DNA of 64,000 nt from Thermococcus argininiproducens (GTDB taxonomy: Archaea > Methanobacteriota_B > Thermococci > Thermococcales > Thermococcaceae). Made by a program: the position numbers and the translations under genes. Below the pieces are notes generated by a model. That model did no database searches and was not told the origin of the DNA. It saw only the letters and a program-made list of their open reading frames with translations. Every line of letters begins with the position of its first letter. The stretch's first letter is position 1. The stretch spans positions 1,286,530 to 1,350,529 of the forward strand of contig NZ_CP080572.1 of NCBI RefSeq assembly GCF_023746595.1. The letters are read 5' to 3'. This document shows positions 1 through 64,000 of the stretch, piece after piece.

Positions 1-103
1 GGAGACAAAGACTCTCTCCCCTTGCCACATACTCGAAATGATGTGAATAGAATTGTGTTATAATAAAGGAAAAGGTGTTTGAACCTGAGGAGCGTGATGG
101 GTA

Positions 104-265
104 ATGGTCGGGGTTATTATTAGAGGTTCTGAAAATGTAATAAATCCTCATCATATCAAAGATAGTGATCTTGGGTTAGCCCAGGAGATAATTAGTGCCT
201 ATAACAAACTCTTAGAAGAGAGCTGTATTGGACCGTGCTACAAGTATAGAGTCGACCAGCTTTAA
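104..265 (+). CDS. Small hypothetical protein (53 aa)
   Basis: A short open frame begins at an ATG about 12 bases after a GAGGAG stretch and has in-frame stops just upstream, so it is not the tail of a longer gene in this frame. The product ends with a CIGPCYKYR segment carrying two cysteines three residues apart. I do not recognise the family. It could equally be a relic of a longer gene, because about 600 bp of apparently gene-free AT-rich DNA follows. Confidence 0.35.
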   Translation: MVGVIIRGSENVINPHHIKDSDLGLAQEIISAYNKLLEESCIGPCYKYRVDQL

Positions 266-860
266 TTAATAGCATAAAATTGAGTTTTAATGATATTTAT
301 TGGTATTTATCCCTTGTTTTCTTTAAATTTCTCCTCAGCACCCGTTAACATATGTGGAAGTGGGACAAATTTTAGTTACCTGTCCATCCAAAATCTTCCC
401 TATATTTGCCTTAATTTATATACTTCCTCTGATACATGGAATAATTGGCAGTAAAGTAGAGAGGTACTTTCTAATTATTACCACCTTGGCTTGTAATCAT
501 AAAAATTGTTTGAGATGCCGGCTTATTCAATACTTATTTGCAAATTCTTGGAGAGACTGCATAAGCAGGGGTTAAGTTCAATCAATTGTTCCGTGAGCTC
601 AGAACAACTCAATATAGTAAAAAATACATATTTTGTAATTTTCTATAATAGTAATAATTAGAATCAAATAATATTATAGTATAGGATATATCATATAATT
701 TTAATAGTCATTAATCGTGGACAATATTGTTAAGATATTATATAGGATTTTAATTAAAACTATATAATTTATCGTAATAATTTGAAGTAAAAGTTGAGGG
801 AGAAAGGAAATAAATGCACACTGAAATACTACTAACCAGAGTAAGTATTTCCCAAGGTTA
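266..860. other. Long gene-poor AT-rich interval
   Basis: About 600 bp without a convincing gene. A 73-codon open frame (354-575, GTG start) and an 82-codon frame on the other strand exist, but neither has a ribosome binding site or recognisable composition. The right end carries the promoter of the next gene. I see no tRNA, hairpin terminator or repeat array here. It may be decayed coding sequence. Confidence 0.4.
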
Positions 861-895
861 TTTATACTTTGTGGGATATATGTATTCACGGTGAG
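861..895 (+). promoter_or_regulatory. Promoter and RBS of the small zinc-finger gene
   Basis: TTTATA at 861-866 is a good archaeal TATA box. Transcription would start about 25 bases downstream, near 888, directly before the GGTGAG ribosome binding site at 890-895 and the ATG at 901, giving a very short leader. Confidence 0.5.
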
Positions 896-900
896 AGAGT

Positions 901-1041
901 ATGAGGGAGACTCAAAATTTTGTATGTCCTTTTTGTGGCTATAGAGCAAAAAGTCTTGAAGAATTGAAAAAACACATCTTAGAGGAACATACGCTGAATA
1001 GAGGGGATATAAGAGGTATTAAGCATGGCCAAAAAGATTAA
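901..1041 (+). CDS. Small C2H2 zinc-finger protein (46 aa)
   Basis: The 46-residue product is a single C2H2 finger with short tails: C9-x2-C12, then 12 residues, then H25-x4-H30 in the order CPFCGYRAKSLEELKKHILEEH is the pattern seen in part (cysteines at 9 and 12, histidines at 25 and 30, hydrophobic core between). GGTGAG lies six bases before the ATG and a TATA box is correctly placed upstream. Such one-finger proteins are common in Thermococcales and are thought to bind nucleic acid or other proteins; the partner is unknown. The QueD-like gene starts 36 bases downstream and may be co-transcribed. Confidence 0.7.
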   Translation: MRETQNFVCPFCGYRAKSLEELKKHILEEHTLNRGDIRGIKHGQKD

Positions 1042-1077
1042 TAAGTCTATTTTTCGTTCTTGATTATGGTGGGATTC

Positions 1078-1536
1078 ATGAGATTCAAGATTGTTGAGAG
1101 AAAAATTGGATGGCATAAGGATTTTGATAGTTCCCACTTCTTGGTGCTTCCATATGAGAGTAAGTGTCTTAGGATTCATGGACACACATATAACGTAGAT
1201 GTAGAGATATGGGGAGATCTTAATAAAAATGGGATGATTTTTGACTTTAACCACCTTAGTAGCTTAATAAAGCTCCTAGATCATAAGATTCTGGTAAGCG
1301 AGGAGTGGATAACTGAAAAAAAAGGTTCTTATATAATAATCGAGAGAAATGGCAAGCGATTAGAGTTGCCGGAAGATGAGGTAGTAGTTCTCAACAAGCC
1401 AAATGTAACTGCTGAACTCATAGCGGAGTGGTTTGCTGAAAGGATATCTGAAAAGGCTGGGGAAAATGTGAAAAAAATCAGGGTAAAGATATGGGAAGAT
1501 CCAAGGAGTTATGCAGAGGTAGTCTTAGAATATTAA
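1078..1536 (+). CDS. 6-pyruvoyl-tetrahydropterin synthase / QueD family protein
   Basis: The 152-residue protein belongs to the PTPS/QueD family, which converts dihydroneopterin triphosphate to 6-carboxytetrahydropterin (QueD) or related pterins. The zinc-binding histidines are visible: one in the early DSSHF segment and two in CLRIHGHTYNV, where the cysteine three residues before HGH matches the QueD CxxxHGH motif. In archaea this reaction feeds archaeosine (preQ0) synthesis. The start is the ATG preceded by GGTGGG; an in-frame ATG four codons earlier overlaps that site and is unlikely. The length is slightly above a typical QueD because of an insert rich in charged residues near residues 70-95. 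Confidence 0.85.
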   Translation: MRFKIVERKIGWHKDFDSSHFLVLPYESKCLRIHGHTYNVDVEIWGDLNKNGMIFDFNHLSSLIKLLDHKILVSEEWITEKKGSYIIIERNGKRLELPEDEVVVLNKPNVTAELIAEWFAERISEKAGENVKKIRVKIWEDPRSYAEVVLEY

Positions 1537-1592
1537 CCCTTTAATTTTGTAAAGTAGTGGTTTTCCGTATCTTTTCTAATTTGTAGAATAGA

Positions 1593-1600
1593 TTTAAATA
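1593..1600 (+). promoter_or_regulatory. TATA box of the ChrB-like gene
   Basis: TTTAAATA lies about 45 bases before the ATG at 1646, leaving a leader of roughly 20 bases that contains GGTGA at 1636-1640. Confidence 0.4.
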
Positions 1601-1645
1601 TTTCTTTCTCCAATTTAATATAGTAAATTACTGAAGGTGAGTATT

Positions 1646-2077
1646 ATGAAGTGGGTAACACGTGAACATGTTCATGTGGATAGAGTTGCTTGCCCGTGGC
1701 TTATAAAACGATTTATAGATCCTGAAGCCGAGTTTATTTTTGTGCCGCGTGATACGGATCCCGCAACTATAACTGAAGGGATACCATTTGATTTTAAGGG
1801 GGTTGAACTAGGTCACCATAATGGAAAATGCTCCTTTGACGCATTTATAGAGAAGTACAATATAACGGACCCTGCAGTGTTAAAGATAGCTGAAATAGTT
1901 AGAGAAGCAGACACTCACGTTGAGAACCCCTCTCCCTTGGCCATAGCTCTTGATATTATTGCTAGAGGCTATAGGATGATCTGTAAGGATGACTATGAGA
2001 CACTAGAAAAGGAATTTTATCTCTATGACGCGTTGTATGCATATTTCAAGAAAGAACTAGAGGAGGGAGAAACTTAA
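1646..2077 (+). CDS. ChrB-like (chromate resistance) domain protein
   Basis: The 143-residue protein matches the C-terminal domain of ChrB (Chrome_Resist family), recognised by its opening HVDRVACPWLIKRFIDPEAEF, the central GVELGHHNGKCSFDAFIEKY and the READTH segment. In bacteria ChrB takes part in chromate response; stand-alone archaeal copies have no proven role and no chromate transporter (ChrA) is nearby. The conserved Arg, Cys, His-His and Asp-x-His residues suggest a metal or oxyanion site. The start is the ATG after GGTGA; a GTG three codons earlier lies inside that ribosome binding site. It is a single gene followed by a T-rich terminator. Confidence 0.8.
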   Translation: MKWVTREHVHVDRVACPWLIKRFIDPEAEFIFVPRDTDPATITEGIPFDFKGVELGHHNGKCSFDAFIEKYNITDPAVLKIAEIVREADTHVENPSPLAIALDIIARGYRMICKDDYETLEKEFYLYDALYAYFKKELEEGET

Positions 2078-2081
2078 CCTC

Positions 2082-2108
2082 CTTTTGTTTTTGGATTTTA
2101 TTTTTAAA
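2082..2108 (+). terminator. Poly-T terminator
   Basis: Five bases after the stop codon comes a run of T clusters (CTTTTGTTTTTGGATTTTAT and following), typical of Thermococcales oligo-T termination without a hairpin. Confidence 0.45.
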
Positions 2109-2164
2109 CCTCAACCTAAAAAGTTAAATTAATCTTAGTCCTTTATTTAATTTAGGTGATTACC

Positions 2165-2587
2165 ATGAGATTTTCAAAAGGTAGAGCATTTCTTTTCAGA
2201 GTACCGGAAGGAAAGGAACTCTTAAGTTTTATCAATGAATTTGCCAAAAAGCACAATGTGCTGATTGGAACTGTTAGTGTGATAGGCACTCTAAGAGATC
2301 CTAAAATCGGGTATTTTGAAGAGGACAAGAAACAATACAAAGTTATTGAGCTCAAGGGGACTTATGAACTTATTTCTGCTTTAGGGAACATAAGTCTCAA
2401 AGATGATGAGCCTTTTGCCCATATCCACGTAAGCCTAGGAGACAAGGAAGGGAGGATGCTTGGTGGTCATTTAGTAGAAGGCGAAGTTTTCGTGGCAGAA
2501 GTGTTTATTCAGGAGTTGCTAGGAGAGTTATTGGAGAGGAAGCCTAAAGAAAACGGGTTAGCTTTGTGGGATACTGAAGAAAGTTAG
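2165..2587 (+). CDS. PPC domain (DUF296) protein
   Basis: A 140-residue stand-alone PPC/PCC domain (DUF296). The family is a trimeric fold found alone in bacteria and archaea and fused to AT-hooks in plant DNA-binding proteins. It shows the early RxxxGRAFLFRVPEGKEL region, a TVSVIGTLRDP strand, and the conserved PFAHIHVSLGD....GGHLVEG core whose histidines may hold a metal ion. The archaeal function is unknown. The start is the ATG after TTTAGGTGAT; a GTG inside that site is rejected. No AT-hook is present. Confidence 0.85.
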   Translation: MRFSKGRAFLFRVPEGKELLSFINEFAKKHNVLIGTVSVIGTLRDPKIGYFEEDKKQYKVIELKGTYELISALGNISLKDDEPFAHIHVSLGDKEGRMLGGHLVEGEVFVAEVFIQELLGELLERKPKENGLALWDTEES

Positions 2588-2829
2588 TTAGGGAGAATGG
2601 GTGTGAAATTTAACGGGGATATATGCCTTCCCCTTCTTTTCACATATTTTTGAGGAGATTTGCCATCTGAGTTTTCTTACTCTGAAAATTTTAGTTGTTT
2701 TAGATTTCTTTTTGGGATTTTGGTACCAAATGTGGAGACTCTTAGATTACTTTAGATTCGTATCTTAATGTTCTCACAACCATCTGCCAAAAACTAAAAA
2801 AGATTCACGAATTAGGTAAATTACTATAG
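2588..2829. other. Intergenic region (about 240 bp)
   Basis: It begins with a T-rich stretch (CCCTTCTTTTCACATATTTT) that probably terminates the PPC gene, and ends with the GGTGG ribosome binding site of the next gene. No small ORF with a ribosome binding site and no stable hairpin was seen. Confidence 0.35.
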
Positions 2830-2839
2830 GTGGTATCCT

Positions 2840-3547
2840 ATGGATGAAATAAGGGCATATCTGGGTGAGATTATCCCAGGAGGGATAGTATTAGTCTCTT
2901 ACGGGCAGTACAGCTTAGGATGGAAAATCGGAGTGAATTTTCTGAAGCAAGAATTGGAAAATGGGGGATTTGGAATAATAGCCAATTTTACAGTACCTTT
3001 TAGAAAGCTTGTATATAGGGCAGGCGCAGTTGGTTTGAATCTACTTGAACATGGAGATAAGGGAAGTATTGCAGTGATTAATGGGTTTAAAGAGCCTTTG
3101 GTGAATCATACCTTTGTGTATCCTTTTGTTGAGTTTGATGAGGAAACATTTTCTCCGAAATACAAGAATATCATGAGAAACCTGGGTCGCAAGTACAACT
3201 TTCGAGATAAAAGGGTTGTTGCAATGTTTGCAACGTTGGATGCTCTGTATGAGCATTTTGGAGGGAATTTTATAAAAAACATGATTTCTATGTATATGTC
3301 TCATACAGAAAAGCTTATCCAAGAAGGTAGAGAGTTTTATACAATTATGCTAGTTAACAGGGACGTCATTCCAGAGGGTCTTCATTCTTGGCTTGTTGGC
3401 GTGAGTGATTACGTAATTTTGAGTAAGGGGTTTTTTGAAAAAGGTGAATTCTATGAGAATATCGTGATCCTTAAAAGCATTGAACATGGCTTTAACCCAA
3501 TAGTCTTTCAAATAAAGGCCTTAACAATACCTAAAACTCTTCGTTAG
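2840..3547 (+). CDS. DUF257 family protein (Thermococcales-specific)
   Basis: A 235-residue protein of the DUF257 type, a family largely confined to Pyrococcus and Thermococcus. Its opening GGIVLVSYGQYSLGWKIG aligns by eye with the first strand and following helix of KaiC/FlaH ATPases, but there is no GxxGxGKS/T Walker A loop. The C-terminal half carries the LVNRDVIPEG segment also seen, as FVNRDVLTN, in the copy at 60.8 kb. Two further copies lie at 25.8 and 60.8 kb. No membrane segment or signal peptide is present, so it is probably cytoplasmic. GGTGG lies upstream of the ATG. The function is unknown. Confidence 0.75.
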   Translation: MDEIRAYLGEIIPGGIVLVSYGQYSLGWKIGVNFLKQELENGGFGIIANFTVPFRKLVYRAGAVGLNLLEHGDKGSIAVINGFKEPLVNHTFVYPFVEFDEETFSPKYKNIMRNLGRKYNFRDKRVVAMFATLDALYEHFGGNFIKNMISMYMSHTEKLIQEGREFYTIMLVNRDVIPEGLHSWLVGVSDYVILSKGFFEKGEFYENIVILKSIEHGFNPIVFQIKALTIPKTLR

Positions 3548-3566
3548 CAGGGTTTTGGGCCATTAT

Positions 3567-3602
3567 ATTTTTCTTTCGAAAGTCTCGCTCTTTAGGGTAG
3601 GC
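3567..3602 (+). repeat. Degenerate copy of an IS200/IS605-type left end
   Basis: ATTTTTCTTTCGAAAGTCTC and the following GCTCTTTAGGGTAGG match, with several mismatches, the first 36 bases of the complete element at 23233. No transposase or right end is attached. It sits between the ends of two convergent genes and looks like an old, eroded insertion. Confidence 0.5.
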
Positions 3603-3620
3603 CACATTTTAAGTGGTAGT

Positions 3621-4463
3621 TCATGGGGGTACCAAATGGGAGCCATCGCAGCTTGGGTAGGAATAGTATCCCTCTCGGCAAGAGCCAAATGTTATACCCA
3701 TTCCTTCAATCTTTTCTCGGGCCTCTCTGAGAATCTTGAACCTTATTTCTTTGGGTAGATAGTAGTATCCAGCAATTTTTTCTCCCTTTTTATAAAGAGG
3801 GGAAAGTCTTTCCATTAATGCAGGGAATTTTGCTTCCATTCTCTTCCATGAGTCAGCCCGCAATTTTAGGGTGGAAACAGTAATATGGGAGACAAAGTCC
3901 AATGCTTTTAGAGTCTTATCAAAATCTTTCCAAGTGTAGAATGGTATTATAGGATCAATTCTGGCGTAGATGGGAATTCCTTCTTCTTTTGCCTTTTTTA
4001 GGGCTTTAATTCTCTCTGATGGAGAAGGAGCATTTGGTTCCAATAATTTGGCTTTTTTCTTGTCTACTGTTGTTATAGTGATTCCCACAGCACACTTTAG
4101 ACCTTTTAGTATATCCAAGTCTCGTTCGAATAAATTTGACTTGGTGAGGATTAAACATCTGACATCGTATCTTTGTAAGAGTTTGAGGACTTTTCGGGTT
4201 ATTTTAAGCTCTTTATCTATTGTAGGATATGGATCAGAGGAATATGACAAGGCTATTATAAAGCGTTTGTCGAAGCTTCTGAGTTCTTTTTCTAGGTATA
4301 GGAAAAGATTCTCCTTTGTCCTCACTTTAAAGGCCTTGGGGATGTATGAGGTTATATAACAGTAAACGCACGCGTGGTCGCATCCAGTATATATATTGAG
4401 AGTGTACTTAAAAGGACATGTGCAAAGTTTGGATTTCCATGGGTCAAAAGATCTAATATACAT
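3621..4463 (-). CDS. Radical SAM protein, SPL (spore photoproduct lyase) type
   Basis: The 280-residue protein has the radical SAM cluster motif in the form GCDHACVYCYITSY near residue 30, which is the CxxxCxxC arrangement of the SplB group (COG1533). It has the usual length for stand-alone archaeal members. Spore photoproduct lyases repair thymine dimers in bacterial spores, but archaeal homologues are not shown to do this. Other visible features are an early CTC pair and a C-terminal GSCREGYY segment with two more cysteines, which could bind a second cluster. It is transcribed alone, divergently from the OsmC gene. Confidence 0.8.
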   Translation of the reverse strand: MYIRSFDPWKSKLCTCPFKYTLNIYTGCDHACVYCYITSYIPKAFKVRTKENLFLYLEKELRSFDKRFIIALSYSSDPYPTIDKELKITRKVLKLLQRYDVRCLILTKSNLFERDLDILKGLKCAVGITITTVDKKKAKLLEPNAPSPSERIKALKKAKEEGIPIYARIDPIIPFYTWKDFDKTLKALDFVSHITVSTLKLRADSWKRMEAKFPALMERLSPLYKKGEKIAGYYYLPKEIRFKILREAREKIEGMGITFGSCREGYYSYPSCDGSHLVPP

Positions 4464-4521
4464 AACTTAAGGTTCACAAAAGAGATTTAAAAAATTCTCC
4501 CTATTTTGGTTAGGTGGTCCT

Positions 4522-4920
4522 ATGAAAGGAGTTGTCAAATGGATTGAGGATAAGAAGTTCGAAGCTCTGACAGAGGAGGGTGGGAAAATAATTTTTGGAG
4601 AAAGTGGCATCTCTCCAATGAAGACTCTCCTTCTTAGTGTTGCTGGATGTACGTCAATAGATGTAGTAATGATATTGCAAAAAATGCGGGAGCCCATAGA
4701 AGGTCTAGAGGTCGAAATAACTGGTGAAAGGAGAGATGAGCACCCTAGAATCTACACAAAAGCCCATCTCCATTATAAAATCTATGGAGACGTAAACGAG
4801 GAAAAAGCTAAAAGAGCAATAGACCTCAGTCAAACAAAATACTGTTCTGTGGGGGCTCATTTGAAATTAAGTGGCACTGAGGTAACTTATTCTTACGAGA
4901 TTATTAGGGAAAAAGTTTAA
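4522..4920 (+). CDS. OsmC/Ohr family protein
   Basis: The 132-residue protein is an OsmC-family member, a dimeric thiol peroxidase fold that reduces organic hydroperoxides or acts as a hydrolase. The two expected cysteines are present: one in SVAGCTSIDVV at the start of the central helix (about residue 43) and one in TKYCSVGAHL (about residue 112). The length is normal. GGTGG precedes the ATG. The next gene on the same strand, an HK97-fold shell-like protein, starts 34 bases after the stop, so OsmC is a candidate functional partner of that gene. Confidence 0.85.
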   Translation: MKGVVKWIEDKKFEALTEEGGKIIFGESGISPMKTLLLSVAGCTSIDVVMILQKMREPIEGLEVEITGERRDEHPRIYTKAHLHYKIYGDVNEEKAKRAIDLSQTKYCSVGAHLKLSGTEVTYSYEIIREKV

Positions 4921-4954
4921 GGCTCTCTTTTCTAAATTTTATATGGTGGGTTTA

Positions 4955-5239
4955 ATGAGGGGAGAACTTATTAGGGTTTTAAGTGGTGTTGAAGAAAAGG
5001 CCAATGAACTTAAGATGGAAGGATTTGAGCCAGATATTGTTCTGTTTGGGAAAGAGGCATACGAATTCCTGAAAAGTCAAGTTAATGCAGAATTTGGAGG
5101 AGAAGATACAGTCTCAGAGATTTCTGGACTTACAATAAGGGTGGTGGAAGAGCTCGGAAAAGATGCTGTCGTTATTGATTCAAAAATTTTAGGCCTTGGC
5201 CTCGGAGGGGCTAAGAGAGTTAAGATAATCAAAGATTAA
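4955..5239 (+). CDS. Truncated HK97-fold protein (DUF1884; family 4 encapsulin-like)
   Basis: The 94-residue product resembles, from memory, the P. furiosus DUF1884 protein of known structure. Shared features are an N-terminal MRGELIRVL helix, the NELKMEGFEPDIVLFGKEAY core and the C-terminal AVVIDSKILGL plus AKRVKIIKD. DUF1884 proteins have been classed as family 4 encapsulins, that is A-domain-only HK97 capsid folds. Whether they form shells is not settled. The start is the ATG after GGTGGG; the ATG four codons earlier overlaps that site. It follows OsmC on the same strand and its last 11 bases overlap the convergent CitG-like gene. Confidence 0.75.
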   Translation: MRGELIRVLSGVEEKANELKMEGFEPDIVLFGKEAYEFLKSQVNAEFGGEDTVSEISGLTIRVVEELGKDAVVIDSKILGLGLGGAKRVKIIKD

Positions 5240-6119
5240 GTTTGTATCCACTTAGAACGAGCATACTTAGAGCAATGGCCATAATGTCCGCTAGACTTCC
5301 GGGATTTCTTAGATCTTTCTTTTCTCTCAGAAAGCTATCAAGTTCTTGGAAGGTGACTTTCCCATTCAATGCTTTTTTAGCAGTCTCTTGGACAAGAATA
5401 GCTTCTTCAATACCTGCTTTTCTTATTATAAGTGTGTCCACGTTAGTTGCTAAAAGTTCTAGAAATGCTCGTAAGGCAGCTTTTTCAAGAGGAAGTGAGG
5501 AGGTAAGTTGTTTAAGCTTTTCAAAGGTAGAATAACTAAGTTCATATCCATTTAGCCATTCTTTGAATATCAACTCTCTTTTGCTTGAGACTTCGGCGAG
5601 TTTCCACAAGTTTACTTCATCTTTCACAATTGCATCAAATGAGGAGTCGTCATATACATCGTATTCTACTCCTTTTCTAATTCCTTTTGGATTTGCAATT
5701 CTTATTGCTCTGTAGAACTCAATAGTATCTTGGGGGGTTGAGGAGCGTATTAAGAGCTTAGTTTTTTCTCTAGCGGAATCAATGTCTCCACTCCATGTAA
5801 GAGCGACGATTAAGGGGACTGCTAAAGTTATGATGCCAAAGTTTGGATTGGAGTTCTGGATTTTCTTGGAGTTTTCAACAGCTTTTTCTATGAGTTTCCC
5901 AAGCCTTGCGTCTCGGGGTAAGAGTTCTTTATTTTTAATTTGTTTCCCTCTTTCTGCAGCCTCGAAAAACACATCCATAACTGCTGTGTTGGCAAAAAGA
6001 AAATGATAAAATGTAAGGTCTTCAAAGTCTTTATATCTATTTACATTTCCTGGTTTGGGTATTGCTACTTCTAGTAACGGTCCTATGGTAAAGGCTTTAA
6101 CAACCTCCCATGTTTCCAT
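5229..6119 (-). CDS. CitG-like triphosphoribosyl-dephospho-CoA synthase family protein
   Basis: The 296-residue protein carries the PKPGNVNR motif near residue 22 and the helical, charged body of the CitG/MdcB family (COG1767). CitG makes the prosthetic-group precursor of citrate lyase from dephospho-CoA and ATP. No citrate lyase genes are seen here, so archaeal members may serve another nucleotide-transfer reaction. It follows the DUF4097-like gene by only six bases and is probably the last gene of that minus-strand operon. Its 3' end overlaps the convergent HK97-fold gene by 11 bp. Confidence 0.7.
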   Translation of the reverse strand: METWEVVKAFTIGPLLEVAIPKPGNVNRYKDFEDLTFYHFLFANTAVMDVFFEAAERGKQIKNKELLPRDARLGKLIEKAVENSKKIQNSNPNFGIITLAVPLIVALTWSGDIDSAREKTKLLIRSSTPQDTIEFYRAIRIANPKGIRKGVEYDVYDDSSFDAIVKDEVNLWKLAEVSSKRELIFKEWLNGYELSYSTFEKLKQLTSSLPLEKAALRAFLELLATNVDTLIIRKAGIEEAILVQETAKKALNGKVTFQELDSFLREKKDLRNPGSLADIMAIALSMLVLSGYKLNL

Positions 6120-6125
6120 GCTACA

Positions 6126-6998
6126 TCATTCCACGATTATTTTGCCTACAAAGTTCTTGGCTGTTAATTTTAAAGTCTTTTCTCCAACTTCAAACCCCTT
6201 ATCTATGGTTATTGATGTTAAAGATCCTTCAATTTCTGGTGCTACCTTAATATTGTCTGGTATGTAGAGAGTAACTTCACCGCTTCCCCGGTATATGCCA
6301 ATTTGAGAGCAATATCCCTCAATTTCAATATCAGGGCATCTTTCGAGGCTTATTTCCATTTCCCCTACGAAGTTAGCTGTTGTGAGGCTGCTAAATGACC
6401 CTGAGACTTTAAAGTCTCCAATAACATTTTCTATATTGATTGAGGTAACGTCAGCTATGTTGATGTCTACATCTCCCACGGTGTTTCTTAAAGTTAGAGA
6501 ATTAATGTCTGCTTCTTCCCCAACTTTAATGAAAAGTTTCCCATTTCTGTACTCAGGACATCCAGAACAACTTATCTCTAAAACATCTCCTTCGTTTATC
6601 CTTAATGGCAAATTGCTGAGGACTTTTATACCATCTCCAGACACTCTCACGATGCTGATCTCCGCGGCGATGTTCTCTATATCTATCTTGGATGCTTGGA
6701 ACTCTCCAAGTTCTTTAACATCTCCAGCCTCTCTGAAGGAAAAGTGCCATCTGAAACTTGTCTCAGGGGTTACAAGATAAAGGGCGAGGTAAAGAATAAA
6801 CACGACTCCCAAGAGGGTTCTTGCATTTCGGTTTTTTATTAAGATGTAAAGACCAGCGATAAGTAATGTGACTCCCCAGAATGTTTGTTTGATGTATTGT
6901 GCATAAGGTAGCAAATAATTATAAAATTGTGGCTGGAAACTTCTTAAAAGTAGTAAGAGTCCAAAAAATACTAAAAATACGCCAAGAAGCCTCTTCAT
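6126..6998 (-). CDS. Membrane protein with DUF4097-like beta-repeat domain
   Basis: The 290-residue protein has three hydrophobic N-terminal segments (roughly residues 3-20, 40-58 and 62-78) followed by an extracytoplasmic-looking domain of short beta repeats (…NTVGDVDINIADVTSINIENVIGD…, in repeats of about 20 residues ending in G-D/E). This is the layout of LiaF/DUF4097-type proteins, which in bacteria sit beside PspC in envelope-stress operons. Here two PspC-domain genes lie directly upstream, supporting the same association. The function in archaea is unknown. Confidence 0.65.
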   Translation of the reverse strand: MKRLLGVFLVFFGLLLLLRSFQPQFYNYLLPYAQYIKQTFWGVTLLIAGLYILIKNRNARTLLGVVFILYLALYLVTPETSFRWHFSFREAGDVKELGEFQASKIDIENIAAEISIVRVSGDGIKVLSNLPLRINEGDVLEISCSGCPEYRNGKLFIKVGEEADINSLTLRNTVGDVDINIADVTSINIENVIGDFKVSGSFSSLTTANFVGEMEISLERCPDIEIEGYCSQIGIYRGSGEVTLYIPDNIKVAPEIEGSLTSITIDKGFEVGEKTLKLTAKNFVGKIIVE

Positions 6999-7000
6999 TT

Positions 7001-7441
7001 TTATCCCCTCGCCACCAAGTATAGTCCAAGGACCAAGATAAGCACGGCAACGATTTCTCTAAGACCTAGGAAAGGAATTGGGATAAATTCTTTTAAGAGT
7101 AATGCGGTTCCTAGGATGACGAGAGCTATTCCAAAGAGTTTTGTATCGTCTTTTTTCTCAATTTTTGGAGCTTTCTTGGCGAATTCTTCCACTTTTTCTC
7201 CAGTCTCTTCAACTATCTTTTCAAATTTTTGAGGGATCTTTTCTGCAGTAACTATTTCTTCCTCTTCGGGCATAACTATAGCCATTAGGAAGTATGCTAG
7301 GATGAACACGGGTTCTACGAGACACAAGAGGATAAATAATATCCTTATTATTGTGGGATCCACTTCAAGATATTCAGCAATACCACCTAAAACTCCTAAA
7401 AATACCTTGTTTCTTTTACTCCTCTTTAATCTCTTTTCCAA
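7001..7441 (-). CDS. PspC domain membrane protein
   Basis: The N-terminal 60 residues are a PspC domain (RSKRNKVFLGVLGGIAEYLE..DPTIIRILFI) with one long hydrophobic segment ending in MPEEEE. A charged linker (about residues 65-105) and two more membrane segments follow. The likely start is TTG at 7441, seven bases after GGAGGTG, giving MEKRLKRS as in the neighbouring paralogue; a GTG at 7450 lies inside that ribosome binding site. The 5' end overlaps the upstream PspC gene, so the two are translationally coupled. Bacterial PspC proteins sense envelope stress. Confidence 0.75.
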   Translation of the reverse strand: MEKRLKRSKRNKVFLGVLGGIAEYLEVDPTIIRILFILLCLVEPVFILAYFLMAIVMPEEEEIVTAEKIPQKFEKIVEETGEKVEEFAKKAPKIEKKDDTKLFGIALVILGTALLLKEFIPIPFLGLREIVAVLILVLGLYLVARG

Positions 7442-7646
7442 CTTCTTCACCTCCTTCCTTAGGCTCCTCGGGCATTACAACCGCCAGGAGGAGATATAAC
7501 AAAACCGCCGTCCCTACACTTCCTATGAGTAGTATTATAAAAAGTATCCTTACAAGAGTAGGATCGACGTTAAAATATTCTGCTAGTCCACCACAAACTC
7601 CAAATAACATTCTATTTTTTCTGCTTCTATACAGCTTTTTTTCCAT
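7416..7646 (-). CDS. Small PspC domain protein (76 aa)
   Basis: An almost pure PspC domain: RSRKNRMLFGVCGGLAEYFN, then VDPTLVRILFIILL, a second hydrophobic stretch, AVVMPEEPKEGG and a charged tail. It is the first gene of a four-gene minus-strand set (PspC, PspC, DUF4097-like, CitG-like). GAGGTGA precedes the ATG. The domain is strongly similar to that of the next gene, so the pair arose by duplication. Confidence 0.8.
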   Translation of the reverse strand: MEKKLYRSRKNRMLFGVCGGLAEYFNVDPTLVRILFIILLIGSVGTAVLLYLLLAVVMPEEPKEGGEEVGKEIKEE

Positions 7647-7669
7647 GGGATGTCACCTCACTTTCCAAA

Positions 7670-7700
7670 CCCAAATTGTATTGGGTCTTTGTTTTATATA
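7670..7700 (-). promoter_or_regulatory. PspC operon promoter with possible operator
   Basis: Read on the minus strand, CTATATAAAAC (TATA at 7694-7700) lies about 50 bases before the first PspC start. Downstream, near the expected transcription start, CCCAAATTGTATTGGG (7670-7685) has 5-bp inverted arms and could be an operator. Confidence 0.35.
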
Positions 7701-7787
7701 GCTTTAATCTTCTCTAAATGTATTGTCACTGATAGTTTCAATGGTCAAGATACAATAGAGTACTGTTCACTTTTGAGCAGAAAAGGA

Positions 7788-7794
7788 TTTATAT
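7788..7794 (+). promoter_or_regulatory. TATA box of the phosphoglycerate mutase gene
   Basis: TTTATAT preceded by a purine-rich BRE-like GCAGAAAAGGA. The start codon is 37 bases downstream, leaving room for a short leader with GGTG. Confidence 0.45.
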
Positions 7795-7824
7795 TCAAGT
7801 GCCGAGAAATTTTAGGTGGACCTA

Positions 7825-8535
7825 ATGAGTAACCTCATACTAATAAGACATGGTGAGAGCCTTTGGAATAAATTAAACCTTTTCACTGGATGGGTGGATG
7901 TTCCTTTAAGCGAGAAAGGTGTAAAAGAGGCCTTGAATGCTGGGGAGCTTCTTAAATACTGGCGGATTGATGTGATTTTTACTTCCGAGCTTGTACGTGC
8001 AATCCAAACAGCAATGCTTGTAATGAGTAAAAACTATTCTGGGATTCCAAAGATAGAGCATGAAAATGGAATGATGAAAGAATGGAGTCTAATTTATGGA
8101 GAAGATGGGGAAAGGTATGTGCCTACATATAAGTCATGGCATTTGAATGAGCGATATTATGGGCAACTTCAAGGGTTAAACAAGGATAAAGCCAAAAAGA
8201 TTTATGGGGAGGAACAAGTGCTTTTATGGAGGCGAAGCTATGATGTTGCTCCACCCGGTGGAGAAAGTCTTAAAGACACTGCCAAGAGAACCATCCCGTA
8301 CTTTAGGGGGAAAATAATGCCCGAACTTGAGAGGGATAAAAATGTCCTTGTTTCAGCTCACGGGAACAGTTTGCGCTCAATAGTTATGCATATTGAAGGA
8401 TTGACTAAGGAAGAGGTTTTGAAGCTTAATATTCCTACTGGGGTGCCATTAATCTATGAATACCAAGCTGGAAAGCTTAAAAGAATGGGATATCTTTATG
8501 AATGGGGATACGATAAAAGCTTGCATATAAAATAA
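7825..8535 (+). CDS. gpmA: 2,3-bisphosphoglycerate-dependent phosphoglycerate mutase (dPGM type)
   Basis: The 236-residue protein belongs to the histidine phosphatase superfamily and is clearly dPGM-like: LIRHGESLWN with the phospho-accepting H9, NLFTGWVDVPLSEKG, WHLNERYYGQLQGLNK, WRRSYDV, SAHGNSLRS with the second catalytic histidine, and LNIPTGVPLIYEY. It interconverts 3- and 2-phosphoglycerate. It has an additional segment around residues 70-105 and lacks the longer loop of the E. coli enzyme after WRR. Most archaea use the unrelated cofactor-independent enzyme, so this gene suggests acquisition from bacteria. The start is the ATG after GGTG; the overlapping GTG is rejected. Confidence 0.85.
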   Translation: MSNLILIRHGESLWNKLNLFTGWVDVPLSEKGVKEALNAGELLKYWRIDVIFTSELVRAIQTAMLVMSKNYSGIPKIEHENGMMKEWSLIYGEDGERYVPTYKSWHLNERYYGQLQGLNKDKAKKIYGEEQVLLWRRSYDVAPPGGESLKDTAKRTIPYFRGKIMPELERDKNVLVSAHGNSLRSIVMHIEGLTKEEVLKLNIPTGVPLIYEYQAGKLKRMGYLYEWGYDKSLHIK

Positions 8536-8559
8536 AAGGGGAGAAGAAGGCGATCGTAA

Positions 8560-8703
8560 TCAGATTATCTCGATTTCAAATTCCACTATATCGTTCCTCA
8601 ACTTTTTCTCAGCCATTTCAATGGCTTTTTCAATTTTATTAGCAGCTATTATTTCCTCTTCGGGGATTGAATTTAATCTGTAGTAAACTATTCTTGCGAG
8701 CAT
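8560..8703 (-). CDS. Small hypothetical protein (47 aa)
   Basis: Reading leftward, GGGGGTGA is followed six bases later by ATG and a 47-codon frame. The product is MLARIVYYRLNSIPEEEI followed by a long charged helix (NKIEKAIEMAEKKL) and an acidic tail, with no cysteines or membrane segment. The excellent ribosome binding site and the coding-like composition support a real small gene. It is transcribed divergently from the JAMM protease gene. The family is not recognised. Confidence 0.6.
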   Translation of the reverse strand: MLARIVYYRLNSIPEEEIIAANKIEKAIEMAEKKLRNDIVEFEIEII

Positions 8704-8756
8704 TCCTTCACCCCCACATATCACCCTAAGTAGTAGTACATTAGGCCCAAATCTTG

Positions 8757-8826
8757 ATGTTTGTAAACATTTTTATAAGCCTTTCTGCACAAAAAAATAC
8801 GTTAATGAACAAAAAATGTTTAAACA
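8757..8826 (+). promoter_or_regulatory. JAMM gene promoter flanked by two TGTTT/AAACA palindromes
   Basis: ATGTTTGTAAACAT (8757-8770, palindromic except for the two central bases) abuts TTTTTATAAG, a strong TATA box at 8771-8779. TGTTTAAACA (8817-8826, a perfect palindrome) lies just before the ribosome binding site. Two copies of the same half-site around a TATA box suggest repressor control. Confidence 0.45.
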
Positions 8827-8846
8827 ACAAAGGTGAAAAATCCGTC

Positions 8847-9251
8847 ATGAGGTTCCTTTATATAAAAAGAGTACATCTGTACGAAATACTTCAGAGGGCA
8901 AAAGAAAGCAATGTTGAAATATGTGGTTTTTTACTTGGACAAGAACATGAAGATGGATTTTTCGTAGAGGAAATAGTTTTCACGAAAAATAAGTTGAATT
9001 CTCCAGTAGAATTTGAAGTAGATCCATTGGAAACTTTAGAAGTTTTTCAAAAAGCTGAAACGGAAGAGTTAGAGATAATTGGAATTTTCCATTCTCATGT
9101 TAATTGTCCTCATTATCCCTCTGGCAAGGATCTAAAAGGAATGGATTTATGGAGAAATGCATGGTTAATAGTCAGCACTCTTGGAACTTATGGAGCATTC
9201 CTTTTAAAGGACGGAGAAATTAAAGAGATTAGAGTAGTAGTTCTGGATTGA
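8847..9251 (+). CDS. JAMM/MPN+ metalloprotease (JAB domain)
   Basis: The 134-residue protein is a minimal MPN+ domain. All JAMM residues are visible: E24 in VEICGFLL, and H82, H84, S92 and D95 in the HSH-x7-S-x2-D motif. Such archaeal enzymes remove ubiquitin-like SAMP modifiers or act on related thiocarboxylated proteins, with zinc at the active site. GGTGA lies ahead of the ATG at 8847; an upstream frame to 8754 is open but overlaps the TATA box. It is a single-gene unit; the convergent mobB ends one base away. Confidence 0.85.
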   Translation: MRFLYIKRVHLYEILQRAKESNVEICGFLLGQEHEDGFFVEEIVFTKNKLNSPVEFEVDPLETLEVFQKAETEELEIIGIFHSHVNCPHYPSGKDLKGMDLWRNAWLIVSTLGTYGAFLLKDGEIKEIRVVVLD

Positions 9252-9252
9252 A

Positions 9253-9990
9253 TCACTCGTTATTTATTGTAATCTCAATTTTTCGCCCTTCTTTATACCC
9301 TTTCATGGCTGAAAGCATACCTTTAATAGTCTTTTTTACTAACTCTTGAACCCAATCTTTCATTGGGAGTTCTTTTCCATCAACTTTCACAACTACTTGA
9401 GGTTTTGAGCTTATGACAACACAGTCTTTGATGCTTTTCTCTCCTCTTATAATTAATTTTGCCATTTCATAGCAAGTGAGACCACACATTCTACAATCGA
9501 GATTTGGCAACATAAATGCTTTCTCTTCGATTAAATCAGCTAGTTTCCCAGGGTTTTCGAGAGCATTTATCACAGGTAATCCTTTTATTTGGTGTATTTT
9601 GTTATTTGCTACAATTCCACTAATTGCAATTGCTAGGCCGTCATTGAGAGCCTCTACTTCTTCTTCACTTTTTGCACATATTATTTTTGGAATGTGCTTG
9701 ACTGTTTTAAATCCCTCAAGAAGAAGGAAATCCACTTCGGGAATTATTGAAAATAATGCATTTATATCCTTGGCCTCGAAAAGTAAAGCGTCGGTTTCCT
9801 GGGCCTTAACGATGATGTAATCGGCTACCTGTTTAAATTTCCATGTGTCTGTGTTCTTGTTATCAAAATTAGTATGCATGCTTTTGGCTATTGCTATTTT
9901 GTATCCTCTGTTTTTGAGTTCATTTGCAACTTTTTCTAATGTGGAGGTCTTCCCACTCTTTTTAAAACCTACAAAAGCTATGGCTTTCAT
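9253..9990 (-). CDS. mobB: MobB-like GTP-binding protein of molybdopterin/tungstopterin cofactor synthesis
   Basis: The 245-residue protein opens with MKAIAFVGFKKSGKTSTLEK, whose P-loop is GFKKSGKT, and contains TDTWKFKQVADYI and DFLLLEGFK, typical of MobB. MobB assists MobA in attaching nucleotides to molybdopterin. A C-terminal extension holds three cysteines in CRMCGLTCYEMA plus a later cysteine, like the iron-sulfur tail of archaeal MobB. The ATG overlaps the end of the upstream LSm-like gene, so the two are coupled. A mobA-like gene occurs at the far end of this window. Confidence 0.85.
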   Translation of the reverse strand: MKAIAFVGFKKSGKTSTLEKVANELKNRGYKIAIAKSMHTNFDNKNTDTWKFKQVADYIIVKAQETDALLFEAKDINALFSIIPEVDFLLLEGFKTVKHIPKIICAKSEEEVEALNDGLAIAISGIVANNKIHQIKGLPVINALENPGKLADLIEEKAFMLPNLDCRMCGLTCYEMAKLIIRGEKSIKDCVVISSKPQVVVKVDGKELPMKDWVQELVKKTIKGMLSAMKGYKEGRKIEITINNE

Positions 9991-9995
9991 TTTAA

Positions 9996-10217
9996 TCACT
10001 CTAGAAGCATTATCCAGTTGATATCATCTATTTTAACTATTAAGGATTTCCCTCTATTTCCAACAACATCTGCGACGTTTTCAAGCACAATGACTTCTTC
10101 ATCAAATTCTTCTAGAGTTCCAGTGAAAGAATGGTCTCCACTAACTGCAAGAGCAACTCTTTTTCCCTTCCATTTCTCAAGTGTCTTGTCAAGCAAGGCC
10201 ACTTTTTCTTCACTCAT
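9996..10217 (-). CDS. LSm-like small RNA-binding-fold protein (73 aa)
   Basis: A 73-residue protein with an Sm-like pattern: a helix (LLDKTLEKWKGK), the strand RVALAVSGDHSFTGTLEEFD (Sm1-like, with G-x-L-x-x-F/Y-D), VIVLENVAD, and a C-terminal VKIDDINWIMLL (Sm2-like). It is not the main archaeal Lsm1 sequence, so it is a second, divergent member. GGTGAGAAT precedes the ATG. It is transcribed ahead of mobB and diverges from the 273-aa hypothetical gene, sharing a 61-bp promoter region. Confidence 0.65.
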   Translation of the reverse strand: MSEEKVALLDKTLEKWKGKRVALAVSGDHSFTGTLEEFDEEVIVLENVADVVGNRGKSLIVKIDDINWIMLLE

Positions 10218-10278
10218 ATTCTCACCTAATACAAAAAGACTATAAATGTCTTTTAGCCTTTTCCATCTGGTGGGTTTT

Positions 10279-11100
10279 ATGAGATTGGTCACAAAAAATG
10301 AAGTTGTAAAGGAAGCATTTTTGAATGAGCTTAGAAAAGAGAGAATAAAGTTTGTAGTCAAAGAAAGACTTGGGTATGAGGCTTTTATTGGGTATATGAT
10401 TGAGGGAACTCTTGACGAGATTAGTGCTACTATAAACTCTTTTCAAGGAGAAGAAAAGGAAGTTCTCCTTCAGGGCTTTTTAAACTTTAAGGAACAAATT
10501 AATCACGCTCTTGAGCATCTTAGGGAGGGGGAAAGTATAAATCTCCTTCTCCAAGAAGGATATTGGATGGGGGATGTCTTAGATCAGCTTTTTAAAAATG
10601 GGGCTATCACTGTTGAGGGAGAGAAGGCCAAGCTTAAAGAGGATGTAGATGTTACAAAGCTTAAGTTCCAGTTCCGTTTTCCATATCAACTTGCAAAGGA
10701 TTTGGAGAGTATTGAGAAGATAGCAAAGCAGTTTGCTTTTGTAGACTTGCTCCCGGAGTATGAAATAGAAATAAGGGAAGTGGAAATAGACAAAATCAAC
10801 AGGGCTTTTCATATAGCAGCGAAGTACTTTGAGGAAGATATAGTGATGGGAGCTTATTTTGCAGCTATCTCTCGAGGAATAGTTTCAAATGAAATATTAA
10901 CCATCATTAATAATGAGAAGATTCCAAAAGATGACTTAGTTGCAAGTTTTCTCAAGGCAATGCCCATGGAAATTCCAACTGAAAAAGGGATAATGATAAT
11001 AAACGTAGTGAATACAAAAGCCCTTGAAGGAATCCTCAGGCTCTTGGAAAAAGAAGGTCGTATAGATATAAAAGGAGGAAAGATTAGAAGGCTGAAGTAG
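10279..11100 (+). CDS. Hypothetical protein (273 aa)
   Basis: I do not recognise this family. The protein is cytoplasmic-looking, charged and mostly helical. It contains two regions that resemble winged-helix or BTB-like helical modules: residues 90-125 (LLQEGYWMGDVLDQLFKNGAITVEGEKAKL) split by turns, and the C-terminal LRLLEKEGRIDIKGGKIRRLK read as a helix plus beta-wing. GGTGGG precedes the ATG. Its last 17 bases overlap the convergent membrane gene. Confidence 0.7.
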   Translation: MRLVTKNEVVKEAFLNELRKERIKFVVKERLGYEAFIGYMIEGTLDEISATINSFQGEEKEVLLQGFLNFKEQINHALEHLREGESINLLLQEGYWMGDVLDQLFKNGAITVEGEKAKLKEDVDVTKLKFQFRFPYQLAKDLESIEKIAKQFAFVDLLPEYEIEIREVEIDKINRAFHIAAKYFEEDIVMGAYFAAISRGIVSNEILTIINNEKIPKDDLVASFLKAMPMEIPTEKGIMIINVVNTKALEGILRLLEKEGRIDIKGGKIRRLK

Positions 11101-11407
11101 ATTCCTCGGAGGGTAGCAACACCAAACCAAGGAGCATTAGGATTCCACCAACTCGACTGGTTAAAATGAGGGCAATTATAGCTGGGATCAAAAGTTTGTC
11201 TTTTGCTTTTTTGTACTCTTCATTTTCGATTAGTTCAATGCATTCGTTTGCCCTGTTATATATCCAAAAGCCGAGGATGGCGAAGGGGACTGCAAATAAT
11301 ACTCCTATCACCGTTAACAGAAGCATAAATGCTATAAGAAATGGCTCTATAACACTTAATATTCCTCCAACTTTTATGAGCATTTTGGCCATTTCAACAT
11401 CGGCCAT
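11084..11407 (-). CDS. Small membrane protein, hypothetical (107 aa)
   Basis: It has two or three hydrophobic segments: IEPFLIAFMLLLTVIGVLFA with the following VPFAILGFWIYN, and near the C-terminus LIPAIIALIL plus VGGILMLLGLVLL. Between them lies a charged ANECIELIENEEYKKAKDK loop. The layout resembles DUF4064/DUF5362-type small membrane proteins, but I cannot assign it. GGTGG precedes the ATG. Confidence 0.6.
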   Translation of the reverse strand: MADVEMAKMLIKVGGILSVIEPFLIAFMLLLTVIGVLFAVPFAILGFWIYNRANECIELIENEEYKKAKDKLLIPAIIALILTSRVGGILMLLGLVLLPSEESTSAF

Positions 11408-11437
11408 ATAACCACCATGAATAGTAAGAAAAAAACT

Positions 11438-12427
11438 TTAAAAAAGTTTCCAAATTTCGTCGGTTTCTGGCCTTTTTAGAGGGATTTCTTCTCCTTCTTT
11501 TACAATAGTTTTTATATTGTTATCATCTAAAAACTCTCCGACTATTGCAGAGGTTATTCCTTCCTTTTGTATTGCTGCAACTATCTCCTCCGCTTTCTCC
11601 TTTGGAGCAGCAATTAAAAGGGAGCCAGAGCTTATTAATGCCAGTGGATCAAGATTGAAGTATTCACACAGTTTTTTAGTTTCCTCGGCAATAGGTATCT
11701 TTTCATGGTAAACTCTAAACCCTAAACCAGCAGCATCTGCCATCTCATGAAAACCGTTTGCGATTCCCCCTTCTGTGGGGTCATGCATAGCATTAACCCC
11801 GATATCTGCTGCAATGAGGGCTTCTTTTACAACACTAATTTTTTCTAAAAATTCTTTTGCTCTGTTAACAAACTCTTTACCAAAAGCGTTTTTTAGTTTT
11901 TCTTCATGTTCGCTTGCTATGATTGCTGTTCCTTCGATTCCAGCTCCCTTAGTTAGAATTATCATGTCTCCTGGTTTAGCACCATTTGACCTGACGAGTT
12001 TTTCCTTTTTAACTTCTCCAAGCATTGTTCCTATCACTATTGGCCTGTTTAGTCCAATTGTTACCTCTGTATGACCTCCTACTATAGAAACTCCAAGTTT
12101 TTTCGCATTTTCGTGCATATCTTCCATGATTTCTTTAAGTAATGTTTCATCGGAGTTTTCGGGAAGGAGAATAGTTGCGAGGAACCATTTTGGCTTTGCC
12201 CCAAAAGTTGCAACGTCATTTGCATTTACGTGAATTGCATAAAAGCCTATGTGTTTCTCTGCTCCAGTTATTGGGTCGCTTGAGGCAACTAAAACATTCT
12301 CACCAAAGTCAATTGCAGCAGCATCAATACCTACCCCTGATTTAAGTATTACTCTCTCGTCTTTGGCTCCCAAAAAGCCAAATACAATCTTTTCAAGAAC
12401 TTCTGGAGGAACTTTTCCTGGAAGCAT
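11438..12427 (-). CDS. AIR synthase-related / HypE-like protein
   Basis: The 329-residue protein has the PurM/HypE fold signature: VGIDAAAIDFGENVLVASSDPITGA, HVNANDVATFGAKPKWFL, IVGGHTEVTIG and DPTEGGIANG. HypE dehydrates a carbamoyl group carried on its C-terminal cysteine during NiFe-hydrogenase assembly. This protein ends in DEIWKLF with no terminal cysteine, so it cannot work as classical HypE. It is best described as a paralogue, perhaps an ATP-using enzyme of unknown substrate. It is transcribed alone, after the glycerol operon on the same strand. Confidence 0.75.
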   Translation of the reverse strand: MLPGKVPPEVLEKIVFGFLGAKDERVILKSGVGIDAAAIDFGENVLVASSDPITGAEKHIGFYAIHVNANDVATFGAKPKWFLATILLPENSDETLLKEIMEDMHENAKKLGVSIVGGHTEVTIGLNRPIVIGTMLGEVKKEKLVRSNGAKPGDMIILTKGAGIEGTAIIASEHEEKLKNAFGKEFVNRAKEFLEKISVVKEALIAADIGVNAMHDPTEGGIANGFHEMADAAGLGFRVYHEKIPIAEETKKLCEYFNLDPLALISSGSLLIAAPKEKAEEIVAAIQKEGITSAIVGEFLDDNNIKTIVKEGEEIPLKRPETDEIWKLF

Positions 12428-12472
12428 CTTTCATCCCCTTATTGAGTCACTGGGGAGAAATATAAAGGTTGC

Positions 12473-13978
12473 CTAAGAAGCTTCAATCAACTTTTCCACT
12501 TTCTTCTTCCAGTTCTCTTTAAATTCCATTTTTTGCTTTCTTGGTAAAAATGTTTTTCCAATGGGGGGAGTTTTCCAAGATTTTATTATGTCTTTTTTAA
12601 AGTAAACAGCATTTGCAATCATGTAGGCTCCATAGGCTGATCCATTGAGATATAATGGCCGTAAAATTTGTTTTGAGGAGAAATCAGCCACTGCCTGAAG
12701 GAATTCATCACTTATCGAGAGTCCACCATCAGCCATTATCTGATGAATATTTATCTGGGAATTTTTTTCTATGTGTTCAATTACTTCGGAGCATCTCATT
12801 GCTATGCCTTTTATCATTCCGCAGATGAGATCCTCCTTTTTCGTCCCTCGTGTAAGTTCAAAAATTGCTCCTTTTACATTTGGTTTAGTATAAGGTGTTC
12901 CAAGCCCGGAGAGAGCGGGAATGACAATAATTTCATCTTCACTTTGATCAAAGGCCTTGGGAATATCGGAATAGTCTTTTAATACTCCTAGATTCATAAG
13001 CCAGTCTATTGCAGAGCCAGATGTTATCACTGAACCCTCGAGGAGATAGAGAACTTTTTTTCTAGTTCCTAGAGCTATCATTGGATAAAGACCAGTTGCT
13101 CCAGGCAAGGGTTTTTCTCCAACATTTATATCTATGAATGTTCCGGTCCCATTTGTCATTTTTGTAGTTCCTTTTGAGACTCCTGCCATATACAGAGAAG
13201 CTTGTTGATCTGCGATCATTGTCAATAGAGGAATTCCATAGTTCCTAATCTCTCCAATAGGGGTGTCATTTGTCACGACACTAGGAAGAATACCTTGGGG
13301 GATGCCAACGATTTTGGCAATATTATCACTCCATTTTAAGTAAAAAGGATCAAAGAGGCCGGTGGCACTTGCGTTTGTACAATCTGTTACTTGTTTTCCA
13401 GTTAAGTTCCATGCAATCCAAGAGTCAACAGTACCAAAAAGAGCAGTTCCATTCTCAATTGCCGGTTTTACTTCTGCTATATTGTCTATGAGCCATCGAA
13501 GATGCATTGAGGAGTGAGTGGTGCCAAACTTTACGTATGCAAGTGTAATTATATATGCTCCTTTTTTTGTATTCTTTATGAATGGTAGGGGTTTGGAAAG
13601 GAGACCAAGAACCTTCCCAAGGACATTTCCTAATTTAACGAGGAACTTAGAGGAGAACTCTTCAATGATTGCCTCGGTTCTAGTATCCTGCCAGGTAATC
13701 ATGTTGTAAAGTGGTTCGCCGGTATTTTTATCCCATAAGACAGTACTGCTTCTCTGGTTGGTGAGTGCTACTCCGAGAGGATTTCCAAGTTTTTCTTCAG
13801 CTTTGTCTAAAAGCTTGTACACAATCTTAACAACTTCATTTGGATCTTCTTCTACCCACCCAGGCTTTGGGTAGTGAGGTTTTAGGCGTTTCTCGAAGTT
13901 AGCTATTAGTTCTCCGTCTGAAAAGGCCAATGCTTTCACATTAGTTGTTCCAACATCTAAAACAAGAAAATACTTCAT
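12473..13978 (-). CDS. FGGY family carbohydrate kinase, glycerol kinase-like
   Basis: A 501-residue FGGY kinase with ASKHA motifs DVGTTNVKAL (phosphate 1), NQRSSTVLWD, TWQDTRT, and ADQQASLY (the Asp-Gln pair that contacts glycerol in glycerol kinase). MADGGLS.......LQ occurs near the end. It differs from classical glycerol kinase by having NQRS instead of NQRE at residues 74-77, so substrate preference may be shifted. It is the last gene of the six-gene operon with GlpA- and GlpC-like proteins, where it would supply glycerol-3-phosphate. Its ATG directly follows the stop of the DUF1667 gene. Confidence 0.75.
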   Translation of the reverse strand: MKYFLVLDVGTTNVKALAFSDGELIANFEKRLKPHYPKPGWVEEDPNEVVKIVYKLLDKAEEKLGNPLGVALTNQRSSTVLWDKNTGEPLYNMITWQDTRTEAIIEEFSSKFLVKLGNVLGKVLGLLSKPLPFIKNTKKGAYIITLAYVKFGTTHSSMHLRWLIDNIAEVKPAIENGTALFGTVDSWIAWNLTGKQVTDCTNASATGLFDPFYLKWSDNIAKIVGIPQGILPSVVTNDTPIGEIRNYGIPLLTMIADQQASLYMAGVSKGTTKMTNGTGTFIDINVGEKPLPGATGLYPMIALGTRKKVLYLLEGSVITSGSAIDWLMNLGVLKDYSDIPKAFDQSEDEIIVIPALSGLGTPYTKPNVKGAIFELTRGTKKEDLICGMIKGIAMRCSEVIEHIEKNSQINIHQIMADGGLSISDEFLQAVADFSSKQILRPLYLNGSAYGAYMIANAVYFKKDIIKSWKTPPIGKTFLPRKQKMEFKENWKKKVEKLIEAS

Positions 13979-14344
13979 CTAAACCCTCTCCATATCCCTC
14001 TCTGCTATAATATCAACACCAGTATTAGCTACGTTCTTAACAATAATCTGCCCTTTTTTCACAGGGGCCTTAACTACTACATTCTTAAGATTGCTTATAA
14101 CTTCCTTTATCTTTTCTTTGGGGACTGGTTCAGACGTTCTAACTGGTAGACGGGGATATCTAGCATTTAATATTCTAACAGTTGATGTAACGATTCTTTT
14201 TGGATTTTTAATCTCTTCTATTCCATATCTCTCTCCTAATGGGCATTCATTACCCTCTACCTTTACTTCGTTGGTTACAATAGTTATTCTCAGAAGACAT
14301 CCTTTTGGGCATTTTATACATAAAATCTCAGTCCTCTGAGACAT
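13979..14344 (-). CDS. DUF1667 protein
   Basis: A 121-residue protein with four cysteines placed as CIKCPKGC near residue 9 and ECPLGERYG near residue 33, then the PKRIVTSTVRI...PRLPVRTSEPVPKEKI core of DUF1667. These small proteins accompany GlpA and NAD(P)/FAD oxidoreductase genes and probably carry an iron-sulfur or zinc site. AGGTGA precedes the ATG. The gene overlaps the preceding oxidoreductase by 17 bp. Confidence 0.85.
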   Translation of the reverse strand: MSQRTEILCIKCPKGCLLRITIVTNEVKVEGNECPLGERYGIEEIKNPKRIVTSTVRILNARYPRLPVRTSEPVPKEKIKEVISNLKNVVVKAPVKKGQIIVKNVANTGVDIIAERDMERV

Positions 14345-15584
14345 TTAGGGTCACCTGCCTTTTGTCTTGTAGTAACTCTCTTGGGATTTCTATTCTTTCA
14401 AGTGTAGAAGGCCTTATGTATCTTCGGAAGTATCTTTTGAGCAAGTTACCATTCTCGTCTCTTAGTTCTATATGGGCGTTTTCTTTTTCTATATTTGCTC
14501 GGAAAAATGCTATGATATTTCTATCGTCTTTCCACTCGATTCTGTGTGGGATAAGGGCTCTAATGTATTTGCCGGGAACGAATTCTATGATTTTTTCCTT
14601 TGGTTCTTGGTTTAGATACTTTTCCACTCCATCGGCAGCTATTAGTGCACTTTCAACTGCGTCATCTACATAGTCAAATATTTGAACAAGGTTTCCAACT
14701 GCAAATACTCCTTCAATTGTGGTTTCAAAGAATTCGTTTATTTCGGGTCCTTTAGTTCTTGGATCTATTTTTGCTCCGATTTTCTTGAGTTTTAATGAAT
14801 AAGGAATAAGACCTACAGATAGGATGATTGTGTCACAGGGATAAAGTTCTTCAGTTCCAGGTATAGGTTTCCATTTTTCATCTACTCTAACTAGAATAGC
14901 CCCCTCAACCCTTTCTTTTCCGATTATCTCTTTTACTACTGTCTGGGGCTGATATGGAATTCCGAAATCTAAAATACATTGTTGTACATTTCTTGGTAAT
15001 CCAGCAAATCGTTTTTCGGGAAATACAATAAGGAGGTTTTCTGCTCCTTCAAGATAAAGATGCCTCGCGACGATCATTCCCACATCTCCACCACCCACTA
15101 TGAGTATGTTCTTTCCAGGAAGGATACCATAAAGATTGATAAGTCGTTGCACCATTCCGGCTGTGTATACACCTGCAGGCCTAGTGCCACCAATTTTTAT
15201 TTCAAATTGGTGCCTTTCCCTACATCCTACCGCATACACTATTGCTTTTGTTTTTATGTTTTTGATACCGTGTGGACTTATAGCTACTATCTCTTTCTCG
15301 TTTTCTCTGATTTCAACGTTCTTTACGTACGTGTTTAAATGTATACCAATTCCAAGTGTCTCTGCTTTGTTTATGAAAACGCTTGCAAATTCAGGCCCTG
15401 AAAGGGCTTTGTTGAAGAGCTTGGTTCCAAACCCATCGTGAATGCATTGATCTAGGATTCCTCCCAGTTCATCTTTTCTTTCTATGAGTGCGACTTTGTA
15501 TCCCTTTTCAGCAAGTTTTGTGGCTACGGCGAGGCCTGATGGACCACCACCAATTACAACAACGTCGTAGTTATAGGCTTTCAA
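14328..15584 (-). CDS. NAD(P)/FAD-dependent oxidoreductase (GlpB/NADH oxidase-like partner)
   Basis: The 418-residue flavoprotein has an N-terminal FAD-binding VVIGGGPSGLAVATKLAEKG, a second nucleotide-binding ILIVGGGDVGMIVARHL around residue 160, and EGVFAVGNLVQIFDYVDD near residue 305, the usual FAD-contact segment. It would move electrons between the glycerol-3-phosphate dehydrogenase and NAD(P) or another acceptor. The start is a TTG whose last two bases form the TGA stop of the upstream gene, preceded by GAGGTGAGG, so translation is coupled. Confidence 0.85.
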   Translation of the reverse strand: MKAYNYDVVVIGGGPSGLAVATKLAEKGYKVALIERKDELGGILDQCIHDGFGTKLFNKALSGPEFASVFINKAETLGIGIHLNTYVKNVEIRENEKEIVAISPHGIKNIKTKAIVYAVGCRERHQFEIKIGGTRPAGVYTAGMVQRLINLYGILPGKNILIVGGGDVGMIVARHLYLEGAENLLIVFPEKRFAGLPRNVQQCILDFGIPYQPQTVVKEIIGKERVEGAILVRVDEKWKPIPGTEELYPCDTIILSVGLIPYSLKLKKIGAKIDPRTKGPEINEFFETTIEGVFAVGNLVQIFDYVDDAVESALIAADGVEKYLNQEPKEKIIEFVPGKYIRALIPHRIEWKDDRNIIAFFRANIEKENAHIELRDENGNLLKRYFRRYIRPSTLERIEIPRELLQDKRQVTLNVSED

Positions 15585-17344
15585 GGGGCCTCACCTCTTA
15601 CTGGCCCATTAAAGAGCTTGGATTCTTCCTTGAGTATGTCATTTAGTGGGACTCCAAGTTCTCTGGAGAGAATTTCAGCTATTTTTAGTGTGCAGTAACT
15701 CCCTTGACAAGTACCCATTCCTGCTCGTGTCCGTCTTTTAATGGCATCTAGTGTGTAAGCTCCTCGATTGATAGCTTCGATAATCTCCGCCTCTGAGACG
15801 AGCTCACATGTACAGACGATATTTCCCCACTTTGGATTTTCCATTATTCGTTTGTCTAATTCCTCTATGCTCATTTCTGCAGTTGCTGGAATTGGGTTCC
15901 TCCTTGGGTTAAAGAGTGGATTTTCTTTCAATTCTAATCCCATTGCTTTGAGTTTATCTATTGCATACTCTGCTATTGCTGGCGCTGATGCAAGGCCGGG
16001 AGATTGTATTCCTGCAACATGAAGGAAGTTTTTCACCCATTTTGCGGGTCTAATTATAAAATCTTCTGTGAATGTGGGAGCTCTTACACCGGCAAAGTAT
16101 CTTATCATTTGCTCTCTGGGAAAGTTGGGGATTATTGTAGAATATCTCTCTAGAACAAACTCTATTTCCTCTCTTTTTACTGAAGTGTCCTCTTTATCTG
16201 GAACTTCAACTGCAGTTGGTCCCCACATGACGTTTCCATGTATTGTGGGATTTAGTCCCCCACCCTTACTCGTGGGATGAGATGGAAAAACTAGTTCCGA
16301 TAGACAATGATGGATAAGTCCTCCAGTATCTTTGTGAAACATCAATTCAACGCCTTTTCGTGGATGTATAGTATATTCTCTTGCTCCAGCTAGTTCTGCT
16401 ATCTCGTCGGCATATATTCCAGCAGCATTAACAACGTATTTACACAAAAAAACACCTTTATTTGTAACTACGCCTTTTATGATATTTTTCTCTTTTAAGA
16501 AACCAACAACTTCTGTTTTCAAGTGAATTTCAACACCATTTTCTTTGGCATTTTCAGCCAGTGCTATTGTGACTTCATAGGAGTCTACTATGCCTGTGGA
16601 AGGAACGTACACTGCAGCTAGAGTGTCTTTGGTTACATATGGTTCTAGCCTAAAAATTTCTTTGCCTCGGAGTATCTTAATCCCTTTCACACCGTTTCTC
16701 ATGCCTTTGAACTTAACAACCCATGGAAATATATATTTGAGGACTACCCTGTAGAGAGGGCCAGGTAGATATTTTTTGTATCTAATAAGTGTTCTTGGTG
16801 TTATTAGCCATAGACTACCAACACGCTTGAATTTAAAGCCCAACTCCTCCGCCCATTTATCGTACATAGCGTTTCCTCTGATGTTTAACTTCCGTTTTAG
16901 AGTATTCCTAGGGGGTGCAACTCCAGGATGTATCATACCATTGTTTGCTTTAGATGCACCAGTGGCAATATCAGACGCTTTTTCGAGAAGTGCTATCTTA
17001 ATATCGTATCTAGATAGCTCTCTAGCAATGGCGGTGCCTATAATCCCACCACCAATTATGATGACGTCGTATTCGCCGATTACTTTTTCCCTATTTTTTT
17101 CAAACAACATTCTTCTTCTCTCTTCTTTTTCTTTAAATCTGTCCTCTGGGAAACCTCTCCACTTTATCTTGTTTACTACTCCATCAATACCTTTAATTTT
17201 TCCGATTCTTAGGCCTATTTCAACCCATTCTTTGTATTTTTCCACATTTCCGTAAAGAAAGACGATTTTGTCGTTTATTTCGAATGTTATGTCGTATGGG
17301 TATCTTTTCAATATTTTAGCTACTTTTGACTCGAGGGAGGACAT
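15581..17344 (-). CDS. glpA: GlpA-like glycerol-3-phosphate dehydrogenase with N-terminal BON-like domain and C-terminal BFD domain
   Basis: The 587-residue protein has three parts. Residues 1-65 read like a BON domain (…ITFEINDKIVFLYGNVEKYKE… then IGKIKGIDGVVNKIKW). Residues about 93-480 are a DAO-type FAD dehydrogenase (YDVIIIGGGIIGTAIARELS; ATGASKANNGMIHPG). The C-terminal region is a BFD-like iron-sulfur domain with CTCELVSEAEI and GTCQGSYC. It oxidises glycerol-3-phosphate to dihydroxyacetone phosphate. The N-terminal domain is not part of bacterial GlpA. The gene lies two bases downstream of the CCG iron-sulfur gene. Confidence 0.85.
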   Translation of the reverse strand: MSSLESKVAKILKRYPYDITFEINDKIVFLYGNVEKYKEWVEIGLRIGKIKGIDGVVNKIKWRGFPEDRFKEKEERRRMLFEKNREKVIGEYDVIIIGGGIIGTAIARELSRYDIKIALLEKASDIATGASKANNGMIHPGVAPPRNTLKRKLNIRGNAMYDKWAEELGFKFKRVGSLWLITPRTLIRYKKYLPGPLYRVVLKYIFPWVVKFKGMRNGVKGIKILRGKEIFRLEPYVTKDTLAAVYVPSTGIVDSYEVTIALAENAKENGVEIHLKTEVVGFLKEKNIIKGVVTNKGVFLCKYVVNAAGIYADEIAELAGAREYTIHPRKGVELMFHKDTGGLIHHCLSELVFPSHPTSKGGGLNPTIHGNVMWGPTAVEVPDKEDTSVKREEIEFVLERYSTIIPNFPREQMIRYFAGVRAPTFTEDFIIRPAKWVKNFLHVAGIQSPGLASAPAIAEYAIDKLKAMGLELKENPLFNPRRNPIPATAEMSIEELDKRIMENPKWGNIVCTCELVSEAEIIEAINRGAYTLDAIKRRTRAGMGTCQGSYCTLKIAEILSRELGVPLNDILKEESKLFNGPVRGEAP

Positions 17345-17346
17345 TT

Positions 17347-18498
17347 TTACCCCCTCAAAACATCGTACAGAAGCTCCGCTATATCGAGAGTTTTTCCGTA
17401 ATTGGATTCAAAAGCTAGTTTACATGTAGGACAGGCGGTTACTATAACCTCAGCTTCTTCTCTAAGCTCTTTAAGACGTTCGTTTGATATTTCGTCTGCT
17501 AACTGTGCGTTTAAGCGTGATATCGCACTTCCTCCATATCCACAACAGAAAGTCTCCTTTCCTTTTCTTCTAGGGGATTTGACTTCAAGACCTTCTATGC
17601 TTAATAGAAGTTTTTCAAGAAGTTCGGGCCTTTTAAGACCTATGGCTAGTTTGCAGGGATCATGAAACGTTACCCTTCCTTTGGTTTTTAGTCCCTTAAT
17701 TTTCCCCTCGAGGAATTCTGTAATGTGGAAGATTTTTGGGTTAATCTTTATGCTGTATTTTGGATAAAGCACGCGATAGGCATAGGCACAGGAGGGGCAA
17801 GAAGTCACCACAACATCCGCTCCAGAAGAGTTTATTATCTCAGCTTGCTCTTTTGCAAGCTTTTTGAAGAGTGTAATATTTCCGAGATTATATGCAGGGA
17901 TTCCACAACACTTTTCGCTTGTTGTGAAGGGCTTATATCCTAAACTCTCAAGAACTTTAGAGGTCTTCTTTTCAACTTCGGGATATTTTTCCCTGATAGT
18001 ACATCCCCTTAAATAAAGAATATTGCCATCTCTTACCATTTTTTCATCCTTAGGTTCTCCATAGACGTATCCATATTCTTTAAGATTTTTAAAGACTTCA
18101 CTAAATTCTTTAAAAGTTATTCCTTTCTTAACGGCCTCTTCTTTAATGGGTCTTGTTAAATTCGACACAGAGAATTCAAATGGGCACCACTGAGTACATG
18201 CATCGCATGAGAGGCACATATAAAGCGGTTCAATATTTTCCAAGTTCAACTCTAGTTTTCCGTCACGTATAAAGAACGCTATTCTGGCTTTTCCAGCGGG
18301 AGATGTGGTTTCTTTTCCATCAACTATGCTGATTGGACATGCATGTCGGCACATGTTGGGACAGAGAGCACATTTCACAAGATCATCTGGCCCGTTTAGC
18401 TTTCCACTTATGAATTTAAAGATCAATGGAGCACTTCTAATCAGTTCAAGCCCCTTGATCTCATCTTTCAGCCAGTCCCACTTTCTGGGCATTATCAT
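17347..18498 (-). CDS. Heterodisulfide reductase-like (CCG domain) iron-sulfur protein, GlpC/GlcF type
   Basis: The 383-residue protein has two ferredoxin-like cluster motifs (CALCPNMCRHACP near residue 42 and CLSCDACTQWCPF near residue 94), then two CCG domains (SEKCCGIPAYNLG near residue 196 and TFCCGYGGSAIS near residue 318). This is the GlpC/GlcF layout, an electron-transfer subunit linking flavoprotein dehydrogenases to the membrane or other carriers. The ATG overlaps the upstream stop codon by four bases; a second ATG two codons in (18492) has slightly better spacing from GGGGGT. Confidence 0.85.
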   Translation of the reverse strand: MIMPRKWDWLKDEIKGLELIRSAPLIFKFISGKLNGPDDLVKCALCPNMCRHACPISIVDGKETTSPAGKARIAFFIRDGKLELNLENIEPLYMCLSCDACTQWCPFEFSVSNLTRPIKEEAVKKGITFKEFSEVFKNLKEYGYVYGEPKDEKMVRDGNILYLRGCTIREKYPEVEKKTSKVLESLGYKPFTTSEKCCGIPAYNLGNITLFKKLAKEQAEIINSSGADVVVTSCPSCAYAYRVLYPKYSIKINPKIFHITEFLEGKIKGLKTKGRVTFHDPCKLAIGLKRPELLEKLLLSIEGLEVKSPRRKGKETFCCGYGGSAISRLNAQLADEISNERLKELREEAEVIVTACPTCKLAFESNYGKTLDIAELLYDVLRG

Positions 18499-19913
18499 AC
18501 CCCCATATTTCTGGGATTCATAATCTTTTTCTCATCAAGAGCATTCTTTACCTTCTTCAGAACTTCAAAAGCAAGTCCAAGATCTTCTTTGAGCCATTTA
18601 CCCCGTTGTCTTCCTATTCCGTGATGGTGGCTTATTGCTCCGCCTACTTCAAGTGTGGTCTTCATAGCAACATCCCATACTTCATTGTAGTACTCTGTAG
18701 GATCTCCCTTAGGAATCCCTGCAAAGGTGAAATAAAAGCACACTCCTTGAGGATAAAAGTGAGAAGCATGGGCAGAGACAAAAAGTGTTCCCTTTACAGA
18801 ACGCATAACGTTAATCAGGGATCTATACAGCTTTATGGCTTTACTCCAGTGGATAGAGACTTCAATGGTGTCAAACACAACCCCTAGTGGTGCGAACTCT
18901 GAAGCCTCTTTTACGTTAAATCGGGTTTCTAACCAGTGTTTTACAAGATTTTCTCCAAGGGCCTTTCCTTTAAACTCCTCTTCAATTATCTGTTTTTCCG
19001 CTTCAACAAGTTTTGAATCTCCTTCAAGTATGATAATGGTAGCTATCTTTCCATAGACTTCGTCGAATTTGTAAAAGTGTCTTTTAGTCTCGACAATGTC
19101 GTATATTCTTACAACCGCTGGTCTTGCGCCTCTTTTAAGTATGCGGTTCACTGAATCGAGAGCTTCTTCAAGAGTTTCTGAGGCAAAGGATAGCAGTATT
19201 CTCTTTTCGGGATAAGGCCATATTTTAAGCCAGGTTTTTGTGATTATTCCAAGAATTCCCTCACTACCAATAAAAAGTGTTTTCAGGTCCGGTCCTGTCG
19301 CACTTCTTACATGAGGTTTTAAAGTTACCACATCCCCCCATGGAAGAACTGCTTCAAGGCCTAGCACCATGTCTTCTATTCCCCCATATTTTGTTGAAAA
19401 TTGTCCGGTTGCTTTAGTGGCTATCCATCCACCGATAGTTGAGGGGTAAAGAGATTGTGGAAAATGACCAAGTGTGTATCCTTTTTTATTGAGGTATTTT
19501 TCCAAATAATAGCCATTCGTGCCAGCTTCAACTTCAACCAACAAGTTTTCCTCATGAAGCTTGATAGAGCGCATTTTTTTCATGTCTACAACTATTCCCC
19601 CTTGTTCGGGAATAGCTCCGCCAAGAACCCCAGAGCCACCCCCGTAAGTATATACTGGAATAGCATTTTCGTATGCTATCTTTACCACATCTTGCACCTC
19701 TCTCGTGTTCTTAGGCCATACAATGGCTCTTGCTAGTGCAGGAATTTTTCCCTTAAGCATCCAGTGAAGGGTTATTGGCCAGTAATCTCGACTATATGAG
19801 AGAAGATCAACATCTTTTGTGGAGACCCTATTCCCCAGGATACTAATTAAGTGTTTCAGAACATCGGAAGGGAGTTCATGGTTAGATCTCATTACAACTT
19901 CCAAATTGGTCAA
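18495..19913 (-). CDS. FAD-binding oxidase (GlcD / alkyl-DHAP synthase-like)
   Basis: A 472-residue vanillyl-alcohol-oxidase superfamily protein: FAD-binding region VYTYGGGSGVLGGAIPEQGGI, GHFPQSLYPSTIGGWIATKA, TGPDLKTLFIGSEGILGIIT, and the C-terminal SHHHGIGRQRGKWL. The histidine triplet is close to that in alkyl-dihydroxyacetonephosphate synthase as well as D-lactate/glycolate oxidases. It is the first gene of the operon and likely uses the CCG protein as electron acceptor; whether its substrate is a 2-hydroxy acid or a glycerol derivative cannot be told. The start is a TTG five bases after GGGGTGA. Confidence 0.8.
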   Translation of the reverse strand: MTNLEVVMRSNHELPSDVLKHLISILGNRVSTKDVDLLSYSRDYWPITLHWMLKGKIPALARAIVWPKNTREVQDVVKIAYENAIPVYTYGGGSGVLGGAIPEQGGIVVDMKKMRSIKLHEENLLVEVEAGTNGYYLEKYLNKKGYTLGHFPQSLYPSTIGGWIATKATGQFSTKYGGIEDMVLGLEAVLPWGDVVTLKPHVRSATGPDLKTLFIGSEGILGIITKTWLKIWPYPEKRILLSFASETLEEALDSVNRILKRGARPAVVRIYDIVETKRHFYKFDEVYGKIATIIILEGDSKLVEAEKQIIEEEFKGKALGENLVKHWLETRFNVKEASEFAPLGVVFDTIEVSIHWSKAIKLYRSLINVMRSVKGTLFVSAHASHFYPQGVCFYFTFAGIPKGDPTEYYNEVWDVAMKTTLEVGGAISHHHGIGRQRGKWLKEDLGLAFEVLKKVKNALDEKKIMNPRNMGV

Positions 19914-20024
19914 ATTATCACCCCTAAATAGGAAATTGTTATTTTGAACTTAATAAAATTTTTGAGGGATATTTTTAGTCATTAATAACTTTTTGAGTTT
20001 TATACGTTTATTTTTGGATGAAAT

Positions 20025-20102
20025 AGCGGGGGCGGTAGATGAGGTCGGATGACTAGCTGACTGCTTATTACTTTCTTTTTCTTGAAGGTAGAAGTCTTCT
20101 AC
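20025..20102. other. GC-rich pocket and palindrome in an intergenic region
   Basis: Between the glycerol operon and the aminotransferase lies AGCGGGGGCGG followed by TAGATGAGGTCGGATGACTA and GCTGACTGC, unusually GC-rich for this AT-rich genome. It contains C-box-like ATGA and D-box-like CTGA words but no clean RTGATGA. GTAGAAGTCTTCTAC (20088-20102) is a 7-bp-arm palindrome. A C/D-box small RNA or an operator is possible. A 71-codon open frame on the minus strand across this area is not coding-like. Confidence 0.3.
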
Positions 20103-20157
20103 AAGAGTGAGGGGGTATTTAAAATAGAGAGTGAGGCGATAAAAATATATAGAAAAC

Positions 20158-21327
20158 TCAAACAAGTTTTTTATCTTTCAGGACTTTCTCTATTCTATCC
20201 ATAGCCTCTTCAAGCTTTTCATACGCTGTGGCGTAGCTTATTCTTATATAGCCCTCACCAGCTTGTCCAAAAGCAGTTCCTGGCACTAGCACAACTTTTG
20301 CTTCCTTAGTCATGAGTTCGCTGAATTCTTTGCTTGACAGCCCAGTATCTTTGATTCTTGGAAAGATGTAAAAGGCGCCCTTTGGTTTTACTGTTGGGAG
20401 ACCCATTTCATTGAGTCTTTTCCAGACAAGGTTCCTTCGTCTTTCGTATTCTCTTCGCATTTCTTCAATAGCCTCCCAGCTTCTTTCATCTCTTAGGGCC
20501 TTAGCAGCTGCATATTGGATGAAAGTTACTGGGCAGGTTGCATTATACATTTGGAAGCGTATCATTTTCTCTATTATCCATTCAGGAGCTGCTACAAATC
20601 CTAGTCTCCATCCGGTCATGGCGAATGTTTTTGAAAAACCGTTCATTGTTATTGTTCTTTCAAACATTCCATTAAGGGAGGCTATGCTGTAATTTTTCAC
20701 TCCATCATAAACAAAGTACTCATAGACTTCATCACTAAGTATTATCAAATCGTGTTCTACTGCAAAATCGGCTATCTCTTTGAGGTCTTTCTTTGTTAAA
20801 ACTGCTCCTGTAGGATTATTTGGAGAGTTTATAATGAGTGCTCTTGTTCTAGGCGTGATGTATTTTTTAAGCTCATCAACACTTAGGCGAAATTCGTTTT
20901 CCTCATAAGTAGGAACTTCAATAGGTTTTCCTCCTGCCAGGATAACAGCGGGAGCATAACTTACAAACATGGGAGAGGGGATGAGAACTTCCTCATTATC
21001 TTTTAAGAAAGTGCTCAATCCCATTAAAATTTGCTGATTTGTACCAACGGTTATCATTATTTGAGTCTTTGGATCCACATTAATCTTGTTATGCTTTTTG
21101 AGTTTCTCTGCAACTGCTTCCCGAAGCTCAAGAATACCACTATTTGGACTATAATGAGTTAGTCCTTTGTCAAGGGCTTCCTTTGCGTACTCTTTTATGT
21201 GTGCTGGAGTGTCAAAATCAGGTTCGCCTATCCCTAGAGAAATGACTCCTTCGATCCCTTGCGCAAGATCAAAAAGTTTTCTTATTTCGGAAGGGTTTAC
21301 TAACTCTAGTCTATCACTTAGAGCCAT
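20158..21327 (-). CDS. Class I/II PLP-dependent aminotransferase (aspartate/aromatic type)
   Basis: The 389-residue protein is a fold-type I aminotransferase: SLGIGEPDFDTPAHI, YSPNSGILELREAVA, NSPNNPTGAVL, LSDEVYEYFVYDG, the PLP-binding lysine in NGFSKTFAMTGWRLGF, and YIRISYATAYEKLEEAM. It matches archaeal aspartate/aromatic aminotransferases of the same length. Substrate cannot be read from the sequence. The ATG at 21327 is five bases after GGTGA; nearer ATG and GTG codons overlap the ribosome binding site. Confidence 0.85.
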   Translation of the reverse strand: MALSDRLELVNPSEIRKLFDLAQGIEGVISLGIGEPDFDTPAHIKEYAKEALDKGLTHYSPNSGILELREAVAEKLKKHNKINVDPKTQIMITVGTNQQILMGLSTFLKDNEEVLIPSPMFVSYAPAVILAGGKPIEVPTYEENEFRLSVDELKKYITPRTRALIINSPNNPTGAVLTKKDLKEIADFAVEHDLIILSDEVYEYFVYDGVKNYSIASLNGMFERTITMNGFSKTFAMTGWRLGFVAAPEWIIEKMIRFQMYNATCPVTFIQYAAAKALRDERSWEAIEEMRREYERRRNLVWKRLNEMGLPTVKPKGAFYIFPRIKDTGLSSKEFSELMTKEAKVVLVPGTAFGQAGEGYIRISYATAYEKLEEAMDRIEKVLKDKKLV

Positions 21328-21406
21328 GAGCATCACCAGTAGGGTTTCTCCTTGATGTTTATAATTTTACCGACATAAAATATTTGACAATGATGAATAA
21401 AAAAGG

Positions 21407-23008
21407 TCATCGATAGACAACAAAGTTCTCTAAAATAAGAACATCCAATTTGGCTTTGAAGAAGGTTCTTAAAGCATCGTTAGGTGAGCACACTATAGGT
21501 TCGCCGTGCATATTGAAACTAGTGTTTAATACTATCCCTGTTTCCGTTTCTTGCTCAAAATGTTTTATTATATTGTAATAAGTTGGATTGTCTTTTTTCA
21601 TAAGTGTTTGTGGTCGTGTGGTACCATCCACATGAACAACTGCTGGTGCCTCAAGCTTCATTTTTTTAGTAGCTTCATAACTTATTGTCATAAACTTATT
21701 TGGATATGGATTTTGGAGATACTCCTTAATTTTCTCCTCTAGGATCGATGGAGCAAAGGGTTGAAACACATCTCTGTTTAGTGCGACATTAAGCTTCTCG
21801 ACGATTTCCCTATTTCTCGGGTCTGCAAGAATAGAACGGTTTCCCAAGGCCCTTGGGCCGTACTCCATTTTTCCTTGGAAAAGCCCAATGATTTTGCCAT
21901 CAACAAGCATTTCAGCAACGAGTTCTGAGATGTCTTCTTGATATTCAAAGTTAATGTCATTCTTCTTTAGGAAGGCTTCAATTTCATTTTCATTATACCT
22001 TGGGCCTAGATAGACATGTTCTAATTTAAATGGCTTCCATTTACTATCTAATCGCTCAAATTGAGCCTTTATAAAAGCCGCAGCACCAAATGCCAATCCT
22101 GAGTCATCCATTGCAGGAAAAACCCAAAGATCTGGAAAATATTCCCTTAAAACAGCATTCGCTTTTACGTTTTGAGCAACACCGCCAGCATAGGCTAGTT
22201 TTAAGTTGTAAGTTGTAAGTTTTAATCCAAGCTCGTCGATGATTTTCTCAAGATGGGCTTGGGCACTTGCTGCTATTTCTATTGCTTTTCTTTGTATTTT
22301 CCCCTTAAGATCTCCTTTCTTCATTTGCTGGGCAATTTCTCTTGCTCTTGAGAAAGGATAGTCAAAAAATTCTGCAAGCTTTTTTGTGGCTTCGATTCCA
22401 ACTACTTTAAGCTTGTTTTCGAAGCTTAGTTCATTAAGTTCTATTATGTTCGTGAGATCATAAGTAGGTTTTCCATAAGCTGCTAGACTCATAATCTTTC
22501 CCTCGTGCCGCATAGGTTTGAAACCCAAAAGCTCAGTAACAGATGCATAAAAATCTCCTAGAGAGTCAAGATATGTGCTCTGAGCTATTCTAATCATTTC
22601 TCCATTTCTACCGATATATATTGAGGAGCTTAACCCATCTCCCGCAGCGTCTATGCTTAAAGCTAAACTTTCCTCCCATCCAGAAGTGTAATAAGCTGAG
22701 GCCGCATGTGCTAGGTGGTGCTCAACAAAGAGAACCTTCTTTTTGAATTCTCCTCCAAATATCGACTTTAATCCTCTTTCAAGTTCAAGTAGTCTAGAAT
22801 GTTTTCTAAAGAGCCCAGCAACGGCTATAGCATCGATCTCATTGGGATGTACATGAGCCATCTCAATAACCTTCTTTATGCTAAGCTCCGGAAATCCCCG
22901 ATATTTCTTAATCCTGTTGAGTCTTTCTTCATTCACTGCGTAGATTGTATTCCCTTTGAGAAGGACTGCCCCTGCGTCATGCCCATCATGAATTCCTAAG
23001 ATAATCAT
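21407..23008 (-). CDS. Carbamoyltransferase (NodU/CmcH/TobZ family)
   Basis: The 533-residue protein starts with the ASKHA phosphate-binding GIHDGHDAGAVLL, contains the metal-binding VEHHLAHAASAYYTSGW near residue 98, SIDAAGDGLSSSIYIG, and the C-terminal GPRALGNRSILADPR and VLNTSFNMHGEPIVC of the carbamoyltransferase domain. The family transfers carbamoyl from carbamoyl phosphate to small molecules through a carbamoyl-adenylate. The acceptor is unknown here. A TATA box 26 bases before the ATG and the absence of a ribosome binding site suggest a leaderless mRNA. Confidence 0.85.
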   Translation of the reverse strand: MIILGIHDGHDAGAVLLKGNTIYAVNEERLNRIKKYRGFPELSIKKVIEMAHVHPNEIDAIAVAGLFRKHSRLLELERGLKSIFGGEFKKKVLFVEHHLAHAASAYYTSGWEESLALSIDAAGDGLSSSIYIGRNGEMIRIAQSTYLDSLGDFYASVTELLGFKPMRHEGKIMSLAAYGKPTYDLTNIIELNELSFENKLKVVGIEATKKLAEFFDYPFSRAREIAQQMKKGDLKGKIQRKAIEIAASAQAHLEKIIDELGLKLTTYNLKLAYAGGVAQNVKANAVLREYFPDLWVFPAMDDSGLAFGAAAFIKAQFERLDSKWKPFKLEHVYLGPRYNENEIEAFLKKNDINFEYQEDISELVAEMLVDGKIIGLFQGKMEYGPRALGNRSILADPRNREIVEKLNVALNRDVFQPFAPSILEEKIKEYLQNPYPNKFMTISYEATKKMKLEAPAVVHVDGTTRPQTLMKKDNPTYYNIIKHFEQETETGIVLNTSFNMHGEPIVCSPNDALRTFFKAKLDVLILENFVVYR

Positions 23009-23070
23009 GTTTTAGGGTTGGGAGGAGCATTTTTAAAGCTAACTTCAGGAATAATTTTGGGGATAAAATA
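23009..23070. promoter_or_regulatory. Divergent promoter region with a shared TATA box
   Basis: ATTTTTAAAGCT (about 23029-23040) reads as a TATA box in both directions. To the left it lies about 26 bases from the carbamoyltransferase ATG, to the right about 37 bases from the cupin ATG. No second TATA candidate is visible in the 62-bp interval. Confidence 0.45.
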
Positions 23071-23232
23071 ATGAAAGGTGAGATTGGGAAACTCATAGAT
23101 AGAGGAAGTTACAAGAAAATGCCTCTCTTTGAAGGGGAACTTCCGGAAGGAAGTTTTGCCCAGATAGTGGAGATTAAGCCCAAACAAGAAGTTCCTAGGC
23201 ACTATCATGAAAGGCAGTATGAGCTCTTTTAC

Positions 23233-24658
23233 ATTTTTCTTTTGAAAGCCTCGTCCTTTAGGGCGGGGATGCAGTAATTTTAAAACAAGCTTTTGAGCTG
23301 GAAAGCGTTACTTTTTTAAAGCCTAAAAATCATACTATAATTTGATATGAAAAGGACAGTAACACTAAAACTTCAACCCTCAAAAGCCCAAGAAAAAGTA
23401 CTCTTCGAATTAGCTGATCTTGGAGCTAAAGTTTGGAATGAAGTGAATTATCTTCGCAGGCAACAATTCTTTAACCATGAAATTGTGGATTTTAACAAGA
23501 CTGAGAAAATAGTTTATGAAAAATACAAGCGTGAAATTGGCTCTGCAACAGTCCAACAAGTTTGTAGAAAGAATGCCGAGTCATGGCGGGACTTCTTCTC
23601 GCAAATCAGAATGAAGAAGAGTAAGGAATTGCCAAAGTGGCTCAAGCCAAAACCGCCAGGCTATAAAAGGGAGGGAAAACTACTCATAATCCTCAGAAAA
23701 GACCAGTATAAAATTGAAGGGAACAAATTAATCCTCCAAGGCCTTGGAGGATTCAAAAAGCTTGAAGTTCAATTCAAGGGGAGAATTCACTTGAAGGGCA
23801 AGCAGGGAAGACTTGAAATCATCTACGATGATGTGAAGCGGAAATGGTACGCTCACGTTTCAATCTCAAAAGTTGAGGAGAAGTTAACTGAGAATGGTTG
23901 GGTTAAACTCCCAAGAAAGCCTTTGGGGAACCTTTCAGCCGGAATTGACTTAGGAGTGAATAACTTAATGGCTGTTTACGTTGAAAGCGGGGAAAGTTTT
24001 CTGGTGAATGGTCATCCCCTGAAGAGCATTGCTTTCTACTGGCAAAAGCGGATTGCCGATTACCAGTCAAAACTCAATAAGAGCGGAGCAAAGAAGAGTA
24101 GAAAACTTAGAAGAATGCATGAAAAAGCAAAACTCCAAGCGAGACACTACATCAACACTATAGTAAGACAAACCGTGAAAAAACTCTATCATCTTGGAGT
24201 TTCACGAATTGTGGTTGGTTATCCAAAGGGAATCACTCGAAATTCTGAGAAGGGTAGAAAGCAGAATTTCATTCTTTCCCACGTTTGGAGGTTCAATACT
24301 GTTATTAAACGCTTGAGTGAAGTCGCTGAAGAGTACGATATTAGTGTTGTGGTTGTTGATGAGGCTTTTACTTCACAAACTTGCCCCTTCTGCGGGAAGC
24401 CTCATGAAGGGGCCCGTTTTGTTCGTGGTTTGTTTAAGTGTCCCGCGGGAGGGCTTGTCCTAAACGCTGATTTGGTTGGGGCTTTTAATATTTTGAGGAG
24501 GATTGTTGGAAGGATAACCCCGAGCCTGCTGGGTTTAACGGTGGGTAGGGGTAATTGGGGGAAGGCCCTCCCGGAGGGGTTCGGAGAACCCTTCCCAAGG
24601 GTTGTTTTGATGAGAACCCCTCAAACCTCCCCACCTTAAAAAACGGGGAGGAGGTCAG
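23233..24658 (+). mobile_element. IS200/IS605-group element with tnpB only
   Basis: The element is 1,426 bp. It begins ATTTTTCTTTTGAAAGCCTC after target TTTTAC and ends ACGGGGAGGAGGTCAG. The restored cupin frame fixes both ends to within two bases (AT is shared by the element start and the right flank). No target duplication is present, as expected for single-strand transposition. The left end can form CCTCGTCC-TTTA-GGGCGGGG, and the right end CCTCCCC…GGGGAGG (24626-24651). No tyrosine transposase tnpA is present, so it must be moved by one encoded elsewhere. Confidence 0.85.
23347..24639 (+). CDS. tnpB: TnpB, RNA-guided RuvC-like nuclease of the IS605 group
   Basis: The 430-residue protein has the N-terminal helix-turn region of TnpB, RuvC-I at D201 (AGIDLGVNN), a long helical insert, and RuvC-III at D375 (LNADLVGAFNI). 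The usual RuvC-II E-D-L is replaced by VVGYPKG at residues 289-295, and a conserved VVVDEAFTSQ (E339) just before the zinc ribbon probably supplies the glutamate, as in TnpB groups described with a rearranged site. The zinc ribbon has C346, C349 and C365, but G368 (GGA at 24448-24450) replaces the fourth cysteine. TnpB cuts DNA next to the element's target motif using a guide RNA from the right end. Confidence 0.85.
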   Translation: MKRTVTLKLQPSKAQEKVLFELADLGAKVWNEVNYLRRQQFFNHEIVDFNKTEKIVYEKYKREIGSATVQQVCRKNAESWRDFFSQIRMKKSKELPKWLKPKPPGYKREGKLLIILRKDQYKIEGNKLILQGLGGFKKLEVQFKGRIHLKGKQGRLEIIYDDVKRKWYAHVSISKVEEKLTENGWVKLPRKPLGNLSAGIDLGVNNLMAVYVESGESFLVNGHPLKSIAFYWQKRIADYQSKLNKSGAKKSRKLRRMHEKAKLQARHYINTIVRQTVKKLYHLGVSRIVVGYPKGITRNSEKGRKQNFILSHVWRFNTVIKRLSEVAEEYDISVVVVDEAFTSQTCPFCGKPHEGARFVRGLFKCPAGGLVLNADLVGAFNILRRIVGRITPSLLGLTVGRGNWGKALPEGFGEPFPRVVLMRTPQTSPP

Positions 24659-24680
24659 ATCATAAGTGGTGAGGCGAGGC
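24500..24680 (+). ncRNA. Predicted omega (right-end) RNA with guide
   Basis: By analogy with characterised IS200/IS605 TnpB systems, the guide RNA is expected to cover the 3' end of tnpB and the right-end hairpin, and to run past the element end. The scaffold would finish at GGAGGTCAG (24658), and the guide would begin ATCATAAGTGGTGAGGCG. The left boundary given is a guess. The guide matches the restored empty site directly after TTTAC. Confidence 0.4.
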
Positions 24681-24859
24681 TGGGGATAGGAGGACGAGAA
24701 TACACTGCAAGAGCTGGTGATATTTATCTAGTGAAACCCAAAACAATTCATTGGGTTATAAATGATAAAAACGAGCCCTTTAGGCTTTTTGTAGTAAAGT
24801 TGGAATATTATGGAGAAGACAGTGTATGGCTTGAAAGGTAGTCTTATAGAAGTACTCCA

Positions 24860-24868
24860 CCTATAAAG
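24860..24868 (+). promoter_or_regulatory. TATA box of the AEC transporter gene
   Basis: CTATAAAGC lies about 40 bases before the ATG at 24905. No ribosome binding site precedes that ATG, so the mRNA probably has a very short leader of about 12 bases. Confidence 0.4.
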
Positions 24869-24904
24869 CGAAAAATTCTTTAACATGATTTCTTATTTCA
24901 GAGC

Positions 24905-25780
24905 ATGAACATCTACGAAATGCTTGGTTTAATCGTTATTGGGTTTATCCTTAAGAGGGTGATAAAATCAGAAAAGCTATTTGTTTATCTTAATAAAATT
25001 GCCATCCAACTACTTTTGACATTTTATATCTTTTCAAGTGTTGCCGCAAAGAATTTGGAATACCTCATACGGATTAAGCTCGTTTTTGTTTATGTATTTT
25101 TGATCATTAGTATAAACCTGATGTCTTCGTACTTTTATGCAAGATTTTTTGTAAGAGATAACAAGTGGAAAGGCGCGTTGATAATTCTATCCACGTATCC
25201 AAACACCGTGGCCATGGGTTTCCCGATAGCTAGTTTGTTCCTGGATGATCTAACTCCAGTAGTGCTTTATGCCAGTATCCATACATTGGTAATTATCCCT
25301 CTTGCCACATTTCTGGCGGCTCACTACTCTAGTGGGAAAGCCTCATTAAAAGAAAGTCTCTTAAGAGCATTAAAATTCCCTCCTACAAGTGCCAATCTTT
25401 TGGCTCTTGGTTTTGTATTTTTAGATATTAAATTACCTACTACTATCTTAACACTCATGAATCAAGTTGGCTGGTGGAGTATCCCGATTATATTGATATA
25501 CTTTGGGTCTCGAGTAAACCTCCAGAAATTTGAATTAAGGAAGTTACTAGAAGTTAGCATGTTTAGAACAGTCATTCCATTTCTATTTGTCTTCTTGACT
25601 TTAAAAGCACCGTCTGAGATATTTTATGCAGTTCTTGTAGAGGCCACAATGCCCCCAGCCATAATAGCCAATGCAATTTTAGCTCATTACGGCCTTAGGG
25701 AAGAAGAGGGCATAGGGGTTACAATTGTCTTGACTCTGATAGTTTTGACACTCTTTTTGGTGCTTAGACTCCTTGTTTAA
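24905..25780 (+). CDS. AEC (auxin efflux carrier) family transporter
   Basis: A 291-residue membrane protein with about ten hydrophobic segments split into two similar halves of five. Helix-breaking motifs typical of AEC permeases are present: YPNTVAMGFPIASLFL near residue 98 and PPAIIANAILAHYG near residue 252. Family members export or import small carboxylates and related anions; the substrate is not evident. No ribosome binding site is seen. Its last 17 bases overlap the convergent DUF257 gene. Confidence 0.8.
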   Translation: MNIYEMLGLIVIGFILKRVIKSEKLFVYLNKIAIQLLLTFYIFSSVAAKNLEYLIRIKLVFVYVFLIISINLMSSYFYARFFVRDNKWKGALIILSTYPNTVAMGFPIASLFLDDLTPVVLYASIHTLVIIPLATFLAAHYSSGKASLKESLLRALKFPPTSANLLALGFVFLDIKLPTTILTLMNQVGWWSIPIILIYFGSRVNLQKFELRKLLEVSMFRTVIPFLFVFLTLKAPSEIFYAVLVEATMPPAIIANAILAHYGLREEEGIGVTIVLTLIVLTLFLVLRLLV

Positions 25781-26408
25781 TCACTTGAAGTATCTTCTGT
25801 ATCCTCTTGTTTGTAGATTTAATAATTTCAAAGGTTTTTTCATTATCTTTATAGATTTTGATGACAGTACTAGCTAGCTCTTCTAATAGTGGGACTACAT
25901 AAGGGAGGTTGTGCATTAGAACTGCGGTATTGATAAAATAAAATGCAATTCTTCTTTTGCTTCCAGCATATCTGGTAAATGTGTTAACTAGAGCTAGAAT
26001 CTCCATCTTTGACTCGGCTAATAGAAATAGCTTATCAACCCCTACTATAGGGACGGTTGCGTGTTCTATTCGAGAGAGAATACTTTCATAGTTCATCTCA
26101 AATTCCTTTGTTAATGATAATATATCGCTAACTTGGAATCGTGTTATGACTTCTCCGACTTCTAATCTTCCTCCGGTTTTGAGCACTTTTATGTCATTTA
26201 ATATATTGGGATCCATGCCTGCTAGTTCCATTTGGCTTCTATATGTATATAGCGTATCAAGGATATCCTCGATAACTATTGTATATCTCCTTTCTTTGCT
26301 CCACATTATTAGTTCGGCAAGCTCTTTATAAGGGAACGTTAGAGAATCGTGCTCTAAAAGCACAGTCTCTCCAAACTTTAGTGAATCCCAAATAATGTCT
26401 GTTTCCAT
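25764..26408 (-). CDS. DUF257 family protein at the end of the archaellum operon
   Basis: A 214-residue DUF257 protein. The opening FGETVLLEHDSLTFPYKELA and the next strand TIVIEDILDTLYTYRSQMEL match the copy at 60.8 kb closely (GEIVLVEYSS..., VLITDMYNLVELHTYRMKME). The order strand, helix, strand, helix is the same as in FlaH, but no Walker A loop is present. It starts five bases after the preceding 645-aa gene, so it is very probably the last gene of the archaellum transcript. No membrane segment is present. Function unknown. Confidence 0.75.
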   Translation of the reverse strand: METDIIWDSLKFGETVLLEHDSLTFPYKELAELIMWSKERRYTIVIEDILDTLYTYRSQMELAGMDPNILNDIKVLKTGGRLEVGEVITRFQVSDILSLTKEFEMNYESILSRIEHATVPIVGVDKLFLLAESKMEILALVNTFTRYAGSKRRIAFYFINTAVLMHNLPYVVPLLEELASTVIKIYKDNEKTFEIIKSTNKRIQKILQVIKQGV

Positions 26409-26413
26409 ATCCC

Positions 26414-28351
26414 TTACCCCCTATTCCTTTCTTCAAGTTTTGCAGCAATCCAAGCAAGGAGGAGTATAAAGGCAATACCTCCTGCAAATCCAATCCCACC
26501 AAAAAGAAGTTTCTGTTTTATTGGAAACACCGTTATTGTAGAATTTAGGATTTTTGTGTAGGTTACTGTCGTTGTGGTGTTTTCTTTAATAATTTTTGGT
26601 GCAGTGGAAGTAGGAGTTTCCTCTGTAGGGTTCTCAAAACTCTCTTTTTCTACGGGTGCTGGAATAGTAAAGATCTTCGTAACCGTAGAATTCTTGATAA
26701 TGTACTGCCTTTCTTTCAGTGCTACTAGTATCTCAAATTCTCCTTCTTGGCTGGGAATAAAGAACAAGGAATACGTTTTGTTCTCGTTGGGGTTTAGTGA
26801 GTCTTCAAAATAAACAAATCTTCCTTGGAGATTCATGTTTTCTCCGATTATAGCAGATTGTTCTGGAAATGCTATTGTTATTGTAAATGGTCCTTTAGTG
26901 TTCCCCATATTTACCACAGTAATGTTAAGTGGAGTGCTACTACCTACTGTGCTATTTTGGCTTTTTAGAACAAGCTTATATTTTGGAGTTGCGTTTTCCA
27001 CATTTATCCAACGGCTCTCCGAAGAAAATGAGATTCTAGCAAAACCATCACATGAAAGTTGGTATGGGACGTTTGCATGGATTTCAATGTTTCCTAGTTG
27101 CAAAAATCCTCCTTTCTTTGGTTCTATTTGGACGCTAAACTCTACCTTTTCTCCTACTTTAAGTTCTGGAATGTATAGTGGATAGGAGCTTATAATTTTG
27201 AATTCTTCAGAAAGCTTTGGGGTTATCTCAATATACTTCAAATCAGTGTCTCCTGTGTTTTTTATTACAATAGTGCTGTTGAATGGTTCAAATTGAAGAG
27301 CCCTTGAGGGAGTTAAGAAAGAAACATTTGCAAATGCATGCTCTCCGACTTTTGGTATTTCTTGTTCGTCTAAAAATCCTATTATTTTTGCTACTTTTTT
27401 AGTACCCATGTTGCTTACTTCAGTCATCCCTATATGCAAACCTCCATATGATACTAATGTTCCAATTTTTCCTAAACGTATCCACGCACTCTTAAGAGTC
27501 ATCCCACATATATTCTTAATAGATATATAAGCTCCATCGGAGAATATTTTTTCGAGTTTAACAATATAAGGCCCTATTTGGGCATCTTTGCCTTCTTCTA
27601 GCTCTTTATATAGGCTCGGGGAAATAAAGAGGGACGCATAAGCCCCATTAATTTTTATCGTTGTCCTCAGGTACATTGAACCAACTAACTCCTTAGTTTC
27701 AACAATAATTCCTTCGGCTTTCAACGTGTTCCCTACTTCTACCCAGTATTCCTTGTTGTTAATAGAGATCTTTGCAAATTCTTTGAGTTCTCCATTAATT
27801 TCGGTGATATTATACTCTTCAAATTTTATCCGCCAATCTTGAAAGTATTTGACACTTCCCTTGTAAAGATATCCATCAAAAAGAAGGGGCATTATAGCAA
27901 GTTGAACTGTCAATCCGTTGAATTCTATCTTACCTCCATTATATGTGAGTTCTTTTTCAATGTCGTTATACCTAAGCCTAATTTTTGCTCTATTTTCTCC
28001 TACCGAGAGAAGTGTAAGGGCGTAGTTCCCTGCCAGAACTGTTTGATTTTCTAGGAGATATGGGAAAGTAATGTTAAAAGTAGCATAACCCCCATTTTCT
28101 TTTAAGAATACTGAGTTCGTGTAAACTGAATAGAAACTTGTGTTCAGTAACACTTCTGGTTTCAAAATATATTCTCTATTATTGGCTTCAATAAGCAAAG
28201 AGCCTTCAATTGGTGAAACATCCCTGATCTCTAGGGGATATTCTTTTATCCCGACTCTGGAGGGTATTTCTATCCATCCTGTTATAATGGAGTGTGCACT
28301 TACATATGGGAGTAGAATTATTAAGAATAAAAGAGAGATTAACTTTTTCAC
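26414..28351 (-). CDS. Large exported protein of the archaellum operon (signal peptide, C-terminal anchor)
   Basis: The 645-residue protein has a signal peptide (MKKLISLLFLIILLPYVSA), a beta-rich body with CARDB/NEW3-like modules (STIVIKNTGDTDLKYIEITP near 365; LNITVVNMGNTKGPFTITIA near 485), a Thr/Glu/Pro-rich stalk around 575-600, and a single membrane helix (LLFGGIGFAGGIAFILLLAW) near the end. The GTG start overlaps the flaJ stop as GTGA, showing coupling. Thermococcales archaellum operons are reported to carry an extra gene after flaJ (called flaM in P. furiosus, from memory); whether this is that gene needs a comparison. A surface role beside the motor is likely. Confidence 0.7.
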   Translation of the reverse strand: MKKLISLLFLIILLPYVSAHSIITGWIEIPSRVGIKEYPLEIRDVSPIEGSLLIEANNREYILKPEVLLNTSFYSVYTNSVFLKENGGYATFNITFPYLLENQTVLAGNYALTLLSVGENRAKIRLRYNDIEKELTYNGGKIEFNGLTVQLAIMPLLFDGYLYKGSVKYFQDWRIKFEEYNITEINGELKEFAKISINNKEYWVEVGNTLKAEGIIVETKELVGSMYLRTTIKINGAYASLFISPSLYKELEEGKDAQIGPYIVKLEKIFSDGAYISIKNICGMTLKSAWIRLGKIGTLVSYGGLHIGMTEVSNMGTKKVAKIIGFLDEQEIPKVGEHAFANVSFLTPSRALQFEPFNSTIVIKNTGDTDLKYIEITPKLSEEFKIISSYPLYIPELKVGEKVEFSVQIEPKKGGFLQLGNIEIHANVPYQLSCDGFARISFSSESRWINVENATPKYKLVLKSQNSTVGSSTPLNITVVNMGNTKGPFTITIAFPEQSAIIGENMNLQGRFVYFEDSLNPNENKTYSLFFIPSQEGEFEILVALKERQYIIKNSTVTKIFTIPAPVEKESFENPTEETPTSTAPKIIKENTTTTVTYTKILNSTITVFPIKQKLLFGGIGFAGGIAFILLLAWIAAKLEERNRG

Positions 28352-30057
28352 GTTCCCACCCCCAGCAGAGGAAGTAAAATGCTTGAAAATGTCATCATCT
28401 TACTCATTATGAACTCTCCAAGATAGAGACCTATTGCAGACATCCATGTGAGCATAACAAAATAGTAGAGGGCTATCCCTAGGTGTCCTCCATCTGCAAT
28501 TTTTATTGAGAATGCCGAAATTAAGGAATGGACTAGGAGAATAGAGATAAGGATGTAATTTGTTAGTTGGAGTCCTTCTGGGCTTGGTACAAAAAGTATG
28601 TCTTGGATGAACTCTCCTTGGAGCTGAATACTTGAGAAAAGATGAGTCATGTAAACTGCAACTTGAAATGCTGCCGCGACAGAAAAGGCAAAAGCTCCAG
28701 TAACCCCATAGATAACCCCTTTAAAACTAGCTACGTTCTGTTTTCTTTTTCTTCTAAGTCTTAGAAGTCTTTCAAAGTTACTAGAAATGACCTTTCCTAC
28801 ATAATCGGGGTCTGCTCCTAAGTGTAGGCTCTTTCTAAAGATGTCTGAGAAGATATCTATGAGCCAGCTTCCGGTCTCTGAGACAAAGTATTTCCATGAT
28901 TTGGTATCGTCTATCTTAAGGGAAATTCTTTTGTTCAAGTTTCGGATATCTTTGGTAAGGCTTCCAAAATCGTGAGAGCTTAAATATTTCAGAACTAATG
29001 CCATAGATACTCCGCTCGCTGCTAAAGATGAACTTAAGCTTCTCATAAACGCTGGGAAGTTCTCATCTTTTATCAGAATGTCTTCCTCTTCTTTTGAGAG
29101 CACATATCCGATATATGCTATTGGGGTCAAAAACAAGGCGATGGCAATTTCTATTGGCACATCAAATCTTACTCTTATTACAAAAAAGTATAAGATTCCA
29201 ACAATGGCCGTTCCGGCGATAGAGAGTAGGATAGCTCGTATTAATTTCCCTTTTCGTTCTGGATTCATTGCATTGTGAGCCCATATATTATCTTCCGGCA
29301 TTTTATGTTTTATTAAAATCAAGACTCCTATTTCCACAACCATAACAAGTATAAATGTAAAAATTGTGAGGGTTACTAGATCTTGTCCAGTAATAATTGG
29401 TCCTATAATAATAAAGGTCACCATAAATACTACAGAGATTATTAGGGAGCTATAAACTTCCTTAAAGACGTCTAAGTCATAAAGTGCTCCCTCGTAGAAT
29501 GTTTGGTAGTCATCCATCACAATTTTCTGCTCTTGGAGGAGATATTCTCTTAACTCCACACCACTATCCAAGGAGTACGCGAGTCTCTCTAGAAAGTCTG
29601 AAAAAACCTTGCTTGGTGTTCGTTTGGACAAAAATCTAAATGCTTCGGGCATTCCACGGTTAAACTTTGCTATTAAATGATAAATTTTTTCCATATCTCT
29701 CGAAATGGGCTCTAAAACCTTCTCCTTTGCTAATGTGTGTATAAGTTCATTTCTTCCCACTTCACTAGTGGAAAGCACTGCAAAATACGTTACAAAATAA
29801 GGGATTTTTGAATTTATTTTTACTTTTTTCCCACTTGCCATTGAGTAAGGATGCATGATTGCATAAACTAGAGGAAGAATGGGAATCGCATAAAGAGCAA
29901 TTCGGATTACCCGTGAAATTGTAACGAATCTAGGAACAAGTGAGAAAACTATGAAAAGAATGACACTCCCAGCTATGCTGGGCAATAATACTTTTCTTGC
30001 GTACCTCTTCATATCCAAATCAGCTTGGATAAATATGCTAGCTTTTTCTTTTGCCAT
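28348..30057 (-). CDS. flaJ: FlaJ/ArlJ, archaellum membrane platform protein
   Basis: A 569-residue polytopic protein of the TadC/GspF/FlaJ superfamily. It is the membrane anchor on which the FlaI ATPase and the archaellum filament assemble. Several membrane segments lie near residues 25-75, 190-245, 270-320 and at the C-terminal quarter, separated by large cytoplasmic loops with the conserved SGVELREYLLQEQ and ASGVSMALVLKYL regions. The ATG at 30057 is five bases after GGTGA; nearer ATG and GTG codons overlap it. It follows flaI by nine bases and overlaps the next gene by four. Confidence 0.9.
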   Translation of the reverse strand: MAKEKASIFIQADLDMKRYARKVLLPSIAGSVILFIVFSLVPRFVTISRVIRIALYAIPILPLVYAIMHPYSMASGKKVKINSKIPYFVTYFAVLSTSEVGRNELIHTLAKEKVLEPISRDMEKIYHLIAKFNRGMPEAFRFLSKRTPSKVFSDFLERLAYSLDSGVELREYLLQEQKIVMDDYQTFYEGALYDLDVFKEVYSSLIISVVFMVTFIIIGPIITGQDLVTLTIFTFILVMVVEIGVLILIKHKMPEDNIWAHNAMNPERKGKLIRAILLSIAGTAIVGILYFFVIRVRFDVPIEIAIALFLTPIAYIGYVLSKEEEDILIKDENFPAFMRSLSSSLAASGVSMALVLKYLSSHDFGSLTKDIRNLNKRISLKIDDTKSWKYFVSETGSWLIDIFSDIFRKSLHLGADPDYVGKVISSNFERLLRLRRKRKQNVASFKGVIYGVTGAFAFSVAAAFQVAVYMTHLFSSIQLQGEFIQDILFVPSPEGLQLTNYILISILLVHSLISAFSIKIADGGHLGIALYYFVMLTWMSAIGLYLGEFIMSKMMTFSSILLPLLGVGT

Positions 30058-30066
30058 CATATTCAC

Positions 30067-31692
30067 CTACAGTCTAAAGCTTAATCCTTGAATACCCTTT
30101 TCATAGAAGTTTTTTATCTCTCTATAGACATCCCAATAGTCTGTTATTCCAAGTTCTGCCATTCTCTGGATTATCCTGGCTCTTAGAAATAGCTCGTTGT
30201 AAATGTCCTTTGGATCTTCATAACCAGCAACTTCAGCAATTTTTCTTTCAAGGATATATGAGTTGTTCATACCTCTGAATATATGTCTATCACTCACAGA
30301 ATCCCATTCAAATACACTTCTTGTTGCTACTCCTCCAAGCTCCTCATAATACCCCTCAATCTCAACAACATTGAGAACTCTTCTTAGGAATCTCCCTTTA
30401 ACATATACGGCCTGCTGGAAAAGGGCAATATTCAAGTTGTCTATAAAGGTTACAGGGACATTTATGGGGTGTCCGGTAAAACGTTGTATCATCTTTTTTA
30501 TATCTCCGGCGTGAAAAGTTGCCATGACTGGATGGCCAGTTTGCATAGCTTGAAAAGCAATCGCACCTTCTGCACCTCTGATCTCACCTACAATGATATA
30601 ATTTGGTCTGGATCTCAATGCTGCTTTTAAAAGATCAAAAAGCGTGACCCTGCTCTCTTCAGGTCCTCTTTCTCTTGTTGTGAGCCTTTGCCAAGTGGGG
30701 TGAGGAACAACAACTTCAGGAGTATCTTCAGCGGTAAAAATCTTTGATTGGGGCTTGATGAAAGGAAGGATAGAGTTTAAAGTGGTGGTTTTTCCACTCG
30801 CTGTTTCTCCACATACAAAAACACTCATACCATATTCAAGAGCGAGCCATAAGTACGCAGCAACTTCTGCAGAAAATGTGTTCCACTTTACAAGTTGGAC
30901 GACACTTAGGGGAGTAGCAGAGAACTTTCTTATCGTAGCTGAGGGTCCTTTTATGCTAACATCTGGACTGTATATTATGTTAATTCTTGAACCATCAGGG
31001 AGCGTTCCGTCTACAATAGGATTTTTGTCACTAACAGGTCTTCCAATTCTTTCACTTAAGGCCTTGAGATAATCGGCCAATGTGATATTACTCTCAAATT
31101 TTATATTAGTGGGTAGAGCATCAAAGATCTTGTGGATTAAAGATACATATTCGGCACCCAATATGTGAATATCTTCAATATATGGATCTCTAATAAGAAC
31201 CTCTAATGGTCCAATTCCTACAATATCTCTTTTTATGAGGTATCTAAATTTTTCAATTTCTATTTTTGTTAGTTTAATGCTCTTTCTGGAGAAAAAACCT
31301 TTATTATTAATCTTCTGGAGAGCCTCATTATATAATTGATCTAAGAATATTTCAAACTCTTCCCTGTTTTCGGGTATTACCTTTGAAGGAGCAAGTTCAA
31401 GAATTTTTTCTTTAACTGCTTCATATTTTGCTCGTTCTTCTATATTCTGGAGTCTGGGCTCTATCACTATATATTTTCTCTCCGTTTTTGGATCTCCGTA
31501 AATGTGGACAAAAAGAGGATCTCCGACTGGATAGATTATGTTAGGATACTTTATTTCTTTCATGCTTCTGCTCAGTTGAGTGTGGAATTCTGGAACTTTT
31601 CCATATTTTTTAGTAAACTTTTCAACGTATTCTCTTAAGTGTGGATTTCTTGCCATTGCAGTTTCTAAGGTCTCTCCGCCAATCTCAGCCAT
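30067..31692 (-). CDS. flaI: FlaI/ArlI, archaellum motor ATPase
   Basis: The 541-residue protein is a type II/IV secretion superfamily ATPase. Walker A is GETASGKTTT near residue 295, with the Asp box and Walker B region (NYIIVGEIRGAEGAIAFQAMQTGHP) near 370-395. The N-terminal domain has the KYPNIIYPVGDP segment. FlaI hexamers power filament assembly and rotation together with FlaH and FlaJ. GGTGGTG lies before the ATG, one base after the flaH stop codon region. Confidence 0.93.
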   Translation of the reverse strand: MAEIGGETLETAMARNPHLREYVEKFTKKYGKVPEFHTQLSRSMKEIKYPNIIYPVGDPLFVHIYGDPKTERKYIVIEPRLQNIEERAKYEAVKEKILELAPSKVIPENREEFEIFLDQLYNEALQKINNKGFFSRKSIKLTKIEIEKFRYLIKRDIVGIGPLEVLIRDPYIEDIHILGAEYVSLIHKIFDALPTNIKFESNITLADYLKALSERIGRPVSDKNPIVDGTLPDGSRINIIYSPDVSIKGPSATIRKFSATPLSVVQLVKWNTFSAEVAAYLWLALEYGMSVFVCGETASGKTTTLNSILPFIKPQSKIFTAEDTPEVVVPHPTWQRLTTRERGPEESRVTLFDLLKAALRSRPNYIIVGEIRGAEGAIAFQAMQTGHPVMATFHAGDIKKMIQRFTGHPINVPVTFIDNLNIALFQQAVYVKGRFLRRVLNVVEIEGYYEELGGVATRSVFEWDSVSDRHIFRGMNNSYILERKIAEVAGYEDPKDIYNELFLRARIIQRMAELGITDYWDVYREIKNFYEKGIQGLSFRL

Positions 31693-31693
31693 T

Positions 31694-32389
31694 CTACACC
31701 ACCGCAGCTATTTCCACTATGAATCCTGCTTTAGGCTCTACTCTAAATGGAATTATCTTCTGAAAAATTCCCATAGCATTGTTATACTTCACGATAGTGG
31801 CAGAATTTTTCAAATCTCCTCCGAATACTTTGACCTGCAATCTTATGAGCATTGTAGCTACTTCTTCTAAAATCGAGAGTACAGAAGGATCCAGGTCACT
31901 TGGGCTCGCTGTCAATATTATGGCCTTGTTAAGGGCACTTAATTTTTTGAGGTGTTCTGTAAACTGTCTTAAAGTCTCCTCATCCATTTTTGGTGGTAAG
32001 ATTGAAGGTAGTGAATCTATGACAATGACATCTCTTTCCCACAATCTTTCCTCACTCAAGAATCTTGGTAAAAACTTTCCTCTCTTAGAAACACTGCTCA
32101 AAAGAGGATATAATGACACAAAAAGAAGTTTTCGTTTTATTAGAAATGGGATTACACTATATCCCAGTGATTCCATTTGATTTATAAATTCAGGGGTTGT
32201 AAGTTGGGTAGAAACATAACTAACTTGAATATCATTTTTTAGAAATCCATAAGCGAGTCTCTGGGAGAATATAGACTTTCCAGTCCCCCGGTCTCCCTCT
32301 ATAAATATTATACTCCCAGATGGTATTCCTCCACCTAGCCGTCTGTGAAGTTCATCATTTGGGATCTGCATTTTAAGTAAGCGTGGCAT
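31694..32389 (-). CDS. flaH: FlaH/ArlH, RecA/KaiC-like archaellum ATP-binding protein
   Basis: The 231-residue protein has a KaiC-like fold with Walker A GDRGTGKS near residue 32 and Walker B in RDVIVIDSLPSILPP near residue 117. FlaH binds ATP, forms a ring and regulates FlaI. The start is the ATG eight bases after GAGGTG; an upstream in-frame extension into flaG is not likely to be used. It gives a useful template for the DUF257 proteins, which share its strand-helix order without the P-loop. Confidence 0.9.
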   Translation of the reverse strand: MPRLLKMQIPNDELHRRLGGGIPSGSIIFIEGDRGTGKSIFSQRLAYGFLKNDIQVSYVSTQLTTPEFINQMESLGYSVIPFLIKRKLLFVSLYPLLSSVSKRGKFLPRFLSEERLWERDVIVIDSLPSILPPKMDEETLRQFTEHLKKLSALNKAIILTASPSDLDPSVLSILEEVATMLIRLQVKVFGGDLKNSATIVKYNNAMGIFQKIIPFRVEPKAGFIVEIAAVV

Positions 32390-32399
32390 GGTGTTCACC

Positions 32400-32837
32400 T
32401 CAGATTTTAAACACAAATTCACGTTGCTTTCCATTTTCAATGACCACAACGAGTTTGTGATAACCAGAGGGAAGAGTAGTGCTTACTCTCAACTCGCCGA
32501 CATCATAGGGATAAAGGGTAGATGGTGTCAGCGTGAGATTTGAAGGGGGAATGAGGTTCCCATCAATAAAGACAATAATAGTGCTGCTTGTAAAGGAGAA
32601 CTCCTCACTTCCAGTGTTTTTAATATAAAACACATAAGCTCCACCCAAGACAGGAATATTTTCTGGATCATTTATTATTGTGAAGTCCACTCTAAGATTT
32701 TGGGCTATTGTTGCTCCTCTAGTGCTGATACCATCCGCTAAGTCCTGAGTCACTATATAAAGGCCTCCAGCTATTGTTCCTGCGACAAGGAGGGAAACAA
32801 TAAAAAGGATTATTTCTGAAATTACTGAACTCGCCAT
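32400..32837 (-). CDS. flaG: FlaG/ArlG, archaellum stator component
   Basis: The 145-residue protein has an N-terminal hydrophobic helix (ASSVISEIILFIVSLLVAGT) resembling the flagellin core and a beta-sandwich domain beginning near residue 55. FlaG caps or anchors FlaF in the pseudoperiplasm as part of the stator. The ATG follows AAGGTGATGCTA; a nearer ATG overlaps the ribosome binding site. Eleven bases separate it from flaF. Confidence 0.85.
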   Translation of the reverse strand: MASSVISEIILFIVSLLVAGTIAGGLYIVTQDLADGISTRGATIAQNLRVDFTIINDPENIPVLGGAYVFYIKNTGSEEFSFTSSTIIVFIDGNLIPPSNLTLTPSTLYPYDVGELRVSTTLPSGYHKLVVVIENGKQREFVFKI

Positions 32838-32847
32838 TAGCATCACC

Positions 32848-33363
32848 TTAGGAGCAGTACCAGGCCTTTCCAACAATAGAAGGTTGGCCAGTTGTTTGAT
32901 TTACATCAAGCCATATCCATTTCCATTCTACCTTCAGAGAGCATCCTGTTTCAGTTGCTATTATCAGACTGTGGATAACTTGATCCTTAACTTCAGTAGT
33001 TCGTATTAGTATGGATTCTCCAGGGAGTAGATATGCTTTATCTTCTACTATGAGTGTCGACCCATCAGGCTCTTTCAGTTGTCCATCACGAACAAAATCC
33101 CAATATTTAGGGGATAGGGTGGAGCCATTATTGCTAATATTGAAAGTTATTGTATAGATGGACACATCACTTCCAGGATCAACGTAAGATACACCTTGTA
33201 GAGTAAGATGTGACGTCTGGGATTTTATGAAAGTTTCTTTATACGCCTCAACGGACTCGGCTATTGAAGTGTACGTATTCTCGAGGGAGATATAGAGAGT
33301 GCCAAATGCCATTATCGATGCAATGAATATCACTGCAAAGCTTGCTGAAATGCTGAATCCCAT
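32848..33363 (-). CDS. flaF: FlaF/ArlF, archaellum stator protein binding the S-layer
   Basis: The 171-residue protein has an N-terminal membrane helix (ISASFAVIFIASIMAFGTLYI) and a beta-sandwich domain (TITFNISNNGSTLSPKYWD... and TGCSLKVEWKW...). Characterised FlaF binds the S-layer protein and stabilises the archaellum. The start ATG follows GGGGATAGGGT. Two cysteines are present in the soluble part, at SGCS-like TGCS and at the C-terminal WYCS, and might form a disulfide. Confidence 0.85.
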   Translation of the reverse strand: MGFSISASFAVIFIASIMAFGTLYISLENTYTSIAESVEAYKETFIKSQTSHLTLQGVSYVDPGSDVSIYTITFNISNNGSTLSPKYWDFVRDGQLKEPDGSTLIVEDKAYLLPGESILIRTTEVKDQVIHSLIIATETGCSLKVEWKWIWLDVNQTTGQPSIVGKAWYCS

Positions 33364-33374
33364 ACCCTATCCCC

Positions 33375-34199
33375 TTAAACACCATACACATGTTCGAGGA
33401 TCTTATTCATCATCTTAAGTTCTCTTTCTAGAGAGTTCAGAACTTCTGGAGTTATTTTGGTACCTCTTAGGCGTTCAATGAATAGAAGTGATATTAAGTG
33501 ATCTTGAATCGTAAGTTTGTCATCTGGTTTCCAGTTTGGCTCTCTCTGGTGAGGTCTGGTACCGTTTGCATACTTCAATAAGCTTTCCAATACTTCTTCG
33601 GAGATCCACCCGATTGTATAGTAAAACTCAAGGACATTTTCTAGATTCAGCATTCCTGCTCTTTCGATGAGGAAACCTAGCCATTTCAATGCTATCATAG
33701 TTGAAACGGTGTCATTGGGGAGATGCTCTAATCTTGCCCTCATTTTTGTTGGACTTATTAGGGCTTCTCTCACATCTTTTGGAATTTGAAATTCTTCAGT
33801 CAAGATTTCTTCCTCCCCACTCCTATTATTTTCAATTAATTCGATCTTTGGGGGATCATAACTTTTAATTTCTTCTTGCTGTTCAACTTCAGGAATTCTT
33901 TCTGGAGTTCTTTCAAAATTTTCATTGAGCTCTTTATGAGGCGTTGTTTTACCTATTAAATGTCTTCTTATTTCTTCTAGGTATTTTCCAATCTCTTCTA
34001 CCCTTTTGTCTAACTTTCTGAGTCTTTCTGCTTGACTTGAATAGTTCTCGAGAACCCTGTTTATGATCAGATCCACTTGCTCCGGTGTTAAGATGTCCAT
34101 TTTTGAAATTAATTTGTCCTTTAAGTCCTTAATAAGGACATTAGGTACTTTTCCCTGTAGCATCTGAAGTTTACTGTCTATCTCGTTCTCGGTTATCAT
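33375..34199 (-). CDS. flaD: FlaD/ArlD, archaellum cytoplasmic ring protein
   Basis: The 274-residue protein has an N-terminal helical region with coiled-coil character (about residues 1-80), an acidic disordered linker (about 85-150) and the conserved FlaD/E C-terminal domain (ARLEHLPNDTVSTMIALKWL … IGWISEEVLESLLKYA). FlaC/D/E form the cytosolic ring that links the motor to chemotaxis input. The ATG overlaps the flaC stop codon by four bases. Confidence 0.88.
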   Translation of the reverse strand: MITENEIDSKLQMLQGKVPNVLIKDLKDKLISKMDILTPEQVDLIINRVLENYSSQAERLRKLDKRVEEIGKYLEEIRRHLIGKTTPHKELNENFERTPERIPEVEQQEEIKSYDPPKIELIENNRSGEEEILTEEFQIPKDVREALISPTKMRARLEHLPNDTVSTMIALKWLGFLIERAGMLNLENVLEFYYTIGWISEEVLESLLKYANGTRPHQREPNWKPDDKLTIQDHLISLLFIERLRGTKITPEVLNSLERELKMMNKILEHVYGV

Positions 34200-34690
34200 G
34201 TTTCTCCCTCCGAGATTGCTTCGTATATTATCCTGTCAAGGTCTACTCCGTGATAGGCAAGGAGTTTCAAGTCTCCCTTTATCTGGGCTATTTCTTTTCT
34301 AATATCTTCGAGATCTTGCTTTAGTTCGTGTATTTCTTTTACTATTGGGTTTTCACTATCTAGATCTCTAAAGGGGTTAATCTCTTGTGATACTACCTCA
34401 TAGAGCATCATGACATCTTTGATAGTTTTGTCAAGCTTTTCTATTTCCTCCCGTAGTTCTTGGATTTGGGACTTCAAAGTGTCGATGTTGACCTTAATTC
34501 TTGGCAGGTCGTTTTCAATCTCGTTAAGTCTGTTCATTATGAGGGTAATTTTTTCTTCATCTTCTTTCTGCTCTTTTGGGTTTTCTTGAATGTTTCCTTC
34601 GCTTAGAGCAAGTTCTAATTGGTCGGTTTCTTCTTTTCCATCTTTTTCTGGTTTTTTCTTGAACTTCTCTTTCAAGTAGCTGAACGACAT
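34196..34690 (-). CDS. flaC: FlaC/ArlC, archaellum cytoplasmic ring protein
   Basis: The 164-residue protein has a basic/acidic N-terminal tail (about residues 1-45), a long coiled coil (about 48-95), and the FlaC-type C-terminal segment LKQDLEDIRKEIAQIKGDLK followed by LLAYHGVDLDRIIYEA. The ATG is seven bases after GGAGGG. The 59-bp gap to the flagellin gene is larger than other gaps in the operon and holds a T-rich stretch. Confidence 0.85.
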   Translation of the reverse strand: MSFSYLKEKFKKKPEKDGKEETDQLELALSEGNIQENPKEQKEDEEKITLIMNRLNEIENDLPRIKVNIDTLKSQIQELREEIEKLDKTIKDVMMLYEVVSQEINPFRDLDSENPIVKEIHELKQDLEDIRKEIAQIKGDLKLLAYHGVDLDRIIYEAISEGET

Positions 34691-34749
34691 TGCTAACCCT
34701 CCAAAAAGATTATGGGAAAAGGAAAACTTTGGAACATTGGAAGCTCTGA
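34691..34749 (-). terminator. Possible leaky terminator between flagellin and flaC
   Basis: On the coding strand the gap contains AGTTTTCCTTTTCCCATAAT followed by CTTTTT, that is clustered oligo-T runs directly after the flagellin stop. Partial termination here would give more flagellin mRNA than motor mRNA. Intergenic terminators modulating archaellation have been reported in P. furiosus. Confidence 0.4.
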
Positions 34750-35415
34750 TCACTTGAGTTCTATGATTGTATCTGTTCCGTAGCTTGGTGGTGTTACTAC
34801 TTTAGCGTAGCCAGGAGCACCAAATTCTGGTTTAAGCTCAATTGTGATCTCCGTTCTAGTACCAATTCCACCTGTGAATATTGCATCGGCATCAACAGCG
34901 AGTATTACTATATCTCCTGCGTTAAGGGTTGGGGAACTTCCTGAAAGGGATTGGTCTTCGTCTTGGACGATTATAATACCAAACTCTTTGTCACTATTAG
35001 CAATCCCCGTTGTGTTCCATGGTAAAGTGCCTGTATTGAAGATATTTCCAGTCATAGTTGTAATGTTCTCAATTGCTCCGCTCTTGTACTTGAGAACAAC
35101 AAGCTTATCGCCATTGCTTATTGCGAGTTTTGCTTGGCTGAGATCTATTTCTTCACTCCCAGCGTTTGGAGAAACATAAATTGCAAGCATGGTGATACTT
35201 CCGCCACTAACATACCCAGTAACTCCATCAATCTTCAAACCACTAGCAACTTCTTTTGTTGTTTGTCTTCCTGTGGCTTCTGCTCTTTGTTGTAAGTAGC
35301 CGCTGGTGTTGATGAGTACTGCTGCGGCTACTGCAGCTACTAAAACCATGGCTATGAAGACTATCAAGGTGCCAATACCAACGGCACCTCTCTTCTTACC
35401 AAAAATAGGCTTCAC
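34750..35415 (-). CDS. flaB: Archaellin (flagellin) FlaB, second copy
   Basis: The 221-residue preflagellin starts MKPIFGKKRG (GTG start, six bases after GAGGTG). The class III signal peptide is cut after KKRG, leaving the hydrophobic AVGIGTLIVFIAMVLVAAVA filament helix. The variable middle (about residues 60-185) forms the surface domain. N- and C-terminal parts are identical at the DNA level to the adjacent copy. Several N-x-S/T sequons in the middle could be glycosylated. The prepilin-type peptidase is not in this window. Confidence 0.92.
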   Translation of the reverse strand: MKPIFGKKRGAVGIGTLIVFIAMVLVAAVAAAVLINTSGYLQQRAEATGRQTTKEVASGLKIDGVTGYVSGGSITMLAIYVSPNAGSEEIDLSQAKLAISNGDKLVVLKYKSGAIENITTMTGNIFNTGTLPWNTTGIANSDKEFGIIIVQDEDQSLSGSSPTLNAGDIVILAVDADAIFTGGIGTRTEITIELKPEFGAPGYAKVVTPPSYGTDTIIELK

Positions 35416-35425
35416 TTTGCTCACC

Positions 35426-36067
35426 TCACTTGAGTTCTATGATTGTATCTGTTCCGTAGCTTGGTGGTGTTACTACTTTAGCGTAGCCAGGAGCACCAAA
35501 TTCTGGTTTAAGCTCAATTGTGATCTCCGTTCTAGTGTCGATTCCATTGTTTCCAAAGACTGCGCTGGTATTTACTGCGAGAATTACTATGTCACCTGCA
35601 TTAAGGGTTGGATTAGTTGAACTTAGTGAACCATCCTCATCTTGTATGACTATTATTCCAAATGTTCTATCACCTGGAAATGTTGCTGCGAACACGTCTC
35701 CACCAAAAGCAGCATCGTCTGTAAATGCTGTGGAGTTATAACCCAAAATGTAAGAACTTGCACCATCGGTAATGTAGAGTTTTGCTTGGCTGAGATCTAT
35801 TTCTTCACTCCCAGCGTTTGGAGAAACATAAACTGCCATTAGGTCTATTTTGCTATTGCTAACGTGACCGACTACTGAGTCTATTTTGAGCCCGCTAGCA
35901 ACTTCTTTTGTTGTTTGTCTTCCTGTGGCTTCTGCTCTTTGTTGTAAGTAGCCGCTGGTGTTGATGAGTACTGCTGCGGCTACTGCAGCTACTAAAACCA
36001 TGGCTATGAAGACTATCAAGGTGCCAATACCAACGGCACCTCTCTTCTTACCAAAAATAGGCTTCAC
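35426..36067 (-). CDS. flaB: Archaellin (flagellin) FlaB, first copy
   Basis: The 213-residue preflagellin is the first structural gene after the promoter. The start is GTG, seven bases after GGAGGTG, giving the same MKPIFGKKRG signal peptide and filament core as the second copy. The middle domain differs in sequence and is eight residues shorter. Being closest to the promoter and ahead of the oligo-T region, it is a good candidate for the major filament subunit. Confidence 0.92.
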   Translation of the reverse strand: MKPIFGKKRGAVGIGTLIVFIAMVLVAAVAAAVLINTSGYLQQRAEATGRQTTKEVASGLKIDSVVGHVSNSKIDLMAVYVSPNAGSEEIDLSQAKLYITDGASSYILGYNSTAFTDDAAFGGDVFAATFPGDRTFGIIVIQDEDGSLSSTNPTLNAGDIVILAVNTSAVFGNNGIDTRTEITIELKPEFGAPGYAKVVTPPSYGTDTIIELK

Positions 36068-36115
36068 TTCCTGGCACCTCCGTTGGAAATTCTGCAATTA
36101 GATATAATGTTTTTT

Positions 36116-36124
36116 AAATATAAA
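36116..36124 (-). promoter_or_regulatory. Flagellin operon TATA box
   Basis: On the minus strand TTTATATTT lies about 50 bases before the GTG start of the first flagellin, with an A-rich BRE-like stretch upstream. Expected transcription start is near 36093, giving a leader of about 25 bases with GGAGGTG. Confidence 0.5.
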
Positions 36125-36156
36125 TTGATTTTTTGTTTTTACATTAATCTTTACAC

Positions 36157-36180
36157 ATGTAGGTACATATGTAGGTACAC
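36157..36180. promoter_or_regulatory. Tandem ATGTAGGTACAY repeat with TACATATGTA palindrome (candidate activator site)
   Basis: Two 12-bp direct repeats (ATGTAGGTACAT and ATGTAGGTACAC) lie back to back about 35-60 bases upstream of the flagellin TATA box. Their junction forms the perfect palindrome TACATATGTA (36164-36173), so the TACATA word appears on both strands. TACATA-type words are, from memory, the reported binding motif of the archaellum activator EarA in Thermococcales. Confidence 0.5.
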
Positions 36181-36255
36181 ACTAATATTTAGTAGTAATT
36201 TTTAAAATTTATAAAAAAGTCATAAAACTAGAATAAATACAAAACAAACAAGATA

Positions 36256-37218
36256 TTATAATGTGGGTTCGAGCACAAGAACAGATTTTCCGTATTCCTT
36301 TACTTTTGCGCCCTTTCCATAATATTCAAGAGCATCAAGAATCTCGGATTTTCGTGGGAATCGCCTAAACTCCTTCGTGAGTTTTTCAAAAAATTCCCAT
36401 GCAGCTATGTTTTCAAAATTCTCTCTAAATGGTTCTACAATTATTAGTTTTCCTCCTTCGTCCACGAAATTCAGAGCCTTTATAATGATTCTGTGAACTT
36501 CAGGAAGATATTCGAGAACAAAACTCATTACAACTCTGTCATACTTTCTTTTAGGTATGGCAGTTGTTATGTCAAGCTCTCTTAAGAACACCCAATCCAT
36601 GCCAAGTTCTCTTACCCTTTGTTGGGCTATGCTTAGTAATCCTGGGGAAAAATCAATCCCAACATACTCTCCATTTGGGCCAACATGCTTTCCGAGTTCT
36701 ATCGGTGATACCGAGCCGCAACCAAGATCAAGGACTCTCATCCCATCTCTAAGTCCACCAGCCCTAACAATTATCTCTCTATATAACTTGTTTAATGGGT
36801 TCGAAAGTCGAATGTCCCAGAAGTCTGAATCTTTGTCAAAGTCCATCATCACTTTAGAATTCTCGAAAGATAAAAATGCATAATTTGCCATTCTGACGAT
36901 TTCATCTTGTATGTTAATCCATTCTGGAATAATGTCCTTTAATCTTTCATACTCAAGAAGAAAGGTGCGTAAGAATCTTTTAGGCCTTAATTCTGTCCCT
37001 GTAGCCTCTAGAATTCCTAACTCATAATAGGCACTTAGTAGTGACTTTAAGTAAGCTTTATTCTTGACATCTATTGAGTTTAAAATATCTTCAAGGGTTT
37101 TAGTTTTGTCTAGTTCCTTAAAAACGCCTAATTCCAATCCAATTTTGACTATATTAAAGAACGAAAAGTCAATAAGAGTTGAGATGTTGAAATCAAATTG
37201 CTTTATTATGTCTTCCAT
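36256..37218 (-). CDS. SAM-dependent methyltransferase linked to the archaellum locus
   Basis: The 320-residue protein has an N-terminal helical/winged-helix dimerisation-like domain (about 1-95) and a class I methyltransferase domain with motif I MRVLDLGCGSVSPIELG, VGIDFSPGLLSIAQQRV, and YDRVVMSFVLEYLPE. The N-terminal region resembles that of O-methyltransferases. It sits between the HTH gene and the flagellins on the same strand; a fla-associated methyltransferase is known at this position in P. furiosus. The target is unknown. The start is the ATG eight bases after GAGGTG. Confidence 0.8.
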   Translation of the reverse strand: MEDIIKQFDFNISTLIDFSFFNIVKIGLELGVFKELDKTKTLEDILNSIDVKNKAYLKSLLSAYYELGILEATGTELRPKRFLRTFLLEYERLKDIIPEWINIQDEIVRMANYAFLSFENSKVMMDFDKDSDFWDIRLSNPLNKLYREIIVRAGGLRDGMRVLDLGCGSVSPIELGKHVGPNGEYVGIDFSPGLLSIAQQRVRELGMDWVFLRELDITTAIPKRKYDRVVMSFVLEYLPEVHRIIIKALNFVDEGGKLIIVEPFRENFENIAAWEFFEKLTKEFRRFPRKSEILDALEYYGKGAKVKEYGKSVLVLEPTL

Positions 37219-37228
37219 TTTTTGCACC

Positions 37229-37555
37229 TCACATAAATCTACTATAGTATGATTGATAAGTTTTTAGAAATTCAACAACTTTTTTCCCGTGTTCCGTAAG
37301 TTTGTAATATCGAAATCCATTATGGTTAATTTCTTCTACCAAACCAAGATAGACTAAAGAGCTATCTCCATTATAGCGGTTCCCCATGCCAACTAAGGCT
37401 CCTTTTACATTGGAAGGATCCGACCTAACGATTCTAGCAATTTCGGAAAGGTATGTAGAAGAGGGGTAAATCTCATGTAAGTAGAAGAGTATCTTTTTCC
37501 TTAGTTCACTCCTGTGTAATGATCGTAAGATGTGAGGGTCAATTACCAACCTCAA
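37229..37555 (-). CDS. Winged-helix transcriptional regulator, EarA-like candidate
   Basis: The roughly 108-residue protein contains a winged helix-turn-helix: SELRKKILFYLHEIYPSSTY, then LSEIARIVRSDPSNVKGALVG (recognition helix), a wing with LGLVEEINHNGFRYYKLTEHG, and a C-terminal helix KVVEFLKTY. This, together with its position directly upstream of the methyltransferase and flagellins, fits EarA, the activator of euryarchaeal archaellum operons. The likely start is TTG at 37555, six bases after GGTG; a GTG at 37567 is an alternative. Confidence 0.65.
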   Translation of the reverse strand: MRLVIDPHILRSLHRSELRKKILFYLHEIYPSSTYLSEIARIVRSDPSNVKGALVGMGNRYNGDSSLVYLGLVEEINHNGFRYYKLTEHGKKVVEFLKTYQSYYSRFM

Positions 37556-37567
37556 CTTCCCCACCAC

Positions 37568-37882
37568 AAAAAGCCAGACATGTTAATCCAGAACGTGGTA
37601 ATACTAGATGTTATATTATATTTAAATATTTCGGTTCGATATTGTAAATTATCTAGTTATTTGAGATAGCTGTTACAAATTACACAGTTATAAGTTACAA
37701 GGTTAATATATTTACAATTCTCGTTGGTTATTATATGGACGTAGAATATGATATTTCTTTAAAATAAATCTGAGTTCATTACCCTTTTCTGTTAGATAGT
37801 TATCATTTTGACAAAAAATTCGTCAAAAACTTTAAATATAATTCAAGATTTCTTGGTTTGTACTTTCAAGGGGTGCAGAAAA
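37568..37882. other. Divergent intergenic region
   Basis: About 315 bp between the HTH gene and the symporter pseudogene. It is very AT-rich, with several TTACAA/TTGTAA-like words (for example ATTGTAAATTA, GTTACAAATTAC, AGTTACAAGG) that could be regulator half-sites, and TATA candidates for both directions. No small gene is seen. Confidence 0.35.
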
Positions 37883-39332
37883 ATGGACATGATTTGGACA
37901 ACAATTATTTTGTACATGGGAGCAATGCTAGGAGTTTCAGTATATGCTAGGAAATACATTAAAACGTCGGCCGACTTTTTGGTGGCCGGCAGGAGACTAG
38001 GATTGGCTTTGACTACTGCAACTTTGGCAGCCACTCACTATGGTGGTGGCTTTCATCCTCGGAGGGGCTAGTTGGGGAGCCACCTATGGATTAGGAGGAA
38101 TTTGGTACGGTTTTGCCACGGGACTGGGTCTTTTGCTTCTTGGTGTGACTCTTGCAAAGCCTATGCGTGCTTTGGCCCTGTATACAGTCCCTGATGTATT
38201 GGAAATGCGTTATAAAAGCAAGATGATAAGACTTTTAGCAGCAATGCTATCACTTTTAGCCCTAGTAGGAATTCTTGGAGCTCAAGTTTGGGCAGCATCA
38301 GCAGTCTTCGAAGCCATAGGATTGCCAGGAACTGCTGGAGCAGTGTTTGCCACACTGATTTTCATAGCATATACGGCGTTTTCAGGATTATGGGCAGTTG
38401 CATTAACAGATTTCATACAAATAATGCTTGGAAGTATTGGTGTGTTAATTGCAGTAATCTTGGGCCTAAGCAAAGTAGGAGGCTTTGATGGCTTAAGAAT
38501 GAGTCTCTCTGCAATTCCAAACTTGCCACAACCAACTGGAGAATATTTCAACTTCATGTCCCTCGGAATTTCGCTTTTTGCCCTAACATTGGCAGCGACG
38601 GTAATGTATACCTTAATAGGTCAAGACTTTTATCAGAGGCTCTTTGCATCAAAGAACGAAAAAACTGCTAGAATGGGTGCAGTTTATAGTGGACTATTGC
38701 TTATGGCCTTGTCATTCCTTCCAGCACTGGCTGGGATGCTTGCATTGGCACTCTCAAGTGACCCACAAGCAATAATAGATTCACCAAAAACTGCAGTCCC
38801 CAAATTGGTTATAACGGTCTTTGGAAGTGGAATAGGAGCAATATTTGTTGCTGCAATTCTAGCGGCAGTAATGAGTACAGCTGATTCACTCCTCTCTGCA
38901 GCCACGTCTCACGTTGTCAAGGACTTATATCAAAGCTTTATAGAGCCTGAAGCGGATGATAAAAAGTTGTTGAGACTTTCAATGGGCACAACAATCGCTA
39001 TAGGGATTCTCTCATTAGTTGCAGCTTTGACGATCCAGGGAATTATAGAGCTTCTTATATACTCCTACGATATATATACTTCAGGTGTCTTTGTACCTCT
39101 AATACTTGGTATTTACTGGAAGAGAGCAACAAAAGAAGGAGCATTACTAGGAATGATTGCAGGGTCATTAACAGCAGTTATAGGGGTAACAGGCATTGTG
39201 AGCTTCAGTTACTGGGAATACATTTATGTGAGTGGTGCCATAGTATCAGCAGTTGTTATGGTACTTGTTAGCCTGATAACAGCTGCAAAGCCTATCGAGA
39301 AGGACTTTGAAAGGGCCTTTGAACTTGGTTGA
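37883..39332 (+). pseudogene. Sodium:solute symporter (SSS family), single-base frameshift
   Basis: The first 57 codons (MDMIWTTIILYMGAMLGVSV … ATLAATHYGGGF) read into an early stop at 38069-38071. The rest of the protein continues in another frame from ILGGASWGATYGLGGIWYG to the TGA at 39332. Removing one base in TTTC at 38051-38054 restores a continuous 482-residue SSS transporter with about 13 membrane segments, including the VAGRRLGL and ADSLLSAATSHVVKDLY signatures. It imports a small organic solute with Na+. Both parts are otherwise intact, so it is a very recent mutation or a sequencing error. Confidence 0.85.
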
Positions 39333-39445
39333 GATCATTTCTCGCTTTATGTTTTTTATATTTAAACTTTTGGACCTTATTATTTTTAGTAATCTTCCTA
39401 CAAGGAAAGTACAATTCTTGGGAAAACTATTTCCCTTTTAACTTG

Positions 39446-39461
39446 TGAAAAAGCTTTAAAG
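39446..39461 (+). promoter_or_regulatory. Enolase promoter
   Basis: GTGAAAAA followed by GCTTTAAAG gives a BRE-TATA pair 33 bases before the start codon. The leader is about ten bases and contains GAGGTGA. Confidence 0.5.
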
Positions 39462-39493
39462 AGAAACCTCAAATATCACCCGAGGTGAAAGTT

Positions 39494-40786
39494 ATGGAGA
39501 ACCCATTTGAAATTACCGGAATAGTGGCAAGGGAAATACTGGACTCCAGAGGGAATCCAACAATTGAGGTGGATGTTTACACACCAGTTGCAATGGGAAG
39601 GGCTGCGGTTCCAAGTGGAGCTTCAACTGGAATTCACGAGGCTCTGGAGCTCAGAGACGGTGGAAAAAGATATCATGGAAAAGGTGTAAAACGGGCAGTG
39701 GAGAACGTTAACAAAATAATTGCCCCAGAACTTTTGGGAATGGATGTCACACTTCAAAGAGACATTGATATGTTCATGCTTGAGCTTGATGGTACTGAAA
39801 ACAAGAGCAATCTTGGAGCAAATGCTATTCTAGGAGTTTCTCTTGCTGTTGCAAAGGCTGCTGCAAATACTCTTGGAATGCCACTCTACAGGTACTTGGG
39901 TGGGGCAAATGCTTACGTTCTTCCCGTACCAATGAGCAATGTCATCAATGGTGGTGCTCATGCTGGTAACGATCTTGATTTTCAAGAGTTCATGATCATG
40001 CCTGTTGGGGCAAAGAGCTTTAGAGAGGCCATTCAGATGGTAAGTGAGGTATACCACACATTGAAAAAGATTCTTATGGAGAAATATGAGAAATTGGCTG
40101 TTAATGTAGGAGATGAGGGAGGATTTGCTCCACCTATGAAAGAGGTTAATGAGCCACTAGATGCTCTAGTTAAGGCTATTGAAGAAAGTGGTTACAAGGT
40201 TGGAGACGAGATTGCCTTTGCTCTTGATGTTGCCTCAAGTGAATTCTACGATGAAAACAAGAAAGTATATGTCGTGGGTGGCAAGGAATATACTAGGGAA
40301 GAGCTTATAGACCTCTATAATGAGCTGATCTCAACATATCCAATAGTTTCAATTGAAGATCCAGTTAATGAGGAAGATTTTGAAGGCTTTGCTATCGTTA
40401 CAAAAGAACTTGGGAAGAAAGTTCAGATCGTTGGCGATGACTTTTTTGTAACCAATGTCAAGCGCTTGAGAAAAGGTATTGAAATAGGTGCAGCAAATGC
40501 ACTTCTTCTGAAAGTCAATCAGATTGGAACACTAAGTGAGGCTATTGATGCTGCTTATCTTGCTTTCAGGGCTGGTTATGGAGTCGTTGTTTCCCATCGG
40601 TCTGGAGAAACAGAGGATGCCACAATTGCAGACATAGCAGTTGCTTTAAACGCTGGTCAGATTAAGACAGGAGCTCCTGCAAGGAGCGATAGAAATGCCA
40701 AATATAACCAACTCCTAAGAATTGAAGAGGAACTTGAGGGTGTGGCATATTATCCAGGCAAGAAGTTTAGAAATCCACTTCTTTGA
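39494..40786 (+). CDS. eno: Enolase (phosphopyruvate hydratase)
   Basis: The 430-residue enolase converts 2-phosphoglycerate to phosphoenolpyruvate. Visible are [44 protein letters not shown], the metal ligands in [21 protein letters not shown] and QIVGDDFF, the catalytic lysine in LLKVNQIGT, and [19 protein letters not shown]. The length is normal. The ATG follows GAGGTGAAAGTT. It is a single gene. Confidence 0.97.
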
Positions 40787-40819
40787 TCTTTTTTAATTTT
40801 AAAAATTTAAGAAAAAAGA
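40787..40819. terminator. Bidirectional oligo-T terminator
   Basis: TCTTTTTTAATTTTAAAAAT and TTAAGAAAAAAG between convergent enolase and fibrillarin genes give T-runs on both strands (CTTTTTTAA … TTTAAGAAAAAAG is an inverted pair). Confidence 0.55.
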
Positions 40820-40820
40820 G

Positions 40821-41501
40821 CTACGGTTTTCTCACGACTATCAAGGCATGGTCTTTTTCGTAGGGCTCAAGAGAAATTCTTTCGACAACTTCAAAGTATT
40901 CGCCAAGTTCCTTTTCTACTTCCCTAAATACTTCCTCTGGTTCTTTTGTGACGTCTATGCTTCTGCTTTTAATAGAGATCATCCCGTACCCACCGCTTTT
41001 AAGGTATGCTTTGGCATTATCCACGAGGATCTTTGCTTGGGTGGGTTGAGCCACGTCTTCGAATATTACATCGACCTTGGTAACTAAGGCCCTGTATTCC
41101 TCAGGCTTTGTAGCATCTCCGAGTATTGGAATTATGTTCCTTCTTTCTTCCACTAGGGGAACTAGTTCTCTAAGAACCCTTGGTGAGAATTCTATACCAA
41201 ATATTTTACCTTCCCATCCAATGACATCACTGACATGTGAAGCAGTTGTACCACTGGCTATGCCTAAATATAGTACTTTATGTCCTGGCTTTATTGGAAA
41301 GTTCTTAAGGCCATTGAGTATGGCTGCAGCAAGTTTTGATCTGTGAGGATTCCAGATCCTGTATTCTTCACCTTCCCACTTAATGATTCTCTCGCCGTAG
41401 ACTTTTTGGCCGGGAACTAGATTCCTGGTTGCCAGTCTCTCGCTTCCATCATCCTCGATGACAATATAAACGCCAGAGAATTTATGTTTCTTAACGTTCA
41501 T
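40821..41501 (-). CDS. flpA: Fibrillarin, RNA 2'-O-methyltransferase
   Basis: The 226-residue archaeal fibrillarin is the methyltransferase of C/D-box sRNPs that methylate rRNA and tRNA. Motifs include [15 protein letters not shown], the SAM-binding [17 protein letters not shown], and [14 protein letters not shown]. The length is typical. It lies five bases after the nop5 stop codon, the standard archaeal gene order. Confidence 0.96.
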
Positions 41502-41506
41502 TTATC

Positions 41507-42739
41507 TCACCTCCTACCGCCTCTCTTTTCTTTGCTTCTCTTTTTCTTTTCTTTGCCTTTGAATTTCTTTTTCTTTTTGAATTTTTTCTTCTTTTCTTTC
41601 TTGGGCTTTTCTTTGCGTTTTGGTGGATTGGGGTATTTCTCTTTAATTTCCTTGATCCTTGCTTCAATTTCATTTTTGAGCTCTTCAGCTATATATTCGC
41701 CTGAGAAGTAGTCCACTCTTGCTGCTATGGCCAGTTTTCCAGCTAATGCTCTTGCAATTTTTCCTCTTTGCCACCAAGGGGACTTATTTATTGCAGGATA
41801 TTGGTAAATTATACCGTGTTTTGGAGGCTTTGCACCACTTCTTAGGTGCCTAAATAGTGCTTTTTCTGCACCAAGAACCTGGATGGTTGAAGAGGGCATT
41901 ATTGCGAGTTCTTTCAAACCTCCTGCTAGACTTATTAGGCGAGCACCAAGTTTTGCACCTACTAGGGCCTTTAAGTTCGGTGCAACGTCATCCATAGCCC
42001 TTTCGATGTAGTCCTCTATCTCGCTTCTTAGTTTATAGAGGTCATCTATTTCTTTGGCTAATCCTTGGATGACTTTAATGTCTTTCTGGTCCATCCATGC
42101 GCCCATTGTCTTTTCTTTTGCCTCTAGGATCTTCGTTATCTTGTTCTCACCGAATCCAAGAGACTCCAAGTTTTCTTTTGTAATGTTGTCTCTGTGTCCA
42201 ATGTTTTTCACAAAAATGACATATTGAGGATGCTTTGGGAGGATTTCGTCAAGTTCTGGAAAGTGAAGTGAATACCATTCTCTAAGTCTTGATACTAAAA
42301 GGTTGATGACTTTATCAATGTCATCTAGAGCCTCAATTGCCTGGATTATCATCTTGTCCCTCGCACCACTTTGCTCTTGGATTCTGATCCTTGTTAATGC
42401 CACTCCAACTGTGAAGTATTTTTCAAACCAATCAGTTCCCAAAAATTCTTCGACATTTTCCCTAAGTTTCTCTCCGGCGATGTTAGGAAATTCTGCTTCT
42501 GTCTCGAATCCAAACTCTCTAATTTTTCTAGCAAGTTCTGGATGTTCTACAACAAAAGTTGAGTATCCTTTTTCCTTTAACTCTTCTAAGAAAAGAATCA
42601 GGTCCTCTGGAACTTCGCCTTTGAGAAGTTTGTCTAGTACTGTTTCTGGCTTTTCTGTGAAAATTCTCTTTCCAATGAGATTGCCGTTCTCATCAAAGGC
42701 ATAGATTCCCTGTACATTTTCACCTACGTATGCTTTCAT
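41507..42739 (-). CDS. nop5: Nop5/Nop56-58 C/D-box sRNP core protein
   Basis: The 410-residue protein bridges fibrillarin and L7Ae on C/D-box sRNAs. It has the N-terminal fibrillarin-binding domain (to about 120), a long coiled coil (about 125-245), and the Nop domain with APNLKALVGAKLGARLISLA and SSTIQVLGAEKALFRHL. The tail, from about residue 370, is a Lys/Arg-rich low-complexity region. GGTGATGCTC precedes the ATG at 42739; a nearer ATG overlaps it. It is the first gene of the pair with fibrillarin. Confidence 0.96.
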   Translation of the reverse strand: MKAYVGENVQGIYAFDENGNLIGKRIFTEKPETVLDKLLKGEVPEDLILFLEELKEKGYSTFVVEHPELARKIREFGFETEAEFPNIAGEKLRENVEEFLGTDWFEKYFTVGVALTRIRIQEQSGARDKMIIQAIEALDDIDKVINLLVSRLREWYSLHFPELDEILPKHPQYVIFVKNIGHRDNITKENLESLGFGENKITKILEAKEKTMGAWMDQKDIKVIQGLAKEIDDLYKLRSEIEDYIERAMDDVAPNLKALVGAKLGARLISLAGGLKELAIMPSSTIQVLGAEKALFRHLRSGAKPPKHGIIYQYPAINKSPWWQRGKIARALAGKLAIAARVDYFSGEYIAEELKNEIEARIKEIKEKYPNPPKRKEKPKKEKKKKFKKKKKFKGKEKKKRSKEKRGGRR

Positions 42740-42850
42740 GAGCATCACCTTTTCTATTCTTTGCTAAGGAAGTATAAAAGAGTTAAGCTTTTAAACCTAC
42801 TCTACGTCAAGATTTCATCGCTAATTGTCGAAAAAGTATTACACGTTTAC

Positions 42851-42867
42851 CGAAAGACTTTTATAAT
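42851..42867 (+). promoter_or_regulatory. HMG-CoA synthase operon promoter
   Basis: CGAAAGACTTTTATAAT is a textbook BRE plus TATA box. Transcription should start near 42890, leaving a leader of about 40 bases with GGTGATG before the ATG at 42929. Confidence 0.6.
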
Positions 42868-42928
42868 GTACAAGCTTAACCTCGGAGAGAATAGCATTAA
42901 GCTCATTCATTTAAAAAGGTGATGCCCA

Positions 42929-43981
42929 ATGAAGAAACTGTTAAAGCCAATAAAGGATGTTGGTATCGTTGGTTACGGTGCATACGTGCCAATGTTTAGA
43001 ATTAAAAATGAGGAGATTGGAAGGGTATGGGGAGTTAGTAGCTTTCCAATCCAAGAAAAATCCGTAAATAATTTGGACGAAGATGCCATAACAATTGGTA
43101 TTGAAGCTGCTAGAAATGCCCTTAAGAGGGCCCGTATAGATCCGAGGGAGATTAGGGCCCTTTGGTTTGGTACAGAGTCAAAACCTTATGCTGTTAAACC
43201 TTCTGCAACTGTCATAGCTGAAGCAATTGGGGCAACTCCCGAGTTAGATGCTGCAGATTTTGAGTTTGCATGTAAAGCCGGAACCGAAGCCCTCCAAGCA
43301 GCTATTGGATTTGTGGGTAGTGGCATGGCCAAATATGCTATGGCAATTGGAGCAGATACTTCTCAAGGAAGGCCCGGAGACCATTTAGAATTTACTGCTT
43401 CTGCTGGAGGAGCAGCTTATATTGTTGGAGAAAAGAGTAATGAAACCTTAGCATATTTTGAAGGAAGCTACTCTTATGTAACTGATACTCCTGATTTCTG
43501 GAGGAGACAACACGAGCACTATCCAAGACATGGTAATAGGTTCACTGGTGAACCTGCTTACTTCCATCAAATAATAAGTGCTGCAAAAGGTCTAATGGAG
43601 GAACTCGGTTATTCGCCAAATGATTTTGATTACGCAGTGTTCCATCAACCTAATGTTAAGTTCCCCCTCACTGCAGCAAAGATCCTTGGTATTCCAAAAG
43701 AGAAAGTTTTGCCGGGTTTACTCACCGGTGTAATAGGAAACACTTACAGTGGAGCGACTCTTGTAGGAATCTCGGCAGTTTTAGATATCGCAAAGCCAGG
43801 AGATAGGATCCTATGGGTGAGCTTTGGAAGTGGGGCAGGAAGCGATGCTTTTAGCCTTATTGTGCAGGATGCGATTGAGGAGAAGAGAGATCTAGCTCCA
43901 AAAACAATGGATTACGTGAACAGGAAGAAATATCTCGATTATGCTCTATACGCAAAGCACAGAGGTAAGTACATTTTGTGA
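42929..43981 (+). CDS. Hydroxymethylglutaryl-CoA synthase
   Basis: The 350-residue archaeal HMG-CoA synthase condenses acetyl-CoA with acetoacetyl-CoA in the mevalonate pathway to isoprenoid lipids. The catalytic cysteine is C115 in [13 protein letters not shown], with the histidine in FHQPN and the general acid/base glutamate in the N-terminal third ([11 protein letters not shown]). It is the first gene of a three-gene operon with thiolase and DUF35, the products of which form a channelling complex in characterised archaea. Confidence 0.95.
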
Positions 43982-43991
43982 GGTGGTTGAA

Positions 43992-45149
43992 ATGAGAAAG
44001 CCAGTGATTATTGGTGTGGGCTTAACTCCCGTTGGAGAGCACTGGAAACTTGGTCTTAGAGACCTAGCTGTTGAGGCTTTGCTGAATGCTATGGAAGATG
44101 CCGGAGTTGACAAAGTAGATTCACTTTATGTGGGAAATATGGCTTCAGGCTCATTTGTTGAACAAGAAAACCTTGGAGCCCTTATAGCAGATTGGGCAGG
44201 TCTTGGGAATATCCCTGCAGTTAAAGTTGAGGGTGCATGTGCAAGTGGTGGAGCTGCAGTCCAAGAAGGTGTAAAGGCTGTAATGAGTGGTCTTGAGGAC
44301 GTGGTTGCTGTTGTAGGCGTTGAAAAGATGACAGACGCGTGGCCAAGTGATGCAACGAGATATCTGGCATATGCAGCTGATGCCGAGTGGGAGCTTTTCC
44401 ATGGAGTTAGTTTTGTGGCCCTGAATGCCCTTGCCATGAGGCTTTACATGAAAGAATATGGGTACACTGAGGAGGACTTAGCCCTATTTGCAGTTAATGC
44501 TCACGCAAACGGTGCCAAGAATCCATATGCCATGTTCAAAAAGGTAATCAAGGTAGAGACTGTTATGAGGAGTCCTTATATAGCTGATCCATTGAAGCTT
44601 TTTGATGCTTCTCCAATAGCTGATGGAGCTGCGGCAGTTATTATCACCACTGAGGAGAAGGCCAAGGAATTTGTGGACAAAGCCAAGATGATCGAGGTTG
44701 CTGGAATGGGAAGGGCTATAGACACTATAAACCTCGCTAACAGAAAAGACCTTCTTCTGCTGAAAGCGGCCAAGGTGGCGGCGGAAAGAGCTTACAAAAT
44801 GGCGGGTGTAGGAGTGGACAATATAGACTTCTTTGAGGTGCATGATGCATTTACAGTTATGGCAGCCCTAAGTTTGGAATCCATAGGAGCTGCAGAGAGA
44901 GGGAAGGGTGCTATGCTGGCCAAAGAAGGCCAAATAGCGGTTGATGGTGATTATCCAATTCAAACACTGGGTGGACTGAAAGCGAGGGGTCATCCAGTTG
45001 GTGCAACTGGAGTTTATCAAACGGTAGAAGCAGTGTGGCAGCTTAGAGGCGAAGCTCCAAACCAAGTTCCTGATGCAGAAGTAGGTCTTACTCAGAACAT
45101 AGGTGGAACGGGCTCAAACATAACTGTAACCATATTAAGGAGGGTTTAG
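43992..45149 (+). CDS. Acetyl-CoA C-acetyltransferase (thiolase)
   Basis: The 385-residue archaeal-type thiolase makes acetoacetyl-CoA for the neighbouring HMG-CoA synthase. The nucleophilic cysteine is C83 in VEGACASGGAAVQEG; FEVHDAFTVMAALSLE and ARGHPVGATGVYQ carry further catalytic residues. The usual C-terminal cysteine region reads QNIGGTGSN, as in archaeal members that lack that cysteine. The ATG follows GAGGTGGTTGAA, 10 bases after the upstream stop. Confidence 0.93.
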   Translation: MRKPVIIGVGLTPVGEHWKLGLRDLAVEALLNAMEDAGVDKVDSLYVGNMASGSFVEQENLGALIADWAGLGNIPAVKVEGACASGGAAVQEGVKAVMSGLEDVVAVVGVEKMTDAWPSDATRYLAYAADAEWELFHGVSFVALNALAMRLYMKEYGYTEEDLALFAVNAHANGAKNPYAMFKKVIKVETVMRSPYIADPLKLFDASPIADGAAAVIITTEEKAKEFVDKAKMIEVAGMGRAIDTINLANRKDLLLLKAAKVAAERAYKMAGVGVDNIDFFEVHDAFTVMAALSLESIGAAERGKGAMLAKEGQIAVDGDYPIQTLGGLKARGHPVGATGVYQTVEAVWQLRGEAPNQVPDAEVGLTQNIGGTGSNITVTILRRV

Positions 45150-45151
45150 AA

Positions 45152-45559
45152 ATGGGGAAGCCAATGCAAGTTGCTCGTTATTGGAGACACTTTAAGGAAA
45201 AATATCGTCTTATTGGGGGTAAGTGTAAGAGTTGCGGTCAGGTTCACTTTCCAAAGAGACCCGTTTGCCCTGAATGTGGGAGCCAAGAAATAGAAGAGTT
45301 CCAATTTAGTGGAAAAGGAAAGGTTGTAAGTTGGACAATAATAAGAAACCCTCCAAGCGGTTATGAATATTACAAGCCATATCCAATAGCTTTAATTGAA
45401 CTTGAGGAAGGGCCTCTAGTCCTGGCGCAGCTTACAGATGTTGATCCAGAGGAAATAGACTTTGGTATGGAAGTGGAGATGGTTACAAGAAAAATTAGGG
45501 AGTTCAGTGAGGATGGAATAATACTTTATGGCTATAAGTTTAGACCGCCGTTAAAGTGA
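45152..45559 (+). CDS. DUF35 zinc-ribbon/OB-fold acyl-CoA scaffold protein
   Basis: The 135-residue protein has a zinc ribbon (CKSCGQVHFPKRPVCPECGS, cysteines near 26-46) and an OB-fold (GKVVSWTIIRNPP … GMEVEMVTRKI). In Methanothermococcus a DUF35 protein links thiolase and HMG-CoA synthase so that acetoacetyl-CoA passes between them through a shared CoA site. The two-base gap from thiolase and GGAGGG ribosome binding site show co-expression. Confidence 0.93.
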   Translation: MGKPMQVARYWRHFKEKYRLIGGKCKSCGQVHFPKRPVCPECGSQEIEEFQFSGKGKVVSWTIIRNPPSGYEYYKPYPIALIELEEGPLVLAQLTDVDPEEIDFGMEVEMVTRKIREFSEDGIILYGYKFRPPLK

Positions 45560-46075
45560 CTATTTTTCTTTTTTAATGTCTTTTACCATTCTTATCCAGA
45601 TACCCGCTTTTCCAGCAACCCTAAAACCAAGTCTTTTATAAAATTCTATGGCTTTCTTATTTTTCTCTCCGACCCAGAGTTCAATTCTATCATTATACCT
45701 GCTTAGATACTCCATACATTTCTCCATAAGTTTCTTTCCAACGCTTTTTCCCTGATACTCTTTGTCAACAACGAACTCATGGATGGCACCTACCACTCTA
45801 TTTTCATATCGACTGTGCCAGTCGTTATCACACACAATAAAACCCACTATCCTATCTCCATCTTTTGCGATGAAAAATCCATCACTGGCTTTGTTCCAGC
45901 ACCATCTTAGGTATCTCTTTGCATAACTCTCTCCTTCGCCCCCATATTCCTTCATACCCTCGTATCCTCGCATGTATATGCTTACAAGAGTTTCAAGTAT
46001 CTCCTGATCCATTCTATTTAATTTTCCTATACTCAGGTGCTCCTTATTGTTGTTTTTAATTTCTTTCATTCCCAT
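45560..46075 (-). CDS. GNAT family N-acetyltransferase
   Basis: The 171-residue protein has the GNAT acetyl-CoA-binding motif A in EFVVDKEYQGKSVGKKLMEK and motif B in ELWVGEKNKKAIEFYKRLGF, as in RimI-like enzymes. Acceptor unknown. There is no ribosome binding site before the ATG at 46075; a TTTTATAAA TATA box about 30 bases upstream predicts a leaderless transcript. It is divergent from the aMBF1 gene and shares a 77-bp promoter region. Confidence 0.85.
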   Translation of the reverse strand: MGMKEIKNNNKEHLSIGKLNRMDQEILETLVSIYMRGYEGMKEYGGEGESYAKRYLRWCWNKASDGFFIAKDGDRIVGFIVCDNDWHSRYENRVVGAIHEFVVDKEYQGKSVGKKLMEKCMEYLSRYNDRIELWVGEKNKKAIEFYKRLGFRVAGKAGIWIRMVKDIKKEK

Positions 46076-46152
46076 CGTTAGGAACTTATAATAGATGGAT
46101 TTATAAAAGCTAGCCTTCCATCGTAGAGTAGAGTGAGTTGAAGGTGATTTTA

Positions 46153-46686
46153 ATGGCAAAAGCCAAGCCAAGAATTTGTGAAATCTGTGGAGCAGAGATA
46201 AGAGGTAAAGGACACACGGTGAAAATAGAAGGGGCTGAACTTTTGGTGTGCTACAAGTGTTATCAAAAATATGGCAGGAAAAAGCCGGGAACTTGGAGCC
46301 CAATGCCAACAGGAAGAGAACCTAGAAGAACATATGTTCCAAGAGCAAGGCCTAAACAAACCCCGAGAACGCAAAGACCTCTTTACACTGAGGACATAGT
46401 AGAAGACTATGCAGATAGAGTGAGAGAGGCTATCCAGAGAAGTGGCTTGAGTTATGAAGAGCTTTCCCATAAAGTAGGCCTTTCAACCAATCTTATTAGA
46501 AGGATTGCGCATGGTGAGTATATCCCTACTATAAGTGAGGCAAAAAAGCTTGAGCGTTACTTTAAGATAAAACTAATTGAGCGTGTTGAAGAGAATGTAA
46601 AAGAAAAAGCTACTATACCTAAAGATTATGAGCCAACTTTGGGGGATGTAGCTAATATTAAGATCAAAAAGAGGAAGAAGAAGTAG
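46153..46686 (+). CDS. Archaeal multiprotein bridging factor 1 (aMBF1), Zn ribbon plus HTH
   Basis: The 177-residue protein has an N-terminal zinc ribbon (CEICGAEIRGKG … CYKCYQKYG, residues 9-39), a basic linker, and a Cro/C1-type HTH (SGLSYEELSHKVGLSTNLIR, residues about 100-150) with a basic tail KKRKKK. aMBF1 binds the small ribosomal subunit and may influence translation or transcription. The ATG follows AAGGTGATTTTA; the GTG inside that site is not used. Confidence 0.92.
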   Translation: MAKAKPRICEICGAEIRGKGHTVKIEGAELLVCYKCYQKYGRKKPGTWSPMPTGREPRRTYVPRARPKQTPRTQRPLYTEDIVEDYADRVREAIQRSGLSYEELSHKVGLSTNLIRRIAHGEYIPTISEAKKLERYFKIKLIERVEENVKEKATIPKDYEPTLGDVANIKIKKRKKK

Positions 46687-47070
46687 CTACTCCCTACTTC
46701 CCCCTTCTTGCTGTTCTTTCTTTGGAGAATAAAATCCCTTTAAAATTTCAAAAGTACTCCAAAGACGTAGGAGTTCTTTGTGAACCGGAGTATCCGGCGG
46801 AATTACTATTATATGGGCAGGAGGGTGTATCTCTCTTAATCTCCCTATGGCCTTGCCCGGTGGTAGATCCACTTGAGCCACAACATGGGCATTATATTTT
46901 CTTTTAGGCCTTTCTCCTACAATCTTCTCAAAGGCCCAGTCTGAGAGAGCTGGAGGTATTATCCTCGGTTTGCCTCTTATTTCCATTCCAGCGTATCTTA
47001 CTAAATCAGCTAACGCTATTAGGGCCTTGTCGAAGTTGTCTGTTCTTATCAAAACTACCGTGTTTAGCAT
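46687..47070 (-). CDS. DUF356 family protein
   Basis: The 127-residue protein belongs to the archaeal DUF356 family, recognised by LIRTDNFDKALIALADLVRYA, IPPALSDWAFEKIVGERP and REIHPPAHIIVIPPDTPVH. The function is unknown. It converges on aMBF1 with no intergenic gap. The start is the ATG after GGTGAAAGTT. Confidence 0.8.
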   Translation of the reverse strand: MLNTVVLIRTDNFDKALIALADLVRYAGMEIRGKPRIIPPALSDWAFEKIVGERPKRKYNAHVVAQVDLPPGKAIGRLREIHPPAHIIVIPPDTPVHKELLRLWSTFEILKGFYSPKKEQQEGGSRE

Positions 47071-47144
47071 AACTTTCACCGAAAAGAGCTAAGTTGGGAG
47101 GTATTTAAAGATATGGTTTGGCGTGTTTTTATACGGAGGAAAAA

Positions 47145-47152
47145 TTTATAAG
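47145..47152 (+). promoter_or_regulatory. tRNA-Val promoter TATA box
   Basis: TTTATAAG preceded by the purine-rich GGAGGAAAAA lies about 40 bases before the mature tRNA end, the normal spacing for an archaeal tRNA promoter with a short 5' leader. Confidence 0.6.
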
Positions 47153-47187
47153 CCCAGGTCGAAAGAGATATGAGTGACTATTAGGGC

Positions 47188-47265
47188 GGGCCCGTGGTCT
47201 AGACTGGTTATGACGTCGCCCTCACACGGCGAAGGTCCGGGGTTCGAATCCCCGCGGGCCCACCA
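47188..47265 (+). tRNA. tRNA-Val (CAC), CCA encoded
   Basis: GGGCCCG pairs with CGGGCCC to form the acceptor stem, followed by discriminator A and encoded CCA. The anticodon stem TCGCC/GGCGA encloses the loop CTCACAC with anticodon CAC, reading GUG. The T arm is CCGGGGTTCGAATCCCCG-like (GGGGTTCGAATCCCC). No intron is present. Stems are GC-rich, as expected for a hyperthermophile. Confidence 0.97.
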
Positions 47266-47323
47266 AAGGGATTTTAGAAAGCCTATTCCTGCATACTAAA
47301 AACTAGTTAAATACTGTCTTAAC

Positions 47324-47341
47324 TTTTAGTTAAAACTAAAA
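47324..47341. repeat. 18-bp palindrome
   Basis: TTTTAGTTAAAACTAAAA has 8-bp inverted arms with two central bases. Partial copies (ACTAAAAACTAG) lie just upstream. It stands alone between the tRNA and the ABC operon and may be a regulator site. Confidence 0.4.
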
Positions 47342-47442
47342 ACCTAGAAGTTATAAGTTGTTATCTCCTGTAGGGCCAAGATTAAGAAAAGTCAATTACC
47401 AGTTGGGTATAAAGTTGTAGTAAATTCCTAGGCGGATCTTCT

Positions 47443-47465
47443 ACTTGCCCCAAAGGCAAGTTTTT
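47443..47465 (+). terminator. Hairpin plus T-run, intrinsic-terminator-like
   Basis: ACTTGCC-ccaaa-GGCAAGT is a 7-bp stem with a five-base loop followed at once by TTTTT. Hairpin terminators are uncommon in Thermococcales. It is about 180 bp beyond the tRNA, with no ORF between, so it may end a small RNA. Confidence 0.5.
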
Positions 47466-47565
47466 AAAAGAAAAAAAGTAAAATCCAATTTTCCAAAAAG
47501 TATTTAACTCTCTTTAGACTACCATCTATTAGTTAAGATGAATATCTACATTGATGGTGCCTAAC

Positions 47566-48504
47566 ATGGCATATGTAATTGAAACTAAAGATCTTACAAA
47601 ATTCTTTGGAAAGAGAAACATAATTTATCATCTAAATCTTAAAGTCCCTAGAGGAGTAGTTTACGGATTCTTGGGTCCTAATGGGGCGGGAAAAACAACC
47701 ACAATAAAAATGCTTACTGCATCCTTGAGGCCCACATATGGGGAAATAAGGATCTTTGGCCTTGAGATGCCTCAAAAAAGGGTTGAAATTATGAAAAGTG
47801 TAGGTTATATGCCTGAAGTCCCAATAGCATATGAAGACATGACGATTTTTGATTTTCTCATATATATGGGCAGACTTTCTGGTTTAAAAAAGGAGAAAGC
47901 AACAGAACAAGCAAAAGACCTTATGAACTACGTGGGCGTTGGAAAACTGGCACTAAACAAAATAAAAGAATTATCTTCAGGGCAGAAACAGAGGGTAACT
48001 TTTGCTTCTGCTTTGATTGGTAACCCCGAACTTTTAATATTGGATGAACCAACGGCAAATCTGGATCCTCTCGGAAGAATAGAGTTCATTGGAAAAATCA
48101 TATCCCTCGCAAAAGAAGGAAAGACAATTTTTGTTAGTTCTCATATAGTAAGTGAAGTGGAAAAAATGTGCAACTATGTTGGCCTCATCAATCAAGGCAG
48201 GCTTATTGCTCAGGGAAGGATACGGGATTTGACGCAAATAGAAGAAAATGACTATGATGTCGCAACTTCTAATAATGCTCTTGCACTCAACTTTTTAAAA
48301 GAAAAACCCTATGTAAGAGAAGTTTGGGAAGAGGAGGGGATTATAAGGGTTCAAGTGGATCCGAGGTTTTTGGATGAGCTTTTCCTCCAGTTTCCAAAGT
48401 ACCTAGCCTCCCAAGGCATTCGTTTAAAGCTTTTCAGGCCTCATACAAGCCCTCTTGAAAGAATTCTCATGGAAAAGTTCGGCATAGGTGAGGTAGGTGA
48501 TTAG
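47566..48504 (+). CDS. ABC transporter ATP-binding protein
   Basis: The 312-residue protein is an ABC-2-type exporter ATPase: Walker A GPNGAGKTTT near residue 38, signature LSSGQKQRV near residue 134, Walker B LLILDEPTANLDP, and the H-loop in FVSSHIVSEVE. A C-terminal extension of about 80 residues is typical of NatA/CcmA-like ATPases. The ATG is eight bases after GGTG. It is the first gene of a three-gene operon with a permease and a large surface protein. Confidence 0.92.
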   Translation: MAYVIETKDLTKFFGKRNIIYHLNLKVPRGVVYGFLGPNGAGKTTTIKMLTASLRPTYGEIRIFGLEMPQKRVEIMKSVGYMPEVPIAYEDMTIFDFLIYMGRLSGLKKEKATEQAKDLMNYVGVGKLALNKIKELSSGQKQRVTFASALIGNPELLILDEPTANLDPLGRIEFIGKIISLAKEGKTIFVSSHIVSEVEKMCNYVGLINQGRLIAQGRIRDLTQIEENDYDVATSNNALALNFLKEKPYVREVWEEEGIIRVQVDPRFLDELFLQFPKYLASQGIRLKLFRPHTSPLERILMEKFGIGEVGD

Positions 48505-49285
48505 TGTTCTTTATCAAAACGAAGTTTACAGGCTTTTGAAATCTAGAAGACTAAAAGTAATGCTTGCGTTAATGCTTCTTCCCGTGATAGTTTATTTCTT
48601 TACCCATGAAGAGATAACGGAATATGGTGCAAAGGCCTTGGAGATCTCATTTCAGATAAATATTTCTCAATTTTTGATAAACTTCTGGGCAAGTGTAATA
48701 GGCCAGCTTGTGGTAATAATCATTATGAGCGATTTACTGGCGAGTGAAATAGATAGGGGGACAATAAGAATACTCTTAGTAAAACCAATAAAGAAAAGTG
48801 AAATAGTACTCGGCAAGTTCTTTTCTGGCATAACAGCAGTGGCATTGATATTTGGGATTCCCTATTTGGTTATGCAAATCTACATGGTTCTTCTCTATAA
48901 AGCGGGTTTTGAAGGATTTACAGCCACTTTTGATGATTTTCTGTTTGTTCTTGTGATTACGATTCTTGTACTTGGAAGTTTGGGAGGAGTTTCAATGCTG
49001 CTTTCGGTAATTCTCTCAAGACCTCTCTACGCTTCATTAGCAAGCTTTGGACTAGTGTTTACAGCTCAGTTCATACTTCCCCAATTGCCATTCTTTGATA
49101 ATCCTGAGCGCTTTAACTTGAGTTATCAAATAGGGGTTCTTCTAAAGAAAGGATTTACACTCAACACTGGTTTAGACACTTATAAGGGTGATCCAAATAT
49201 GAGTGGGACGTTTTTCCTCGGCGTTATCTTACTTAGCTTAATTTTCACCTTATTAGGGTTATATAGAAGAGAGTATGAGGGATGA
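48497..49285 (+). CDS. ABC-2 type transporter permease
   Basis: The 262-residue membrane protein has about six hydrophobic segments (near 23-36, 55-80, 110-130, 150-175, 180-198 and 238-255) and the SDLLASEIDRGTIRILLVKP segment characteristic of ABC-2/NosY-like permeases. The GTG start overlaps the end of the ATPase gene by eight bases. It forms the channel with the upstream ATPase; the substrate is unknown. Confidence 0.85.
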   Translation: MISVLYQNEVYRLLKSRRLKVMLALMLLPVIVYFFTHEEITEYGAKALEISFQINISQFLINFWASVIGQLVVIIIMSDLLASEIDRGTIRILLVKPIKKSEIVLGKFFSGITAVALIFGIPYLVMQIYMVLLYKAGFEGFTATFDDFLFVLVITILVLGSLGGVSMLLSVILSRPLYASLASFGLVFTAQFILPQLPFFDNPERFNLSYQIGVLLKKGFTLNTGLDTYKGDPNMSGTFFLGVILLSLIFTLLGLYRREYEG

Positions 49286-49288
49286 AAC

Positions 49289-51442
49289 ATGAAAAGATTT
49301 TTGTCAATGTTTATTTTCCTTTTATTCGTTGGAAACGCCTTTGCTCTTCCTGTTGAGCTCGAAATAGATGAGGTATTGATAGTGGATAACACTACTGTGA
49401 CTTTTGACGTTGCTCAAAACAATCCTGGCCTGGTTTTTCTGACCTTAGAAAGAGGGAATGAGAGTATTCTTAAGGCTTTGCAGTTCGGAGAGAGTGTTTT
49501 CTTCAATGGTGTGAACTATACTGTGGGAAGCGTAGACGTGAATACTCTTACCCTCAAGCTCCATATCCTAGGAAACTACTCTAGCCTCGAGGTAATGAAG
49601 AGGAAGGATTTTGAGATCACTCTTCTTGAGTCCTTTGATGCGTATGTAAAGGTAAAAATCACAAACACTGGCTACTATGAGATTAATGACACTCTCATTG
49701 TTTCAGCTCAGGGAGTAACTGTGACAGAAAAGAAGCTATATTTAAAGCCTAATGAAGATATTATCTTAAAAATAAAGCCTTCTTACACTCAGCTGACCTT
49801 CACGTTAAAAAAGGCAAAAATTTCGAAGAGCATAACGATCCTTTCTTTTGATGATCTTGTGACAATAGAGAGAATTTGGAGAGACGACAAGCTTCACATT
49901 CTCCTCAAAAATCACGGGGATCCCATTAATGTCACGGTTAAGCTTCTCTTTAGCGGGATGACCTTTGACAGAAAAGAAGTTCGCCTCGGGTCAAAAGAGG
50001 GAAGGGAGGTAACCTTTGAAACAGATGTTACTCAGGGGACGATAGTTGTAGATTATAGTATCATAAAACAAGAAAGCTTTTATTTTGAGTCTCCTGCTAT
50101 TTCGTTAGTGAATGCGACAAAGGAAGGGAATACACTCTACATCTGGCTTAAAAACGAAGGAAAAACTGCATTTTCTGGGAAAGCTACTGTTTATCAGAAT
50201 GGAGTAATAATAAGTGAACCTTACTACAGGGATGTGAAAATAAACCCTGATGAAGAAATTCTCTTGGAGTTTGTTGTTCCAGAAGATGTTCAGATTTTGA
50301 CTCTTAGTGTAGTTTCTCCAACTTACTCTGTCGCTTTTCCAATCTCACTAAAAACTAAACTCAATGTGAAAGCAGTAAATTCTTATGCCAAGGGGATTTT
50401 AGGAGGAACAACAAGTTATGCAATTGTTATAGCAGGAAATGAGAAGGTCGTGCTTGGTGTTGAAGGATTACCAGATTCAATAAAAGCATACTTCTATTAT
50501 GGTGATACTCAGGTTAAAGAACTTGATGTGGTCCAAAGTGCACAGGTGAGTCTTGTCCTAAAGCTTCCTAATCTTCCCCAAGGTTTTGCACTTAATGAGC
50601 CAATCCTATTTAACGTGACTATAAATGGGATCGAAGTCCCCCTTAAGTTGGAAGTGACTGGGATTGGAATTTTACCAGTGTATGGTGATAACTGGCTTGC
50701 GAAGATAAACTATACTAGTGAATACCACCATATAGGTTTGCCATATAGGATTGCTGGGAACAAGATAACGCCTCCATTCGTATTTGAACATTGGAAGGGA
50801 GAGAAGATCGCAATAATATATGGGAGATATATAAGACAGGGAAAAGACTTGAGAATCCATCTCTTAGATTCTTCTGGGAAGATTGTAGCTTCCTCAACGC
50901 AAGAGAAAGGTAGGAGTGATTATCTCATCTTTAACCAGAGTGACTTCATGATTATGATCGAGGGAGAAAACTACTTTGACGGAGTGCTTTTGGTAGGTGA
51001 GTATCTCAACGAACCTAGGAATATAAGCTTTGAACTTAAAAGGAGAGAATTTGGTGAGGGCTTGAGGACTTTTATCATAAACGCAACGTCTCTTAGAGGA
51101 CAACGGCTTGAGGTTTCTTTAGATTCGGATAAGCAGGTTGAACTTAGGGCTTATTATTTCACTCTTAACAATGAGAAAGAGAATCTTGATCCACTCTCTA
51201 CCAATTTTAAAGGGGTCTTTAAGGGAAGGGGGAGGACTATAAAAGGGGAGTTTGGGATAAGGAGTTATGAAGATTTTGTTGCCATAGTTGTTGTTGGGGA
51301 AGGAAACGTAACCCTCCACTTTAAAGTCTCTAGGGGAAGGCCAGAAGTGAGTGAATTAACTTCGAGAGAAATTTACCTGTTGATTTTAGGCTTAATAATG
51401 CTTTTAGCTATTGTGATATATTTAGAAAAGAAAATTGGATAA
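49289..51442 (+). CDS. Large exported membrane-anchored protein of the ABC operon
   Basis: The 717-residue protein has a signal peptide (MKRFLSMFIFLLFVGNAFA), a long beta-rich body with repeated immunoglobulin-like/CARDB-type modules (for example VKITNTGYYEINDTLIVSAQ near 120 and LYIWLKNEGKTAFSGKATVY near 280), and one C-terminal membrane helix (YLLILGLIMLLAIVIYLEKK). It would sit on the outer face of the membrane next to the ABC permease. The layout parallels the 645-residue protein of the archaellum operon. Function unknown; the partner transporter may export or sense surface glycoprotein components. Three bases separate it from the permease. Confidence 0.75.
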   Translation: MKRFLSMFIFLLFVGNAFALPVELEIDEVLIVDNTTVTFDVAQNNPGLVFLTLERGNESILKALQFGESVFFNGVNYTVGSVDVNTLTLKLHILGNYSSLEVMKRKDFEITLLESFDAYVKVKITNTGYYEINDTLIVSAQGVTVTEKKLYLKPNEDIILKIKPSYTQLTFTLKKAKISKSITILSFDDLVTIERIWRDDKLHILLKNHGDPINVTVKLLFSGMTFDRKEVRLGSKEGREVTFETDVTQGTIVVDYSIIKQESFYFESPAISLVNATKEGNTLYIWLKNEGKTAFSGKATVYQNGVIISEPYYRDVKINPDEEILLEFVVPEDVQILTLSVVSPTYSVAFPISLKTKLNVKAVNSYAKGILGGTTSYAIVIAGNEKVVLGVEGLPDSIKAYFYYGDTQVKELDVVQSAQVSLVLKLPNLPQGFALNEPILFNVTINGIEVPLKLEVTGIGILPVYGDNWLAKINYTSEYHHIGLPYRIAGNKITPPFVFEHWKGEKIAIIYGRYIRQGKDLRIHLLDSSGKIVASSTQEKGRSDYLIFNQSDFMIMIEGENYFDGVLLVGEYLNEPRNISFELKRREFGEGLRTFIINATSLRGQRLEVSLDSDKQVELRAYYFTLNNEKENLDPLSTNFKGVFKGRGRTIKGEFGIRSYEDFVAIVVVGEGNVTLHFKVSRGRPEVSELTSREIYLLILGLIMLLAIVIYLEKKIG

Positions 51443-51444
51443 GA

Positions 51445-53130
51445 TTAGAAGATCAATGGGGCCCTGTACTCACCCCAAACTTCTCTGAGAATGTCAGTAA
51501 CCTCACCAAGGGTTGCAAGGTGCTTGTGGGCTTCGATGATGTATGGCATTAGGTTCTCATCTTCGGTCTCAGCGGCTTTCCTCAATGCATCCAATGCTTC
51601 TTCAACCTTTTTATTATCGCGTTCACTTCTAAGTTTCTTTAATCTCTCTACCTGTTTATCTCTGATGCTTGGATCGACTTTGAGGATTTCTACTTCGAGT
51701 GGTTCATCCACGATAAATTCGTTCACACCAACAATAATGCGTTTCTTCTCTTCAACTTCTCTCTGGTACTTGTAGGCTGAGTCGGCGATCTCCTTCTGGA
51801 TGTATCCTCTTTCAATGGCTTTCATCATTCCTCCCATGCCTTCGATCTTTTCAATATACTTCATAGCTTCTTCTTCTATGTGATCGGTAAGCCACTCAAT
51901 GTAATAGCTTCCTCCAAGTGGGTCAATGGTATCGACTACTCCACTCTCGTATGCAATGATTTGTTGTGTTCTCAAGGCGATTCTAACGCTCTTTTCTGTT
52001 GGAAGGCTCAGGGCCTCATCATAACTATTAGTGTGGAGGGATTGGGTTCCACCCAAGACCGCGGCTAGGGCTTGAATGGCAACTCTAACTATATTATTTT
52101 CTGGTTGTTGAGCTGTGAGTGTTGAACCACCTGTTTGGGTGTGGAATCTCAAGAGCATTGATCTTGGGTTCTTGGCTCCAAATTTCTCCTTCATTATCTT
52201 GGCCCACAGTCTTCTTGCTGCCCTAAACTTGGCAATCTCTTCTAGGAAATTGTTGTGAGCATTGAAGAAGAAGCTCAATCTTGGAGCGAACTTGTCAACG
52301 TCCATGCCTCTTGCTATGACAGCCTTAACGTACTCAATACCATCGGCAAGAGTGAAAGCAACTTCTTGAACTGCATTTGCTCCGGCTTCTCTAATATGGT
52401 ATCCACTTATACTTATTGAGTTCCATTTCGGAACATGTTCTGCACAGTACATTATGATATCTGTTGTTAGCCTCATGGATGGCTGTGGTGGGAAGATATA
52501 CGTTCCTCTGGCTATGTATTCCTTTAATACATCGTTTTGTACAGTTCCTCTAAGTTGATCTTGTGGAACACCTTGTTTTTGGCCCACGAGAATATACATG
52601 GCTAAAAGATTAGCGGCTGTAGCGTTAATTGTCATTGATGTAGAGACCTTGTCTAGAGGAATTCCATCAAAGAGTATCTCCATATCCTTGAGAGAATCAA
52701 TGGCCACACCGACTTTACCAACCTCACCTTCCGCCATGGGGTGATCGGAATCATAACCAATTTGTGTGGGTAAATCAAAAGCGACGCTTAGACCAGTCTG
52801 CCCTTGCTCTAAGAGGTATTTGTAACGTCTATTGCTTTCCTCAGCAGTTCCAAAACCAGCGTATTGTCTCATTGTCCATAGTCTTCCTCTATACATCGTA
52901 GCATAAACTCCTCTTGTGAATGGGTATTGGCCAGGGAAGTTGAGCTTTTCTAGATACTCCCACTTCTCAAGATCAGCGGGAGTGTACACCCGTTTGATCT
53001 CAAATCCATCTGCGGTCATGAATTTTTCCTTTCTTTCTGGTCTTTTTGCGATGAAAGGTTTTACAGTTTTTTCATTCCATTCTTCTTCGGCTTTTTTAAT
53101 CTCCTCTATCTTCTTCTTATCGAAGGTCAT
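51445..53130 (-). CDS. Methylmalonyl-CoA mutase, large (catalytic) subunit
   Basis: The 561-residue protein is the substrate-binding TIM-barrel subunit of the archaeal mutase, without the B12-binding domain. Features are [29 protein letters not shown] (split by turns), [52 protein letters not shown], and [20 protein letters not shown]. It interconverts succinyl- and methylmalonyl-CoA. The B12-binding small subunit and epimerase are not in this window. The ATG follows GGTGGTGTTA. It converges on the ABC operon with two bases between stop codons. Confidence 0.93.
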
Positions 53131-53295
53131 TAACACCACCGTAGGGGTTATGTTTTAAGCATATAAAAATCTTTTAGTTTTTACTCTAGAAACGCTTACC
53201 AAAGCCAATAAGGAGAGTCAAACAGCTAAAAGCTCGTTTTCTATTGGATGTTTTATCCAGATATGTTAGGAACGTAAATAAAATGAGAAAGAGAT

Positions 53296-53868
53296 TTATT
53301 CTTGCCATTTTGGATTGTCTTTGACAACAATTTCCCCGTTTTCCTCAATTACTATTTTAGAAAATCCTTTTTCGGCAATTGTTCCATAATCATGTCCAGC
53401 ATCTGCTGGGTAGAGGGCTAAAAAGATAAATGGCTCATTTCCAGTGTTTATTGTTCTATGGGCCCAATATGGAGGAACATAGACTATTGTACCAGGCTCC
53501 ATTGGGATCCATTTTGCATCACCTTCTGGGGTTTGTAAAAGCATCCCTCCCTTGCCCTTGAGAGCAAAATAAACTTCTGCTCGATCTATCTTTGAATGAT
53601 AATGACCTTTTGTCATGAAAAACTCTTTTCCCACTTTTCCTGGATAAAGGACTGTTGTAGCGAAGTTTAAATCTCCTTCCTTTTCTTCCTGTTCTATAGC
53701 ATATACCTCATAAACCACGGGGTCACTTTCTTCAATCATTTTTTTCTGTGCTTCTTCGTCGATAAAATATCCTTTCATGTCACTGAGCTTCCTAACACTT
53801 TTCTTTGCATTCTCAATAGTTCCTGTTTCAAAATCTAGTTTGACACCGAAAGGTATTTTGTACTCCAT
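53296..53868 (-). CDS. pgiA: Cupin-type glucose-6-phosphate isomerase
   Basis: The 190-residue metal-dependent isomerase interconverts glucose-6-phosphate and fructose-6-phosphate in the modified archaeal glycolysis. The cupin metal ligands are H89, H91, E98 (TKGHYHSKIDRAEVY) and H137 (PPYWAHRTIN), one position off the P. furiosus enzyme. The ATG follows GAGGTGAAGAAA. It is a single gene. Confidence 0.95.
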   Translation of the reverse strand: MEYKIPFGVKLDFETGTIENAKKSVRKLSDMKGYFIDEEAQKKMIEESDPVVYEVYAIEQEEKEGDLNFATTVLYPGKVGKEFFMTKGHYHSKIDRAEVYFALKGKGGMLLQTPEGDAKWIPMEPGTIVYVPPYWAHRTINTGNEPFIFLALYPADAGHDYGTIAEKGFSKIVIEENGEIVVKDNPKWQE

Positions 53869-53942
53869 TTTCTTCACCTCTATATCTCAATTTGCCCTTT
53901 CTATTTTAACTTTTCTCTTTTTGTATCACTAAAGGTGAAAAA

Positions 53943-54524
53943 TTAGAGAAGGGATTGAAGGAGAAAAGCAGTTCCTATTGCAACTGCCCAATAACCAGGA
54001 TTCCACTTTAGAACCTTATAACCGTCTAGTGGTGGTATTGGGAGGAGATTAAAGAATGCCAGCAATAGATTGATATAAGCAGCGTAATAAAGAGAAACTC
54101 CAACAACTCCGGAAGGCTTCCCAAAACTCAATAAGGCTATGGCAATTATTCCTACCAGTATGTTTGTCACTGGTCCGGCGAGACTTATTTTTCCATATGC
54201 CTCTCTATCCTCCCATCCGACATATAAAGAATAAACTTGAACCGCACCAACAGCAACAAAAAGGAATCTAAGTCCCAATAATTTGCTAAGAATTCCTAGG
54301 AAGAGAGCAAGCATGATTCCAGTATCCCATCTTCTATAAATCGCGTAATATCCATACTTTCTGGCTACTTGTCTATGGGCGATTTCGTGAAAGATAAACG
54401 CAGTGAAAATACCCACTGCTACGTAGGGGATTATCTTTATGTTAAAACGGGAAAAAACAAGTGTAAGGACTATGAATGATATTACTAGGTCTTCTATTTC
54501 TTGTTTCTTGAACTCAAATGTCAT
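53943..54524 (-). CDS. M50 family membrane metalloprotease (site-2 protease-like)
   Basis: The 193-residue polytopic protein has the zinc motif HEIAH at residues 46-50 within the second hydrophobic segment and the third ligand in NLLPIPPLDGYKVL near residue 160. It cleaves membrane-embedded substrates. It is a minimal version without PDZ or CBS domains. It is the second gene after the KH-domain gene, three bases downstream. Confidence 0.9.
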   Translation of the reverse strand: MTFEFKKQEIEDLVISFIVLTLVFSRFNIKIIPYVAVGIFTAFIFHEIAHRQVARKYGYYAIYRRWDTGIMLALFLGILSKLLGLRFLFVAVGAVQVYSLYVGWEDREAYGKISLAGPVTNILVGIIAIALLSFGKPSGVVGVSLYYAAYINLLLAFFNLLPIPPLDGYKVLKWNPGYWAVAIGTAFLLQSLL

Positions 54525-54527
54525 CTT

Positions 54528-54707
54528 TCATCTACCTCTGATTTCAATTTTTTTACCGAGAACAAGCTCCGCTGCTTTGACAGCACTTCCTCCGCTACCT
54601 ACGGCTATTCTAATTTGGTCTTTAGGGACATAAACAATTATCTTATCTTGTTCGTACTCGATCTCTAGGATCTCAACTTTGAGCATGCGTTTGAGTTCTT
54701 CTCTCAT
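54528..54707 (-). CDS. Small KH-domain protein (59 aa), NusA-like
   Basis: The short protein reads MREELKRMLKVEILEIEYEQ, a strand, and RIAVGSGGSAVKAAELVLGK, whose G-x-G-G loop and flanking helices are a type II KH fold as in archaeal NusA. It is only a single KH unit, so it probably binds RNA in a partner complex. The ATG is five bases after GGGGTCA; a TTG four codons earlier is an alternative. Confidence 0.7.
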   Translation of the reverse strand: MREELKRMLKVEILEIEYEQDKIIVYVPKDQIRIAVGSGGSAVKAAELVLGKKIEIRGR

Positions 54708-54748
54708 CTTTGACCCCAAGAAAATCTTGGAGACTCATAATATAAAGT

Positions 54749-55228
54749 TTAAGGAGAGGTTAATTTTGAAGATGTTGCAGTCCAATCTCGAAACTGGTTT
54801 CCTGAAAGCTCTATAACCTTGTCTGCAGTATTTTGTAGTGCATCGCTTATTTCGTCTTTTGGGGTGATAATAATTACTTCTTTCCCCATCTTTTTGGCTT
54901 CTATGACAAGAGGCATGAAGTGTGCATCTCTAACTCCTAATGCTAGAATGTTTATTTTTGGGTTGTAGATTATTTTCATAGTCTCAACGGCAACAGCTAC
55001 ATCAACTCTCCCATTAACAATGATCGGCTCCAAACCAGAGTCAAGGATAATCTCAACAAGTTTTGGAGCGATGTTATGGTTAAGAACGACTTTTCCTATC
55101 ACGATTCTTCCAAGACTTCTCAAAATATTTGGAATATCCTCAATCCTGATGTTAAATCGTTTCGATAAGATATTGGGACCATTGACAACCAAACCAATTT
55201 GTAGAGGTTGGTTGTCTTTTTGGGACAT
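54749..55228 (-). CDS. NYN domain protein (LabA/DUF88 family)
   Basis: The 159-residue protein has the PIN-like NYN core: IGLVVNGPNILSKRFNIRIE at the N-terminus (first acidic site replaced around GPN), KINILALGVRDAHFMPLVIEAK in the middle, and KEVIIITP. NYN proteins are predicted nucleases. The usual aspartates of NYN (D-x-x-N and SxDxDF) are present only in part: VNGPN and GVRDAHF, so activity is uncertain. GAGGG precedes the ATG. It lies just upstream of the KH gene on the same strand. Confidence 0.75.
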   Translation of the reverse strand: MSQKDNQPLQIGLVVNGPNILSKRFNIRIEDIPNILRSLGRIVIGKVVLNHNIAPKLVEIILDSGLEPIIVNGRVDVAVAVETMKIIYNPKINILALGVRDAHFMPLVIEAKKMGKEVIIITPKDEISDALQNTADKVIELSGNQFRDWTATSSKLTSP

Positions 55229-55292
55229 GATATTTCCCTCTTAGAAATTTACAAAATGGGAAAAGGACAGAAAATACTCTAAGTATGAGATG

Positions 55293-56468
55293 TTATTTAT
55301 CCCCTTTCAGATACTTGTAGGCTAGGAGGGAATACAAAGCAGACCCCTTCCAAAGTACACCCTCATCAACGTCAAATCTAGGATGATGATGAGGATAGAT
55401 TATCCCTTTTTCTTCATTTCTAATTCCCAAGAAGATAAATGCACCAGGAACTTTTTGTAAGTAAAATGCAAAGTCCTCAGCCCCCATGGTCATTTCTGCT
55501 TTAGTAGTGGGTCCTAATTCTCGCGCAGTTTTCATAACAAACTTAGCAAGTTCTGGGGTGTTAATTGTTGGAGGATAAGGGATTCTAAATAACTCAAGAC
55601 TTCCTTCACAGTCCCAAGCAGCTGAGTACTGCTGTACTATCTTCTCTATTTTTTCTATTACCTTAGCTCTAAGTTTAGAATCAAACGTTCGCAAGGTTCC
55701 TTTTATTTCTACACTGTCAGGAATTACATTATATCCATGACTGGCTTCTATCATGGGAGTTGTGATAACTATGGGAGATAAAGGATTAACACTTCTTGAG
55801 ACAATCTTTTGAAGCGCATTGTATATATCTGTGGCTGGAGCTGTAGGGTCATTTGTTAGATGGGGTGATGCAGCATGTCCACCTTTTCCTTTTATTCGAA
55901 TAATAAACCCGTCAGATGACGCCATTATAGGACCTTCTTTTGTGGCAATGGTTCCAGAGGGAAGATGACCCCATACATGGATACCAAATATTGCATTGAC
56001 GTCATCTATATGTCCTTCTTCGACAATTCTTTTAGCCCCAGCGCCACCTTCTTCTCCTGGTTGGAATATTAATTTCACAGTCCCTTTGAGCTTTTCTTTA
56101 AGTTCAGCTAGTATTCTTGCTGCTCCGAGGAGCATTGCCGTATGTGCATCATGACCGCAAGCGTGCATTTTTCCTGGAATTCTGGACTTGTAAGGGACAT
56201 CATTCTCCTCCTGAATCGGCAACGCATCCATATCAGCCCTCAAAGCAACAGTCTTGCCATCTGTTCCATCATTTAAAATTCCAATGATACCTGTTTCGGC
56301 GGTTCGGAGAACTTTATACCCAAGCTTTTTGAGTTCTTCTTCTACAATACTAGAAGTTCTAACTTCCTCAAATCTAGTCTCTGGATACATATGGAAATCT
56401 CTTCTTCTCTCAATGATATACGGTTCTAATTGTTTTGCAAGATCCATAACTCGGGATTCAATCTCCAT
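55293..56468 (-). CDS. M20 family amidohydrolase/carboxypeptidase
   Basis: The 391-residue dinuclear zinc hydrolase has MHACGHDAHTAMLLGAARIL (metal ligands), FQPGEEGGAGAKRIVEEG (catalytic and ligand glutamates), GKGGHAASPH, and MGAEDFAFYLQKVPGAFIFLG. It resembles aminoacylases, carboxypeptidases and indoleacetyl-amino-acid hydrolases. The start at 56468 has GGAGATG six bases upstream; longer frames exist but begin inside the preceding gene. It follows an AbgT transporter gene, so a likely role is to split an imported acyl- or aminobenzoyl-amino acid or dipeptide. Confidence 0.88.
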   Translation of the reverse strand: MEIESRVMDLAKQLEPYIIERRRDFHMYPETRFEEVRTSSIVEEELKKLGYKVLRTAETGIIGILNDGTDGKTVALRADMDALPIQEENDVPYKSRIPGKMHACGHDAHTAMLLGAARILAELKEKLKGTVKLIFQPGEEGGAGAKRIVEEGHIDDVNAIFGIHVWGHLPSGTIATKEGPIMASSDGFIIRIKGKGGHAASPHLTNDPTAPATDIYNALQKIVSRSVNPLSPIVITTPMIEASHGYNVIPDSVEIKGTLRTFDSKLRAKVIEKIEKIVQQYSAAWDCEGSLELFRIPYPPTINTPELAKFVMKTARELGPTTKAEMTMGAEDFAFYLQKVPGAFIFLGIRNEEKGIIYPHHHPRFDVDEGVLWKGSALYSLLAYKYLKGDK

Positions 56469-56518
56469 ATATCTCATCTCCTTTTGAATCATTCCAAAGA
56501 TAAATAAAAATGAAAAGA

Positions 56519-58042
56519 TCACAAGTTAATTGGTGCCCCAGGCCCTAGTGGGAGTCCTAGAAGATACCATATTATTGCTAGTATGATCCATGTGACTAGG
56601 AAGAGCATAGAGTACAAGAACGTTCTTGAAATTATTGTACCAATTCCCACATCTTTCTTGTAAATACTTGCATATCCAATGATAACTGGGAAGTAAGGAG
56701 ACAATGGGGTAAATGAGTTAGTGCTTGAGTCACCAAGTCTGTAGAGCAGTTGTGCCCACTCTGGAGTGTATCCTAAGTAGTACATCATTGGCACGAGAAC
56801 AGGGGCTAAAAACGCCCATTTAGTGGATCCACTTGTTATGAAGAGATTAATGAAAGTGGCTATTAGGATTATAGATATGAATAGACCAATACCAGTGAAT
56901 CCTGCGGACTTGAGGAAATCCGCAAGCTTTATTGCAAGCACTGAGGCCATGTTTGTGTGTTTGAATGTATAAGTAAAGTTTGCTATGGGCAAGATTATGA
57001 CCAAGTAAGATGCCATGGTTTTCATGGCATCTGCCATGTAATTTACCATGTCGGTAAGCCTTTTAACTGTACCAACGCTTTTTCCATAAACATATCCACC
57101 AATTACGAAGAACAGGAACAAGATTGGAACCATGCCCTTAAGGAACGTAGAAGGTACTATTGTATTTTGAGTAGGATCTCTTAGTGGCCCGTTGGGCATT
57201 ATTGTTAGCAATAACATCAAAAGGAAATATCCACCTGCAGCCAAAAGGGCCTTCTTTAGAGCTCTTATTTCATAGTCTGTAATAGGTTTTAGGTACTCTT
57301 CTGGAACTTGAGCATGCTCGTATTCTTTTTCCCATCTAGCAAATCGGGGCATTGCATACTTTACAGTGAATATTGTGGCAACAGCAGTAATTATGAATGT
57401 TGAAGCTACCATAAAGTAATAGTTTGCAGTTGGATATACATTGTAATTGGAGTCTACAATTTTAGCTGCCGCGTCAGTTATTCCTGACAGTAGTACATCA
57501 GTTCCTGCTATGAATAAGTTTGCTGTAAAACCAGAGGACGCAGCAGCATATCCAAGTATAAGTCCAAATATTGGGTCTTTTCTTCTGGAATAGAACAATG
57601 CCGCTGTAAGTGGAGGAATTATGACTAAAGAAGCATCAGAGGCAAGGTTTCCACAGATTCCTAAAATGAATATAGCGGGAATCAAATATTTGTCAGGAAC
57701 TTTTGTCAGAGTTCTCATAAGTGCGGGAATAAAACCTGCCCTTTCAGCAAATCCTGCTGCCATCATCATAACTAATACTAATCCAAGGGGTGGAAACTGT
57801 GCAAAGTTTTTGACTATGTTAGTTAAAATCCAATATAATCCTTCCTTATTGAGTAGACTTATTATTGTAACTTCTTCACCTTTCGCTGGATCTATCGCCG
57901 ATATTCCTGCCAAAACACCTGAAAGCAGGATAACCAAGACCCAGAGGCCCAAGAAAATCCAAAACATATGGGGAAGTTTGTTGCCTACTTTTTCTATCCA
58001 GTTTATAAATCGCATTAATGCTCCGCTTTTTTCCTTAGGCAT
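56519..58042 (-). CDS. AbgT family transporter
   Basis: The 507-residue membrane protein has about 11-13 hydrophobic segments and AbgT motifs: FAQFPPLGLVLVMMMAAGFAE, GNLASDASLVIIPPLTAALF, GYAAASSGFTANLFIAGTD and FITSGSTKWAFLAPVLVPM. The E. coli member takes up p-aminobenzoyl-glutamate, which AbgAB (M20 family) then cleaves; others export sulfonamides. The M20 gene directly downstream reproduces that pairing. GGTGG precedes the ATG. An operator-like palindrome lies at its predicted transcription start. Confidence 0.9.
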   Translation of the reverse strand: MPKEKSGALMRFINWIEKVGNKLPHMFWIFLGLWVLVILLSGVLAGISAIDPAKGEEVTIISLLNKEGLYWILTNIVKNFAQFPPLGLVLVMMMAAGFAERAGFIPALMRTLTKVPDKYLIPAIFILGICGNLASDASLVIIPPLTAALFYSRRKDPIFGLILGYAAASSGFTANLFIAGTDVLLSGITDAAAKIVDSNYNVYPTANYYFMVASTFIITAVATIFTVKYAMPRFARWEKEYEHAQVPEEYLKPITDYEIRALKKALLAAGGYFLLMLLLTIMPNGPLRDPTQNTIVPSTFLKGMVPILFLFFVIGGYVYGKSVGTVKRLTDMVNYMADAMKTMASYLVIILPIANFTYTFKHTNMASVLAIKLADFLKSAGFTGIGLFISIILIATFINLFITSGSTKWAFLAPVLVPMMYYLGYTPEWAQLLYRLGDSSTNSFTPLSPYFPVIIGYASIYKKDVGIGTIISRTFLYSMLFLVTWIILAIIWYLLGLPLGPGAPINL

Positions 58043-58059
58043 ATTTTACCACCTAATGA

Positions 58060-58076
58060 ATTTGTCACAGACAAAT
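58060..58076 (-). promoter_or_regulatory. Palindromic operator candidate ahead of the AbgT operon
   Basis: ATTTGTCACAGACAAAT has 7-bp inverted arms and a three-base centre. On the minus strand an AT-rich TATA region (ATAAATATTTATT, about 58081-58093) lies just upstream, so the palindrome covers the predicted transcription start. Lrp-type regulators bind such sites, and one is encoded next door. Confidence 0.5.
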
Positions 58077-58216
58077 AGAAGAATAAATATTTATGTATTG
58101 TTGTTTAAGATTTAACATTACAATGTGCCATAATCTTGCAGTTTCTTATAGGTCAACCCGATAAATTCGATTTGCTGAAGGATTACTTTTGCCCAACGTA
58201 AAAATAAGATGAAGAT

Positions 58217-58732
58217 TTAGAACTTCAATTTAAATGATTTGTACCATGCTTTTGGGCTTCCTATTGCAGGATAAACACTGTATCTATCCACTACTTTGTG
58301 ATTCCTAAGAAATTTATCCACATGGTATCTAAGTCGTTCTAGATTAGTTTCAAAAAATCTTAACAGAAGGTCATAATCTCCTCCAAGATACATGGTTACT
58401 TCGTATATTCTGGGATTTTTCATTGCTTCATGAATAAATTCGTTGATCTCTTCAATTCGGATTTGCTGGTTTAATTTAACCAAGACATCAGCATATGCAG
58501 CATCAGCTGCTTTCAAAAGCAGGAGACCGATTATTTGTAATATCCCCTCTTCTTGGAGTCGTAATCGTCTCCGCCTAACTGTAGTTATAGAAATGCCAAG
58601 CTTTTCTGCAATTTTGGTATCACTTATTCGCCCATCCTCTCTTAATGCTTGGTATATTTTTATATCCAAATCGTCTAATTTTCCTTTAAAAACTGTTTTT
58701 AGAACTAAGATTTCGTCATGATCTAGATCCAT
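58217..58732 (-). CDS. Lrp/AsnC family transcriptional regulator
   Basis: The 171-residue protein has an N-terminal helix-turn-helix (LDDLDIKIYQALREDGRISD, then KIAEKLGISITTVRRRRLRL) preceded by about 20 extra residues, and a C-terminal RAM ligand-binding domain (YEVTMYLGGDYDLLLRFFE). It is upstream of the AbgT-M20 pair on the same strand and may sense an amino acid to control it. The ATG follows GAGGAGGTTCTAGTT; an upstream ATG at 58759 has no ribosome binding site. Confidence 0.88.
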   Translation of the reverse strand: MDLDHDEILVLKTVFKGKLDDLDIKIYQALREDGRISDTKIAEKLGISITTVRRRRLRLQEEGILQIIGLLLLKAADAAYADVLVKLNQQIRIEEINEFIHEAMKNPRIYEVTMYLGGDYDLLLRFFETNLERLRYHVDKFLRNHKVVDRYSVYPAIGSPKAWYKSFKLKF

Positions 58733-58888
58733 AACTAGAACCTCCTCGATTAATTTCATTGCAATTGTTATAGTATATAAAAGAGTATTTAAAGTTCATG
58801 GAGACGAATTTTGACATATTCTATCCTAGATATCCCTTATATATCAACTCTTATAATCATGAAAAATGCTAAAAGTGAGAAAAAAGAA

Positions 58889-59065
58889 CTAATCGAAATC
58901 CCATATTGTTCTCCCTTTGTAGAACATCATTACATAGCCACAGCTTTCACAGATTACAATATTTACTCTATGAGCTGTGAAACCCCATTTACTGTCCAAT
59001 TTCCCCTCTTCGACTTTAAAGCTTGTTCCGCCGCAAAGGGGACATTTTAGATGTTGTCTCTCCAT
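58889..59065 (-). CDS. Small zinc-ribbon protein (58 aa)
   Basis: Reading leftward, GGTGATCCT precedes the ATG and a 58-codon frame. The product has two CxxC knuckles, CPLCGGTSFKVEEGK near residue 8 and CESCGYVMMFYKGR near residue 39, a complete zinc ribbon. It starts four bases after the end of the traB gene and is probably co-transcribed with it. Function unknown; such proteins often bind nucleic acids or support a partner. Confidence 0.75.
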   Translation of the reverse strand: MERQHLKCPLCGGTSFKVEEGKLDSKWGFTAHRVNIVICESCGYVMMFYKGRTIWDFD

Positions 59066-59069
59066 AGGA

Positions 59070-59777
59070 TCACCAGTGTAGATTTGTCTTTTTGTTTAAT
59101 AAATCTTTTTGCTCTTTATATGAATTTAGGATTCTCTCTATTCCTTTTTTGTGTCCTAGACCCACTATAGCAATTACTTTAGGCTTTTTGATACCAGCCT
59201 TTTTAAGTTCATCTACAATAAATTTGAGGTGTCTTGCCATTATATTATTCCTTTCCTCTACTAAAACTTTAAACAAATAGGGATATCTTATTTTAAAACG
59301 ATACATCATTATTTTGTAGCTTTCCATAATGTTTTCTGACTCTCCCTCAACGGGGACTATTGGAAAGAACACTAAAGCACTTTCAATTAGAAGAAGGAGT
59401 TTCTCCCTAAACGGAGCTTTCAAAAGCTTCTCCATGATTATTTGTATATCCTCGTCGATTAGATAAAGGGGAATTCTTAGAAAACCTGCCATTTGAATAG
59501 CTTCTTCCATTTCTCCCCCTGGCTTCATTCCAAACTCTTCTCCAATTTTCTCTTCAACTTTCATTAGAATGTAAGCCAAAAGTGCTTTTCTCCCAAGTTT
59601 CAAGGCTTCTTGAAGTGTGAGTTTTTTAGAAGATCTAAGGGCATAGAATCGTTGTTTGTCGAGTTCAATAGCTATAGCATCAGGGTTTTCCTTTAGGATC
59701 AACCGTCTGACTTCTTCCCTACTCCTTGGAGACACGTGCATAGTTCCGAGGATCTTAACGTATCGAAGATAGCTCAT
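59070..59777 (-). CDS. TraB family protein
   Basis: The 235-residue protein has the TraB/PrgY signature: KILGTMHVSPRSREEVRRLI at the start, DAIAIELDKQRFYAL, an R/K-rich middle, ERNNIMARHLKFIV, and VIAIVGLGHKKGIERIL. The GxxH, E-L-D and ERN motifs suggest a peptidase-like metal site. In bacteria PrgY/TraB inhibits pheromones; archaeal members are of unknown role. GGTGAGGGGT precedes the ATG, which lies within the 3' end of the RNase Z gene (23-bp overlap). Confidence 0.85.
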   Translation of the reverse strand: MSYLRYVKILGTMHVSPRSREEVRRLILKENPDAIAIELDKQRFYALRSSKKLTLQEALKLGRKALLAYILMKVEEKIGEEFGMKPGGEMEEAIQMAGFLRIPLYLIDEDIQIIMEKLLKAPFREKLLLLIESALVFFPIVPVEGESENIMESYKIMMYRFKIRYPYLFKVLVEERNNIMARHLKFIVDELKKAGIKKPKVIAIVGLGHKKGIERILNSYKEQKDLLNKKTNLHW

Positions 59778-60675
59778 ACCCCTCACCAACTTTAATGACA
59801 TCAAAGTCCCTTGGAATTATAAATTTGTAGTTGCATACTTCACGTGCTCTCGTACAGTACTCTTCATAAGTGTATCTAGGTGCTCTATGAAAGAGGGCTA
59901 AAAGTTTAACTTTGGCTTTTTTTGCTATTTCACAAGCTTCGGAAACTGTTGAGTGATAACTCTCGTTTCTGTCTGCTTTATCTATATATGTGGCTTCGTG
60001 TATCAGTAGGTCAGCGTTTTCTGAAAAAAGTTTCACTCTCTCACATGGTTCGGTGTCCCCAGTATATACTACTTTTACTCCTTTTTTGGGCTTTCCAGTC
60101 ACGTCTTCAAGGTGTATTATTCTGCCATCAATTTCCACTTTTCCTTCTTTTTCAAGCTTTTTCATCCAAGAACCTGGGATTAATCCTAGCTTTCTAATCT
60201 TTTCAATATCAAAACTTCCCCTCTTATCCTTTTCTTTAAATACATATCCCAAAGCAGGGACGCCATGCTTAACTTTAAAACTCCATATTTCATATTCTCC
60301 GAACTTTAATCTAGCTTCTCCAAGTTCATGAACGTGAATTTCAAATCCAGCTCTGAAAAATCCACTTTTTAAATAATTTTGTACGAATTCAAAAGTATAT
60401 TTTGGGCCATAGATATGAAGCGGCCTTTCCCTATTCCATAGGCTCATGGTTTGGATAAAGCTCATCAGGCCAAGATAGTGGTCGCCATGAAAATGAGTTA
60501 TGAAAATCTTGTCAATCTTCATTGGGCTCAGCTTGGCGATATTGAACTGTCGTAATGTGCCTTCTCCAATATCCCATAGTATTATCTCGCTCTTATACTT
60601 TAGAGCTATAGCAGGAACATTTCTCTCTTTATTTGGCATTATGCCTCCAGTCCCAAGGAAAATTACTTCAAGCAT
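59755..60675 (-). CDS. rnz: Ribonuclease Z (tRNA 3' endonuclease)
   Basis: The 306-residue metallo-beta-lactamase protein cleaves the 3' trailer of tRNA precursors. Motifs are THFHGDHYLGL (two-zinc site), VVYTGDTEPCERV, DLLIHEATYIDKADRN, and LFHRAPRYTYEEY. The length is standard. The downstream TraB gene overlaps its 3' end. A 46-bp insertion-end remnant lies 55 bp upstream of the start. Confidence 0.94.
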   Translation of the reverse strand: MLEVIFLGTGGIMPNKERNVPAIALKYKSEIILWDIGEGTLRQFNIAKLSPMKIDKIFITHFHGDHYLGLMSFIQTMSLWNRERPLHIYGPKYTFEFVQNYLKSGFFRAGFEIHVHELGEARLKFGEYEIWSFKVKHGVPALGYVFKEKDKRGSFDIEKIRKLGLIPGSWMKKLEKEGKVEIDGRIIHLEDVTGKPKKGVKVVYTGDTEPCERVKLFSENADLLIHEATYIDKADRNESYHSTVSEACEIAKKAKVKLLALFHRAPRYTYEEYCTRAREVCNYKFIIPRDFDVIKVGEGYELSSIR

Positions 60676-60730
60676 GTTCCTAATAAAGAAGAGAGAGATA
60701 AAAAAGTTTTTGATAAGTTGGGAGTTTTAC

Positions 60731-60776
60731 ATTTTTCTCCTGAAAGCCTCGCCCTTCAAGACGGGAAGGAGGTCAG
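60731..60776 (+). mobile_element. 46-bp solo element joining left and right ends of the IS200/IS605-type element
   Basis: After TTTTAC come ATTTTTCTCCTGAAAGCCTC and GCCCTTCAAGACGGGAAGG, finishing with GGAGGTCAG. The first 20 bases match the left end at 23233 and the last 14 match its right end, and the same TTTTAC target precedes both. This is a MITE-like internal deletion derivative with no coding capacity. It lies upstream of RNase Z. Confidence 0.7.
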
Positions 60777-60812
60777 CGTTTGGCAGATGAGGGGATTAGC
60801 TTCTCTTGGTGC

Positions 60813-61436
60813 TTAACAATATTCCTCATATCCTTCAAGTTCGGGGTTTAATGCTTTATTAATAGTGAACTTGATCTTTTTTGTCCCTTTCTGGAATTTC
60901 ATTATGGTTGTGGCAAGTTCTTCAAGCAAGGGAAGGGGGTCAGGAGAGATGTTTGTTAGAACATCTCTGTTTACAAAGTATATTGATATTCTTCGTGTGT
61001 CTCCTAAGAATCTCTCAAGAATACTTACAAAGGACACAACTTCATTTTTGAATAGCATGTATCTTTCTAGTCCAAAGAATAGGACGACGGTAAAGTTTTT
61101 ATTCACAAACTCCTCATAAACTTCTTTATACTCTGCTAATAATGCTAATAATTCTCTATCTACAGGAATGAACTTTATTACCTCTCCTACTGTAGGCTCA
61201 TGTCGCCCGATCTCTATGATTTTTGCCCAGTTCAATACTTCCATGTCCAATCCTTCCATTTTCATGCGATAGGTATGGAGCTCTACTAGATTGTACATAT
61301 CTGTGATTAAGACCTGATATTCTTTGCTTTTGGCCCATTTGATAATTTCATGGAGAATTCTGGTGGGGTTCATATTTGAAGAGTACTCGACCAGTACAAT
61401 CTCACCAGGCTTTATTTTGTCGAGTATCTCCCACAT
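60813..61436 (-). CDS. DUF257 family protein
   Basis: The 207-residue protein is the third DUF257 copy in the window. It reads KIKPGEIVLVEYSSNMNPTR, then VLITDMYNLVELHTYRMKME, FGLERYMLFKN and ISIYFVNRDVLTN, very close in order and spacing to the archaellum-linked copy (VGVDKLFLLAESK, IAFYFINTAVLMHN). There is no P-loop and no membrane segment. GGTGAAGTATCT precedes the ATG. Transcribed alone; function unknown. Confidence 0.75.
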   Translation of the reverse strand: MWEILDKIKPGEIVLVEYSSNMNPTRILHEIIKWAKSKEYQVLITDMYNLVELHTYRMKMEGLDMEVLNWAKIIEIGRHEPTVGEVIKFIPVDRELLALLAEYKEVYEEFVNKNFTVVLFFGLERYMLFKNEVVSFVSILERFLGDTRRISIYFVNRDVLTNISPDPLPLLEELATTIMKFQKGTKKIKFTINKALNPELEGYEEYC

Positions 61437-61557
61437 AGATACTTCACCTTTGAAATTCTTAAAGAACTTTTGAATATTTAACTTTTTTCATATGAAATAA
61501 TCATGTTCTGCCAAAGGTTAAAATACTCTATTTACTAAAATTAATTGGTGAAGCTGG

Positions 61558-62517
61558 ATGGAGGAAGTACTTAAAGCAATTCAGGAAAAAGAATGTGAAA
61601 AAGTAGCAACGTTGCTCTATTACAAAGCAGATGAGTTAACTGAAGACGAACTAAAGATTGTTCTAGAAAAAACTGAGAAACTTGCATTAGAGTGTAAGGA
61701 TTACGAACTCTATAAACTGGTTGTCTACTATTCTCTCGAGTTTCTTGAGGTTGATAAGATTAAGGACTTTGAAGAATTTGTTGAGAAAGATGGAAGTTTT
61801 GAGGCCAAATATCATCTCGCTGATTTGTATTACCTATTAGGTGAGCTTGAAAAATCAATTGACATTTACAGAGAGCTACTTGAAGAGGAGACTGAAAAAG
61901 GAAACCTTGGGAATATTGCAAAAATTTATTACAACATGGGCCTTATCCATGAGGAACTTTTGGAGTATGAAAAAGCTCTAGAACTTATGAGCAAAGCTGA
62001 AAAGGCCTTTGAGGAGCTTGGGAAGAAGGAGGAAGTCATCCATATTAGAATCCACAAGGCATATATAACATTTGAAATAGGAGAGATCCCGAAAGCAAAG
62101 GCGGAACTGGCGGAAATACTTTCCAAGGCACGTGGAAATAATCAATTAGTGGCTCAGGTACATCTGGTCTTTGAGGAGATATTTGAGGAGAAAGATAATT
62201 ATGATGCAGCTTTACATGAGTGCCTTTATGCGATGTTATATGGGAGAGACACGGAATATTTCGACATTGCATTTGATTCATTAATCGACGTTCTCTGGCA
62301 GATACTAATGGAAGACAAATTTGATGTAATATACAATAATCTAGATATGTTTGCTAGGGCCTTTCCAGATATGAAAGAGTTCTTTGAAGGTGTGAAGGTT
62401 GTTGCCTTATACAAGGACGGAAAAATAGGAAGGGAAGAAGTAAGCGGATATATAACAAGGATTAAGGACAGGAGACTCTTAGATCTACTTGAGTTCTTAA
62501 GTGAAGCTGAGCCTTGA
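61558..62517 (+). CDS. Tetratricopeptide repeat (TPR) protein
   Basis: The 319-residue protein is almost wholly helical. Clear TPR units are AKYHLADLYYLLGELEKSID near 85, IAKIYYNMGLIHEELLEYEK near 122, and VIHIRIHKAYITFEIGEIPK near 162, with more divergent helices on both sides. It is likely a protein-protein scaffold; no partner is evident. GGTGAAGC precedes the ATG. The next gene starts 23 bases after its stop and may be co-transcribed. Confidence 0.8.
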   Translation: MEEVLKAIQEKECEKVATLLYYKADELTEDELKIVLEKTEKLALECKDYELYKLVVYYSLEFLEVDKIKDFEEFVEKDGSFEAKYHLADLYYLLGELEKSIDIYRELLEEETEKGNLGNIAKIYYNMGLIHEELLEYEKALELMSKAEKAFEELGKKEEVIHIRIHKAYITFEIGEIPKAKAELAEILSKARGNNQLVAQVHLVFEEIFEEKDNYDAALHECLYAMLYGRDTEYFDIAFDSLIDVLWQILMEDKFDVIYNNLDMFARAFPDMKEFFEGVKVVALYKDGKIGREEVSGYITRIKDRRLLDLLEFLSEAEP

Positions 62518-62540
62518 TTTCACTCTTTTTGGTGATTTTC

Positions 62541-63434
62541 ATGAATATCAGGATAGCAAAACTTGAAGATGTAAAGGGGATAGTGGAAGTACACTGTTCA
62601 GATATTGAAAGGTGGATCAAGAAAGATGATAATAGAGAAGCAACTTATGAAGAACTCAGTATAAAAGACCGCTACCTGCATGGAGGTCCATGGATGAGTA
62701 TTGAAACCTGCGCTGTTCATTTGAATAATCTTCTTTTAGAGGGGCAAATCCCCATAGTGGTCGAGACAAATGGCAAAATCATTGGAAATGCTGAGGTTTT
62801 GATAAGTGAGGAGTTAATAAATGGCAAGATGTATAGAATAGCTCATTTAGATATTTTGGAAGTTCACAAAGATTTTAGAAGAAAAGGAATCGGAAGAGAG
62901 ATTGTTAACTTTGTTGAAGATCTTGCAAAAGAAAAAGGATGCGATCTTTTAACTGTGGTGCCTGAAAAAAGTGCTATTGGCTTTTATGCAAAATTAGGAA
63001 TTGATAACGTAATCTATCAGGGTTATTTCGCCGAATTTGAGACTTCCCTTTTTTCAGATGTGAACGCGAGTATCAATTTATGTGAATTTTCTTGGGAAGA
63101 CATTAAAGACAGAGAGATGGTCTCAGGAAAGTTTCAAAGCTCCTATCATCACTGGTTTGAGGCATTCAGAAATCGAATAGCAGGTATAGATGATGCACGT
63201 TACTTTGAAAGCGGGAAGTTAAGAAATTCCTATTATATTCTTGAAGAAGCCGTTTACAATAATAAGATAGTCACTGCATATATGTGGGGTCGGGAAGAAG
63301 ACTTTCCTCTCTTATTAAACAGGGCAAAAAACCTAGGTTTCACAAAGCTTCGTACAATAGTGGAGGAGAATCTAATAAAAGAATTCAACCCAAAGATTTT
63401 GGACAAAATGATTATTCTCTCGAAGCACCTTTGA
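62541..63434 (+). CDS. GNAT family N-acetyltransferase with C-terminal domain
   Basis: The 297-residue protein has an N-terminal GNAT domain with motif A (HLDILEVHKDFRRKGIGREI) near residue 105 and EKGCDLLTVVPEKSAIGFYA after it. The C-terminal half (about 175-297) is a second, divergent GNAT-like module lacking a clear Q/RxxGxG/A. Acceptor unknown. GGTGATTTTC precedes the ATG. Its 3' end overlaps mobA by 23 bp. Confidence 0.8.
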   Translation: MNIRIAKLEDVKGIVEVHCSDIERWIKKDDNREATYEELSIKDRYLHGGPWMSIETCAVHLNNLLLEGQIPIVVETNGKIIGNAEVLISEELINGKMYRIAHLDILEVHKDFRRKGIGREIVNFVEDLAKEKGCDLLTVVPEKSAIGFYAKLGIDNVIYQGYFAEFETSLFSDVNASINLCEFSWEDIKDREMVSGKFQSSYHHWFEAFRNRIAGIDDARYFESGKLRNSYYILEEAVYNNKIVTAYMWGREEDFPLLLNRAKNLGFTKLRTIVEENLIKEFNPKILDKMIILSKHL

Positions 63435-63999
63435 ACTTTTTCAAGTCTCTTTTTGTGTTTATATTGAAAAGACTCTCTCTCCATTCAAGAGGGAGGGATT
63501 CTATTTGGATATAGCATGTTCTCGCATTCTTTATGGCTTTTCCCAACATATACTCTCTCTTTTTTATCTGGTTTTCAAGAACAGGTAAGAACTCCTCAGA
63601 ATATGCGGCATGAAGAGGCTCAAGATATCCATTTGGCCACAAAGGAACGCAAACCATAGGTCTAGATCTGTGGAATTTCTTTATAATGTAATCCACGAAC
63701 TCTGGATTTATATTTGGCATGTCTCCGGCGGCTATGAACACATCTCCTAATTCAACCAAAGCTGTATAGACACCTCCGATAGGACCTATTTTAAATTTGT
63801 CGATGAGAATTTTAAGTCCGAGCTTCTTAAACTCATGTTCTTTCTCTTTGAACGTTATTACAACTACTTCTTCTATGTTTTCTGCTTTCACAAGTCTTTC
63901 GATTGTGTGAGTAATCAATGGCTTTCCATCCACTCTGTATAGGAGCTTTTCTTCTCCAAAACGACTTGATCTGCCTCCAGCAAGAATTGCAGCTATCAT
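63412..63999 (-). CDS. mobA: MobA-like molybdenum cofactor guanylyltransferase
   Basis: The 195-residue nucleotidyltransferase has AAILAGGRSSRFGEEKLLYRV (N-terminal nucleotide-binding loop), IGPIGGVYTALVEL, and AAGDMPNINPEFV with the metal-binding aspartate. MobA transfers GMP to molybdopterin. The full coding region appears present; the ATG is one base from the window edge, so the ribosome binding site lies outside. Together with mobB it suggests dinucleotide cofactor forms, although many Thermococcales tungsten enzymes use the plain bis-pterin. Confidence 0.88.
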   Translation of the reverse strand: MIAAILAGGRSSRFGEEKLLYRVDGKPLITHTIERLVKAENIEEVVVITFKEKEHEFKKLGLKILIDKFKIGPIGGVYTALVELGDVFIAAGDMPNINPEFVDYIIKKFHRSRPMVCVPLWPNGYLEPLHAAYSEEFLPVLENQIKKREYMLGKAIKNARTCYIQIESLPLEWRESLFNINTKRDLKKFKGASRE

Positions 64000-64000
64000 T

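Follow-up and report, generated by a model that had tools for sequence, protein, structure and literature searches.

Family 4 of the encapsulins was defined by the Pfam family PF08967, and four archaeal operon types were described for it, namely those with [NiFe] sulfhydrogenase, OsmC, GAPDH, and DeoC (Andreas & Giessen, 2021; PMC8346489). In the OsmC type, the OsmC gene, often accompanied by MarC, lies directly upstream of the gene for a family 4A protein. That paper also proposes complexes between enzymes and A-domain proteins, citing a GAPDH–A-domain complex from a proteomic study of Pyrococcus furiosus. The family 4A protein of structure 2PK8 crystallized as a dimer; those authors put forward pentameric facets as a hypothesis (PMC8346489). 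Our literature search found no later experimental work on family 4. The gene pair studied here lies in a window of 64,000 nucleotides (the whole stretch of Thermococcus argininiproducens DNA that was analyzed), and it is a locus of the type described in 2021 in Thermococcales, in which one OsmC gene is followed directly by the 4A gene; there is nothing unusual in the pairing as such. Described OsmC loci often have MarC, whereas the window locus has none, and we found no other difference between them. The original prediction had called OsmC an unusual partner and the pair the best candidate in the window for an undescribed system. Because PMC8346489 lists the OsmC operon type among the four, the novelty of the partner falls and the idea of an undescribed system was rejected, which guards against presenting an already known type of locus as novel. 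The features of the locus are as follows.

3621-4463, minus strand: divergent radical-SAM gene beside OsmC (Pfam PF04055, 65.9 bits)
4464-4521, plus strand: intergenic region common to OsmC and the divergent radical-SAM gene, delimited from sequence only
4522-4920, plus strand: OsmC-family gene of the YhfA subfamily, 132 aa, with Cys43 and Cys108 and a PF02566 match
4921-4954, plus strand: spacer of 34 bases with a likely ribosome-binding site, GGTGGG, at 4945-4950
4955-5239, plus strand: family 4A encapsulin-like A-domain gene, 94 aa, with PF08967 and encap_f4a matches
5229-6119, minus strand: convergent CitG-like gene (Pfam PF01874, 190 bits)

The open reading frame of the 4A gene covers 4943-5239 on the plus strand, and the alternative in-frame ATG at 4943 would add four residues that are not conserved. 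The conserved start MRG[DE]LIR places the ATG at 4955 and thereby fixes both the length of 94 aa and the gap of 34 bases, so that the order of the two genes on one strand and their spacing proved to be exactly as first read. At its 3' end, the 4A gene is overlapped by the CitG-like gene over 11 bases. Upstream of OsmC, two plausible signals can be read from the DNA letters alone, a TATA box in the AT-rich TTTAAAAAAT (4486-4495) and a ribosome-binding site in GGTGG (4513-4517), and OsmC and 4A may be co-transcribed from a promoter within 4464-4521.

The original assignment of the 94-aa protein to DUF1884 (PF08967), the proposed family 4 A-domain encapsulins, was borne out by profile searches. 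The protein matched PF08967 at 106.7 bits (cut-off, 31.4) and the NCBIfam model encap_f4a (family 4A encapsulin shell protein) at 156.8 bits (cut-off, 90), while the 4B and 4C models of NCBIfam scored far below encap_f4a. It is homologous over its full length to PF0899 of P. furiosus (PDB 2PK8), a family 4A protein of the hydrogenase type (E 1.2e-29). We regard the window locus as very probably a Thermococcales locus of family 4A (A-domain encapsulin-like) and of the OsmC type. The AlphaFold2 model of the 4A protein (mean pLDDT, 77; residues 80-94 poor) found 2pk8 as its best structure match (E 4e-9, TM 0.82), and the PDB matches after it were mainly HK97 capsid proteins, at weak scores (probability <=0.92, E ~0.25, TM ~0.56). 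The predicted structure thus supports a resemblance to the A-domain of HK97 capsids at the fold level.

Among viral predicted structures, the 4A model matched capsid proteins again, together with several small stand-alone proteins. The predicted folds of three of these, F8WPN2, A0A068EMQ5, and S5M4U9 (82-111 aa), resemble 4A roughly as closely as those of capsid A-domains do. One could suppose that the ancestor of 4A was not a truncated capsid protein but a small, independent viral protein with an A-like fold, because F8WPN2 (E 4e-3) and A0A068EMQ5 (TM 0.63/0.71) are whole proteins of 82-91 aa that rank among the best viral matches and fit 4A at least as well as capsid proteins do. However, E-values were weak throughout, HK97 capsids make up most of the PDB matches that follow 2pk8, and the search for PF08967 relatives in viral contigs, phages, and plasmids found none, and we consider such a descent quite improbable. 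A viral or mobile origin nearby was rejected on the absence of PF08967 from the viral contigs, phages, and plasmids searched.

The OsmC protein matched PF02566 at 64.4 bits (cut-off, 27.5). Its sole match in NCBIfam at E <=0.001 was PRK10738, 'OsmC family protein', at 101 bits, which is below the cut-off of 138; OsmC_like_Se matched marginally (E 0.03), and no Ohr or OsmC peroxidase subfamily model of NCBIfam, TIGR03562 included, gave a match. The nearest structures by sequence and fold were 1ml8 (E. coli YhfA), Aq_1549 (2e8c and 2egt), and TM0919 (1vla), and Ohr and OsmC proper were more distant. We take both 1ml8 and PRK10738 to be YhfA, their own records reading 'hypothetical protein (crp region)' and 'OsmC family protein', respectively. 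TM0919 carries the name hydroperoxide resistance protein, which is a deposited name only. The window OsmC belongs to the YhfA type, E. coli YhfA and Aq_1549 being its best relatives in sequence and structure, and to our knowledge neither of these has an A-domain partner.

This placement bears on the earlier description of the protein as a peroxide-detoxifying enzyme. Ohr and OsmC are thiol peroxidases, but YhfA is not (PMC4069020). The peroxidatic residue of Ohr, Cys61, is activated by Glu51 and Arg19. The window OsmC has the fold and both family cysteines in common with these peroxidases, and an alignment of 43 Thermococcales OsmC sequences with 1ml8 and Aq_1549 showed Cys43 and Cys108 to be invariant. 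In contrast, at the position of the catalytic Glu of the NPE motif, which follows Pro and lies 10 residues before the peroxidatic Cys, every OsmC sequence aligned has Met, which is Met33 in the window protein; the window protein reads SPMKTLLLSVAGC at this site, where E. coli OsmC reads NPEELIGAAHAAC. Arg is absent from the N-terminal 50 residues of the window protein but present there in some relatives. Since the YhfA subfamily is excepted from thiol-peroxidase activity and Met replaces the catalytic Glu, the peroxide-detoxifying label is unsupported, and the candidate role of a standard peroxidase, for which no peroxidase model matched either, was set aside. Because both cysteines are kept, the sequence is compatible with a possible, though unproven, peroxidase activity, and the window OsmC should not be called a peroxidase by default. 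The same genome has a second OsmC-family gene (L184:1390-1824), directly downstream of an open reading frame for a 435-aa putative aldehyde ferredoxin oxidoreductase-like protein. Its product shows a likeness, at a score under the cut-off, to the model for OsmC-related (seleno)proteins, and it matches TIGR03562 at 19.5 bits, also below cut-off.

The survey covered 94 Thermococcales genomes, another 21 from the phylum, and 14 controls. PF08967 was present in 92 of the 94 Thermococcales and in none of the 21 and 14 others (0/21 and 0/14), and close homologues of the window OsmC were found in most of the Thermococcales genomes. Same-strand linkage of OsmC and 4A recurs across genera, and this recurrence, together with the distribution of PF08967, indicates that the pairing is more than chance. 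The linkage in related genomes that the original prediction had anticipated therefore exists, but it is loose. In counts of species, which are not independent events, 20 have OsmC and 4A directly adjacent (every determinable member of the genera g1, g5, and g6, plus three from g4), 38 have MarC and/or other genes between them, and 23 carry them at separate loci, among them every g2 and g3 (Pyrococcus-like) genome that could be determined. These figures differ from the automatic tally of 21/37/23 in that G068, with MarC between the genes, was reassigned and G064, with a broken OsmC reading, was excluded. Genomes in which the genes are unlinked keep both. In three genera, all members show direct adjacency (10/10, 6/6, and 1/1) with short and constant spacing, which fits a real operon there. 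On the 4A tree, which has 93 columns only and many unresolved forks, the state 'no OsmC' needs about 10 changes, at least four of which are forced by well-supported branches.

The flanking junctions are firmer. The junction of the radical-SAM gene with OsmC is intact in all 81 genomes in which it could be determined, and 4A lies tail-to-tail with the CitG-like gene in 76 of the 77 genomes outside the Pyrococcus-like genus in which both were found. Both are opposite-strand pairs, and both hold better than OsmC–4A, which is the weakest junction of the radical SAM/OsmC–MarC–4A/CitG block. Overlapping convergent ends are hard to break, however, so that the 76/77 for 4A–CitG need not mean function. 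Depending on the genome, MarC moves together with either 4A or OsmC, and in several (e.g., G001, G018, G022, G025, and G044) it stands directly before 4A while OsmC is elsewhere. This last arrangement, and the stability of the radical SAM–OsmC and 4A–CitG junctions, would suit a partner of 4A that is encoded elsewhere or is MarC itself, OsmC being adjacent only through the kept ancestral block. Yet the loci of g1, g5, and g6, the window included, lack MarC and 4A is still conserved there, and we hold this explanation as a possible but tentative one. In several Thermococcus-like genomes, MarC and 4A are separated by an insertion that encodes a protein of about 280 aa without any match in Pfam (L066:5110-5949 and relatives).

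A physical partnership between OsmC and 4A is weakly supported. A dedicated cargo-loading tail on OsmC was rejected, because the C-tails of linked proteins are no longer than those of unlinked ones (6.1 vs 7.4 residues after Glu126) and carry no conserved added peptide. Among the 73 genomes with all four genes, which include no g3 genome, the partial distance correlation of OsmC with 4A was 0.05, and no co-evolution beyond the controls was seen (4A–CitG, 0.43; OsmC–radical SAM, 0.51); this is a weak test, the correlation and tail tests both being weak on proteins this short. The rate of change of 4A showed no clear difference between genomes with linked and unlinked OsmC, which is likewise a weak test.

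According to the proposal of Andreas and Giessen, OsmC would be a true cargo or partner, and 4A facets or small shells would bind or enclose the OsmC dimer, protecting or channelling redox chemistry. The same-strand pair with its 34-base gap and the direct pairing throughout g1, g5, and g6 speak for this proposal, as do the GAPDH complex with its own A-domain protein, as cited in PMC8346489, and the overlapping DeoC–4B pairs (42/42 loci), which show that family 4 genes can couple strongly to an enzyme. On the other side, OsmC–4A is the least conserved junction of the block, interrupted in 38 species and apart in 23, OsmC has neither a cargo-like tail nor extra co-evolution with 4A, and its active site departs from those of known peroxidases. 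The proposal thus appears rather unlikely for this pair. Taken separately, a direct physical OsmC–4A complex is doubtful, and it is highly improbable that a 4A shell encloses OsmC. It is more likely that OsmC is a syntenic, sometimes co-expressed neighbor rather than a dedicated cargo, and 4A would be a small homo-oligomer that may act as a general accessory or adaptor protein and not as a closed shell. Against a view of OsmC as a neighbor only, the loose linkage does not exclude a complex, being compatible with binding between products of separate loci.

The family 4B loci are organized more tightly. Each of the 42 DeoC loci examined has DeoC overlapping 4B, and the other eight 4B loci have GAPDH upstream, at a distance of 48-70 bases in seven of them. 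Of the 50 loci (L085-L094 and L187-L226), 49 have a gene for a riboflavin-type ECF S component convergent with 4B, with DeoC or GAPDH upstream alike; the upstream enzyme therefore changes while the downstream neighbor stays. The linkages of DeoC–4B and GAPDH–4B are tight, whereas that of OsmC–4A is loose, and this genomic ranking of family 4 partnerships indicates where an A-domain complex should be sought first. The 4B proteins of the DeoC and GAPDH types belong to the same fold family as the window 4A; they differ from it in an identity of only ~25-39%, in having no extended loop, and in that the 4B gene overlaps the DeoC gene. The window genome has such a second family 4 gene, a 4B after DeoC (L085), and also a family 1 encapsulin match (PF04454). 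In the Pyrococcus-like genus, 4A of the PF0899 type comes after [NiFe] hydrogenase genes; the window genome has a hydrogenase gene cluster that lacks an adjacent 4A, and its similar hydrogenase gene (L181) is followed by the gene for a HycI maturation protease instead.

The most useful by-product of the comparison is that family 4 genes hold a fixed convergent neighbor while the upstream enzyme varies. The fixed neighbor is the CitG-like gene for 4A outside the Pyrococcus-like genus and the riboflavin-type ECF S component for 4B throughout, and the genes swapped upstream are OsmC, MarC, or none for 4A and DeoC or GAPDH for 4B. We tentatively suggest, as one possibility that we would not yet favor, that family 4 genes sit at fixed sites tail-to-tail with a gene other than that of the proposed enzyme partner and that the A-domain protein is a general module with a changing partner, or has a function independent of the upstream enzyme. 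If this reading is true, the 'operon type' would not be a reliable pointer to the cargo of 4A.

Elsewhere in the window, the open reading frame at 2840-3547 (plus strand) encodes a 235-aa protein with no match in Pfam or NCBIfam. At 7001-7646 (minus strand), two overlapping tandem genes for PspC-domain proteins adjoin the gene for a LiaF-like membrane protein (6126-6998), and this block is kept downstream of CitG in the same genus.
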